41,468 nt of DNA from Paracoccaceae bacterium (GTDB lineage: Bacteria > Pseudomonadota > Alphaproteobacteria > Rhizobiales > Stappiaceae). A program made the translations under genes and the position numbers. Within the stretch, counting starts at the first letter, position 1. Each line of letters opens with the position of its first letter. The notes below the pieces were generated by a model that saw only the letters and a list, made by a program, of their open reading frames with translations, made no database searches and had not been told where the DNA came from. The stretch covers positions 1-41,468 of the forward strand of contig JABXHV010000073.1 of NCBI GenBank assembly GCA_013373445.1, read 5' to 3'. Below are positions 1-41,468 of this stretch, in pieces.

Positions 1-194
1 CAGGCGCACAGACCGAAGAGCACCAGATCCGCATGGTTTCTGAAATTGCCAAGCTGGTCGACGGTTCTGATGGCACGCTCGACATGGCCGCCTACGAACG
101 TACTGTTAAGTCCCTGCTGTCCGGTGGTTCTGATCCGGTCATCACCAAAGAGCCTTCAGGTGCGACAACAACTGTTGTGACTGACAAAATGTAA
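1..194 (+). CDS. C-terminal end of a probable ABC transporter substrate-binding protein (partial)
   Basis: The frame is open from the window edge to a TAA at 192-194 and gives about 63 residues, ending in TTVVTDKM. The run EIAKLVDGSDGTLDMAAYER followed by LLSGGSDPVITKEP resembles the C-terminus of NMT1/SsuA-type periplasmic substrate-binding proteins (nitrate, sulfonate or thiamine-precursor uptake), as I remember that family. Only the tail is visible, so the substrate cannot be named. A strong terminator follows 29 nt after the stop, so this is the last gene of its transcript. Confidence 0.5.
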   Translation, partial: GAQTEEHQIRMVSEIAKLVDGSDGTLDMAAYERTVKSLLSGGSDPVITKEPSGATTTVVTDKM

Positions 195-222
195 TATCTG
201 GTTGAGTCCACGACCTGAACAG

Positions 223-254
223 AAAAAGGCCGCCTCATGTGAGGCGGCCTTTTT
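223..254 (+). terminator. Rho-independent terminator
   Basis: A 14-15 bp perfect stem (AAAAAGGCCGCCTCA paired with its complement) closes on a tiny ATGT loop and ends in a T run. It ends the substrate-binding protein transcript. Because the stem is flanked by A and T runs, it can also act for the minus-strand ASPIC gene that stops at 269. Confidence 0.9.
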
Positions 255-268
255 TGTTTTTTGGAGCA

Positions 269-1939
269 TCAGTTTTCTGAAGGCGGATACCAGAGGCGCA
301 CCTTTTCATCGCCCCGATTGATCAACACATGGTTGTTGGCGAAGACCCTGTAGCTATGGCTCCAGCTCCCATCAGGCCAGCGCACACGGACGTTGGCTCG
401 CTCGGAAACGCCAAGACCAAAATGCAAAAATCCTGCCTGGCCCGATGCATGTCCGGCACCGACCTGAACGTCGCGCACCACGGTGCGGTTGCCCACTTTT
501 ACGCTAACCTTGGCGCCGACTGCATTGCCGTTGGCCTGGCCTGGTTGCTTGATCTCCACGGCCAGCCAGTTGCCAAGTGGCTTGACGGTATTTTTGTCCC
601 CCGCGCCAATATTGCGGAAGAGACTGACCGGGCTTTCGCGGTTGACGACGACCATGTCAACCAGACCGTCCATGTTGAAGTCCGCAATGCCGGCGCCGCG
701 GCCGCGGCGGTCCAGTCCGATACCCGCAATGTCTCCGACTTCGACGAAGCTCTCGTCCCATTGACCCAGCAACAGATTGTCTGGGTCAAAGCTGGCAAAA
801 TCAGGCATGGCTTCAACATTGCCCTTCGCGATGAAGAGATCCCACAGGCCGTCGTTGTTGACGTCCTGAAAATCCGAATGCCAGCCTGTTGAGGGACGAA
901 TATCTTCACCGGTATAGGGCCGATGCGCCGTGACGCCGCGTTCAAAGGCAATGTCGCGATAGATCGGCAGCGTTTCATCTGCCTCGTCGTCCAGCATCTG
1001 CAGCTTGGTGTCACCCATGCTCGTCAGTGCATATTCCGGGTAACCGTCGACGTTCAGGTCAATAGACGCAATGCCCATGCCCCAGATCTTCAGGTGTCTC
1101 CAGCCATCGCTGCGTCGGTAGGGCTTGGGGGGACGGTCCTTTGGCAGGGCCCAAAGTTGTTCTTCTCCACCGCGGTAATAATGCCGGTCATTGGAAACGC
1201 GCAGGGATGGCGATCCGGACCGGTTCCAGTCGGTGAACAGGATCGACAGACTGCAATAACCTGGGCTCAGGCGTGTTGCATCCGAGTATTCGGCCTTGTC
1301 GCTCGATGTTGGCCGGAACAAGAAATTGTCATGACATGTGCCCCAGGGAGATCCCGGAGCGGAGCGGTCAACGTAATTCCCAAACGCCAGCGTCGGGAAC
1401 GCCTGTTCTTCTTCCCATAAGGCAGAAAAGGCCGTTGTCCATTCACGCCCGCCGTCAAATGCAAGGTCACGATTGGCGTTCTCGAACCGGCATTCGCCCT
1501 TGCCGCGCAACAAGATATTTTGCCCCAGCCGTAAAACGGCCAGATCCATAATGCCGTCGTTGTCGAAATCGAGCGGGTAGGCGCCCAGGATTTTTGTTTC
1601 AAGCCGGTCGGAGAGTCCTGACGGGAGGCGTTGGAAGGAAAGAGCGGATCCGACCAGGCTCCGGTTTTTGTAGACTGCAGCGGGTGCTTCGCCACCGGCG
1701 ATAAAAAGGTCCGGACGGCGATCTGCATTGCAGTCGAAAACTGCGACGCCACCGCCGACAAAGAACTCCCAAGCGCCTTTGTACTGATGATCAATACCGG
1801 CCGCTGCAGCCTCCTCGACGAAAACAGGGACAGGCGCCAGAGTTGTTGCGCGTTCCTGGCTATGGCTGCTGGTGGTTGCACCGAGCAAAAACAGCGCGGC
1901 CACAAGATGCGCACGCGGGTTGGTGATCATACGGGTCAT
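269..1939 (-). CDS. Secreted FG-GAP/VCBS repeat protein with C-terminal ASPIC/UnbV domain
   Basis: This is a 556-aa exported protein with an N-terminal signal peptide (hydrophobic LVAALFLLGATTSSHS). At least five FG-GAP-like repeats carry acidic calcium-binding loops of the D-x-N-x-D-G type, such as DFDNDGIMD, DLNVDGYPE, DVNNDGLWD and DFNMDGLVD, which suggests a beta-propeller in the periplasm or at the surface. The last 90 residues, with NGNAVGAKV, GAGHASGQ and VRWPDGS, match the ASPIC/UnbV domain. Its ATG overlaps the TGA of the upstream di-heme protein by 4 nt, so the two are probably translationally coupled and act together. The exact role of CRTAC1-like ASPIC proteins in bacteria is not settled, and I infer only a partner role to the di-heme enzyme. 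Confidence 0.88.
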   Translation of the reverse strand: MTRMITNPRAHLVAALFLLGATTSSHSQERATTLAPVPVFVEEAAAAGIDHQYKGAWEFFVGGGVAVFDCNADRRPDLFIAGGEAPAAVYKNRSLVGSALSFQRLPSGLSDRLETKILGAYPLDFDNDGIMDLAVLRLGQNILLRGKGECRFENANRDLAFDGGREWTTAFSALWEEEQAFPTLAFGNYVDRSAPGSPWGTCHDNFLFRPTSSDKAEYSDATRLSPGYCSLSILFTDWNRSGSPSLRVSNDRHYYRGGEEQLWALPKDRPPKPYRRSDGWRHLKIWGMGIASIDLNVDGYPEYALTSMGDTKLQMLDDEADETLPIYRDIAFERGVTAHRPYTGEDIRPSTGWHSDFQDVNNDGLWDLFIAKGNVEAMPDFASFDPDNLLLGQWDESFVEVGDIAGIGLDRRGRGAGIADFNMDGLVDMVVVNRESPVSLFRNIGAGDKNTVKPLGNWLAVEIKQPGQANGNAVGAKVSVKVGNRTVVRDVQVGAGHASGQAGFLHFGLGVSERANVRVRWPDGSWSHSYRVFANNHVLINRGDEKVRLWYPPSEN

Positions 1940-3399
1940 TGTGGGATCTCCAGGCTGCGCAGAAAGGCAATAATGGACTGGCGCTGGGCTTCATCAAGGT
2001 CGGAATAGGCTTTACGGGAATCTGTAGCCGCTCCGCCATGGGCATCGATAACCTCGTGCAAGGTTGTCAGATCACCGCGATGGCCATAGGGCGACGTTGA
2101 TCCTATCCCCCAAAGCTCTGCGGTGATGAAAACATCTCTCGCCACGAACCGCTGACCCAGAAGTTCATTGCCGAGTGTCGGCCGCGCCGCGTCTGCAATT
2201 CGGTGACGTTTCAGGTCGCCAAACAGCGGAACAAGAAGCCTGCCTTCGGCATCGCGTTCCAGGGACTTGCCCCACGGTGTCTCAGCCAGATCAATTGTAA
2301 TTGGCGCATCAACTTCAGATGTACGCAGTGTTCCGGCGTTTTCAACTGGGCTCGGGTCCAGGAAGACACTGCTTTCAAGCGGCAGTGTTGGCCGGTGACA
2401 GCTTGCGCAGCCGATGTCGGAAAACAGTTTTTCGCCGGTTGATGCCGCCTCGGCCCATTCCTTTGGCAAGTCCTCTCGCCGCTGAGGTGGTGCGAGGGTC
2501 GCCTGCCAGGCAACGAGAGCTGACACCTGGCCAGTGCTGATCTCATCGCTCACGTCATCGCCATCGAAATCGTCGGTGCCTGTCCAACGCGCGCCGAAGC
2601 GCTCGCTCGCCTGTATCCCGTGGTGCTGGTTGAGCGCATTTACGGTGAACTGGCGGAGAGACGCAAAAACGCCTTTTTGACCGAAAGGACGTATGATCAG
2701 ATCGTCGTCGACACCCTCAAGGCCGGCAACATCCAGTGTTCCGTCCGGATGAGCGGTCAGTGATCCGAAGGTGATACCCTTGGTGCTTAGCTCTTGTTTG
2801 GCGTCGGCTCCGCTGGCGCGGGCCTCTTTTAGAACGCTTCGTCGTTGGGCCTGAAGATCGGCAGTCATTTCGCGCGCCAGCAACTCCACAAGCCCTGCGC
2901 CAAACAGCGCATTCGTTCCGCGCTCATTGGAGAACTGCGGATCGATCGTGTCAAAGTCTGCGCTCTCAAAGCCTTCAGAGACGAACACATTGGCGGTAAA
3001 ATCGCCGGCGCCGCCCGCAACAGGGCTGTTGTGACATGAGGCACATGAGTTAGCGTCCATTCCGGCGAGCCGTTGAAAGGCAAGATTCGTTGGACGGCGG
3101 CGTTTGGTTGGAACGATGGCTTGGGTTGCGTCCGGCCGCCCGACGCCATCTTTGGGCGTAAACTTGCCGGAAAAGAGCGTCTCGCCAAAGTCGATGAGTG
3201 ACTGAAGGGCATCAGAATCTGCGCCAGCATAGTCTGAAAAGGGCATGTCTTTTGTCAGCACATGCTCATCCCAAGGATGGTTTGCCGCCTTCATGTTGTC
3301 CGCCATCACAGGCGTGGAAAAAGCCAGAGCGGCCAAAGCAATCGGCAGGACTGAGGTCCTGCCGCTGAATACCCGCAAAAGCGATTTTTGGGTGCTCAT
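1936..3399 (-). CDS. Di-heme oxidoreductase (DHOR, putative peroxidase family)
   Basis: This is a 487-aa periplasmic c-type cytochrome. A signal peptide (about residues 1-33, ending TPVMA) leads to two CxxCH heme motifs, CASCH at 119-123 and CASCH at 331-335. Length, spacing and the sequence between the hemes (NALFGAGLVELL, RPFGQKGVF, LNQHHGIQ) fit the di-haem oxidoreductase family PF06537, which is related to but distinct from MauG/CcpA peroxidases. A GGAGG ribosome site lies 7 nt before the ATG. The start overlaps the TGA of the ROK regulator (ATGA), and its own stop overlaps the ASPIC gene. The substrate is unknown. Linkage to a sugar repressor is unusual for this family. Confidence 0.88.
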   Translation of the reverse strand: MSTQKSLLRVFSGRTSVLPIALAALAFSTPVMADNMKAANHPWDEHVLTKDMPFSDYAGADSDALQSLIDFGETLFSGKFTPKDGVGRPDATQAIVPTKRRRPTNLAFQRLAGMDANSCASCHNSPVAGGAGDFTANVFVSEGFESADFDTIDPQFSNERGTNALFGAGLVELLAREMTADLQAQRRSVLKEARASGADAKQELSTKGITFGSLTAHPDGTLDVAGLEGVDDDLIIRPFGQKGVFASLRQFTVNALNQHHGIQASERFGARWTGTDDFDGDDVSDEISTGQVSALVAWQATLAPPQRREDLPKEWAEAASTGEKLFSDIGCASCHRPTLPLESSVFLDPSPVENAGTLRTSEVDAPITIDLAETPWGKSLERDAEGRLLVPLFGDLKRHRIADAARPTLGNELLGQRFVARDVFITAELWGIGSTSPYGHRGDLTTLHEVIDAHGGAATDSRKAYSDLDEAQRQSIIAFLRSLEIPQ

Positions 3400-4661
3400 A
3401 AAGGAGCCTCCATGAGTTTGTCATTGTTTGCTGAAGTCGGCTCGACTTGGGTGCTTTTGGGGGAGCGATTGTCGAGACGTTCCATGGCTTGTGCTACAAG
3501 ACCGCGGTGAATGAAATCCGCATTCCATGGCATCACATCGATTTGGAACTTCGTTGTCAGGTTCTCTACCAAAGCGTCATTGAGACCCTGATAAAGCCCG
3601 TCTTCCATGAATTGATAGGCGCGAACAGATTGTCCTGTCAGAACGACCCTGGAAGGGTCGAGAATCGCCAGAATGCGCGCGATCGCGTAACCGAGAACAA
3701 TGCCAGCATCCTTGAGAGTTTTCAAAGCATGCTCATTGCCATTCTCGGCAGACAGGAACAGTTCTTCTGAAGTTGCCCCATCTGGAAGGATCGCCTTGGG
3801 ATCGCTGCTCTCCGACATCTTTTTGTAGGCCCGGATAAGAGCATAGTCACCCAGATAGGCTTCGATGCAGCCTTGCTTTCCGCAACGACAAAGGGCCCCT
3901 CCGGGCATGTGATTGGTATGACCCAATTCACCTGCGGAGCCATGCTCGCCAGCAAAAAGCTCTCCGTTTAGATGGAGGCCCATACCGACCCCATAGTCCA
4001 GCATGATAACGGCGAAGGTACCGCTGTATTTATCCGGTTCCAGCCAGTGCAGGGCCTCGGTGATCATGTTTGTGTCATTGGATAAGAGACAATTCACATC
4101 AAATGACCGACGCAATTCGGCGATGATGGGAATGTTGCGTCCCGCAAAGGCGGGGCTCCAAACCACTTCACCGGTGCGTAGATCAACCACGCCCTGGGCG
4201 GCGACAGATATTTCGCGCACCTGACGCTTTTCAAGGTTGGCTTCTTCCATGAACGTTTCGATGGCTGAAAGTAGTATCGGGGGAAAGTTCTCGGCGTTGG
4301 CGGTGCTGCTGTCGAAATGCACGAACTTTGAGCGGCATTTTTCGCCAGCAAAATTGGCAAGCGCGAGAGCGATGGAGTTCACTGAGATACGCACAGTGAT
4401 CACGAAGGCTGCGTTTGAACAGAGCTGCAATAAGGACCGTGGACGTCCACGTGTGAGATTGACGCCGGTGTCTTCCGAGTCGATTCCCTCGATCAAACCT
4501 TCGTCAAGCAAGTCCGACGTAATGGCGGTTACAGTTGCCGGACTCAAGGCCGTCGCCTGGCCCAAGTCGATGCGGGCCTGAGGGCCGCAGCGTCTGAGTG
4601 CTTGCAAGATTACTTTACGGTTTCGGCGCCTGATTTGGTCGCGGTCGCTCTTTTTAGTCAT
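3396..4661 (-). CDS. ROK-family transcriptional regulator, probable repressor of the xylose operon (XylR-type)
   Basis: The preferred start is the ATG at 4661 (MTKKSDRDQI), giving 421 aa. The frame is open upstream to 4808, but that extension would fill the promoter region and looks non-coding. An N-terminal winged helix-turn-helix (about residues 15-60, with LSPATVTAITSDLL) is followed by a ROK domain with DYGVGMGLHLNGELFAG and the family zinc motif CRCGKQGC (C258, C260, C265). It is divergent from xylF with 249 bp between starts, the usual arrangement for a local sugar repressor. Its stop overlaps the start of the di-heme oxidoreductase by 4 nt, so it heads a three-gene operon. The xylose ligand is inferred from the neighbours. 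Confidence 0.88.
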   Translation of the reverse strand: MTKKSDRDQIRRRNRKVILQALRRCGPQARIDLGQATALSPATVTAITSDLLDEGLIEGIDSEDTGVNLTRGRPRSLLQLCSNAAFVITVRISVNSIALALANFAGEKCRSKFVHFDSSTANAENFPPILLSAIETFMEEANLEKRQVREISVAAQGVVDLRTGEVVWSPAFAGRNIPIIAELRRSFDVNCLLSNDTNMITEALHWLEPDKYSGTFAVIMLDYGVGMGLHLNGELFAGEHGSAGELGHTNHMPGGALCRCGKQGCIEAYLGDYALIRAYKKMSESSDPKAILPDGATSEELFLSAENGNEHALKTLKDAGIVLGYAIARILAILDPSRVVLTGQSVRAYQFMEDGLYQGLNDALVENLTTKFQIDVMPWNADFIHRGLVAQAMERLDNRSPKSTQVEPTSANNDKLMEAPL

Positions 4662-4795
4662 ATTTCTTACGCGCCACTGACGTGAACGCGTCCTCCCAAC
4701 CCGAAGTTGATTCCGGGCTATTTTTCTTCTGATCACCGCACCTCCCAGTAGCAGTGAAGAAAACAATGTTGACAGCAGCGATGCTTTAGAGCAAC

Positions 4796-4816
4796 TTTTT
4801 TCGGACAACGAAAAAA
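4796..4816. promoter_or_regulatory. Inverted repeat, candidate ROK (XylR) operator
   Basis: TTTTTTCG and CGAAAAAA form a perfect 8-bp inverted repeat around a 5-bp spacer (GACAA), near the middle of the divergent regulator/xylF intergenic region. AT-rich arms ending in CG at the centre resemble ROK-type operators in other bacteria. A TTGACA lies just upstream at 4769-4774 but has no good -10 at normal spacing, so the promoter itself is not assigned. Confidence 0.5.
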
Positions 4817-4868
4817 ATTAATGGCAAGTTGTCGCACACGCACTCTACAACGGTGCGAGGAAACGACA

Positions 4869-4889
4869 CGGCCCTGATCAACAGGGCTG
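4869..4889 (+). promoter_or_regulatory. Leader hairpin before xylF
   Basis: GCCCTG (4871-4876) and CAGGGC (4882-4887) pair across a 5-nt loop, with one wobble and one further pair outside. The hairpin sits 7-8 nt before the xylF ribosome site (TGGAGGA). It may stabilise the 5' end of this high-expression message. No riboswitch class is recognised. Confidence 0.35.
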
Positions 4890-4910
4890 TTACAAGTGGA
4901 GGATACTATC

Positions 4911-5942
4911 ATGCGTAAGATCGCAACCCTTGTTGCTGGTGCTTTGCTGTCAGCAACTGCAATCAATCTCGCCCATGCTGAAGACATTGTTGTCGGAGTG
5001 AGCTGGTCGAACTTCCAGGAAGAGCGTTGGAAAACAGATGAAGCCGCAATCAAGGGTGCCCTTGAAGCTGCAGGCGCGTCTTACATCTCCGCTGATGCCC
5101 AGAGCTCTTCTGCAAAACAGATTTCCGACGTTGAAGCCCTGATCGCACAAGGCGCAACTGCTCTGATCATTCTTGCACAGGATGCACAGGCTATCGGCCC
5201 TGCAGTCCAGGCTGCTGCGGATGAAGGTATCCCGGTTGTAGGTTATGACCGTCTGATCGAAGACGGTCGCGCGTTCTACCTGACCTTCGACAACGTTGAA
5301 GTTGGTCGCATGCAGGCACGTGCAGTCTTGGAAGCTGCCCCTGAAGGCAACTACGTCATGATCAAGGGCTCCCCAACCGATCCAAACGCAGACTTCCTGC
5401 GCGGTGGTCAGCAGGAAGTCCTTCAAGACTCAATCGACAGCGGCAAGATCAAGATCGTTGGCGAAGCTTACACTGACGGCTGGCTCCCAGCGAACGCTCA
5501 GCGCAACATGGAACAGATCCTGACTGCTGAAGACAACAACGTTGATGCGGTTGTCGCATCCAACGATGGTACTGCAGGCGGTGTTGTTGCTGCTCTGACA
5601 GCACAGGGTATGGAAGGTACGCCAGTATCCGGTCAGGATGGCGACCATGCGGCTCTGAACCGCGTTGCCAAGGGCACTCAGACCGTGTCCGTCTGGAAAG
5701 ACGCTCGTGAACTCGGTAAAGCTGCCGGTACAATCGCTGTTGAGCTCGCCAAGGGCACGGATATGGCTGACATCGAAGGTGCGAATGCTTGGACATCTCC
5801 AGCTGGCACAGAGTTGACGGCACGGTTCTTGGCTCCAATGCCAATCACCAAGGACAACCTGACCGCAGTCGTGGATGCGGGCTGGATCGAAAAAGATGCT
5901 CTGTGTCAGGGCGTTTCCAACGGTCCTGCTCCGTGTAACTAA
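4911..5942 (+). CDS. xylF: D-xylose ABC transporter, periplasmic xylose-binding protein
   Basis: This is a 343-aa protein. The start is the ATG at 4911, 7 nt after TGGAGGA; an in-frame upstream ATG at 4896 lies before that site. The signal peptide is MRKIATLVAGALLSATAINL and ends at AHAED. The mature part is a type I periplasmic sugar-binding protein with XylF hallmarks: VGVSWSNFQEERWKTDEAAI, DAQAIGPAVQAAADEGIPVV, YDRLI, NVEVGRMQA, KGSPTDPNA and VSGQDGD. It delivers D-xylose to XylH/XylG at the inner membrane. Codon use is strongly biased to few codons (GCT, GGT, GTT), as expected for an abundant binding protein. A hairpin after the stop separates it from xylH. Confidence 0.93.
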   Translation: MRKIATLVAGALLSATAINLAHAEDIVVGVSWSNFQEERWKTDEAAIKGALEAAGASYISADAQSSSAKQISDVEALIAQGATALIILAQDAQAIGPAVQAAADEGIPVVGYDRLIEDGRAFYLTFDNVEVGRMQARAVLEAAPEGNYVMIKGSPTDPNADFLRGGQQEVLQDSIDSGKIKIVGEAYTDGWLPANAQRNMEQILTAEDNNVDAVVASNDGTAGGVVAALTAQGMEGTPVSGQDGDHAALNRVAKGTQTVSVWKDARELGKAAGTIAVELAKGTDMADIEGANAWTSPAGTELTARFLAPMPITKDNLTAVVDAGWIEKDALCQGVSNGPAPCN

Positions 5943-5963
5943 AAATCTGCTGAAAGATATTGA

Positions 5964-5991
5964 GATCGCCCCGACCCCGGTTGGGGCGATC
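5964..5991 (+). terminator. Intercistronic hairpin / partial terminator between xylF and xylH
   Basis: GATCGCCCC (5964-5972) pairs perfectly with GGGGCGATC (5983-5991) around a 10-nt loop, followed by the T-rich AACTTTTAG. A hairpin here commonly causes partial termination or protects the upstream mRNA end, so that binding protein outnumbers permease. The T tract is weak, so full termination is unlikely. Confidence 0.65.
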
Positions 5992-6092
5992 AACTTTTAG
6001 CACGCGCTTTTTGTCGGAAAGCATGGCCCGGGTTTCCCTTCGCGGAAACCAATCTATACTTCCTCGACAACTTTTCTTTAGGGAGCTTTCTG

Positions 6093-7388
6093 ATGTCTGA
6101 TGACGCCTTGTCTGGCGCAAAGCAGCCGACAGCACGGAACTTTCTTTCTGCCTTGCAGCTGGACACCCGGCTATTGGGTATGATTGGAGCGTTCGTTGTA
6201 CTGTGTCTGGTGTTCAATGTTGTAACGGATGGTCGGTTTCTGACGCCGCGCAACATCTTTAACCTGAGCATTCAGAGCGTCTCGGTCGCGATCATGGCGA
6301 CGGGCATGGTCTTCGTTATTGTGACTCGTCACATTGACCTCTCTGTCGGTTCCCTGTTGGCGACCGTTGCGGCCATCATGGCTGTGGCGCAGACGGATTT
6401 TCTTCCCAATGTCGTGGGCCTCGGTCTCGGCCATCCACTTGTTTGGATCCTGGCGATCGTGGCTGGTATCATCGGCGGTGTCATTATTGGCGCCTTCCAC
6501 GGTTGGCTGATCGGCTATCTTGGAATTCCTGCCTTCATTGTGACGCTTGGCGGTCTTCTGGTCTGGCGCAACGTTGCCTGGTTCATCACCGATGGCCAGA
6601 CAATCGGCCCGCTTGATGAGACCTTCACCAAGATCGGTGGTATCGGCGGAACGCTCGGTGAGACCTGGTCGTGGGTGTTTGGTATTGTTGCGACCCTGGC
6701 GGCGCTTGGATTTCAGGTGGTTTCGCGTCGTCGTAAACAGGCCCACGGATTTCCGATCAAGCCTTTGTGGGCTGAAGCGGTCTTGTCCGCACTTGTATCA
6801 GGCGCGATCCTTGGATTTGTCTGGATCCTGAACTCCTATGATATTCCCAAAGCGCGCTTGCGCCGTATCTATGAAGCTGCAGGCGAAACACTGCCGGATG
6901 GGTTCACCACCGGTTACGGTGTTCCTTATTCTGTTGTCCTGTTGATTGTTGTGGCGATTGTCATGACTGTCGTTTCGCAGCGAACAAGGCTTGGACGTTA
7001 TATCTTTGCAACGGGTGGCAACCCGGATGCAGCCGAGCTGTCCGGCATCAATACACGCATGTTGACTGTCAAGATCTTTGCCCTGATGGGTGGCCTCTGT
7101 GCCCTGGCGGGTGCAGTTGCCGCGGCGCGCCTCGGCTTTTCAACCAATGACATAGGCACGCTCGATGAGCTCCGTGTTATTGCTGCAGCGGTTATTGGCG
7201 GAACGGCTCTTGCCGGCGGTGTTGGTACGATCTACGGCGCCATCCTTGGTGCATTGATCATGCAGTCCCTTCAGTCGGGCATGGCGATGGTCGGCGTGGA
7301 TGCGCCGCTTCAAAACATCGTCGTTGGCACCGTGCTCGTCATGGCGGTCTTCGTTGACATTCTTTATCGCAAGCGCGTGGGAGACTGA
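6093..7388 (+). CDS. xylH: D-xylose ABC transporter permease
   Basis: This is a 431-aa inner-membrane permease of the BPD_transp_2 family. The start is the ATG at 6093 with AGGGAG 8 nt upstream. Many hydrophobic segments are visible (for example [48 protein letters not shown]). The family signatures [41 protein letters not shown] and [22 protein letters not shown] are all present. The length and the long central insertion ([18 protein letters not shown]) are typical of XylH rather than the shorter RbsC. It is 4 nt from xylG. Confidence 0.92.
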
Positions 7389-7392
7389 TAAA

Positions 7393-8169
7393 ATGACCAC
7401 TCCCTTGATTGAAATGAAAGACATGTCCATCTCTTTTGGTGGTGTGCATGCCGTCGATAATGTCTCTGTTGATTTGTATCCGGGTGAGGTTGTCGGCCTG
7501 CTTGGGCACAACGGTGCAGGCAAGTCGACGCTGATCAAGATCCTGTCCGGCGCCTACAAGGCGGATTCCGGCGAGATCCGCGTCAACGGCAAGAAGGTCT
7601 CGATCAACAGTCCGCGCGATGCACGGGCACACAACATCGAAACCATCTATCAGACACTGGCTTTGGCCGATAACCTCGATGCGGCGTCAAACCTGTTTCT
7701 GGGCCGTGAACTGACGACCGCACTTGGCTTTGTTGATGACGATGCGATGGAAGCTGAAACCCGCAAGATCATGGGCCGCTTGAACCCGAATTTTGCGAAG
7801 TTCTCATCGCCGGTGAAAGCTCTTTCGGGTGGACAGCGCCAGTCCGTTGCGATCGCCCGTGCCGTGTATTTCAACGCCCAGACGTTGATCATGGATGAAC
7901 CAACTGCTGCGCTTGGTCCTCATGAAACCCAAATGGTTGCTGAGCTGATCAAGGAGCTGAAGGCTCAGGGCATCGGTATTTTCCTTATCAGTCATGACAT
8001 TCACGACGTGTTTTCGCTCTGCGACCGTGTTGCAGTAATGAAGAACGGTAAGGTTGTCGGAACGGCCAAGACGGACGACGTCACTGACGATGAAGTGCTC
8101 GGCATGATCATTTTGGGCAAATGTCCCCCAGGCGCCACGCCTGGGCCAGGTGCGCTCAACGACGATTAA
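7393..8169 (+). CDS. xylG: Sugar ABC transporter ATP-binding protein (single-domain XylG)
   Basis: The start is taken at the ATG at 7393 ([10 protein letters not shown]), 4 nt after xylH; an earlier in-frame codon lies inside xylH. The 258-aa protein holds a single ABC ATPase domain: Walker A GHNGAGKS at 38-45, Q-loop near 87, signature LSGGQ at 144-148, Walker B LIMDEP ending at D168-E169, and switch His201. Enterobacterial XylG and RbsA are about 500 aa with two fused ATPase domains, so this one must work as a homodimer, as in the FrcA-type alphaproteobacterial fructose transporters. The substrate is assigned from XylF and XylB. It energises xylose import. Confidence 0.88.
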
Positions 8170-8179
8170 ACAATGAAGA

Positions 8180-8210
8180 AACGGCCCGTGAGATAGCCTC
8201 CCGGGCCGTT
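8180..8210 (+). terminator. Hairpin between xylG and xylB
   Basis: AACGGCCCG (8180-8188) pairs with CGGGCCGTT (8202-8210) around a 13-nt loop. No T run follows, so it is more likely an RNA processing or stability element than a full terminator. Confidence 0.5.
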
Positions 8211-8268
8211 CGCACGTCTGGAAGTTGCTCTCCGGCGGTGATCCACAGCAGTCAAAAGGGTGTTCGCA

Positions 8269-9720
8269 ATGTTTATTGGTCTGGATATTGGAACCAGTTC
8301 GGTCAAGGCAATCCTCCTGGGTGAGGCGCAGAACCTGATTGCGCAGGCAACTGCAGATTTGACTGTGGAGCGCCCGCATCCGTCATGGTCTGAACAGGAC
8401 CCGGACAGTTGGTGGACGGCCTGTGGGGCGGCCATGGACGAGCTTGCCAGCATTGCACCTGCAGCGATGGCCGCGGTAACCGGCATCGGCCTTTCAGGAC
8501 ACATGCACGGCGCGACTCTTTTGGGTGCCGATGACAAGCCGCTGCGGCCTTGCATCCTCTGGAATGATGGCCGCTCTGCCGATCAGTGCGTTGATCTGGA
8601 AGCGCGCGAGCCAAAATTCATGTTACTGGGCGGCAACCGCGTCATGCCTGGATTTACGGCACCGAAGCTCCAGTGGGTGCGCGAAAATGAACCAGAAATC
8701 TTTGAAAAGACCGCTAAGGTTCTGCTCCCCAAGGACTATGTACGACTCAAACTGACCGGCGAGCATGTCGGTGATATGTCGGACAGCGCCGGCACCTTGT
8801 GGATGGATGTCGATAAGCGCGACTGGTCCGATGACCTTTTGGCCGCCACCGGGTTGACCCGGGATCATATGCCGTCGCTTGTCGAAGGGTCTGCAGTATC
8901 GGGGACGTTGCGTGCCGAGCTGGTACAACGTTGGGGCATGGCCCAGGCACCTGTTGTGGCTGGCGGCGGCGGTGACAATGCTGCATCGGCTTGCGGTGTT
9001 GGTGCGACCACACCTGGATCTGCGTTTCTGTCCCTCGGGACCTCTGGCGTGTTGTTCGTTTCGAATGACAAATTCTCCCCGAACGTCGACAGTGCGGTTC
9101 ATGCGTTCTGTCACGCGGTGCCTGACACATGGCACCAGATGGGAGTTATCCTGTCTGCAACTGACAGTTTGAACTGGTTGGCCGCAACGGTGGGTGCAAA
9201 GCCTGCCGAACTCACAAAGGCGATGGGCAGCGTTGAGGGACCTTCAGATGCTTTGTTCCTGCCTTATCTGGGCGGTGAGCGCACACCGCACAATGATGTC
9301 AAGATCCGGGCTGGGTTCTACGGCATTTCCCACGATACAGACGTAAGTGTGCTGACCCATGCTGTTCTGGATGGTGTGGCATTTGCCTTGAAAGACTGCA
9401 TGGAAGCCTTGGCGGTTGCAGGGACCAAGGTCGAAAGGGTTACCGCCGTTGGCGGCGGGTCACGCTCCACAGAATGGCTGCAGATCATTGCCAGTCTGCT
9501 TGATGTTGTTGTCGACGTTCCGGCTGACGGCGATTTTGGAGCGTCGCTCGGGGCTGCGCGCCTTGGTCAGGCCGCCGCGCTTGGGACAACGGAAGGCATC
9601 TTCGCCCCGCCACCAATGAGCGCTAGCGTCGAGCCACGAACAGACCTTACTGCAGCCTACGCAGACGCTTACGGCAAATGGCGGACCTTGTATCCTGCCC
9701 TGAAACAGGCTGGCTTCTGA
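8269..9720 (+). CDS. xylB: Xylulokinase
   Basis: This is a 483-aa FGGY-family sugar kinase that phosphorylates D-xylulose to xylulose 5-phosphate for the pentose phosphate pathway. The start is the ATG at 8269, 8 nt after AAAAGGG; a GTG at 8260 is too close to that site. It carries the phosphate-binding motif GLDIGTSSVKA, the xylulokinase motif LSGHMHGATLL, the FGGY ATP-site segments LGTSGVLF and GGGSRSTEWLQIIASLLD, and the usual length (E. coli XylB is 484 aa). It is co-directional with xylFHG. The xylose isomerase gene normally found with it is not in this window. Confidence 0.93.
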   Translation: MFIGLDIGTSSVKAILLGEAQNLIAQATADLTVERPHPSWSEQDPDSWWTACGAAMDELASIAPAAMAAVTGIGLSGHMHGATLLGADDKPLRPCILWNDGRSADQCVDLEAREPKFMLLGGNRVMPGFTAPKLQWVRENEPEIFEKTAKVLLPKDYVRLKLTGEHVGDMSDSAGTLWMDVDKRDWSDDLLAATGLTRDHMPSLVEGSAVSGTLRAELVQRWGMAQAPVVAGGGGDNAASACGVGATTPGSAFLSLGTSGVLFVSNDKFSPNVDSAVHAFCHAVPDTWHQMGVILSATDSLNWLAATVGAKPAELTKAMGSVEGPSDALFLPYLGGERTPHNDVKIRAGFYGISHDTDVSVLTHAVLDGVAFALKDCMEALAVAGTKVERVTAVGGGSRSTEWLQIIASLLDVVVDVPADGDFGASLGAARLGQAAALGTTEGIFAPPPMSASVEPRTDLTAAYADAYGKWRTLYPALKQAGF

Positions 9721-9765
9721 AGCAAACCGCAGGATCGCTGGGGTTTGATCGACACCAACGTATAG

Positions 9766-9784
9766 CTGCCCATTTTTTGGGCGG
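9766..9784 (+). terminator. Short hairpin after xylB
   Basis: GCCCA (9768-9772) and TGGGC (9778-9782) pair across a TTTTT loop, with two more pairs outside, one of them wobble. A T-rich stretch (ATATTTTTCTC) follows about 14 nt later. It may weakly end the xyl transcript before otsB. Confidence 0.4.
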
Positions 9785-9849
9785 TTGTTGGTTGATATTT
9801 TTCTCTGCCTAGTCTTTCATCTTCTTATGAGGCCCTTTACAAGCGTCGT

Positions 9850-10587
9850 ATGAAAGACGTCCCATATCTTGAACCGGGCATGGCTCTGTTTCTGGACTTC
9901 GATGGCACGCTCGTTGAATTTGCACCCCGCCCGGATGCAGTCGAGATAGCGCCAGGTCTTCAGGTATTGCTTGAGAAGCTTTGCGAGCACCTTGATGGTG
10001 CTTTGGCCATCGTCACCGGTAGGCCCATTTCGCAGATTGATGGTTTTCTTGCGCCACTGCTTTTGCCTGCAGCAGGCTTGCATGGCTTGGAAATGCGTTT
10101 CGAAGCGCAAAAGCCTACGAGCTTGCGAGAACCTGACAGCGACATCATGCAGCTCAAGGCTCGTTTGCAAGCCTCAAGGCTGTTGCAAGAAGGCGCATTT
10201 TTTGAGGACAAGGGTCCCGCTGCAGCGCTTCATTACCGCGACGCCCCGAATTTGCGGGATGCGGTCATTGAGGAAATGAAGACTGCGATTGCGGACTTGC
10301 CGTCTCTGCACTTGATCACTGGCAAAATGGTTGTCGAAGCCAAACCAAACACCAGCGACAAGGGAGAAGCGGTGCAGGCGTTTCTCAAACAGCCTCAATT
10401 TGCTGGCTGTCGCCCGGTTTTCATAGGTGACGATGTGACAGATGAAGACGGTATGGCCGCAGCTCAGGATTGCGGCGGCTTTGGCGTCAAGGTTGGTCAG
10501 GGCGGAACGAGCGCGTTGCATCGTTTGGCGGATGTCACCGCCGTACAAGAGTGGCTGAAAATGCAAGTCCTTCGATTGGAGAACTAA
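9850..10587 (+). CDS. otsB: Trehalose-6-phosphate phosphatase
   Basis: This is a 245-aa cytosolic HAD-superfamily enzyme that dephosphorylates trehalose 6-phosphate to trehalose. Motif I is DFDGTL, with nucleophile D16 and acid/base D18. Motif II is VTGRP, motif III is the KPNTSDKGEAV region, and motif IV is FIGDDVTDEDG. It stops 3 nt before the GH15 gene, with otsA after that, so the three form one operon for trehalose metabolism, an osmolyte or stress function. The ribosome site before ATG 9850 is weak; GAGG lies 17 nt away. Confidence 0.92.
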   Translation: MKDVPYLEPGMALFLDFDGTLVEFAPRPDAVEIAPGLQVLLEKLCEHLDGALAIVTGRPISQIDGFLAPLLLPAAGLHGLEMRFEAQKPTSLREPDSDIMQLKARLQASRLLQEGAFFEDKGPAAALHYRDAPNLRDAVIEEMKTAIADLPSLHLITGKMVVEAKPNTSDKGEAVQAFLKQPQFAGCRPVFIGDDVTDEDGMAAAQDCGGFGVKVGQGGTSALHRLADVTAVQEWLKMQVLRLEN

Positions 10588-10590
10588 TAC

Positions 10591-12399
10591 ATGGTGTGGA
10601 ACGCTTCTGCTACGCTGCCCCCTTCGCTCGATCTGGCAATGATCGGCAATTGTTCATATGCCGGTTTGCTGGATAAAATGGGGACCTATGTGTGGGCCTG
10701 CTTGCCGCGTTTTGACGGGGATCCTGTGTTTCACTCTTTGCTCGGCACCAACGGTGAGCAAGGTGATGGCGCATTCTCCATCGAGCTTGACGGCGCAGTT
10801 CGCTCAGAGCAGGAATATGTGCCCAACACAGCCATCGTTAAGACCCGTATCTATGATGATAACGGCAATGCGATTGAGCTCACGGATTTTGCGCCCCGAT
10901 TGATTACCAAGGGCCGGATGTTTCGTCCAAATGCCATAGTGCGCCGGGTACACACGATCTCAGGCCATCCGCGCATTCGCGTGCGTTGCAGACCACGGTT
11001 TGCTTGGGGCAGCAAGGACCCGGAAGTAACATTCGGCTCAAACCATATTCGCTGGGTGGGCGACAAGATGGCCTTGCGCATGACCACAAATGCGTCCGTG
11101 ACCTATGTTCGCGAAGAGACGCCCTTCCTGCTTGATGGCCCGCGCTCGTTTTATCTTGGCCCCGATGAATCCCTGACGGATGATCCGGAAAAAATCTGCC
11201 GCGACTTTGAGGAAAACACCAATCTTTATTGGCGCCATTGGACGCGTCGTCTTGCCTTGCCGCTGGAGTATCAGGAAGCGGTGATCCGTGCAGCGATTAC
11301 CTTGAAGCTCTGCACCTATGAAGAAACAGGCGCGATCATTGCGGCTGCCACCACCTCCATTCCTGAAGCGTCAGGAACGGAACGCAATTGGGATTATCGC
11401 TATTGTTGGCTTCGTGATGCGTTCTTTGTGGTGCGCGCGCTGAATTCCCTTTCCGAAGTTGAGACGATGGAGAATTATCTGCGTTATCTCAACAACATCG
11501 TTGCTGTGACCGGCGGCGGGCACGTGCAGCCCCTCTTCGGCATCGGCATGGAAGAAAAACTCATCGAAGAATTCGTTGACTTGCCGGGATATCGCGGCAA
11601 CGGACCGGTCCGGGTCGGCAACCAGGCTTATGAGCATTTCCAGCACGATGTTTATGGTAACATCGTCCTCGGTGCTGCGCAGGCCTACTTTGATAAACGC
11701 CTTTTGCACCAGCCGGGTGTCGACGACTTTGAACGCCTTGAGATGATTGGCGAACGCGCTTTCCAGATGCATGACCAACCAGATGCAGGAATTTGGGAAC
11801 TTCGCACGCGCGCGCGCGTTCATACATCGTCATCCCTTATGTGCTGGGCCGCTTGCGACCGCCTGGCGAAAATTGCGGAGCAATTTGAACTGCCTGACAA
11901 GAAGACTTATTGGGCCGAGCGTGCATCAACAATCCATTCTGTGATCTGTAAACGTGGCTGGAACGAAGAGGTCGGGGCTTTTGTGGAGAGCTTTGAAGGC
12001 TCAGATTTGGATGCCAGCCTACTGCTCATGGCAGAAGTGGGTTTCCTTCCTGCCAAAGATCCAAGATTCATCGCCACGGTGGACAAGATCGGCGCCTCAT
12101 TGCGCAAGGGCAATCATTTGTTCCGCTATCATGCAGCGGATGATTTCGGCGCACCGGAGAACGCCTTTAACATTTGCACCTTTTGGTACATCGACGCCTT
12201 GGCGCGGATTGGCCGAAAGGAAGAAGCCCGCGAAATATATGAAACCATGTTGTCCTGCCGAAACCATGTCGGGCTGTTGTCGGAAGACACCACCCCTTCC
12301 ACCGGTGAGCTTTGGGGCAATTTTCCGCAGACCTATTCAATGGTCGGAATTATCAACGGCGCTGTTCGCTTGAGCGAAGGCTGGGAAAAGGCAATCTAA
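10591..12399 (+). CDS. Glycoside hydrolase family 15 protein (glucoamylase/trehalase type)
   Basis: This is a 602-aa protein with the N-terminal segment typical of the bacterial GH15 branch (IGNCSYAGLLDKMGTYVWAC) and a catalytic (alpha/alpha)6 barrel. Conserved catalytic-site stretches are RNWDYRYCWLRDAFF near residue 264 and STGELWGNFPQTYSMVG near residue 570. There is no signal peptide, so it acts in the cytosol. It lies between otsB and otsA, 3 nt after the former. Members of this branch include trehalases, so it may turn over the trehalose made by its neighbours, but alpha-glucan hydrolysis is also possible. Substrate assignment rests on context only. Confidence 0.88.
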   Translation: MVWNASATLPPSLDLAMIGNCSYAGLLDKMGTYVWACLPRFDGDPVFHSLLGTNGEQGDGAFSIELDGAVRSEQEYVPNTAIVKTRIYDDNGNAIELTDFAPRLITKGRMFRPNAIVRRVHTISGHPRIRVRCRPRFAWGSKDPEVTFGSNHIRWVGDKMALRMTTNASVTYVREETPFLLDGPRSFYLGPDESLTDDPEKICRDFEENTNLYWRHWTRRLALPLEYQEAVIRAAITLKLCTYEETGAIIAAATTSIPEASGTERNWDYRYCWLRDAFFVVRALNSLSEVETMENYLRYLNNIVAVTGGGHVQPLFGIGMEEKLIEEFVDLPGYRGNGPVRVGNQAYEHFQHDVYGNIVLGAAQAYFDKRLLHQPGVDDFERLEMIGERAFQMHDQPDAGIWELRTRARVHTSSSLMCWAACDRLAKIAEQFELPDKKTYWAERASTIHSVICKRGWNEEVGAFVESFEGSDLDASLLLMAEVGFLPAKDPRFIATVDKIGASLRKGNHLFRYHAADDFGAPENAFNICTFWYIDALARIGRKEEAREIYETMLSCRNHVGLLSEDTTPSTGELWGNFPQTYSMVGIINGAVRLSEGWEKAI

Positions 12400-12435
12400 T
12401 TTATTTTTTAAATCAAAACATGAAAAGAGGACGTG

Positions 12436-13833
12436 ATGAGTAGGCTAGTCATTGTATCGAATCGAGTGGGACCACTAAAAGATACAGGACGGGCTGGCGG
12501 CTTGGCAGTCGCTCTCGTTGACGCACTGACCAAAAGCGGTGGCATCTGGTTTGGTTGGTCAGGTGAGGTCTCTGAAGAAGGCACATTCGGTGCCTTCAAG
12601 ACTCAGAAAACAAAGTCGGTTGAGCTTGTGCAAATGGACATGACTCAAGCCGATTATGATGACTTCTACGGCGGCTATGCCAACCGGACTCTATGGCCGG
12701 TACTGCATTATCGTCTTGATCTGGCGGTGTTTGACCGCCGATTTGAGCAAGGCTACCGCTATGTCAATGAGCGTTTCTCCACACGCCTTGGACCACTGTT
12801 GAAGCCAGATGATGTCATCTGGGTCCATGACTATCATTTTTTGACTTTTGCCAGCCACATGCGTGCGATGGAAGTGAACAATCCCATTGCGTTCTTTTTG
12901 CATATTCCCTTCCCGGCCCCAGAAGTTCTCGCTGCCCTGCCCAATGCCGAATCCATCGTTCGGTCCATGCTTGCATATGATCTGATCGGCTTTCAGACCG
13001 AACGCGATGCAAGCAATTTCCGCCGTTTCGTTGAAGAAGAACTCGGCGGAACGGACCTTGGTGATGGTCGTCTGTCTGTCGCAGGCGGCGAGGTGATCGC
13101 CAAGGCTTACTCCATCGGTATTGACGCGGAAAACTTTGCCAAGTTCACATCGACGCTGGACGCACGGCGCAACATCGATCGACTGGAAAAGTTGATGGGC
13201 GGACGGCAGCAGATTATTGGCGTCGATCGGATCGACTACACAAAGGGTCTACCTGAACGTTTTAGATCCTTTGAGCGGTTGCTGGAGGATTATCCGGAGA
13301 ACCGCGGACGGGTCTCTCTGATGCAAGTCGCGCCACCGTCTCGCGCAGATCTTGATGCCTATATCGACATCCGGCGGGAGCTGGACGAGATGACGGGGCA
13401 CGTCAACGGACGCTTTGCTGACCTGGACTGGACGCCAATCCGTTTCCTGACCAAATCCTTCACTCGCCGCGCCTTGTCCGGCATTTACCGAGCCAGCAAG
13501 GTCGGTCTTGTCACGCCCCTGCGTGACGGCATGAACCTTGTCGCAAAGGAGTACATTGCGGCTCAAAGGCCCGAGGATCCCGGGGTCTTGGTGTTGTCCC
13601 GCTTTGCCGGCGCAGCAGAAGCAATGAAAGAGGCCATCATCGTCAATCCGCATTCGCCGGAAGAGGTCGCAGCAGGCCTGCAGCGCGCGATCACAATGCC
13701 ATTGGACGAGCGCCGCGATTGCTGGAAGATAATGTTCGACCGGATGTGCAAGGAAGACGCGGTTGCCTGGTCCCGGGCGATCATGGATGATGTGGTCAAA
13801 TGCCGGAGCGGCAATACGGTGAGACCGCACTAG
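12436..13833 (+). CDS. otsA: Alpha,alpha-trehalose-6-phosphate synthase (GT20)
   Basis: This is a 465-aa enzyme that transfers glucose from UDP-glucose to glucose 6-phosphate. The ATG at 12436 lies 5 nt after AAAGAGG; an in-frame GTG directly before it is less likely. Family motifs are in order: IVSNRVG and GRAGGLAVAL (glucose-6-phosphate loop), WVHDYHF, FFLHIPFP, VDRIDYTKGLPER, LMQVAPPSR and DGMNLVAKEY (UDP-sugar site), and NPHSPEEVAAG. It is the last gene of the otsB-GH15-otsA operon and converges on mmcB, with only 18 nt between stops and no clear terminator hairpin. Confidence 0.94.
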   Translation: MSRLVIVSNRVGPLKDTGRAGGLAVALVDALTKSGGIWFGWSGEVSEEGTFGAFKTQKTKSVELVQMDMTQADYDDFYGGYANRTLWPVLHYRLDLAVFDRRFEQGYRYVNERFSTRLGPLLKPDDVIWVHDYHFLTFASHMRAMEVNNPIAFFLHIPFPAPEVLAALPNAESIVRSMLAYDLIGFQTERDASNFRRFVEEELGGTDLGDGRLSVAGGEVIAKAYSIGIDAENFAKFTSTLDARRNIDRLEKLMGGRQQIIGVDRIDYTKGLPERFRSFERLLEDYPENRGRVSLMQVAPPSRADLDAYIDIRRELDEMTGHVNGRFADLDWTPIRFLTKSFTRRALSGIYRASKVGLVTPLRDGMNLVAKEYIAAQRPEDPGVLVLSRFAGAAEAMKEAIIVNPHSPEEVAAGLQRAITMPLDERRDCWKIMFDRMCKEDAVAWSRAIMDDVVKCRSGNTVRPH

Positions 13834-13851
13834 GCACCTTGCAGCAAGCCG

Positions 13852-14373
13852 TCAAAGACCTCGATAGAAACGGCGTCCGTCGGGATCTGCCAGATCGTGA
13901 AGACGGTTCGCTGCCGCCTTCGCAAATTTCAGTGTGACGGACTTGCGAGTCGCAGCAGAAATCTTGTCCTCGGGGGCTTCGCGGATGATTTCCGCACCAA
14001 AGCCGTCGGAAAGGATCAATCCGGCATCTTCAGGAAAGATATCCATCGGGACGTCTGGATGGGTGGCAAAGTAAAGGCGGTCGCAGTGCTGTCTGTACTC
14101 TGGCCATTTGGTATCGACCCGAAAGTCTGCAATCGATGATTTGACCTCCACGATCCAAAGTTCGCCTTTGGGTCCAAGGGCCAGAAGATCAGCACGCCGT
14201 CCCGAAGAAAGGGTGATCTCTGGCAGGCAGGAAAAGTCGTGGCGACGCAGCAACCGCGCCGTCCCGCGCCAGACTTTCAAGGCCGTTTCGGATTGTCTTC
14301 CGTCGACCAGTGGATCGTCCAGAACAACACGTCCTGCGCTAGCTTTGGGTGGCAAAGGGTCAGATGATGTCAT
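13852..14373 (-). CDS. mmcB: MmcB-family DNA repair protein (PD-(D/E)XK fold)
   Basis: This is a 173-aa protein matching the alphaproteobacterial MmcB family (formerly a DUF), named in Caulobacter for a role in mitomycin C damage repair. The nuclease core is visible: GRRADLLAL with D62, then LWIVEVKSS with E76 and K78, followed by a conserved DTKWPEYRQHCDRLYFA stretch. The first 20 residues look disordered. It is a monocistronic gene, convergent with otsA. No SOS box was recognised upstream by eye, and the ribosome site is weak. Confidence 0.85.
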   Translation of the reverse strand: MTSSDPLPPKASAGRVVLDDPLVDGRQSETALKVWRGTARLLRRHDFSCLPEITLSSGRRADLLALGPKGELWIVEVKSSIADFRVDTKWPEYRQHCDRLYFATHPDVPMDIFPEDAGLILSDGFGAEIIREAPEDKISAATRKSVTLKFAKAAANRLHDLADPDGRRFYRGL

Positions 14374-14514
14374 GCGTCAAGTTTCACACACTCATTCACC
14401 GGTTTCAAAGTCAAAACCGTTTGAATGACGTTCACTTGTCAAACTTCGGTTGCGTCGCGCCTGCCGCAACGCATAGGATTGGCCGGGCTAAGTCTTGAAT
14501 TTTTGGAGTTTCGG

Positions 14515-15030
14515 GTGCCCAAGTTTTCGCTCGTTTTGCGGTGTTTGACGTGTTGTCTCATGGTCCTGGCAACGGGCTTCGCAGGTGCAGCTTATGCAGG
14601 CAAGGGTGATCGAGCACCCTCGGTTCAACGATCCAGCCCTTTGCTGGAGGGCCGTATACTTGAGGTTAGACTTGCGGATTTTGCGCAAGGTATCTGGACA
14701 GTGGATCGCCAGACCTGTGACGGGTTCACGACCATTGAAGAAGCTAAAAACGGCTCCGCCATTACGATTTTTCGCAGCCTGTATGAAACGCCATCCCAGA
14801 TCTGCATGGTCTATGGTGCCGAACAGGGAAAAAGCAGGGCACAGCGCGCGGCATTGAACTGCACCCAAAATTCTGGCGGCACGATGCTGGGTCTGTTGAC
14901 GCTACGCAAGCGTGGCAGCTCGGTGCTACTGGTCGAAGACGGCGAAAGACCGCAGCAAAGCTATCGGTTCTGCAGGCCTGTTGTCAGCGTTCTGGAGCAG
15001 GTGATGGCGCCGGGTCAACGGCAAGACTGA
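14515..15030 (+). CDS. Small secreted protein of unknown function
   Basis: I prefer the GTG at 14515, 6 nt after GGAG. It gives 171 aa beginning with a clear signal peptide (hydrophobic LVLRCLTCCLMVLATGFAGA, cleavage after AYA). An in-frame ATG at 14425 would put 30 unlikely residues before it. The mature part of about 145 residues has five Cys and a lipocalin-like succession of short beta strands (GIWTVDRQTCDGFTTIEE, ICMVYGAEQG, LLTLRKRGSSVLLVEDG, YRFCRPV). I do not recognise a family. Its 3' end overlaps the convergent hydrolase gene by 47 nt. Confidence 0.65.
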   Translation: MPKFSLVLRCLTCCLMVLATGFAGAAYAGKGDRAPSVQRSSPLLEGRILEVRLADFAQGIWTVDRQTCDGFTTIEEAKNGSAITIFRSLYETPSQICMVYGAEQGKSRAQRAALNCTQNSGGTMLGLLTLRKRGSSVLLVEDGERPQQSYRFCRPVVSVLEQVMAPGQRQD

Positions 15031-16060
15031 CGCCAAGCTTCGTCGCGAGTTCGCGCATTGCGGTATCAGCGGAGAAGTGCGCTGCAGTTTCGGCCAAAAG
15101 GGCGCGGGCTTCGTCATTTGCACCAAAATCCATCAGCCATTGTACTTCGCGCAATGGCAGTTCCTTGCGCCAGCGCTTGGGAAGCGTTTGCAGCACGGGA
15201 TTTGAAGAGATCAGTGTCTCGGCGCGGTGAAGCTCTGTAATTGCATCGGCGAAGAGACCTTGATCGGCAAGGGCGTCTGCCTTCAGTCGCATCATGCCCG
15301 GATTCGTCTTGTATGTGCTCAAAGCTTCAATCGAAGCAGGATCAATTGCTTGCCCGGTAGACAGGGTCTCAAACAGCGATCCGAAGGCTTCAAGACCATC
15401 GAAATCCGGCGACAGCGGTAGAGCTTTCGATTTGAGTTCGGCAGCGGCCGAACGTTCAAAGGTCCGTGTGATACGGCGGATCAAATTGAGCGAGTAGAGA
15501 TGGTCGTGATTGCCATGTGTCGAGTTGAGGCAGTGCAGTTGCGCCTGCGGCCAGAGGTTATGAGACCGCACTGCATTGGCAGCATCGACAGGGTCGAGGC
15601 AGCCATAGTAGAGGTTCATGCGTTCCTGAAGCGATACTGAACACCCACCGAGTGAACTGGCCACCGAAGCATCCCCTATTTGCAGATAGTCGGAACTCTG
15701 AGCCCCGGGATGGCCGAGTTCGATTTCTGCGCCGAAGGCGTGAACCTCTCCATCCTGCCGTCTGAGAGCGGTTCGAAGAGCCGCATAGCCGCCCATCGAA
15801 GATCCATAATAAATGAGACGTTTTGGAGTTTCGGATTCCAGGGCTAAATCCAAAGCCGCATCAATCTGTGCGTCCAGACCCAGATACCAGCGATATTCGG
15901 TATCGTTCAAAAACAGACAGCTATGTCGTGTCGCCCTGAAAAGCTGTTCAAGCCCAAACTTGCCTGGCGGCACGCGGACTTGTGAGAACACCACAACCGT
16001 GATGCCGCTGTCTCCGCGGCTAAGGCTTTGTTGCAGGCGGACTTCGTCAGGCGTTTCCAT
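14984..16060 (-). CDS. Alpha/beta-hydrolase-like protein with helical C-terminal extension
   Basis: This is a 358-aa protein. An alpha/beta-hydrolase nucleophile elbow is visible in IYYGSSMGGYAAL (G86-S-S88-M-G90, S88 the likely nucleophile). A late HGNHDH segment (around residue 181) may hold the catalytic His, and an acidic residue could come from GCLDPVDAA. From about residue 215 the sequence is alpha-helical with TPR-like character (KADALADQGLFADAITELHRAE). There is no signal peptide. This pairing occurs in proteins near polysaccharide genes, but I cannot name a substrate. The last 47 nt overlap the convergent secreted-protein gene. Confidence 0.62.
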   Translation of the reverse strand: METPDEVRLQQSLSRGDSGITVVVFSQVRVPPGKFGLEQLFRATRHSCLFLNDTEYRWYLGLDAQIDAALDLALESETPKRLIYYGSSMGGYAALRTALRRQDGEVHAFGAEIELGHPGAQSSDYLQIGDASVASSLGGCSVSLQERMNLYYGCLDPVDAANAVRSHNLWPQAQLHCLNSTHGNHDHLYSLNLIRRITRTFERSAAAELKSKALPLSPDFDGLEAFGSLFETLSTGQAIDPASIEALSTYKTNPGMMRLKADALADQGLFADAITELHRAETLISSNPVLQTLPKRWRKELPLREVQWLMDFGANDEARALLAETAAHFSADTAMRELATKLGVSLAVDPAPSPAPER

Positions 16061-16100
16061 GGGCGTAGTCCGCTGTTATGAGCCAAACGAGCAAATCGTA

Positions 16101-18161
16101 TTACTGCGCCCGAGCCTTTGTACGTGGATTTTGGTTGTCGGCTGAAAGGTCGGCTTCAGAGGGTTCGCTGACGAGAACAACTTCTTGCCCGCTTGGTTGT
16201 TTGCGTACTACGGCGCCGGGGAACAAGAGCGCGGGATTGTCTTTCAGCAATGGGACTTGGCGATCAGTTTTGGGACCGGAGAATTCGCCCATAGGCCGAA
16301 GAATTGTCTCATGCACGACGCTGCCCTGATAAAGTGGCAACAGTTTCCCGTTCAGCAGAATGTCAGATTCAACCGGCCACAGGTGCAAAATCCAGCGGCC
16401 AGGGTCTTTGGCGTTTGCATCATCATTCTTGATCAGGATGAGTTTGGGCGGTCGACCGTTTAGGGTGCGAGGCAGGGCCGGAAGTTTGTCCGGTGGAGTT
16501 TCTCCAACCACAAAGCCTGACGCGCTTGTCAGCGACCACTTAGGCGCGGCATGCCAGCCATTGAGCTCAAGGAATGACTGGAAACGTTTCGGGTCTCCCG
16601 CGTATTGTATGATCAGCGGTTCTTCAGTCTCAGCGTCCAGACCAACCCGGCGCGCCGGAAGGGTCTGCCAGGTCCATTGCTTCCAGCTTGTGGCTGTAAC
16701 AAATGACCGTTCATCTTGCGGCTTGTAGGCCTCCATCGCACTCGGATAGGACTGCATCACGTGATAGGTGCCGAAAACCGACAGAGCGAGCATGATGATG
16801 AAGCCGAGCGTTGTGCGTCCAAGCTTCTCGTTGTGGATCGGACCGAAAAGGAAGGCGAACGCCGAGACCATGGCGGTGCCAAACAGCAAGCCACCTAGAA
16901 CATCTGAGGTCCAGTGCGCGGCGAGGTAAATCCGCGAAAAGCCAATGGCAATCACAATTGAGGCTGCAATCGAGAAGACGGTGGCTTTCAGCCATCGGCT
17001 GCGATTGTGAGCGATCAGGACAGCGCAGATGCCGTAAAGCACTGCATTTTGCGTCGCGTGGCCACTCGGAAAACTGAAGGCATTTGCACCAGTGTAGAGT
17101 TCAAGTGGACGGGAGCGTTCAAGGATTGTCTTGAGAACAGGAACGAACATTGCGCTGACGCTCAGCGCAATGATGAATCCCGTCGCCCGTCGCCAGGCTT
17201 TGCGCGCAAAAAGGTATACGGCGACGCTTATCGCAACCATCAGCACAACAATCCCGTCGCCGAGGAGCGTGATTGTGACCATCAGCTTGTCGCCAAGAGG
17301 GCTGCGCAAGCTGTTGAACATGTTCAGGATCGCAACATCGATCCGGACCATCGGTTCTCCCGGCGCAATTTCACCAATGAGGAGAAAGAACAGCGGCATC
17401 GTCACAAGCAGTAACAGGGCTGAAAACAGCATGCCGACCGAGCGCGGATGCCGTGGGTCAAACGTGCGCGCGATCCACTTTGAGAGGCGGTCCGGTCGGT
17501 TCGCAAACCATCCGACGATGATCGAGTGAAGGTTGGGGAACAGAGGCATGATAATGAGGATCAACCATCTTCCAAGCATGATAGCGAGAAAGGCGACGAC
17601 GAGAAGGGCGCCGAGCACCAGGGCCAAGCGGCCGCTAACCTCACCAATGGCACCCAGTGCACTGCCTGCAAGGATGCCAGGGCCCAGATGGGCGACGGCC
17701 CATGCGAACGCAGACGCGACATTGATGATTGTAAAGCGGGTCGCGTTCATGCCGACCATGCCAGCTATACCCGGGACGACCGACTTTACGCCCGGGACGA
17801 AGCGCCCGATGAAAACGCTCTTTCCACCATGCAGGCGGAAGAAGGCCTCACCTCGATCCATCAGATCAGGGTAACGGCTGAGAGGCCAGAGGGTTCGAAC
17901 CTTGTCCTTGTAGAAATAGCCAAACCAGTAGGACAGTGCGTCGCCGACCGTTGCACCGACCGTTGTCCAGATAAAGATGGAAACGGGGTCCAGCTTGCCG
18001 AGCCCCACCAGTGTACCGGCACCAACCAGCACCACCGTGCTGGGAACAACCAAACCGATAATGAAAAGGGCTTCGCCCATCGCTGCGGCAAAGCAGATGA
18101 TGCCCGCCAAAGACGGGTTGTCACCAATGAACTGGACCAGTTGTTCCAACAGTGCGGTCAA
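16101..18161 (-). CDS. Fusion membrane protein: DedA + PAP2 phosphatase + LssY C-terminal domain
   Basis: This is a 686-aa polytopic inner-membrane protein. Residues 1-205 form a DedA/SNARE-associated domain with GRFVPGVKSVVPG at 119-131; DedA proteins are linked to undecaprenyl-phosphate or lipid flipping. Residues 240-450 are a PAP2 lipid phosphatase with the three intact motifs K344-x6-RP (351-352), PSGH at 365-368 and SR409-410 to H416/D420. Residues 490-650 match the soluble LssY C-terminal domain. The fusion suggests dephosphorylation of a lipid carrier coupled to its recycling. The gene is monocistronic on the minus strand and the tail is low complexity. Confidence 0.88.
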   Translation of the reverse strand: MTALLEQLVQFIGDNPSLAGIICFAAAMGEALFIIGLVVPSTVVLVGAGTLVGLGKLDPVSIFIWTTVGATVGDALSYWFGYFYKDKVRTLWPLSRYPDLMDRGEAFFRLHGGKSVFIGRFVPGVKSVVPGIAGMVGMNATRFTIINVASAFAWAVAHLGPGILAGSALGAIGEVSGRLALVLGALLVVAFLAIMLGRWLILIIMPLFPNLHSIIVGWFANRPDRLSKWIARTFDPRHPRSVGMLFSALLLLVTMPLFFLLIGEIAPGEPMVRIDVAILNMFNSLRSPLGDKLMVTITLLGDGIVVLMVAISVAVYLFARKAWRRATGFIIALSVSAMFVPVLKTILERSRPLELYTGANAFSFPSGHATQNAVLYGICAVLIAHNRSRWLKATVFSIAASIVIAIGFSRIYLAAHWTSDVLGGLLFGTAMVSAFAFLFGPIHNEKLGRTTLGFIIMLALSVFGTYHVMQSYPSAMEAYKPQDERSFVTATSWKQWTWQTLPARRVGLDAETEEPLIIQYAGDPKRFQSFLELNGWHAAPKWSLTSASGFVVGETPPDKLPALPRTLNGRPPKLILIKNDDANAKDPGRWILHLWPVESDILLNGKLLPLYQGSVVHETILRPMGEFSGPKTDRQVPLLKDNPALLFPGAVVRKQPSGQEVVLVSEPSEADLSADNQNPRTKARAQ

Positions 18162-18350
18162 TGAATCAAATCTCGCCTATTGGGCTATCATGGGGCATAT
18201 CGGGTCATATGTTCAGTCAGCCTCATCAGCGCGTTGACTTTAGTACGCTTCATATAGGGAGCTACAGGGTTGCTCAACAGTCTCATGTAAGACTTAAAAA
18301 GAAACAAAATGCCGATATCGATGGAAAAATGATTGAAATCGCGACGTAAC

Positions 18351-18389
18351 AGAAAAACTGCGCTGGAACACGGATAGCTTCCAGCGCAG
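18351..18389 (-). terminator. Rho-independent terminator of the aminotransferase gene
   Basis: Read on the minus strand, CTGCGCTGGAA pairs perfectly with TTCCAGCGCAG (11 bp, 10-nt loop) and is followed at once by TTTTT. It lies 5 nt beyond the aminotransferase stop. The remaining sequence to 18161 holds no gene; it is the promoter side of the DedA fusion gene. Confidence 0.92.
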
Positions 18390-18393
18390 AAAG

Positions 18394-19572
18394 TCAAAGC
18401 GCTTGAGCTAGATAGTCGATTGCCGCCTGAACACCACCTGCGCCATGCGGAATACCGCAAGTCTTCAACCCGAGCTCAATTGCGGACAAGGTCCCAAGGA
18501 CCATCACGGCGTTGACGTGCCCCATATGGGCGATGCGCAGACCTTTGCCGGAGAGGTCTCCAATCGTGCCCCCAATGGAAACGCCGCAAACTTCCCGTGT
18601 GAAGGCGCGTAATGGTGCAGGATCAATATCCTTGAAGCGCACCACTGTCAGGCTATTGGAACGATAGTCCGGGTCGGTGATGTTGAAGTCCAGAGCGCCA
18701 GACTGACTCCATGTGGCAACGGCCTGGCGTGTGGCCTCGGCGAGCAGAGAATGGCGTTTCCAGACGTTCTCAAGTCCTTCTTCCTCGATGAGTTCAAGCG
18801 CTTTCTTGAAGCCGAACAAGAGGTGCTCAGGAGGCGTTCCGCAATATTTGTTATAGTGTTCCGGTCCGTGGCGGAACGTCCAGTCGAAGTAGTTGACCCG
18901 AAGGTCGGCGCTTTCATGCGCCTCCAGTGCCCGGCTGTTTGCTGCCACGAAGGCAAGCCCGGGAGAACTCATAAGACCCTTTTGCGAGCCGGTCACACAG
19001 ACATCGACGCCCCAATCGTCCATCTTGAATTCTACGCAGCCGAGGGAAGCCATCGTATCGACCATATAGAGCGCGTCGTGCTTTGCCTCTTCCATCGCCT
19101 CGCGAATGGCCTTTATGTCATTCCAAACGCCTGACGCTGTATCAACCTGAACAACGAGAACAGCTTTGATCTCTTTTGCGGTGTCTTCAGCCAGACGCGC
19201 TTTGACAGCAGCTGGATCGACTGGGGTGCTCCAGTCACCTGGTAGGTATTCGACCTCGAGACCCATCAGCTCCGCCGCTTCGCCCCAACCAACGGCAAAC
19301 CGGCCGGAGGACAGAACCAGCACCTTGTCGCCGCCACACAATGTGTTGGACAAAGCAACGTCCCAGGCGCCATGTCCGTTGGCCGCATAGATGTACGTAT
19401 TCCCGGTCGTTTGGAAGATCTTCTTCAGTCCGGCCAGACAGTATTCCGTGGTTGCGACGAGCGGACCGTCGTAAATTTCAAGCGGCGGCCGGTGCATGGC
19501 ACGCAAGACTTCATCCGGCACATTGGTCGGGCCTGGAATCATCAGAAATTCCTTGCCGTTGCGAAGCGTCAT
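18394..19572 (-). CDS. Class V aminotransferase, alanine/serine-glyoxylate aminotransferase family
   Basis: This is a 392-aa PLP enzyme, fold type I. The N-terminal MIPGPTNVP motif is typical of alanine- and serine-glyoxylate transaminases. The cofactor lysine is K198 in TGSQKGLMSSPG and the ring-nitrogen aspartate is D172 in MVDTMAS. The likely reaction is amino transfer to glyoxylate or another 2-oxo acid, but the donor cannot be read from sequence. The related aspartate-glyoxylate enzyme of the beta-hydroxyaspartate cycle has partner genes, and none are here. It is monocistronic with a strong terminator. Confidence 0.85.
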   Translation of the reverse strand: MTLRNGKEFLMIPGPTNVPDEVLRAMHRPPLEIYDGPLVATTEYCLAGLKKIFQTTGNTYIYAANGHGAWDVALSNTLCGGDKVLVLSSGRFAVGWGEAAELMGLEVEYLPGDWSTPVDPAAVKARLAEDTAKEIKAVLVVQVDTASGVWNDIKAIREAMEEAKHDALYMVDTMASLGCVEFKMDDWGVDVCVTGSQKGLMSSPGLAFVAANSRALEAHESADLRVNYFDWTFRHGPEHYNKYCGTPPEHLLFGFKKALELIEEEGLENVWKRHSLLAEATRQAVATWSQSGALDFNITDPDYRSNSLTVVRFKDIDPAPLRAFTREVCGVSIGGTIGDLSGKGLRIAHMGHVNAVMVLGTLSAIELGLKTCGIPHGAGGVQAAIDYLAQAL

Positions 19573-19930
19573 CGGAGACCTTTCTCATGAATTTTGATAC
19601 GGGCGCAGGAGATGCACCACCTGTGGGAAAGAAGTTGGTTCTCAAATGGATTGAGCACAAGTTGTCAGCGTGTTGCAAGCGTTTCGTTTTGACCTGCGAG
19701 CAAAAGTTTTGTCTGACTTGAGATTTGAAGTTCAAGAAATTAAATCATTGATATTATTTAATTAATAGGAAAATCGCTACAAAAATGGCTTTCCCCGAGC
19801 TGCCTTCAGGGCTGTCTGAATTGACGTCTTTGGGGAGTAAAAATGCTTTCTGTATGCATTGATGTTGTTTCCCCGAGGGAAATTCCGCACTCTTGTAGAG
19901 GAATCAAGACGATTCTCAAGGAACAACCAA
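19573..19930. other. Divergent intergenic region (358 bp), no gene found
   Basis: This lies between the minus-strand aminotransferase and the plus-strand N-formylglutamate amidohydrolase-like gene, so it must hold both promoters. An AT-rich block lies at 19739-19770. TTGACG at 19821-19826 has no convincing -10 at usual spacing. A GGGGAG ribosome-like site precedes an ATG at 19843, but that frame is not the amidohydrolase frame and soon overlaps it. Confidence 0.5.
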
Positions 19931-20752
19931 ATGATCCACGTCAAACGCGGACAAGCCCCATTGGTCATATGTCTACCGCATTCCGGGACAGACATTCCTC
20001 CTGTTGTTGCGTCTCGGCTGAGTGCGAATGGCAGTCTTCAGACCGACATAGCCTGGCTGTTGCCAAAGATATTCGAGCTGCCTGAGAACCTGGATGTAAC
20101 AATTATCTCAAGCTCGATTTCCAGGTACGTGATCGATGTTGATAAATCACTTTATCCAGTCGGTGAGGAACAAGCCTCGTGTCATGCGCTATGCCCGCTG
20201 ACAACATATGATACGAAAAGGATATACGCCCAGGGAGAAGAGCCCGGGGCGGTGGAGATCGAGCAACGGCAGCTGCTGTTCTACAAGCCGTTTTATAACG
20301 CAGTTGAGCGGGAGTTGGCGAGATTGCGCAAGATCTACGATCGTATTGTGATGTTGAACTGTTCTTCCATCCAATCGCAGTTTCGCGGTCCGCACGAAGA
20401 TGAAATTCCGCTCATCAACATCGAAACGGACAACGGTGATGCCTGTGACGAAGCGCTACCGGAAATCATTGCCGGCTCGTTTGAGCAACTTGCCGATTAC
20501 TCTGTCTCAGTCGATAAATTTGTCACTGGTGGAGAGTTGCTTCGGCGCTTCGCTGCTCCCGGAATTGGTGTTCATGGCGCGTCGGTGACCGTGGCGCAGC
20601 GCGCCTATCTGGCGCAAGAAGCTCCTCCGTTTCAACTCGACCCCGCCAAGGCCCCGGCTCTGACTGATGCTATGGCCGCGATGGCGTGCAATATTCAGGG
20701 TTGGTTGTCTGGTGGTCTGGGCCTGTCAGGTCGTGCAGCTGCGGACAATTGA
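19931..20752 (+). CDS. N-formylglutamate amidohydrolase family protein
   Basis: The start at ATG 19931 is chosen because AAGGAA lies 7 nt upstream, giving 273 aa; the frame is open to an ATG at 19859 with no ribosome site. The family pattern is present: PLVICLPHSGTDIP (metal-binding His), RYVIDVDKSLYPVG, a conserved LLFYKPFYNAVERELARL helix, and VMLNCSSI where related enzymes have a His-containing motif. It would hydrolyse N-formyl-L-glutamate or a similar N-acyl amino acid. There are no other histidine-utilisation genes nearby, so a role in histidine breakdown is not supported here. Confidence 0.78.
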   Translation: MIHVKRGQAPLVICLPHSGTDIPPVVASRLSANGSLQTDIAWLLPKIFELPENLDVTIISSSISRYVIDVDKSLYPVGEEQASCHALCPLTTYDTKRIYAQGEEPGAVEIEQRQLLFYKPFYNAVERELARLRKIYDRIVMLNCSSIQSQFRGPHEDEIPLINIETDNGDACDEALPEIIAGSFEQLADYSVSVDKFVTGGELLRRFAAPGIGVHGASVTVAQRAYLAQEAPPFQLDPAKAPALTDAMAAMACNIQGWLSGGLGLSGRAAADN

Positions 20753-20791
20753 AAACAGAACGAAATAAAAGGTACAGCCGAGCTGAGCTAG

Positions 20792-21967
20792 CTAGACGAC
20801 ATTTCGCTCGATGATGGGGCGGTTGGCAGCTAGCCTGTCTGGTGACAGCGATGACAAGTCAAGCGTCTCGTAGGCACCTGTTGTGATCAATTCTGCAAGA
20901 CCGCGACCCACAGCAGGTGCTTGCTGAAGTCCGTGCCCTGAAAAGCCAAGTGCGAGAAAGAAGTTCTCGACCCCGGATACCCTGCCGACAAAGGCGTTGT
21001 GGTCAAACAAGTTCATGTCATACGAGCCGGCCCAGGCAGCGCCGGGTTTGATCGCCTCAAACGCCGGAACGCGCGTGGCGATTGTCGGCCAGATATGCTC
21101 CTCAAAGAATGTGTAGTCGACCTCAAAATCATCGCAATCAGGGTCATTTTCGGGCTCTGGGCTACAGCCGCAAAGATAGCCGGTGCCCTCTGGACGTACA
21201 TAGGTGCCATTTGGATCGATCAGGAGCGGGAAACGCTCAAGCGTGTCGCGGCATTCAAATGTAAAGACAAACCGCTTCTTGCTATGGATCGGGAACGTCA
21301 GTCCTGCAGACTGGCAGATCTGGGCACCACCGGAAGCCCCTGCAGCATTCACCAAAACGCCCGCTGAAACGGCCTCTCCATTGTCCAGCTGGATGATCCA
21401 TCCGGGACCCGACTGCGTTACATCCGTTGCCTTTGCACTGATGTAATCGACGTCTAGGGATCTTGCTTTCTTGCGGAACGCCTGCATTAGGCCGTAACCA
21501 TCAAACCAACCTTCACCGCTCAGACCGTAGCAGCCAGCGCTGATGTCCTCGGCGTTGAGCCAGGGAAATGTTGATGCGAGTTGCGGCTGATCCAAAAGGG
21601 CGATGTCTGCTCCGAGCGACTGCTGGAGATAGTGGTTCTCATCCAGGATATCGCGTTTGTCCGGCGTTGCCAGAAAGAGGTAACCACCTTCATGCAGGTC
21701 AATAACGGGCTTTTCTCCGTTGACCTCCAGGCGTTCGCCAATCGAGCGCAGAAATTCAATTCCGAAGAGGGAAATCTCGATATTGGCTGCGCTGGAAAAC
21801 TGTTGTCGAATGGAAGCCGCGGAGCGCGCGGATGCGCATATCTCATACCTTGGATCACTTTCAATAACCACAATACGCCCTGAGAAGTCGGAACGTTGAG
21901 CCAGTTGGCACGCAACGGATGAACCGGTCACAGCCCCGCCAATGATTGCGACATCAACAACTTCCAT
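20792..21967 (-). CDS. FAD-dependent oxidoreductase, D-amino-acid oxidase (DAO) type
   Basis: This is a 391-aa flavoprotein with an N-terminal Rossmann motif in the variant form IIGGAVTGSSVACQLA, an acidic ribose-binding residue in VVIESDP, the ASARSAASIRQQF stretch that follows in DAO enzymes, and the C-terminal FAD segment LALGFSGHGLQQAPAVGRGLAELI. The substrate is probably a secondary or D-amino acid (sarcosine, glycine-betaine or proline type). It lies downstream of glutaryl-CoA dehydrogenase on the same strand, but a terminator separates them. It converges with the amidohydrolase, 39 nt between stops. Confidence 0.85.
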   Translation of the reverse strand: MEVVDVAIIGGAVTGSSVACQLAQRSDFSGRIVVIESDPRYEICASARSAASIRQQFSSAANIEISLFGIEFLRSIGERLEVNGEKPVIDLHEGGYLFLATPDKRDILDENHYLQQSLGADIALLDQPQLASTFPWLNAEDISAGCYGLSGEGWFDGYGLMQAFRKKARSLDVDYISAKATDVTQSGPGWIIQLDNGEAVSAGVLVNAAGASGGAQICQSAGLTFPIHSKKRFVFTFECRDTLERFPLLIDPNGTYVRPEGTGYLCGCSPEPENDPDCDDFEVDYTFFEEHIWPTIATRVPAFEAIKPGAAWAGSYDMNLFDHNAFVGRVSGVENFFLALGFSGHGLQQAPAVGRGLAELITTGAYETLDLSSLSPDRLAANRPIIERNVV

Positions 21968-21987
21968 TCCGCCCCATCCTCAAAGAA

Positions 21988-22012
21988 AAGGCCGGGGAAA
22001 CGCCCCGGCCTT
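21988..22012 (-). terminator. Rho-independent terminator of glutaryl-CoA dehydrogenase
   Basis: On the minus strand AAGGCCGGGG pairs perfectly with CCCCGGCCTT (10 bp, 5-nt loop) and is followed by TTCTTTG. It begins 10 nt after the GcdH stop and sits immediately before the flavoenzyme start, so the latter needs readthrough or a promoter in the same few bases. Confidence 0.85.
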
Positions 22013-22022
22013 GTTGATGCTA

Positions 22023-23240
22023 TCAGAAAAATGCCTGCAAGCCTGTCTGCGCACGCCCCAGAATGAGCGCATGCACATCATGAGTGCCCTCATAGGTGTT
22101 CACGGTTTCCAGGTTCTGCGCATGGCGCATGATGTGATATTCTTCCTGAATGCCGTTGCCTCCGTGCATGTCGCGTGACATGCGCGCGATGTCCAGACAC
22201 TTGCCGCAGTTGTTGCGCTTGACGATCGAGATCATCTCAGGTGCCAGGTTGCCTTCTTCGAACAGGCGACCAACACGCAAGGAAGCCTGGAGGCCAAGTG
22301 CGATTTCCGTCTGCATGTCAGCCAGCTTTTTCTGGAACAACTGGGTCTGTGCGAGTGGGCGGTTGAACTGATGACGGTCAAGGCCATATTGGCGTGAACG
22401 CATCCAGCAGTCTTCGGCTGCGCCCAGAACGCCCCAGGAAATGCCGTAACGTGCACGGTTAAGACAACCGAACGGACCTTTGAGACCGGATACGTTTGGA
22501 AGCAGGGCGTCTTCACCCACTTCAACATTGTCCATAACGATTTCGCCGGTGATGGATGCACGCAGTGAGAGTTTGCCGCCAATTTTTGGGGCCGAAAGGC
22601 CTTTCATGCCTTTTTCGAGCACGAAGCCACGGATTGCACCGTCATGAGCTTCGGACTTCGCCCAAACCACGAAGACATCGGCGATTGGGGAGTTGGAGAT
22701 CCACATCTTCGATCCGGTCAGCTTGTAGCCGCCATCGATCTTTTCGGCCCGTGTACGCATGCCTGCCGGGTCTGAACCTGCATCCGGCTCTGTCAATCCG
22801 AAGCAGCCAATGTATTCACCGGTTGCAAGCTTCGGGAGATACTTCTGCCGCTGCTCTTCTGAGCCATAGGCATAGATCGGGTACATGACGAGAGACGACT
22901 GAACGCTCATCATTGAGCGATAGCCAGAGTCGACACGCTCGACTTCACGGGCGACGAGGCCATAGGCCACATAGGAAGCATCCGCACAGCCGTAGTCTTC
23001 GGACAACGTGACGCCGAGAAGGCCGAGTTCGCCCATTTCGCTAAAGATTTCGCGATCCGTTGTTTCTTCACGGTAGGCGTCGATGATGCGAGGCTGCAGT
23101 TTTTCCTGGGCGTAGGCATGCGCGCTTTCCATGATGAGAATTTCATCTTCGGTCAGCTGATCACGCAGGCGGAATGGGTCCTGCCAGTCAAATGTTCCGC
23201 CGCCGGATGGGGAGGACTTGCCTGTCGTCGGTGCACTCAT
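22023..23240 (-). CDS. gcdH: Glutaryl-CoA dehydrogenase
   Basis: This is a 405-aa acyl-CoA dehydrogenase that converts glutaryl-CoA to crotonyl-CoA with decarboxylation, in lysine, tryptophan and dicarboxylate breakdown. GcdH features are clear: [17 protein letters not shown] at the start, [12 protein letters not shown] and [20 protein letters not shown] for flavin and substrate binding, [20 protein letters not shown], and the C-terminal [19 protein letters not shown] with the predicted catalytic base E384. A GGAG site lies 7-8 nt before the ATG. It is divergent from a GcvA-like LysR regulator, the usual GcdH/GcdR pair in alphaproteobacteria. Confidence 0.93.
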
Positions 23241-23292
23241 TAGAGGTCTCCTCTCGTCCGGACCTTGTTGGCTATTGTCGCTAGATCGGTGC

Positions 23293-23390
23293 CATTCCGG
23301 AATAGATTATTAAACTGGGAATGATATACCAGTGTGAAATCACTTCAAAAAAGCGAATTCTGGTCTTATTATCATGCCATCCTGGAATGA
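23293..23390. promoter_or_regulatory. Divergent gcdH/LysR control region with repeated GGAAT motifs
   Basis: ATTCCGGAAT at 23294-23303 is a perfect 10-bp palindrome. Related half-sites CTGGGAATGA (23315-23324), CCTGGAATGA (23381-23390) and an inverted GAATTCTGG (23355-23363) are spread across the region between gcdH and the LysR gene. These are candidate LysR operator sites; the assignment is by position and repetition only. Confidence 0.45.
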
Positions 23391-23411
23391 ATGCAGCGTT
23401 TGGAGCTCAAG

Positions 23412-24335
23412 ATGAAACGTGGATTTGTTCCGCCAGCAGACGCCTTGATCGCCTTTGAATGTGCCGCACGTCACGCCAGCTTTACGCGGGCGGCTGAAGA
23501 ACTTCATTTGACCCAGGGCGCGATCTCAAAGCAAGTGCGTCATCTCGAAGACCGGCTCGGCATGGAACTGTTTCGCCGGGTCCGTCAGCGTATTGTTCTG
23601 ACGGATGCAGGGCGCCTTTATCTGCACGATATTCGCGGAGCGCTGGAGCAGCTTACTGCTGCCACCCGTCAGGTCATGTCGTATGCGGGCAATGAGGATG
23701 TCTTGAACCTGGCAGTTCTGCCGACATTTGGCACAAGATGGCTTGCGCCCCGTCTTTCAGAATTCGAGAAACGCTATTCGGGGGCAGGGCTGAACATAAG
23801 TGTGCGTCTCCGACCTTTTGATTTTGCTGCGGAGCCATTTGACGGCGCGATCCACCATGGAGATCCTGTGTGGGCCGGGGCCATTGCGGAATCATTGTTT
23901 GCCGAAAACGTTATCCCGGTGGCCTCCCGCGCGTTCCGCGACAGGTTCGACATTCGCGAGCCGAAGGACCTGATATCGGTGCCGCGCCTGCAGCTTTCCA
24001 CACGCCCTGACGCCTGGAAACAGTGGTTTGACAAGGCAGGGGTGATAACGGAGATCGCCTATCAAGGCGCGCGATTTGAGCAATTTGGCATGATTACCGA
24101 AGCAGCAATCCATCATATGGGCGCTGCACTTGTGCCAAAGATCTTTGTGGAGAGCGAGCTTGCGTCGGGGCGTTTGGTCAGCCTGTTCGATCTCTCTTTG
24201 GCGCAGCACTCTGCCTACTACTTTGTCTATCCGGAAAACCGAACGCTAAGGCCAGTTGTTGCAGCCTTTAGAACCTGGCTGCACGAAGAAGCCCAAATCG
24301 TCCGAACCGACCGCGAAACCATGCTGCCGGGTTAG
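23412..24335 (+). CDS. LysR-family regulator, GcvA/GcdR-like
   Basis: The start is taken at ATG 23412, 6 nt after GGAG, giving 307 aa; an upstream in-frame ATG at 23391 has only a poor site. The N-terminal winged helix-turn-helix (ADALIAFECAARHASFTRAA, LTQGAISKQVRHLEDRLG) is followed by a substrate-binding domain with GcvA-type features (LPTFGTRWLAPRLSEFEKRY, FDGAIHHGDPVW, GAALVPKIFVESELASGRLV). It is divergent from gcdH and is expected to control it in response to glutarate or glutaryl-CoA, which is inference. It ends 11 nt before the convergent glycosyltransferase. Confidence 0.88.
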   Translation: MKRGFVPPADALIAFECAARHASFTRAAEELHLTQGAISKQVRHLEDRLGMELFRRVRQRIVLTDAGRLYLHDIRGALEQLTAATRQVMSYAGNEDVLNLAVLPTFGTRWLAPRLSEFEKRYSGAGLNISVRLRPFDFAAEPFDGAIHHGDPVWAGAIAESLFAENVIPVASRAFRDRFDIREPKDLISVPRLQLSTRPDAWKQWFDKAGVITEIAYQGARFEQFGMITEAAIHHMGAALVPKIFVESELASGRLVSLFDLSLAQHSAYYFVYPENRTLRPVVAAFRTWLHEEAQIVRTDRETMLPG

Positions 24336-24346
24336 TTTTATTCTGA

Positions 24347-25096
24347 TTAGAGATAGTTTTTCAGGTCAGGAGTAGGTACGCCTTGAAGAATTTGGTCCCG
24401 GTATCGGTAGACCAATGGATGTAGGACGTCTGCACAAAGAAAGGCCCAAGGCACGGGATATCTTGAAGGGCTTCCGTCTTCATTAATGTCCCCAACCTTC
24501 GCGCGCGGGTGTGTCGCAGGAAATTCTCTAAGTAGCGGAAACAATATATCCAGGCGGGCTTCAACAGTTTCTAGCCACTCTTGTGTGAGCGTCGTTTTGG
24601 GTTTGAAAATGTAAGCTCCATTGCCGATCATGGAACGCCAGGCAAAGCGCATTTGGCGGTATCGAATATGGTTCATGAGCTTTGAAGCAGGGTGTGCACC
24701 AAAATAAACTCGTCCCGCGATCTGATGACGATGAATATGTGCAATTCCTTTGGGTGAGACTTCTGGGTATCCAATACCAAAGGCTTTCGAACTTTCGAGG
24801 GTTTTAAAAGCGGGTTCCCACGAGGTCGGTGCACCCTTCACGTCAGAATATCCACTGCCGTAATGATGCATAAAATAGGATCGAAGGTAGTCGGCACGAT
24901 GCACCGCGGAAAGGTAATTGAATGCCGGATGAAGTGGTGCGTCCTGAAGTATCCATCGATCTATATTTTGTCTGGTCACCAGGATGACTTGGCAACGTGA
25001 TACCTGCAGCTTTTGCAAGCTTTGCGCACGCGCTGGTGACATTTCATTGTCGCCAGTCCAAAAAACAAAAATTCGACGTTGCAGCTTCTCTGACAT
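24347..25096 (-). CDS. Glycosyltransferase, capsular polysaccharide synthesis / GT32-like
   Basis: This is a 249-aa cytosolic protein with the features of the GT32/Caps_synth group: RIFVFWTGDNEMSPARAQSL at the start, then AVHRADYLRSYFMHHYGSGY followed by SDVKG, where the D-x-K replaces the usual DxD metal site. It is last in a three-gene minus-strand run with a GT2 and a GT4 enzyme, 2 nt after the GT2 stop. It probably adds a sugar to a surface polysaccharide or LPS. Donor and acceptor are unknown. The KG in place of the second Asp is common in distant members but worth noting. Confidence 0.75.
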   Translation of the reverse strand: MSEKLQRRIFVFWTGDNEMSPARAQSLQKLQVSRCQVILVTRQNIDRWILQDAPLHPAFNYLSAVHRADYLRSYFMHHYGSGYSDVKGAPTSWEPAFKTLESSKAFGIGYPEVSPKGIAHIHRHQIAGRVYFGAHPASKLMNHIRYRQMRFAWRSMIGNGAYIFKPKTTLTQEWLETVEARLDILFPLLREFPATHPRAKVGDINEDGSPSRYPVPWAFLCADVLHPLVYRYRDQILQGVPTPDLKNYL

Positions 25097-25098
25097 GT

Positions 25099-26070
25099 TT
25101 AGCTTTCGTTGCTTGAATCAAAGTCGTCGATCGTGTCGTAGTAGTGTTTAAAAGGACGAGAGCCTAGGCCTTGAAGATTGCCTATACCCCGCGCCGTTCT
25201 CATCCGGAGCTTGTAATATCTATTGTGTATTTTTGTGTTCTCAGGTGCTGCAAAGGGAAAGAGCACCCATGCGCCCAATGTGCCTCCAATGATGCGGCGG
25301 ATGCCTTTAATTGAAAACTTTAAAAATGAACGGGCGAAGCCATTTCGAATAATTCCGATTTGAGCATGGGCGGCCGAACTCGATCTTGCCCAGGCAAGCA
25401 AACGGCTCGGTTCTAGCCGACTCGCCGGGACATGTTCTGTTGCAATCGCATTTGGGGACCAAACGATTTTAAAGCCCGCGGAAACAGCACGCTCAAAGAA
25501 ATCCAAATCCTCGTAGCCGAAGGTGAGCTTTTCATTGAAACGGAGGGCCACCGGATCTTTGGCAAGGGCCGCTTTAAAAAAGACATTGCCAGTTGATGCC
25601 CGATTGAGTTCCGCCCCTTCAGGTTTTGGAGCGGGTACACTTGTGTCCCACCAGTCCGGAGGAGTAGCGTCAAACGTGCGCAAAATTGGGCCGTAGCTGA
25701 CATCGGCATTGAACTTTCTGAGCGTTTGCAGATGAGTCATGAGCCAGTTGGCGCTGACTTTTTCATCATCATCCAGGAGAGCAATTAGGTCATATTTGCG
25801 ATCGAGACCTTCCTGAAGCGTCTTATTTCGCGCAAATGGAATACCCCGGCGTACTTCCTGAGCATAATGTATCGGAAAGCGAGAGGAAGATGAAATATCC
25901 ATAATGGATTGTTTCGAAAGGGGAGTTAGGTCGTTCTCAACGACACAAATCTCAACCGTGCAGCTTGGGTCGACTTCTTGGGCTATGAGAGATTTGATAC
26001 ATTCGATCAACATCTGAGGGCGATTGGCGGTGCAGATCATAATGCCGATTCTAGGCGTATCTAAATTCAT
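25099..26070 (-). CDS. Glycosyltransferase family 2
   Basis: This is a 323-aa GT-A fold enzyme. It opens with IGIMICTANRPQMLIECIKS, the nucleotide-binding strand of GT2 proteins. The metal site is in LIALLDDDEKVSANWL (about residues 95-110) and the acceptor-side motif in LTFGYEDLDFFERAVSAGFK carries the conserved E-D. The C-terminal 90 residues are basic with a hydrophobic patch (IRRIIGGTLGAWVLFPFA) that may associate with the membrane. It sits between the GT4 and GT32-like genes on the same strand, probably in one operon for surface polysaccharide. Confidence 0.85.
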   Translation of the reverse strand: MNLDTPRIGIMICTANRPQMLIECIKSLIAQEVDPSCTVEICVVENDLTPLSKQSIMDISSSSRFPIHYAQEVRRGIPFARNKTLQEGLDRKYDLIALLDDDEKVSANWLMTHLQTLRKFNADVSYGPILRTFDATPPDWWDTSVPAPKPEGAELNRASTGNVFFKAALAKDPVALRFNEKLTFGYEDLDFFERAVSAGFKIVWSPNAIATEHVPASRLEPSRLLAWARSSSAAHAQIGIIRNGFARSFLKFSIKGIRRIIGGTLGAWVLFPFAAPENTKIHNRYYKLRMRTARGIGNLQGLGSRPFKHYYDTIDDFDSSNES

Positions 26071-26111
26071 TCCGAGAGCTCAATTATTAAAGCCCTGCTG
26101 TGCAGAGCTGT

Positions 26112-27218
26112 TTAAAGGTTGTGGTAAAGCTGAAAGCCATCGAGTGTGCGTGCCAGGACCTGATCGTACTGATGGGATACTGACTTGATGCTCAGGTTCT
26201 GAATAACATGTTCGCGCGATTTTCGGCCAATTTCTGCGCAGCTTTTTTCATCTCCAATCAACTCAAGAAGGCTGGCTTCTAGCCGTTTTGCGAAATCTTG
26301 AGCCTGCGGATTTTCAAGCAGAGTTGCAACATTGGCTGCGGCTTCTGGGGTCCCGCCGTGGTTGGTCGCAACAATACCACAGCCACATGCCATGGCTTCA
26401 ACCACGGCCCTCGGGAAGCCTTCTTTGACAATGGAGGGCAGGGCGGCGATGGAGGCAGTTGACAGGTGCCGTTGGACATTTTCAGAGGGTTCATTTTCAA
26501 ACAAGCCGATGGCTGGATGCTCACCGTAGCGTTCGTGCAGTTCTTTGCTCAGCGCCTTTTCAGCGTCTGTCTGCACCCCAAGTATGAGGTCAAGCGTCCA
26601 GTCTGATCCGCGCTCCGTCTTGTGCAGCGCCATGAAGGCATCGACCAGTGGCCATATCCCCTTGTCTTGGCGTGCCCGCCCAACATAGATAAATTTGCGC
26701 TGCTTGATGTCTGCGGGAGACCAAAAATCGACATCGACGCCGTTGAAGACAACGTCCGTTTTTGGCGCAAGGTCAGGATACTGATCCAGAAATGAGCGGC
26801 GAATAAAATCACTGACGAAAATCGTCCGTGATACGGCCTTTAAGTGGCGCTTTTTGAACCAGCGCGCCAAGGGTGACCTCTTGCGCTTCAGCTGCCCGTG
26901 ACGGTGCAGAACGACCGGCACATCTACAAGATGCCGAGCAATGAAGGCGGCGGATTCCGGATGCTGATGGACAACAACAATGTCAGGTCGGTCTGCCTTC
27001 AGGACCTGCAGGTATTGTTTTGCCGCGTCCCTTTGGCCCGTGTGCTTGCAGCCGCGGAAGTCGATATCGGCAAATGGGAAATCAACCTCACTGCCAACAA
27101 TATAGGAAGTGCTTCGGTGCTCGCTGGCCAGCATCAGGTCCCGCGCCACAATGTCGATTGAAGTGGCGCCGACTGGCGAGAAATGCATGCCCCTTGGCAG
27201 CACTGTGGCAATCTTCAT
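26112..27218 (-). CDS. Glycosyltransferase family 4
   Basis: This is a 368-aa GT-B fold enzyme and the first gene of the three-gene glycosyltransferase run. The C-terminal domain has FIYVGRARQDKGIWPLVDAF, then the retaining-enzyme E-x7-E motif in EGFPRAVVEAMACGCGIVAT, with NHGGTPEAAAN after it. The N-terminal acceptor domain includes PDIVVVHQHPESAAFIARHL and VVLHRHGQLKRKRSPLARWF. It transfers a nucleotide-sugar residue to a lipid-linked or LPS acceptor at the inner membrane, with unknown specificity. An inverted repeat lies about 40 nt before the start. Confidence 0.88.
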   Translation of the reverse strand: MKIATVLPRGMHFSPVGATSIDIVARDLMLASEHRSTSYIVGSEVDFPFADIDFRGCKHTGQRDAAKQYLQVLKADRPDIVVVHQHPESAAFIARHLVDVPVVLHRHGQLKRKRSPLARWFKKRHLKAVSRTIFVSDFIRRSFLDQYPDLAPKTDVVFNGVDVDFWSPADIKQRKFIYVGRARQDKGIWPLVDAFMALHKTERGSDWTLDLILGVQTDAEKALSKELHERYGEHPAIGLFENEPSENVQRHLSTASIAALPSIVKEGFPRAVVEAMACGCGIVATNHGGTPEAAANVATLLENPQAQDFAKRLEASLLELIGDEKSCAEIGRKSREHVIQNLSIKSVSHQYDQVLARTLDGFQLYHNL

Positions 27219-27256
27219 GGCTCGGGTACATCCATTGTCACGATGTCATCTGATCT

Positions 27257-27281
27257 TATGATGTTCAGTAAAGACATCATA
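27257..27281. promoter_or_regulatory. Inverted repeat upstream of the glycosyltransferase operon
   Basis: TATGATGT (27257-27264) and ACATCATA (27274-27281) form a perfect 8-bp inverted repeat with a 9-bp spacer. No T run follows on either strand, so it is more likely an operator than a terminator. It lies between the GT4 start (27218) and the EamA transporter stop (27336). Confidence 0.4.
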
Positions 27282-27335
27282 GTCCAAATGCAATTCATGC
27301 GCGCAAGCCTGAACCTCGACTTGAAAGCTTCCCGC

Positions 27336-28346
27336 TTAGCTCGCGCCTACCTTGGAGCGCGATAGCCGTGCCACGAGAACTGCAATCACAACGAAGAACA
27401 TGCCGACGATCTGCATGATTGTCAGTGTCTCACCAAACAGGAAATAGCCTTCAATGGAGGCGGCGACCGGAACGAGGTAGAACAGGGAGGAGACTTCTGA
27501 GACCGCACCCTTGCGAATGAGAAACATCAACAGGAGAACGGCGCCAACAGACAGGACTATGGCAAGCCAGAACAGGGCGAAAATGAACTCGCCGGTCCAC
27601 TGAACACTCCAGCTTTCGAATGCGGTCATCGGTAACAGCAGGATAAGTGCGCCGACGTATTGCCAGAAAGTCGCGGTAAGAAGGTTGGTCTGCGTAACGA
27701 AGCGCTTTTGATAGACAGCGCCAAGGCTGATCGCCACGACCGAGATCAGGACAGCTCCGATCGTTGCGGAATCAAATCCGGAACCCGCAACACCGAGCTT
27801 CGGATAAAGCACCAGGCACAGGCCAAGCCCTCCCAGCATCAGACCTATCCAGTGCTTTGTCAAAATCCGCTCTTTAAGAAGTGCCGCGGCGGCCAGTGTG
27901 CTGAGAACCGGCTGCAGCCCAACGATAATCGCACTGGCGCCGGCCGGCAGACCATTGTCAATTGCCCAAAAAACACCTCCCAGATAAAGCCCATGGACGA
28001 GCATGCCGATAAAAAGGCAATGCCCGATCATGCTGAGTGAGCGCGGCCAGTCGGCACGCGTCACAAGCGTGATGACCGCAAGGATGGGCAGGACAACAAA
28101 AAAACGGATGCACAAGAAGACGATCGGATCAGCGTATGGGATGCCGAGCTTGGATCCAATAAATCCGGTCGACCAAAGAAGAACAAAGACAGCGGGAATC
28201 GTAAGGGCAAGCAAGCGGGGCAATGTCGAGTGCCATTTCTGGTTTAAGGCGATGGGTGGTGCCGAATGTGTGCAGTCAGTGCAGCAGTCCGGGGATGACA
28301 AAAGACAGCCCGGAGCCTCCCATGCATCAAACCGAATGCATGTCAT
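27336..28346 (-). CDS. EamA/DMT-family membrane transporter
   Basis: Two EamA repeats with about ten hydrophobic segments are visible (LTIPAVFVLLWSTGFIGSKL, FVVLPILAVITLV, GGLGLCLVLYP, AVLISVVAISLGAVYQK, MQIVGMFFVVIAVLV). It is a drug/metabolite-type exporter of unknown substrate. The start is uncertain. The frame is open to 28388 with ATGs at 28361 and 28346, but the first 40-55 residues are Cys-rich and unlike the family. A TTG at 28223 would give the usual length of about 295 aa. None of these has a good ribosome site. The odd N-terminus lies next to the left end of the mobile element, so the original start region may have been altered by insertion. Confidence 0.8.
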   Translation of the reverse strand: MTCIRFDAWEAPGCLLSSPDCCTDCTHSAPPIALNQKWHSTLPRLLALTIPAVFVLLWSTGFIGSKLGIPYADPIVFLCIRFFVVLPILAVITLVTRADWPRSLSMIGHCLFIGMLVHGLYLGGVFWAIDNGLPAGASAIIVGLQPVLSTLAAAALLKERILTKHWIGLMLGGLGLCLVLYPKLGVAGSGFDSATIGAVLISVVAISLGAVYQKRFVTQTNLLTATFWQYVGALILLLPMTAFESWSVQWTGEFIFALFWLAIVLSVGAVLLLMFLIRKGAVSEVSSLFYLVPVAASIEGYFLFGETLTIMQIVGMFFVVIAVLVARLSRSKVGAS

Positions 28347-28429
28347 TTTGCAAGGCCGCATTCCTGAAATTGCGACCTGAGCAAACACCTTGAGCCAAGG
28401 TCAACGTCTGGTTTTCGGAGGTTTTGTCA

Positions 28430-28543
28430 TTGGCGCGCCTGGATGGCGACACTTCGAACGAGTTGTTTGAAGTTCTGGCCGACTGGAACACCCAATTAGA
28501 GCACCTGAGATCGAAAGATCATCAGGTGCCGCCATGCCCGTAA
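28430..28543 (+). CDS. Possible 37-residue leader ORF before mobC
   Basis: A TTG at 28430 lies 8 nt after a perfect GGAGG (28417-28421). It opens a frame of 37 codons (ARLDGDTSNELFEVLADWNT...) that stops at 28541-28543, overlapping the mobC start by 10 nt. It runs across the hairpin at 28501-28529, so its translation would open that hairpin. The peptide is acidic and looks protein-like, but no homolog is recognised. It may also be the remnant of a longer gene. Confidence 0.35.
   Translation: MARLDGDTSNELFEVLADWNTQLEHLRSKDHQVPPCP
28501..28529 (+). promoter_or_regulatory. Strong hairpin covering the mobC ribosome site; possible oriT inverted repeat
   Basis: GCACCTGA (28501-28508) pairs with TCAGGTGC (28522-28529). 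Inside it, GATC (28509-28512) pairs with GATC (28517-28520), closing a GAAA tetraloop. Only A28521 is unpaired, so this is a 12-bp stem with one bulge. The AGGTG that would serve as the mobC ribosome site (5 nt before ATG 28534) is within the 3' arm. Position upstream of mobC also suits an oriT inverted repeat. Confidence 0.6.
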
Positions 28544-28956
28544 AGAACAAATTCGAGGCATCGGCCAACAAAACACCCAGCAGCGACCCCAAGCGCAAGC
28601 GTCCCGCGCCGCTCAGCATTCGGTTGAATGATGCTGAACGCGCGCAGCTAGTCAGTGAAGCCAAAGATCAGCCTCTAAGCACGTATATAAAAGCCAAAGC
28701 GCTCGGAACCGGGCCTGTCCGGCTGCGCCGTTCTGGCCTCTCTGTCGAGGACCGCAAAGCACTGGCTCAGGCGCTCGCCCTGCTTGGCACAAGCCATCTT
28801 CCCACTTCCCTTAAACAAATTGCCCGCGCGGTCGAGGTCGGTGTTCTTCCTGTCACACCCGAAACCGAAGCCGAGCTTTTTAGCGCGCTAAAAACGGTTT
28901 GTGATTTGCGCGGCCTTCTCGTCCGCGCTTTGGGATTACAGGAGGCGGATGAATGA
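28534..28956 (+). CDS. mobC: MobC-like relaxosome accessory protein
   Basis: This is a 140-aa basic protein. After a lysine-rich tail, residues 26-55 (APLSIRLNDAERAQLVSEAK, then LSTYIKAKALG) form a ribbon-helix-helix-like DNA-binding segment typical of MobC mobilization proteins. The C-terminal half has the family's helical pattern (LAQALALLGTSHLPTSLKQI, LKTVCDLRGLLVRALGL). It would bind oriT and recruit the relaxase encoded directly downstream, with which it overlaps by 4 nt (ATGA). Its ribosome site is inside a strong hairpin, so expression is probably controlled. Confidence 0.85.
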   Translation: MPVKNKFEASANKTPSSDPKRKRPAPLSIRLNDAERAQLVSEAKDQPLSTYIKAKALGTGPVRLRRSGLSVEDRKALAQALALLGTSHLPTSLKQIARAVEVGVLPVTPETEAELFSALKTVCDLRGLLVRALGLQEADE

Positions 28957-30224
28957 TCCTGAAAGCCTCCCAACGCGGCGGCGGGCAAAACCTAGCCGCT
29001 CACTTGATGCGCGTCGATGATAACGAGCATGTGCTTGTCCATGAGCTTCGCGGCTTTGCCTCCGACAATCTGAAAAGCGCGTTCAAAGAAAGTGAAGCGA
29101 TCAGTCGCGGCACCAATTGCCGCCAGTATCTATTTTCTCTGAGCCTGAACCCGCCTGCGGGTGAAAGTGTTCCTGTCGAAATCTTCGAAGGCGCGATTGG
29201 TCAGATCGAAGAACGGCTCGGCCTTGAAGGTCAGCCGCGCGCAATTGTCTTCCATGAAAAGGAAGGTCGTCGTCACGCGCATTGCGTGTGGTCACGTATT
29301 GACGCTGAAACCATGACGGCCAAGCAACTCTCTTTCTTCAAGAACAAGCTGCAAACTGTTTCGCGTGACCTCTACCTGGAAAACGGCTGGAAACTTCCGA
29401 ATGGTCTTAAAAGCCCCTCGGAGCGCGATCCGACAAATTTCAATTTGGCCGAATGGCAACAAGCCAAACGTCAGGGTATTGATCCGCGCTGGCTGAAACA
29501 GGTCGCGCAAGATGCCTGGCAACGCTCGGACGGAGGCAAAGCCTTTGCCCACGCTATGCGTGATAACGGGCTGTTCCTTGCCAGAGGTGATCAGCGCGGC
29601 TTCGTCGCGGTCGATCATAACGGCGAGGTTTACGCGCTTGCCCGCCTTCTGAACCTGAAAAACAAAGAGGTGAATGCCCGGCTCGGCAAACCCGACAAGC
29701 TTTCAAGCGTCGAAGAGGCCCGCGCCATCATCAGCAAACGCATGACGCCCGCAATCCGCGCCCATATCAACGAAGCGCGCGAAAAGTACAAAGGCGAAGC
29801 GGCCAAGCTTGCCAAATACAAATCCGAACTGACAGCTTTGCACCGCCAGGCCCGTTCCAAGCTGGAAGATCGCCAGCGCAAGGAATGGGATGCGGAAAAC
29901 CTGCGGCGCGCGGAGCGATTGCCGCGCGGCCTTCGCGGTTTGTGGCACCGCCTAACGGGCAAGTATCAGGAAATCCGGCGGGCAAATGAACAAGAAGCCA
30001 GTTCAACGCGGCTGCGCCATCGTGATGAGCGGCAAACGCTCATCGACAAGCAGCTAGGCCAGCGCGCTGTCTTGCAAGAGCGCGTCAAGAACCTGCGCAA
30101 AGCCCAAGCGAACCAACTCCGCGAGCTGCGCCAGGACGTCTCTCGCTTTCTCACCTTTTCAAAAGCCCCACCCGCCCCCACGCGAAGCCGGGGACCATCC
30201 ATGGGCCTTGGCCTGAAACGCTAG
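28953..30224 (+). CDS. HUH relaxase (relaxase/mobilization nuclease)
   Basis: This is a 423-aa protein. The metal-binding HUH motif is clear in HEKEGRRHAHCVW (H101, H108, H110). The N-terminal SQRGGGQNLAAHLMRVDDNE and the VPVEIFEGAIGQIEERLGL stretch place it with a large alphaproteobacterial relaxase group. It should nick oriT and pilot the transferred strand. The first tyrosine in the protein is Y59, so the usual motif I tyrosine near residue 20 is missing and the nucleophile is not obvious. Residues about 265-400 are a long charged coiled-coil-like helix. An AGGAGG site within mobC precedes its ATG, and it is translationally coupled to mobC. Confidence 0.88.
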   Translation: MILKASQRGGGQNLAAHLMRVDDNEHVLVHELRGFASDNLKSAFKESEAISRGTNCRQYLFSLSLNPPAGESVPVEIFEGAIGQIEERLGLEGQPRAIVFHEKEGRRHAHCVWSRIDAETMTAKQLSFFKNKLQTVSRDLYLENGWKLPNGLKSPSERDPTNFNLAEWQQAKRQGIDPRWLKQVAQDAWQRSDGGKAFAHAMRDNGLFLARGDQRGFVAVDHNGEVYALARLLNLKNKEVNARLGKPDKLSSVEEARAIISKRMTPAIRAHINEAREKYKGEAAKLAKYKSELTALHRQARSKLEDRQRKEWDAENLRRAERLPRGLRGLWHRLTGKYQEIRRANEQEASSTRLRHRDERQTLIDKQLGQRAVLQERVKNLRKAQANQLRELRQDVSRFLTFSKAPPAPTRSRGPSMGLGLKR

Positions 30225-30249
30225 GGCCAACATAAAGAAAGGACATGTC

Positions 30250-30735
30250 ATGTCAGATGAATTCAAGAGCTTAAGCGTTGTCGCTCTTTTGTATGCGGCA
30301 TTCGTTGCATCAGCTTTCTACCTGTTTCCCTTCGTCACAGCTTGCGCATTGATATTGGATGTTTCTCTCACTGTTTTGTGCCTATTTTCCCGGAAAGTCC
30401 CTCTCAGCATTGGAGACTGGTTCATCTGCCCCAGACAGGCCAGAGCATTTCTATTTGGTGGTCTCGTCGCCCTGCTTGTTGCGCCATTTGTTGGGGGCAT
30501 TGCCTGGACCTTCTACGGCTATCCCGCAAACGCCAGTGCTTGGGCTCCCTTCCTTTTTCTCAGCTACTTAGTCGATTCCGTTGGAAGCTACCTATTTAGT
30601 CACTGCAAGGAGGAATACGGCGAGTACATGCGTCGTCCGACACCACAAAAAGAATACGCCGCGCGTTCACAGCCATCCCCTGCGAAGAAACCCTCCAAAT
30701 TCGCCTCATGGAACGATGAGGAGGAATTCCAATGA
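30250..30735 (+). CDS. Small membrane protein of the mobilization cassette
   Basis: This is a 161-aa protein, ATG preceded by AAAGGA. Three to four hydrophobic segments are visible (VVALLYAAFVASAFYLFPFV, TACALILDVSLTVLCLF, FLFGGLVALLVAPFVGGIAW, WAPFLFLSYLVDSVGSYLF). The last 45 residues are hydrophilic and basic and should face the cytosol. No family is recognised. It sits between the relaxase and a coupling protein that itself lacks membrane segments, so it could supply the membrane anchor. Its stop overlaps the next start by 4 nt. Confidence 0.65.
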   Translation: MSDEFKSLSVVALLYAAFVASAFYLFPFVTACALILDVSLTVLCLFSRKVPLSIGDWFICPRQARAFLFGGLVALLVAPFVGGIAWTFYGYPANASAWAPFLFLSYLVDSVGSYLFSHCKEEYGEYMRRPTPQKEYAARSQPSPAKKPSKFASWNDEEEFQ

Positions 30736-30962
30736 GCGCCGACGGTTTCAGCAAGTTCTTCGAATTCTTTCATGCGCTCGAAACCCGCCATCAGCAACGG
30801 CTTGCCTGGGACGATGCCGCCGAGGCCCGCATTGCGCGGGTCAAAGCCGAAGAAGCGGCCAAAGCGCAGCTCCAAGCCATGCTGGATGCCAACCCAAGCG
30901 GCGCGCTCGGCCATTCCAAACTTAATGACATTGAAGCCCTGAAACGCGAGGGTTTGCTGTGA
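30732..30962 (+). CDS. Small helical protein of the mobilization cassette
   Basis: This is a 76-aa, strongly charged and probably all-helical protein (WDDAAEARIARVKAEEAAKA as a coiled-coil-like helix). It overlaps the membrane protein by 4 nt upstream and the coupling protein by 4 nt downstream (GTGA), so it is co-translated with both. It may link the relaxase or membrane protein to the coupling protein. No family is recognised. Confidence 0.6.
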   Translation: MSADGFSKFFEFFHALETRHQQRLAWDDAAEARIARVKAEEAAKAQLQAMLDANPSGALGHSKLNDIEALKREGLL

Positions 30963-32377
30963 GTGATCTCGTCGAAACCAAACGCCATATTCGGCCCGGC
31001 ATCGAGCTTGGCTTTGTTGATGGTCAGCCGCTTATCTATGATGGCACGGAACCCGTCGCCATTGATGCGCAAGCGGGAAAAGGAAAGCTCACGCGATTTC
31101 TAGGCGTCAATCTGGTGTCGCCGCGTACGGCGCATCTGACCAAAATCACCCCTGACACAAAAGACGCTGAGCTTGCCTGGGCGTCGTGGAAGACTTTGGA
31201 GCGGCAAGGCTACCGCGTCCGCTTCATCAATCCCGGCCAACTCTACGGCTATCCAAGCGAGACCTATAATCTCAATACAAGGCTCTTGGAGATTGCCTCT
31301 GAGCCTCGGCTTCGCCCTCTGGTCGGTGAAGCCGCCTATGACGCGGCCAGCTATCTGATACCGATTGATCCCAACCCGGCGCATCGCTGGATTGGGCAAG
31401 GCGCTCGCTCAGCATCCGCGCTCTATTACAAAATCACAGCGCTCTACCCTTCAAGGCAGTGGCCGTGCAATCCGGGCGGGCTGTGGGATTTTTACGCCCG
31501 CAGCCCCGATGAGATTGCCATTGATCTGCTGGAATGTTCGCTTGATCCGCGCCTGCAGGATGATTCCGGCATGTGCCGTCAGATTGCCAGCTTCACAGAG
31601 TCCCGCGATCAGTGGAATGCCTATGCCTCCCTCTTCATGGAACGCCTGCAAGGCTTCCAGCCTGGCTCGGCGGGACGCTATGCCACCGAAACCAGTTCCT
31701 TCGATCCGGCGGACATGAAGAACGAGCGCACGGCGCTCTTTATTCTCGGCTCTGCCCGCAGTGAAACAAGCCGCAACTTTGTGGGCGCGATGACGGCAGC
31801 AATCATTGAACGCTTTGCCGATGCGCATGGATCGCTGCGCGCGCTTGTCGTCGGCGAAGAATGGGGGCAGCTCTATGTTTCCAACTTCTATGAAATCCTC
31901 ACCCTCTACCGTCAGGGTGGCATCAACTTTCTGGGCGTGTTTCAAAATGCCGCCGCGCAGATTGAAACCAAATACGGCAAGGAAACGGCGCGGATTTGGA
32001 AAAAGGCCGTTGCGCATACGCTCTATCGCGGCTTGCCGGAAAACGACACACTGAAAGAAATTGAGCATCGCTCGGGCAAAACAAGCGTCATGGTGCGCGG
32101 CTTCAACGTCAACCAAAACCAGGTCAGCGGCTCCGGCGATAGCCTCTCCGAACAATCGCGCCCACTGCTGCAAGTTGAAGACATTCGCAAGGCTACGGGC
32201 GGGGAAACCGCCCTGCTGGAATCCCGTGATCTGGGATATTTCGTTGTCGATATGCCGAATTTCTGGGAGCGCCCTGAAATGCACGGCTATTTGCGCGATG
32301 TTCGCCAAAAGCCCGACAAATATGCCTGGCTTTCGGGACCCCTGCTGAGGGACGCCAGGGCCTCTATAGAAGCATAA
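30959..32377 (+). CDS. Soluble VirD4/TraG-like type IV coupling protein with altered Walker B
   Basis: This is a 472-aa ATPase-fold protein starting at a GTG that overlaps the previous stop. The P-loop is the coupling-protein form DAQAGKGKLTRF (G40-K41-G42). The second half matches VirD4/TraG through the TraM-recognition region: LYRQGGINFLGVFQNAAAQI, YGKETARIWKKAVAHTLYRG and LSEQSRPLLQVEDIRKATGG. The Walker B strand reads ALVVGEEWGQL, so the usual Asp is Gly299 with Glu300 and Glu301 following. The N-terminal transmembrane domain of VirD4 proteins is absent. It would connect the relaxosome to a helper secretion channel. Confidence 0.75.
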   Translation: MSDLVETKRHIRPGIELGFVDGQPLIYDGTEPVAIDAQAGKGKLTRFLGVNLVSPRTAHLTKITPDTKDAELAWASWKTLERQGYRVRFINPGQLYGYPSETYNLNTRLLEIASEPRLRPLVGEAAYDAASYLIPIDPNPAHRWIGQGARSASALYYKITALYPSRQWPCNPGGLWDFYARSPDEIAIDLLECSLDPRLQDDSGMCRQIASFTESRDQWNAYASLFMERLQGFQPGSAGRYATETSSFDPADMKNERTALFILGSARSETSRNFVGAMTAAIIERFADAHGSLRALVVGEEWGQLYVSNFYEILTLYRQGGINFLGVFQNAAAQIETKYGKETARIWKKAVAHTLYRGLPENDTLKEIEHRSGKTSVMVRGFNVNQNQVSGSGDSLSEQSRPLLQVEDIRKATGGETALLESRDLGYFVVDMPNFWERPEMHGYLRDVRQKPDKYAWLSGPLLRDARASIEA

Positions 32378-32437
32378 CTCTAGAACACCTAATATTCATG
32401 TAGGAAAACGGCCATAAAAATAGTAACTTAAGTATCC

Positions 32438-33733
32438 ATGAACGACGAAGAAAGAGAGTGGGTTCTTCCTGCTTCAATTCCTTTTGCGGAATTGAAGGGA
32501 AAGGACTTGGAAGAGTGTCTATATTGGCTCTTCGATGCCATAGGAGCCAAAGACCTTGAATGGCGCACGGGAGGCAGCGGCGGCGGCGCTTCGGACGGTG
32601 GCCGCGACCTCGAGGCACATTTCTATACGCCAACAGCAGACCAAGAAATGGAACCGCAGGTCTGGTGGGTGGAATGCAAGGGACGAAGCGGCACGGTAGA
32701 AGCCGACGAGGTAAAGAGCGCTGTTATCAACGCTCAGGCCAAAGGCGGACTCGACTATGTCGTCATTGCCACCAACACCCAGTTCTCCAATCCCACCCGC
32801 GACTGGGTAAAGGAGTGGCAGAAGAACAATCCTCGGCCCAAGGTCAAGCTTTGGGATGGCGCTCATCTGGAGCGGCTTTTGTCGGGTCATCCCGATGTGG
32901 TCCTGCGGCTTTTTTCTGAGGCGCTCAGCCTTGATGGACAGTTTCAGGCGCTTGAGTCGCGGTTTTGGAACAAGCTCGAATTCGTCTCCTCCCCCACGCT
33001 GAAAAAACTTTGGAAAGCGCGCGCCGAAGCTGAATTTACATCGCTAGGCGTATTTGCGCTCATCACGAACGAATTCGCCAATGGCAGTATCACGCACCGG
33101 CCCTGGGGCGCGGTGCTCAGCACGGCTTCGCTCGTCGAGGTCTTGCACCTAGGACTTGTGAACGTCCCTTATCTGATGATGCGCGCATCAAAGGCAGGTG
33201 TTGAGCAAACACCGGTTATTCGCGCCTTCTCCTATTTGATCTTGTGCGCGATCGATCAGCTTCCGGCAGAAAGCGTCGCGGAGCTCGTCGTCAATTCGAT
33301 CACGCGCGGAGAACCGGACAAGTTCCCGGAAGATGTGCAATCATATCTATTAATGCCGATTGCCGACCAGCTTCTCTCCGAAATTCAGGATATCTGCAGC
33401 GAGGATTGCACACGCATCCTCGCCCTCGACCGTCAAACGCTTACAGAGGACAAGGATGAGATCGAGGAATACTGGCTTCGCTTAGATCCGACTGGCATTG
33501 AAGAATCCGAGGAACCCAGGAAGCATCTCCGTATCGAATCCTACAAGGAGCCGTGTCAGGTAGGTTTCGCTGTCGATAAGGAGCAAGGCTGCCCACTGTT
33601 CGGCATTGAACCGACTGTGCAGAATTTTAGTGAGCTGCTGGCCATCATCAAACGCGTAGCGACATACCGCAAAGCCCAGGCCGCAGATAAGAAGGACGCC
33701 GACGCTGTTAAGCGCGCTGCGAAGGCAGAATAG
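32438..33733 (+). CDS. Mrr-like restriction endonuclease family protein
   Basis: This is a 431-aa protein. Residues 15-140 form a PD-(D/E)XK nuclease domain of the Mrr_cat/restriction-endonuclease type: GKDLEECLYWLFDAIGA (first helix), GGASDGGRDLEAHF with D57, WWVECKGRSGTV with E79 and K81, then DYVVIATNTQFSNPTRDWV. The remaining 290 residues are helical with no recognised domain and may sense the target or a partner. It is separated from the coupling protein by 60 bp and followed after 1 nt by the next gene, so it starts a separate cargo operon. The metal-dependent nuclease site looks intact, so an active DNase is likely. Confidence 0.8.
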   Translation: MNDEEREWVLPASIPFAELKGKDLEECLYWLFDAIGAKDLEWRTGGSGGGASDGGRDLEAHFYTPTADQEMEPQVWWVECKGRSGTVEADEVKSAVINAQAKGGLDYVVIATNTQFSNPTRDWVKEWQKNNPRPKVKLWDGAHLERLLSGHPDVVLRLFSEALSLDGQFQALESRFWNKLEFVSSPTLKKLWKARAEAEFTSLGVFALITNEFANGSITHRPWGAVLSTASLVEVLHLGLVNVPYLMMRASKAGVEQTPVIRAFSYLILCAIDQLPAESVAELVVNSITRGEPDKFPEDVQSYLLMPIADQLLSEIQDICSEDCTRILALDRQTLTEDKDEIEEYWLRLDPTGIEESEEPRKHLRIESYKEPCQVGFAVDKEQGCPLFGIEPTVQNFSELLAIIKRVATYRKAQAADKKDADAVKRAAKAE

Positions 33734-33734
33734 T

Positions 33735-34358
33735 ATGGGGTCGTCTGCGCTACCAGACAATTTTGAGATTGCACCTGGCCACCGGGTGAAAGGTTGGAGG
33801 AGCCTTACACTGGATGAGAAGAACTCCACGTCATCAGACTGGACCAAGGCAATCGCCATTCTCGATTCACGCATCCGGCGCCGTTTTATAGAGCCAGCAC
33901 AGCTGTTGATCGATGCAGAGACCGGAAAGAGTCGCGGGACAAACGGCTTTGCCGTGCTGGCTATCGACTTTCTCCTTATCGAAACCATTCAAGGATTTCG
34001 GCAGGGTCTTACCAACCATAACGGCCAGAGCAAAGCACTTTTCAAGGCGTTCTTGACCAACTGGCCAGCATTCACAGCCTGCCTACCCCAAGGCTCGGAT
34101 GCTGACGATTTGGCTGTTAGCGTTTATGAGCAGGGTCGCTGCGCGCTTCATCATACGGGTTCAACCGACCGTGTTATCGTTCGCAAGAGCGGCAAGATGT
34201 TTGTCTTTCACAATGACGGGCGGATCGTGATCAATCGCACATTATTGCATCAGCAATTGGTCAAGGCGTTTGACGTCTATATCGCGGCGCTGACAAACCC
34301 TGCCAATATCGATATGCGCGAAAGGTTTAAGCAGAAAATGGCCCATATCTGCTCATGA
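33735..34358 (+). CDS. Protein with HEPN-type R-x4-H motif, partner of the Mrr-like nuclease
   Basis: This is a 207-aa protein starting 1 nt after the nuclease stop. It is mostly helical, with GTNGFAVLAIDFLLIETIQG in the middle and YEQGRCALHHTG near residue 131. R135-x4-H140 fits the catalytic motif of HEPN-superfamily RNases, preceded by a helix as in that fold. I recall similar uncharacterised proteins with an RC(x2)LH core in accessory regions. RNase activity is inference. Its stop overlaps a 43-aa ORF by 4 nt. The tight coupling suggests one functional unit with the nuclease. Confidence 0.6.
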   Translation: MGSSALPDNFEIAPGHRVKGWRSLTLDEKNSTSSDWTKAIAILDSRIRRRFIEPAQLLIDAETGKSRGTNGFAVLAIDFLLIETIQGFRQGLTNHNGQSKALFKAFLTNWPAFTACLPQGSDADDLAVSVYEQGRCALHHTGSTDRVIVRKSGKMFVFHNDGRIVINRTLLHQQLVKAFDVYIAALTNPANIDMRERFKQKMAHICS

Positions 34359-34486
34359 GTGAGCGCCGCGATAGTGTTGCTAAAGAACTTCAGGAATTGC
34401 GGAACACAGACCCCGCCGAAGCGCTGCGCCGCGTAGGCGAATTGGACGAGACGCTCAATGGGGTGCTACCGCCGCCATTGTCCTAA
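34355..34486 (+). CDS. 43-residue ORF overlapping the HEPN-like gene
   Basis: The ATG overlaps the TGA of the preceding gene by 4 nt and the frame runs to a TAA at 34484-34486. The peptide (MSERRDSVAKELQELRNTDP, then AEALRRVGELDETLNG) is charged, predicted helical and ends in proline-rich PPPLS. The stop-start overlap is the same kind used throughout the element, which is the main support. It could be an inhibitor or antitoxin for the preceding protein. Confidence 0.45.
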   Translation: MSERRDSVAKELQELRNTDPAEALRRVGELDETLNGVLPPPLS

Positions 34487-34751
34487 TCTGAGTATTGGGT
34501 ATTTATGGGTATGTTTCTGGGTATCGCGCTAGCGAACCCTGCCCTTCGGCGAGAATGGGGAGCAAGCGGAAAGTGCCTTCGCGGGGACCCTGCTGCAATG
34601 AGCGAAGCGACATGAAGCTGGGCGGAAGGCTCTTGTAGCGCGCGGGGCAAAGCCCCCAGAAATGGCGCAAGATATGAAAGCCAGATGGGCGAACTAGAAT
34701 TTTTGTGATCGGCGCGCGACATCCCAGCTTCGGAGCGTACATCATGTATTT
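34487..34751. other. Intergenic region between convergent cargo operons, with TGGGTAT repeats
   Basis: No gene is convincing here. TGGGTAT occurs three times at 34496-34502, 34506-34512 and 34518-34524, with 10- and 12-bp periods. GGGGC/GCCCC (34644-34656) forms a hairpin with an AAA loop but no T run. The region separates the plus-strand nuclease operon from the minus-strand ATPase operon and could be a junction between two cargo insertions. Confidence 0.5.
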
Positions 34752-35267
34752 TCAGGAAATAGCACCCCGAGGCCGCCAGCCGCCATTCGTGCTCTTGGGA
34801 TCAATGAGTTCACCGGCAACAACTTCAACTACGGTGCATGACGAGGTCAGATATTCCCAACCAGGCGTGTTGGTGGCTTCGCCGTTCCAGTAGCCAGAGC
34901 AGCACTTCTCAATGAGATCGGGGCTCCATTCCGGATATTCTTTCATTCTTTCGTACTGAGTATATTTCAACCTAAGTAGTGCCTTCTGCATTTCACCGAT
35001 CCATGAGAAATCGCGCCTTTGAGGCTCGCCGCTTGGCACTACCTGATAGATGTAGCCAGAGCTGACAACGCCACAGGTGGTGAAGTCCGTACTTTCGAGG
35101 CAATACACGGCACCACGCCGAGGGAAAGCACCATCAGGCCTCCGCTTTTCTAGCTCGTCTTCAATTCGAGCATCAACTTTGTCCCTGCCGTTGCCGAAAA
35201 TTTCATCCCCAACGACATAGGTGGAAGGCGACATATGGAAATAACTCATCGGAAGTGTACCAGACAT
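34752..35267 (-). CDS. Small protein, possible ADP-ribosyltransferase-like fold, downstream of the PHP-ATPase
   Basis: This is a 171-aa protein. The layout resembles DUF2441-type and related ADP-ribosyltransferase-like proteins: YFHMSPSTYVVGDEI near the start (H11), a charged helix, FPRRGAVYCLES (R50/R51), GYIYQVVPSG, DFSWIGEMQKAL, SGYWNGEA and a late GWEYLTSSCTVVEVV (E138). An H...Y...E arrangement would suit NAD-dependent ADP-ribosylation, but the assignment is by eye and remote. The gene begins 11 nt after the stop of the 996-aa PHP/ATPase gene on the same strand, so the two form an operon. A toxin/effector role is inferred from this pairing. Confidence 0.5.
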   Translation of the reverse strand: MSGTLPMSYFHMSPSTYVVGDEIFGNGRDKVDARIEDELEKRRPDGAFPRRGAVYCLESTDFTTCGVVSSGYIYQVVPSGEPQRRDFSWIGEMQKALLRLKYTQYERMKEYPEWSPDLIEKCCSGYWNGEATNTPGWEYLTSSCTVVEVVAGELIDPKSTNGGWRPRGAIS

Positions 35268-35278
35268 TACAGATCGCC

Positions 35279-38269
35279 CTACTTGATCTGATATTTAAGG
35301 CGGCGCTGTACGAATGCTGGTTTGGAGCCTTCTAGAATCTTCACAATTACATCGTTGATACGCTGGTTCTCGATGGAACCTGATTCATAGGAAAACTTGT
35401 AGCCTGCGGCCTTATCTAGTGTGACATATAGAACTTGCTCTGCATCCGCTCCGACCGCAAGGTTCGGGTTGTGTGTAACCAATATTACCTGCCGTGTCTT
35501 TTTGGCTTCGCGAATGCAGTTTGCGAGGACAGAAAAAATACTGTCGTTATCGAGATTGTCTTCGGGCTGATCTATAATTAGCGGGGTCTTCTCCATGTCG
35601 AGATGGAGGTAGAATACTAGAAGTAACAGACCCTTCTCACCCGGAGACAACTGGTTGAGGTTCTTTCCACCGAGGCGAAGCTCATAACGTGCATCAAAAT
35701 ATTCAAAGGACAGCAGTAGGTCATACAGGCGTTTAACGTCCTTTACCTGCTTGTCTACGTCTTCCTCAAAGATCGCACTAATAATGTTTTTCGAAAATGC
35801 GAGGATGCTATCGACATCATTCCATTCGACATCGGCCATAAGAGCTTCGAGCGCGGCGCGGCCTTGGGCAGCGCCGCGGAACGGGCCACTAGCGGACTGG
35901 TTCAGAAGATCGAGAAATTCATCAACGAAGTCATGCGAGGGTACGAAAGATGCGTCAATCGTAACCATAAATTCGTCTGAGTTTATGGTGGCTAAGCGCT
36001 CTTCAACGCTTGCCTTGAGACCTTCATAAAAAGAACGCACTTTCATCTTTGCTTCAAATATAGCGCGCGCTAAGGCATCGCGCTCATCGTATTTTTCTTC
36101 AAGCCTGGCGCTTAGTTCTTCGTCGATGTAACGGATGCGCCGTTCCAAATATTTGATAGTTCCGGGCTTCGGATTGTCGTCCTCGCCCATGACAGCAGTC
36201 ATCTTGGATTGAACGTCAGATAGCGCCTGTAAATATCGCTGGTACCGCCTTTGCGGCGCGGAAAGTGTTTCCTGCAATCCCTTCAGCTTTTCGGACAAAA
36301 ATTGGTATCCGGCACGGAGATCAGGAACGCTCGAGAACTTGGTCAAATCGGTAGTGTCAGAAATCGGGTCTTTCGCTGTCCGCTCTAACGATCTTATTTC
36401 AGCTTGGAGCGCGCTGATTTTTTCGTCGATGGGTTGAGTATTGATACGATGCGTAACGATGGCATCAATATCAAGGCCAAGGTTAGCGCAAGAGGGACGA
36501 AGTCCCTCCTTGCTTTCCTTGACATGAGTATCTACCGCTGTGAGGGCCTCTTTTAAAGTACCGAGACCTACGAGGTTTGTCTTAAGCGTAGAGAGGCCTT
36601 CAACGGCGTCTTTTCCTCGTTCTTCGATATCCTCTCGTAGCTCTCTTGTTTCTTCAATCTGGCGTGTTACCGCTTGCTGCTCGGACGTTTCGCCTTCTGG
36701 CTTTGTCACCTCTTGGGGTTTTGACTCCTCTAGAACGCGGTGTTCTTCCCGTTTTTGATTTAGCTCTTCATTGAGCCGCGTCTTCGTCGCCGGATCAGCC
36801 TGCTTTTCCAGTTCCACGATTTCGATGTTAAGTTCGCGCAGTCTGACTTTGAGGGCGCTGATGTCGCTCTTGCTCTGAGCGGTCTTTAGTTCTTCAAGTT
36901 CAGAAAATGTGGATTTCCCCATTCGGTCGGATTCATCGACATGTGAGAACACGACCTCCTCAATTTTCCGACGAAATGCTTTGACTTCGATTTCATTCGT
37001 AAGGCTCTCAAAGTAGTTCTGCGGAAGGTATTTTACGGCCTCGGGCTTAAGCGTATCCACATCTTCATCAAGGCGTTTCGAGGGCTTCGCGCCGCTGGCC
37101 CATGCGAGCTCGCCGGTAAAATTCTCCGCATACCCCTTCTGCCTAAATTTCCTGTTTTGAGCATCGTCTGTAAGGAACGAGAAATGGCCGAACTGCATCG
37201 ACTCCCCCAAGAGTCCGATAATGTCGGCAACAGCGCTCTTGCCGCTACCCTTGTTGCCAATGATCGCAGTTAGTTCAGGATTGAAAGGAATATCCACGTT
37301 CCTAAACCAAGAGCCGTTGGAGCCGGTATAGCCAGATACCTGATCCACCTTGAGCCCTGTGATAAATCGCGTCGCGTCTTGATCCAGCCGCTTTAAAACC
37401 GTTGGACGTTCGCCGATATAAACACGACCTTTCGGTTCAAAAAGCGTTTGCCGAAGACCGCGAAACGTGAGGTCGGCTTTGATCCAGGTCGATTCATAAC
37501 CGGCTTCATCGCCAGACAGGCGATTGAGGTCATCAAACGAGTGCGCATCGGAGCCTGAATAGACTGGCTTCCTGACACTTTCCGTTCCGTCCTCATAGCG
37601 ATCCAATCGCAGAAAATGGTTAGTGTTTTTTGATGAACCGAAAAACGCATCGCTTGCCTTATCAAGCTCATCCGAGATTGACATACTACGGGGCGATTTG
37701 CTGTCAACGCCTCGCAGCCCATCATTGTTGGCCGCTGTCACGATGATGTACGCGGTCTCGTCTGGAAATACTTTCGCGAGAGCAGCCTTCAATTCTGTGA
37801 TGCTGACTGTCGCCTGTTCATAATCCTCTCGTGACGAGAGTTCACTACAACGCAAACGTGCGCCGTCGCTAGTCTTGTGGGTCAGCAGGTCGCTTAGCAG
37901 CGTATCACGCTTTCCCTTCGTGGCAATGTTGGGGTCTAGAAGAACGTGAGTGTGAACGTTGCGTCCATCCGAACTAACGGTTTCGGTAAGGCGAAATTCA
38001 ATGTTCGGAAGGAAAAGCTTCGCCCCATTAGGATAATGTTTTTCGTATGCCTCAGCGACCGCCAGATAGCTGTCGAAAGAGAAGTAATCGGCAATTCCAA
38101 AAACCTGAACTTCGGAGGCCTCAAGCTGATCGAGGTAGCGCTTTAGGTTGACGTCCGATAACCCATCGAAACCGTCAGACAGTTTGGTGCCCGGAGCATG
38201 CAGGTGCAAATCCCACCGCTTCCAGATTGATCCTATTTTTTGGTGAACATCTTCCAACAACAAGCCCAT
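35279..38269 (-). CDS. PHP domain plus SMC/ABC-type ATPase protein (TrlF-like)
   Basis: This is a 996-aa protein. Residues 15-270 are a PHP phosphoesterase-like domain with metal ligands in order: H22-L-H24 (DLHLH), E91 (NIEF), H106/H108 (VHTH) and D241-x-H243 (GSDAHSFDDL). Residues 320-996 are an SMC/RecN-like ATPase: Walker A GNKGSGKS at 338-345, a long charged coiled coil from about 450 to 800 without a CxxC zinc hook, signature LSPGEKG, Walker B PLIIDQPEDNLD and H-loop LVTHNPN. Both active sites look complete. Similar proteins are labelled TrlF-family AAA-like ATPases and occur in defence islands. An ATP-gated nuclease or phosphatase role is inference. The ribosome site before ATG 38269 is poor. 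Confidence 0.85.
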   Translation of the reverse strand: MGLLLEDVHQKIGSIWKRWDLHLHAPGTKLSDGFDGLSDVNLKRYLDQLEASEVQVFGIADYFSFDSYLAVAEAYEKHYPNGAKLFLPNIEFRLTETVSSDGRNVHTHVLLDPNIATKGKRDTLLSDLLTHKTSDGARLRCSELSSREDYEQATVSITELKAALAKVFPDETAYIIVTAANNDGLRGVDSKSPRSMSISDELDKASDAFFGSSKNTNHFLRLDRYEDGTESVRKPVYSGSDAHSFDDLNRLSGDEAGYESTWIKADLTFRGLRQTLFEPKGRVYIGERPTVLKRLDQDATRFITGLKVDQVSGYTGSNGSWFRNVDIPFNPELTAIIGNKGSGKSAVADIIGLLGESMQFGHFSFLTDDAQNRKFRQKGYAENFTGELAWASGAKPSKRLDEDVDTLKPEAVKYLPQNYFESLTNEIEVKAFRRKIEEVVFSHVDESDRMGKSTFSELEELKTAQSKSDISALKVRLRELNIEIVELEKQADPATKTRLNEELNQKREEHRVLEESKPQEVTKPEGETSEQQAVTRQIEETRELREDIEERGKDAVEGLSTLKTNLVGLGTLKEALTAVDTHVKESKEGLRPSCANLGLDIDAIVTHRINTQPIDEKISALQAEIRSLERTAKDPISDTTDLTKFSSVPDLRAGYQFLSEKLKGLQETLSAPQRRYQRYLQALSDVQSKMTAVMGEDDNPKPGTIKYLERRIRYIDEELSARLEEKYDERDALARAIFEAKMKVRSFYEGLKASVEERLATINSDEFMVTIDASFVPSHDFVDEFLDLLNQSASGPFRGAAQGRAALEALMADVEWNDVDSILAFSKNIISAIFEEDVDKQVKDVKRLYDLLLSFEYFDARYELRLGGKNLNQLSPGEKGLLLLVFYLHLDMEKTPLIIDQPEDNLDNDSIFSVLANCIREAKKTRQVILVTHNPNLAVGADAEQVLYVTLDKAAGYKFSYESGSIENQRINDVIVKILEGSKPAFVQRRLKYQIK

Positions 38270-38717
38270 CTAAATATCGAATGAACAATAAGTTAACACC
38301 CGAATCTAATAACACAGTACGGACAAACACTTCCACGACTTGTTGGAGGGAATGGTGTTTCACCCCAAGGAAAACCCAGGAGTATTCCGACAATACGCGT
38401 GGGGTTGATCAGGGCGGGTCTTGAGCGAAGGAACGTCACCCAAGTCGATGAGTGCAGGGAGAGCGAAATCTCCCGCGAGTGGTTCAATCCGGCGATACGG
38501 GTTGGATGACTCTGGAATGGGCTGGATGCCCTGAAAGAGCCAAGGGCGAGAGGGATGCAACGGGAGAGCGCTAGCGTCTCCCTTGCCAAGATTGCGGGTA
38601 CTACCCCGCACATCTTGCACTTAACGTTATTGGCTTTAAGGGCACCTGTCTCTGGTCCTTCAATGAACCGCTTCACAGGCTCAAACTGAACCTTCATGCT
38701 TTTCAGAAATGTTTGCT
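38270..38717 (-). ncRNA. 448-bp gene-free region rich in hairpins; candidate structured RNA or leader
   Basis: Several inverted repeats cluster here. The strongest are two adjacent hairpins. At 38557-38586, GCAA-GGGAGA-CGCT pairs with AGCG-TCTCCC-TTGC, with two single-base bulges. At 38588-38616, AAGAT-TGCGGG pairs with CCCGCA-ATCTT, with one bulge and a 6-nt loop. A third, GGGAGA/TCTCCC, spans 38457-38474, and GGGC/GCCC spans 38519-38531. Frames of up to 134 codons exist on the minus strand but have no recognisable protein. Strand is given as that of the ATPase gene just downstream. A replication or transfer origin is the main alternative. Confidence 0.4.
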
Positions 38718-39323
38718 CTATTTCGGCTTAGGTTTGCCCGCATCCAGCGCTTTTTGAATGGCTTCCTCAATCCAATCGTTTCGGTTCTTACCGCTTGATT
38801 TTGAGGCAGCATCAACTTCCGAAATCATTTCGGGCTTTAGCCGCAACTTCACTTGCTTTTTCGGGCGGGCCTCTTCTGCCCATCTCGGTCTTAGCGGCTT
38901 TGCTGCGTTTTTGTCGTTTTCATCATCCATAGGCTCGGTTTGCCCGGTTCTTAAGGAACCAAGCCTCCCGAGATTATCATGTTCTACACTCTCCGAGAAC
39001 AATAAGTCTTCATCAGAAGAGTAGAAATCTAAGTATATGTAGCCTTCTGATTTATGGGCTCGGCATAAAACGACGTCTAATTCTCTAATATTTTCGTAAA
39101 TACTATTTATAAAAAGAAAAAGTTTATCTGTATCGGCTTTGGAGATTGACTCCTCGCCCTCCCATTCAAATCGATCAATATTGAGTTTTTCGCTATTTCT
39201 GGGAGAGTTGCTATCCCTACCGGAGAGCGGAATACCAAATAGCTTCTCAGGCCAGGTTTCCTTGCCCTTACGTGGATTTGGTTTTTGCTTCTTTGGTGGC
39301 GCCACAGCGATCCATCCGTCCAA
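38718..39323 (-). CDS. Protein with C-terminal ribbon-helix-helix DNA-binding domain
   Basis: This is a protein of up to 201 aa. Residues 155-195 (KKQVKLRLKPEMISEVDAAS followed by GKNRNDWIEEAIQKAL) fit a ribbon-helix-helix domain. The N-terminal 150 residues are hydrophilic and unrecognised. The reading frame opens with a TTG at 39323; a GTG at 39305 preceded by GGATGG is an alternative, and no ATG exists until the middle of the gene. It is divergent from the recombinase operon, and the shared intergenic region is full of palindromes, so autoregulation and control of the recombinase are likely. AT-rich codon use in its N-terminal half differs from neighbours. Confidence 0.6.
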   Translation of the reverse strand: MDGWIAVAPPKKQKPNPRKGKETWPEKLFGIPLSGRDSNSPRNSEKLNIDRFEWEGEESISKADTDKLFLFINSIYENIRELDVVLCRAHKSEGYIYLDFYSSDEDLLFSESVEHDNLGRLGSLRTGQTEPMDDENDKNAAKPLRPRWAEEARPKKQVKLRLKPEMISEVDAASKSSGKNRNDWIEEAIQKALDAGKPKPK

Positions 39324-39374
39324 TCGATCTAAACTGATCCTACAGTGATAACACCGAGTTCGTTAAAATAAAAT

Positions 39375-39431
39375 GTGGGCACCCACTTGACGCTCAAGAA
39401 ATTGGGTGCATAGTAAGATTGTGGGTACCCA
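39375..39431. promoter_or_regulatory. Cluster of GGGT/ACCC operator-like repeats
   Basis: GTGGG-CA-CCCAC (39375-39386), ATTGGGT (39401-39407) and the perfect palindrome TGGGTACCCA (39422-39431) lie within 57 bp. A possible -35 TTGACG at 39387-39392 with CATAGT 16 bp later falls among them. These look like operators for a dimeric repressor, most simply the ribbon-helix-helix protein encoded alongside. Confidence 0.5.
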
Positions 39432-39480
39432 ATAGCATTTACTAAGCACAAAGAAAAGTAAAAACGGAACCTAAATATAT

Positions 39481-39522
39481 AGGAATTAATTCCTTGAATG
39501 TTCCGCTTTTGTTCTTTACAAT
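39481..39522 (+). promoter_or_regulatory. Sigma-70-like promoter of the recombinase operon with overlapping palindrome
   Basis: TTGAAT (39494-39499) and TACAAT (39517-39522) are 17 bp apart, close to the consensus, and lie 42 nt before the start at 39565. The perfect 14-bp palindrome AGGAATTAATTCCT (39481-39494) touches the -35 box, an ideal position for a repressor. Confidence 0.65.
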
Positions 39523-39564
39523 ACTTAGGAACTATGTCGACGCCAAGAAGAAAGGAAAGTGGTC

Positions 39565-39897
39565 ATGACTAAAGACATTACTACTCTTCAGGAGCGTCCA
39601 GAAAAGCCGATAGGCAAAAGCAGCGCGGCCCTAGCGCCGGAACTCGATCCGTCGCGTTATATGTCTGAGTTGGAAGACTTTGATCTGAGCGAAGCCGAAA
39701 AGGTCGAACTTTTAGAGGCCCTATGGTTGATCATGTATTCCTTCGTCCGACTAGGCTTTGACGTCAAAAATTGTGGGCAGATTTTTGAAAACTTCACTCT
39801 GGAGACTCAAGGCAAACCCGGCGCGATAGACTCTTCTCATTCAGACAATGAGGAGAAGCCATCGAGCAAAAACGGGAGGACGCATGGCCATGAGTGA
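39565..39897 (+). CDS. Small acidic protein upstream of the serine recombinase
   Basis: This is a 110-aa protein. The ATG at 39565 is chosen because AAAGGAAA lies 6 nt upstream; an in-frame GTG at 39559 is too close. A central helix pair is predicted (FDLSEAEKVELLEALWLIMY, then SFVRLGFDVKNCGQIFENF) with disordered ends. Similar short proteins with a DLSE...E..LW.IM.SFV.LG pattern sit before recombinase genes in alphaproteobacterial elements, as I recall. Its 3' end overlaps the recombinase start, so the two are co-translated. It may help the recombinase, for example as a directionality factor, but that is inference. Confidence 0.65.
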   Translation: MTKDITTLQERPEKPIGKSSAALAPELDPSRYMSELEDFDLSEAEKVELLEALWLIMYSFVRLGFDVKNCGQIFENFTLETQGKPGAIDSSHSDNEEKPSSKNGRTHGHE

Positions 39898-41468
39898 CAC
39901 TCAATCAAATCAAGCGGTGATTTATCGCCGCGTTTCCAGCGCTAAGCAAACCAAGGTTGGCGATGGTCTCAACTCACAAGAAACCCGCTGCCGCGACTTC
40001 GCGCGGCTCAAGGGCTATCAGGTGATTGGCGTGTTCAGCGACGATATGTCAGGCAGCACGAAACAGCGCCCCGGTATGGAAACAATGCTTTCCTTCGTAA
40101 GAAAGCAGAAAGCTAAAGGCACTCGCATTCTCATTGATGATGTCTCGCGGCTTGCGCGCGGTCTGGATGCGCATCTGGAACTGCGCAGAAGCATCTCCGA
40201 AGCTGGCGGCGTTTTAGAATCTCCCTCTATCGAATTTGGAGAAGACTCAGATTCAATCCTGGTCGAGAATCTGCTCGCCAGTGTCTCGCAGCATCAACGC
40301 CAGAAGAACGGCGAGCAAACGAAGAACCGAATGAAGGCCCGCATCCAGAATGGCTATTGGGTCTTTCAAGCACCTGCGGGTTACAAATATGAGCGCGTCT
40401 CTGGACGCGGTAATATGATTGTTCGCGACGAACCCCTCGCCTCTGTTATTCAAGAAGCTCTGGAAGGCTATGCCTCAGGCCGCTTTAACAGTCAGGCCGA
40501 CGTTCAGCGTTTTTTGCAAGACAATCCTCTTTTCCCAAAAGATAGGCGCGGAGAGGTTCGTCATCAGCGCGTTTCTGTGCTGCTGAATCAGGCCGCGTAT
40601 GCCGGATATGTCGAAGCGCCGAATTGGGGCGTTGAAATGCGCGTTGGTCAGCATGAACCAATTATTTCTTCGCAAACCTATAAGCGCATTCAAGAGCGCC
40701 TCAAGGGCGGCTTCTACGCGCCGCGTCAATCCGATTTGAAAGAGGACTTCCCGCTGCGCGGTCATGTCGTCTGTAGCGACTGCGGAACGCCTTTGACGGC
40801 CTGCTGGTCGAAAGGCTCCAATAAAAAATATCCGTACTATCTCTGCCCGAAGCGCGGCTGCGATAGCTACGGTAAATCAATCCGCCGCGATAAGATCGAA
40901 GGTGAATTTGAGGCTTTGATCGGTCAAGCGACGCCAAGCGATGCCCTCTTTAAAGTGGGCAAGTCCATGTTCAAGGAACTCTGGGAGTACCAGGGCGCAC
41001 AGGCAGAGACCAATGCGAAGGCGATGAGCGCGAAGCTCGTTAAAATCGAAGGCAAGCTTTCCAAGCTGCTTGACCACATTCTCGACGCTTCCGTGCCGAG
41101 CGTCATCAAAGCCTATGAGGACAAGGTTCGCCAGCTGGAATTGGAGAAGCAATCTCTCAAGGAAAAGATGGCTTTGAACGCCAAGCCAGCGAGCACCTTT
41201 GACGAGTCACTTAGAACGGCTTTCGAATTTCTGAAAAACCCTTTGATTCTCTGGCGTTCAGAGAGAATCGAAGACCGTCAGATGCTGCTAAAACTCACCT
41301 TCAGCAAGCGGCTAGCATACTCTCGCAAAGAGGGATTTAGAACGGCAAATTTTAGTTTACCCTTCAAGGTCTTAGGTCAATTTTTGGGCTGTGAAAGCAA
41401 AATGGCGCACCCGACAGGATTCGAACCTGTGGCCTCTGCCTTCGGAGGGCAGCGCTCTATCCAGCTGA
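39884..41468 (+). CDS. Large serine recombinase / integrase, open to the window edge
   Basis: The frame has no stop before the window ends (at least 528 codons). GGGAGGA precedes ATG 39884; a second in-frame ATG is at 39890. The N-terminal resolvase domain has VIYRRVSSAKQ with catalytic Ser18, the LNSQETRCRDFARLKGY helix and ILIDDVSRLARG. It is followed by a recombinase domain (APAGYKYERV, VLLNQAAYAGYVEAPNWG), a zinc ribbon (CSDCG, then CPKRGC) and a C-terminal coiled coil. It would integrate and excise the element. After about 506 codons the frame enters the antisense strand of the tRNA-Arg gene and continues (AHPTGFEPVASAFGGQRSIQ). The natural stop is not visible. Confidence 0.9.
   Translation, partial: MAMSDTQSNQAVIYRRVSSAKQTKVGDGLNSQETRCRDFARLKGYQVIGVFSDDMSGSTKQRPGMETMLSFVRKQKAKGTRILIDDVSRLARGLDAHLELRRSISEAGGVLESPSIEFGEDSDSILVENLLASVSQHQRQKNGEQTKNRMKARIQNGYWVFQAPAGYKYERVSGRGNMIVRDEPLASVIQEALEGYASGRFNSQADVQRFLQDNPLFPKDRRGEVRHQRVSVLLNQAAYAGYVEAPNWGVEMRVGQHEPIISSQTYKRIQERLKGGFYAPRQSDLKEDFPLRGHVVCSDCGTPLTACWSKGSNKKYPYYLCPKRGCDSYGKSIRRDKIEGEFEALIGQATPSDALFKVGKSMFKELWEYQGAQAETNAKAMSAKLVKIEGKLSKLLDHILDASVPSVIKAYEDKVRQLELEKQSLKEKMALNAKPASTFDESLRTAFEFLKNPLILWRSERIEDRQMLLKLTFSKRLAYSRKEGFRTANFSLPFKVLGQFLGCESKMAHPTGFEPVASAFGGQRSIQL
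41403..41468 (-). tRNA. tRNA-Arg (CCG anticodon), partial at its 5' end
   Basis: The minus strand gives the last 66 nt of a tRNA. The D-arm begins TCAGCTGGATAGAGC. The anticodon stem CTGCC/GGCAG holds the loop CTCCGAA with anticodon CCG (plus-strand 41443-41445). The T-arm is ACAGG-TTCGAAT-CCTGT, and the 3' acceptor strand CGGGTGC is followed by G and an encoded CCA. The first 11 nt lie beyond the window. Its 3' end directly adjoins the serine recombinase and is the likely attachment site. Confidence 0.95.

Follow-up and report, generated by a model that had tools for sequence, protein, structure and literature searches.

In DarTG and other ADP-ribosyltransferase toxin systems, an ADP-ribosyltransferase (ART)-like gene stands in a two-gene cassette, as it does here; the differences are that the partner at our locus is a PHP-SMC ATPase and that no macrodomain was reported among the scanned proteins of the window (Pfam, NCBIfam), the window being the whole stretch of 41,468 nucleotides that was analysed. 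Ppl, a polymerase/histidinol phosphatase-like anti-phage protein (NF042955; Ppl in PADLOC), is a single-gene system, unlike the pair in the window. In one account, Ppl is an anti-phage system that tracks with phage resistance in an S. epidermidis GWAS, and its order is PHP domain then ATPase, as in the large protein of the window (PMC13152194). The C-terminal ATPase parts of the two can also be aligned. TrlF (NF045780) is an already known family related to Ppl; its model is silent on any partner, and the small ART-like partner described here is a rare addition. The features of the locus are listed below, where L001 and L002 are two further loci that hold relatives of the pair.

28534..32377, plus strand: mobilization region (Pfam)
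28534-28956, plus strand: weak NikA-like match, below cut-off (Pfam)
28953-30224, plus strand: relaxase (Pfam)
30959-32377, plus strand: VirD4/TraG-like coupling protein (Pfam)
32438..34358, plus strand: convergent operon of an Mrr-type endonuclease (431 aa; Pfam Mrr_cat, 7.3e-09) and a 207-aa protein, neighbours outside the claimed pair
34752..35267, minus strand: 171-aa DUF2441-like and ADP-ribosyltransferase-like partner (its L001 and L002 relatives also follow a TrlF gene directly; DUF2441 profile match)
34854..34856, minus strand: E138 of the small protein, candidate ART catalytic Glu (Glu in 7/7)
35235..35237, minus strand: H11 of the small protein, candidate ART motif-I His (His in 6/6 aligned sequences covering the position)
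35279..38269, minus strand: TrlF-family PHP-SMC ATPase, 996 aa (NCBIfam NF045780; SMC_N and AAA_21 score above their Pfam cut-offs; the L001 relative is 86% identical)
35549..35647, minus strand: ABC signature (S875, G877) through Walker B and D-loop (D900, E903, D907), invariant in 18/18
37235..37258, minus strand: Walker A, GNKGSGKS (K344 invariant in 18/18 aligned TrlFs)
37541..38206, minus strand: PHP metal-site stretch from H22 to H243 (H22, H24, D61, Y62, E91, H106, H108, D241, H243; residue check and TrlF comparison)
39848..41467, plus strand: large serine recombinase (Pfam Resolvase, Recombinase, Zn_ribbon_recom)

The 171-aa gene starts 11 nt past the TrlF stop on the same strand. A preliminary description of this DNA had proposed these two open reading frames, with the same coordinates, lengths and gap, and they were borne out by the ORF check and the L001 relatives; H22, H24, E91, H106, H108, D241, H243, K344 and, in the small protein, E138 are likewise the residues that it had placed there. 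Both frames behave as real genes, because the window and L001 are 86.3% identical in the large protein and 67.3% in the small one, with dN/dS of 0.057 for TrlF and 0.128 for the small gene. Purifying selection acts on both genes.

The large protein is a clear member of the TrlF family, with 683.7 bits against a cut-off of 350 (residues 13-994, profile positions 2-944), similar to the 677.7 bits of its L006 relative; the L002 ATPase, at 448.7 bits, also belongs to this family. It is not a Ppl, because it reaches 89.2 bits against that model, whose curated cut-off is 1000, and its 145.5 bits against the Spaf_1101 family (NF045781) lie below the curated cut-off of 475. Pfam SMC_N scores 48.4 bits (cut-off 40), and AAA_21 is also above its cut-off. 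All motif residues of an SMC/Rad50-type ABC ATPase are there, i.e., the Walker A Lys, the signature Ser-x-Gly, the Walker B Asp-x-x-Glu and the H-loop His, and K344, S875, G877, D900, E903, D907 and H933 are unchanged across 18/18 aligned TrlFs. The earlier identification as a PHP-SMC ATPase, complete in its ATPase part, is thus upheld.

The proposed PHP metal site requires more caution. The residues named for it are present, but the usual motif-II His is Tyr62, and "complete" was too strong a word. In one source, the canonical active PHP site is the nine-residue set HHDHEH[C/H]DH (PMC12926913). The window TrlF departs from this set because its motif-II His is replaced by Tyr62, paired with His108; the [C/H] position was not located by eye. 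In the 52 ATPases that were scored, of which the window's is one, Tyr62 occurs with His108 in 31/31 and His62 without His108 in 21/21. The site therefore looks like an intact variant rather than a canonical one.

The small protein had been likened to DUF2441. Direct searches of Pfam, NCBIfam and PADLOC gave no family match for it, and DUF2441 itself (PF10386, cut-off 25 bits) did not appear up to E 10 in Pfam searches of 3/3 members of the small family; a six-frame DUF2441 search matched in 2/398 genomes, the window genome not among them. A PHROG search of three members returned one match, for one member, at E 0.33. Among solved structures, the best hit of one alignment (A1) was at E 0.5, and another (A3) matched nvBagel4 over 27 residues (E 6.6e-4), with no stretch passing alone and all other hits at E 0.016 or worse. 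The resemblance emerges from profile-profile comparison: the small-family profile including distant relatives (A4) matches DUF2441 (A5) in hhalign at 91.0% (E 1.1e-6, score 46.2), whereas 100 column shuffles gave no more than 1.3% and a score of 19.0, and the reversed comparison 0.1%. With a wider DUF2441 set the value is 89.8%. The match is this strong only when the distant Vibrio and Pseudomonas relatives are included, as the three close sequences alone reach 23.8%, over the last 29-30 columns only, and 17.7% with the wider set; in alignments A7 and A9, viral DUF2441 rows are badly placed in the middle part. The profile likeness stands above its shuffled controls.

The two families share an order of motifs, namely FH near the start (4/5 DUF2441 rows), a PSR-like motif, a [V/I/L][F/Y/W] strand, YWxG, a late Glu and a V..V-like strand, and they differ in that the FH-to-PSR-like stretch is much shorter in one than in the other. 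H11 is covered by six of the seven rows of A4, row L005 being too short at its N-terminus, and position 55 is Y/F in 7/7 aligned sequences; H11, Y/F55 and E138 are thus candidates for catalytic residues of the H-[Y/F]-E type known from ARTs. AlphaFold models of the small protein have a mean pLDDT of 37.4 (4 sequences) and 36.7 (6 sequences), too low to support an ART fold. DUF2441 is listed in the Pfam ART clan in one source (PMC7955679). The sequence features suggest an ADP-ribosyltransferase-like protein with putative ART activity.

A pattern scan of genome contigs, in which 84,980 species were each represented by a single genome, matched 107 stretches, of which two were confirmed as close relatives of the small protein (L001 and L002). 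Each of the two immediately follows a TrlF gene, 10 nt away in one case and overlapping it by 11 nt in the other. The earlier description would have been refuted had the pair occurred in this element only, but the pair is not unique to the window element. When viral contigs were scanned with the alignment of three sequences, 22 stretches matched and none was confirmed, and a further phylum-search match (60 residues with three stops) was judged to be noise. The small proteins are 67.3% (window-L001), 64.2% (window-L002) and 71.5% (L001-L002) identical, whereas the corresponding TrlFs are 86.3%, 25.8% and 25.6% identical. The histories of the two genes are discordant; therefore, TrlF and the small gene have exchanged partners, and the place of the small gene behind quite different TrlFs suggests a swappable effector.

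Most likely, with a probability of about 0.5, the pair is a single defence cassette on a mobilizable element, in which TrlF is the sensor, gated by ATP, and the small protein is an effector that ADP-ribosylates. The SMC-type ATPase of TrlF would respond to some sign of infection, which could be DNA ends or an upset restriction-modification state, and the complex would be turned on as ATP is bound or hydrolysed. The 171-aa effector would then use NAD+ to modify a target, so that the infected cell or the phage is stopped, and the PHP domain would add an output of its own, as a metal-dependent phosphoesterase or nuclease. ART activity, toxicity, defence role, trigger and physical interaction are features that we infer. 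The PHP site appears dispensable for pairing, because the small gene of L002 sits behind a TrlF in which Gln replaces H22 and Arg replaces H243, i.e., one whose PHP site is degraded. These replacements weaken the suggestion that the PHP domain generally serves in such pairs to reverse modification, and removal of an ADP-ribose mark by the PHP domain is disfavoured on the same ground.

The small protein might instead control TrlF, by modifying or binding it and restraining its ATPase or PHP domain, with TrlF alone as the effector. Among 71 loci with a TrlF-like ATPase, the small partner occurs only in the window, L001 and L002, and as the latter two were fetched through the small protein, it is found in 0/68 of the others, two of which (L060, L065) end with the ATPase frame. 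Most fetched TrlF genes thus lack an ART-like partner, and TrlF is presumably able to work by itself; the faster evolution of the small gene also agrees with a controlling role. However, TrlFs 73% identical to that of the window have no such partner (tblastn of the small proteins behind them gave best E values of 0.25 in L006 and 0.35 in L007), and since the small family also accompanies a 26% identical, PHP-degraded TrlF, control of two very different proteins would be required. We regard such control as unlikely. A tblastn piece in L010 (78 residues, E 0.010) lies within the TrlF region and was judged to be noise.

We find it similarly improbable that TrlF guards restriction-modification systems, being released to kill when a phage blocks restriction, with the small protein as an accessory of the guard; PrrC with EcoprrI is the comparison for such a guard. 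The L001 pair follows a DUF3363 relaxase-like gene, an Eco57I-like methylase and an XhoI-type restriction enzyme and is followed by an integrase, and the L002 pair lies behind type III-like mod and res and before ArdA, AbiEi/AbiEii and a VirD4-like gene. In addition, the L009 TrlF precedes a type I operon by about 100 nt, and the L016 TrlF lies behind a frame that resembles a restriction helicase by eye. Yet no methylase adjoins the window TrlF, where only the convergent Mrr-type nuclease is found, and among 15 TrlF plasmid stretches (L006-L010, L075-L084), whose gene tables are incomplete, only L009 lists restriction-modification genes.

That the small gene is a passenger of mobile DNA, behind TrlF by chance and with a separate role, is very doubtful: it is rare, absent behind most TrlFs, and has distant relatives located elsewhere, as on Vibrio megaplasmids, but both close relatives stand directly behind TrlF, which occurs in only 12/385 genomes of the class, and the gene is under purifying selection.

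Returning to the sensor-effector cassette, other genes are also tightly coupled downstream of TrlF, namely SLFN_AlbA_2 in L018, L019, L021 and L055 and a KAP NTPase in L087; these loci resemble the window in their arrangement and differ in the family of the partner. Degraded PHP sites (H22, H24, D241 or H243 replaced) were counted in 5/10 ATPases with a close downstream ORF (same strand, at least 150 aa, -30 to +40 nt) and 3/42 others (Fisher p 0.004), for 52 of 54 ATPases. This excess is only suggestive, because L018, L019 and L021 seem closely related to one another; of the ten partner ORFs, three (L042, L045, L051) lack a clear Pfam match and are perhaps not real genes; L033 and L084 were dropped for unaligned N-termini; L001 and L002 had been fetched by way of the small protein; and L087 came later and is unscored. 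We tentatively propose that TrlF might be a shared sensor platform whose effector can be exchanged. The ART-like gene would be one such exchangeable module, passed between distantly related TrlFs, and SLFN/AlbA_2 and KAP would be others; the PHP site of TrlF could be free to decay once a module takes over (L002, SLFN-linked TrlFs), and the window would be a stage with both outputs intact. A natural TrlF variant with a second, catalytically suggestive partner common to 26% identical TrlFs is a direct genetic handle: single-gene mutants and crossed partners would reveal whether the ATPase is a sensor driving different effectors.

The Pfam matches to the relaxase, the coupling protein and Mrr_cat agree with the earlier placement of the pair on mobilizable DNA beside a nuclease gene; the 207-aa protein beside the nuclease has no Pfam match. 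The open frame of the recombinase continues, where the contig ends, into what was recognised by eye as the 3' portion of a tRNA gene; ARAGORN did not find this tRNA. Besides the rarity of the small gene among TrlF loci, two further points count against the sensor-effector reading. In the genus, TrlF matches occur in 6/45 genomes, five above the cut-off, and the small gene only in the window's own genome. Around the distant relatives of the small protein, no TrlF-like ATPase was found in the stretches L004, L005, L011, L028 and L029. On Vibrio megaplasmids, such relatives lie near a Sir2-family gene.

The TrlF gene and the small gene are co-directional and separated by a gap of 11 nt in the window:

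35279-38269, minus strand: TrlF gene, encoding the large protein (996 aa)
34752-35267, minus strand: small gene, encoding its partner (171 aa)

The large protein is a PHP-SMC ATPase of the TrlF family, as matched by NCBIfam NF045780 (683.7 bits; cut-off 350). Assignments to Ppl (89.2 bits against a cut-off of 1000) and to Spaf_1101 (145.5 bits against 475) are ruled out. SMC_N and AAA_21 are found above the Pfam cut-off; the PHP domain has no Pfam match and is recognised through the full-length TrlF match and its residues. The residues that a preliminary description had named in the two proteins were confirmed at their positions.

The pair recurs at two further loci, which hold the two small-protein relatives obtained from a pattern scan covering 84,980 species, each represented by a single genome. 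L001, from a Hyphomicrobiaceae metagenome genome (small protein 69% identical to that of the window by tblastn), carries in order a DUF3363 relaxase-like gene, an Eco57I-like methylase, an XhoI-type restriction enzyme, TrlF, the small gene beginning 10 nt after it, and further on a tyrosine integrase. L002, from Hyphobacterium indicum (66% by tblastn), carries type III-like mod and res genes (their best NCBIfam matches fall short of the cut-off) and then a 941-aa TrlF-family ATPase (448.7 bits). The small gene overlaps the end of this ATPase by 11 nt, and ArdA, AbiEi/AbiEii, and a VirD4-like gene come next. The small proteins are 67.3% (window and L001), 64.2% (window and L002) and 71.5% (L001 and L002) identical, whereas the corresponding TrlF values are 86.3%, 25.8% and 25.6%. 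Because these identities are discordant, the two genes have different histories, with an exchange of either the small gene or the TrlF beside it. Between the window and L001, the small gene has a dN/dS of 0.128 and TrlF one of 0.057; the dS values of the two genes are alike (1.60 and 1.36, respectively) and near saturation.

TrlF is present in 12 of 385 genomes of a class sample and was matched in 6 of 45 genomes of the genus (five above the cut-off; that of the window included), and the small gene in one genome of each set, the window's own. In a phylum sample the small gene gave matches in 2/398, namely the window itself and one 60-residue stretch, which contains three stops and was taken as noise. 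The small gene occurs in three (the window, L001, and L002) of the 71 loci whose TrlF-like ATPase frame is at least 500 aa long, a count from a biased sample in that L001 and L002 were fetched via the small gene, and two of the other loci (L060 and L065) end with the ATPase. It is absent beside TrlFs 73% identical to that of the window on Phaeobacter and Sulfitobacter plasmids. A small-family HMM, applied with E up to 10 to loci L001-L084 (3,415 ORFs), matched nine ORFs, of which two are copies of the window's gene (L003 and L014), one each is from L001 and L002, and five are the Vibrio and Pseudomonas relatives in L004, L005, L011, L028, and L029.

Library searches of Pfam, NCBIfam, and PADLOC leave the small protein unnamed, and a single PHROG match (E 0.33) was obtained, in one of the three family members. 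The Vibrio megaplasmid proteins were reached through a weak tblastn match (23%, E 0.01), and L011, a viral-contig copy of the Vibrio protein, in turn matches the Pseudomonas megaplasmid proteins (E 3e-9 and 4e-5). Common features of these proteins are YHGS at the start, SVFL in a strand, YWxG, and a late Glu, the counterparts of which in the window family are FHxS, [AS]V[YF], YWxG, and E138; the profile of the three close sequences matches the Vibrio and Pseudomonas profile at 97.4%. A profile combining all seven sequences aligns with one built from five DUF2441 proteins at 91.0% (E 1.1e-6, 87 columns), or at 89.8% when the DUF2441 set is widened to seven, whereas 100 column shuffles reach at most 1.3% (score at most 19.0 versus 46.2) and a reversed profile 0.1%. 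However, the three close sequences alone match DUF2441 in the last 29-30 columns only (23.8%, and 17.7% with the wider set), which counts against the likeness. DUF2441 is listed within the Pfam ADP-ribosyltransferase (ART) clan (PMC7955679). In the small-protein alignment, H11, the candidate ART motif-I His, is conserved in all six rows covering it, and E138, the candidate catalytic Glu, in 7/7. AlphaFold pLDDT values for the small protein are 37.4 and 36.7, too low to indicate a fold.

The distant relatives (L004:5872-6399, L005, L011, L028, and L029) lie on Vibrio and Pseudomonas plasmids of 0.88-1.17 Mb and on one viral contig, and no TrlF-like ATPase is present in the stretches fetched around them. 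A Sir2-family gene is located nearby in L004 and L005, and the relative in L029 is directly behind a DUF4326 gene.

The PHP metal site was compared among 52 long TrlF-like ATPases, including that of the window, after two of 54 were excluded for N-termini that could not be aligned. Two positions are of concern here:

38084-38086, minus strand: TrlF residue 62
37946-37948, minus strand: TrlF residue 108

Position 62 is Tyr in 31 sequences and His in 21, and the change is coupled, as His108 occurs in 31/31 Tyr62 sequences and 0/21 His62 sequences (kinship uncorrected). The window TrlF falls in the Tyr62/His108 group; therefore, the site, previously described as complete, does look intact, but as a variant rather than as the nine-residue set given as canonical in PMC12926913. 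In L002, His22 is replaced by Gln and His243 by Arg. Degraded PHP sites are also found in the TrlFs of L018, L019, L021, and L055, the four loci where an SLFN_AlbA_2 gene follows TrlF. Overall, they occur in 5/10 ATPases that have an ORF of at least 150 aa close downstream versus 3/42 that do not (Fisher p 0.004); given so few sequences, and related ones, this possible tie is a lead rather than a result. The genes directly behind TrlF, each matching SLFN_AlbA_2 plus HATPase_c_4, are at L018:3784-4995, L019:4140-5345, L021:4129-5340, and L055:7544-8734.

Left of about 28.4 kb in the window, ten scanned genes look like chromosomal ones (among them transporters, oxidoreductases, and an acyl-CoA dehydrogenase). 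From 28.5 kb on there follow a weak NikA-like gene, a relaxase, a VirD4/TraG-like protein, an Mrr-type endonuclease operon, and the pair, beyond which a protein weakly matching the ribbon-helix-helix type is followed by a large serine recombinase. The operon (window:32438-34358) comprises the endonuclease, with a weak PADLOC PDC-M58A match, and a 207-aa protein with no Pfam match. At the end of the contig, the recombinase frame reaches into the 3' portion of a tRNA gene (window:41404-41468; tRNA-Arg, anticodon CCG, by eye), a possible integration site. The window holds no second copy of the tRNA piece, and a 22-base part of it is matched exactly only once in the assembly, so the left attachment site could not be located.

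We infer a defence role for the pair because of the relative Ppl, the genes around it in L001 and L002 (restriction-modification, AbiE, and ArdA), and carriage on mobile DNA. Ppl is described as anti-phage and is tied to phage resistance in an S. epidermidis GWAS, according to PMC13152194. TrlF would then act as an ATP-gated defence sensor, with the small protein as an ADP-ribosylating effector and PHP as a second output of TrlF; the putative ADP-ribosylation step is suggested by remote similarity only. Among the titles and passages surveyed in the open-access PMC literature, none describes TrlF as a defence protein or as paired with an ART-like protein; an earlier mention elsewhere is possible.

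Other TrlF loci have different neighbours. In a genome of the window's genus, a KAP family NTPase gene shares 4 nt with the end of a further TrlF gene (L087:1-1483). On a 25.7-kb Sulfitobacter plasmid, TrlF precedes, by about 100 nt, a type I restriction-modification operon with M, S, and R annotated (L009:5671-14413), and on a Phaeobacter plasmid an annotated RES family NAD+ phosphorylase gene is convergent with TrlF (L006:9258-10427). TrlF looks broken in L092, where a stop codon splits the gene and the same genome also has an intact TrlF, and in L010, where the match is in two pieces with an 823-aa frame. Finally, shorter ATPases of 621-712 aa are found in ten loci (L024, L052, L053, L057-L059, L061, L063, L064, and L066), and in each case the next protein, at a spacing of -8 to +21 nt, has 370-379 aa and by eye resembles HEAT-type repeats.
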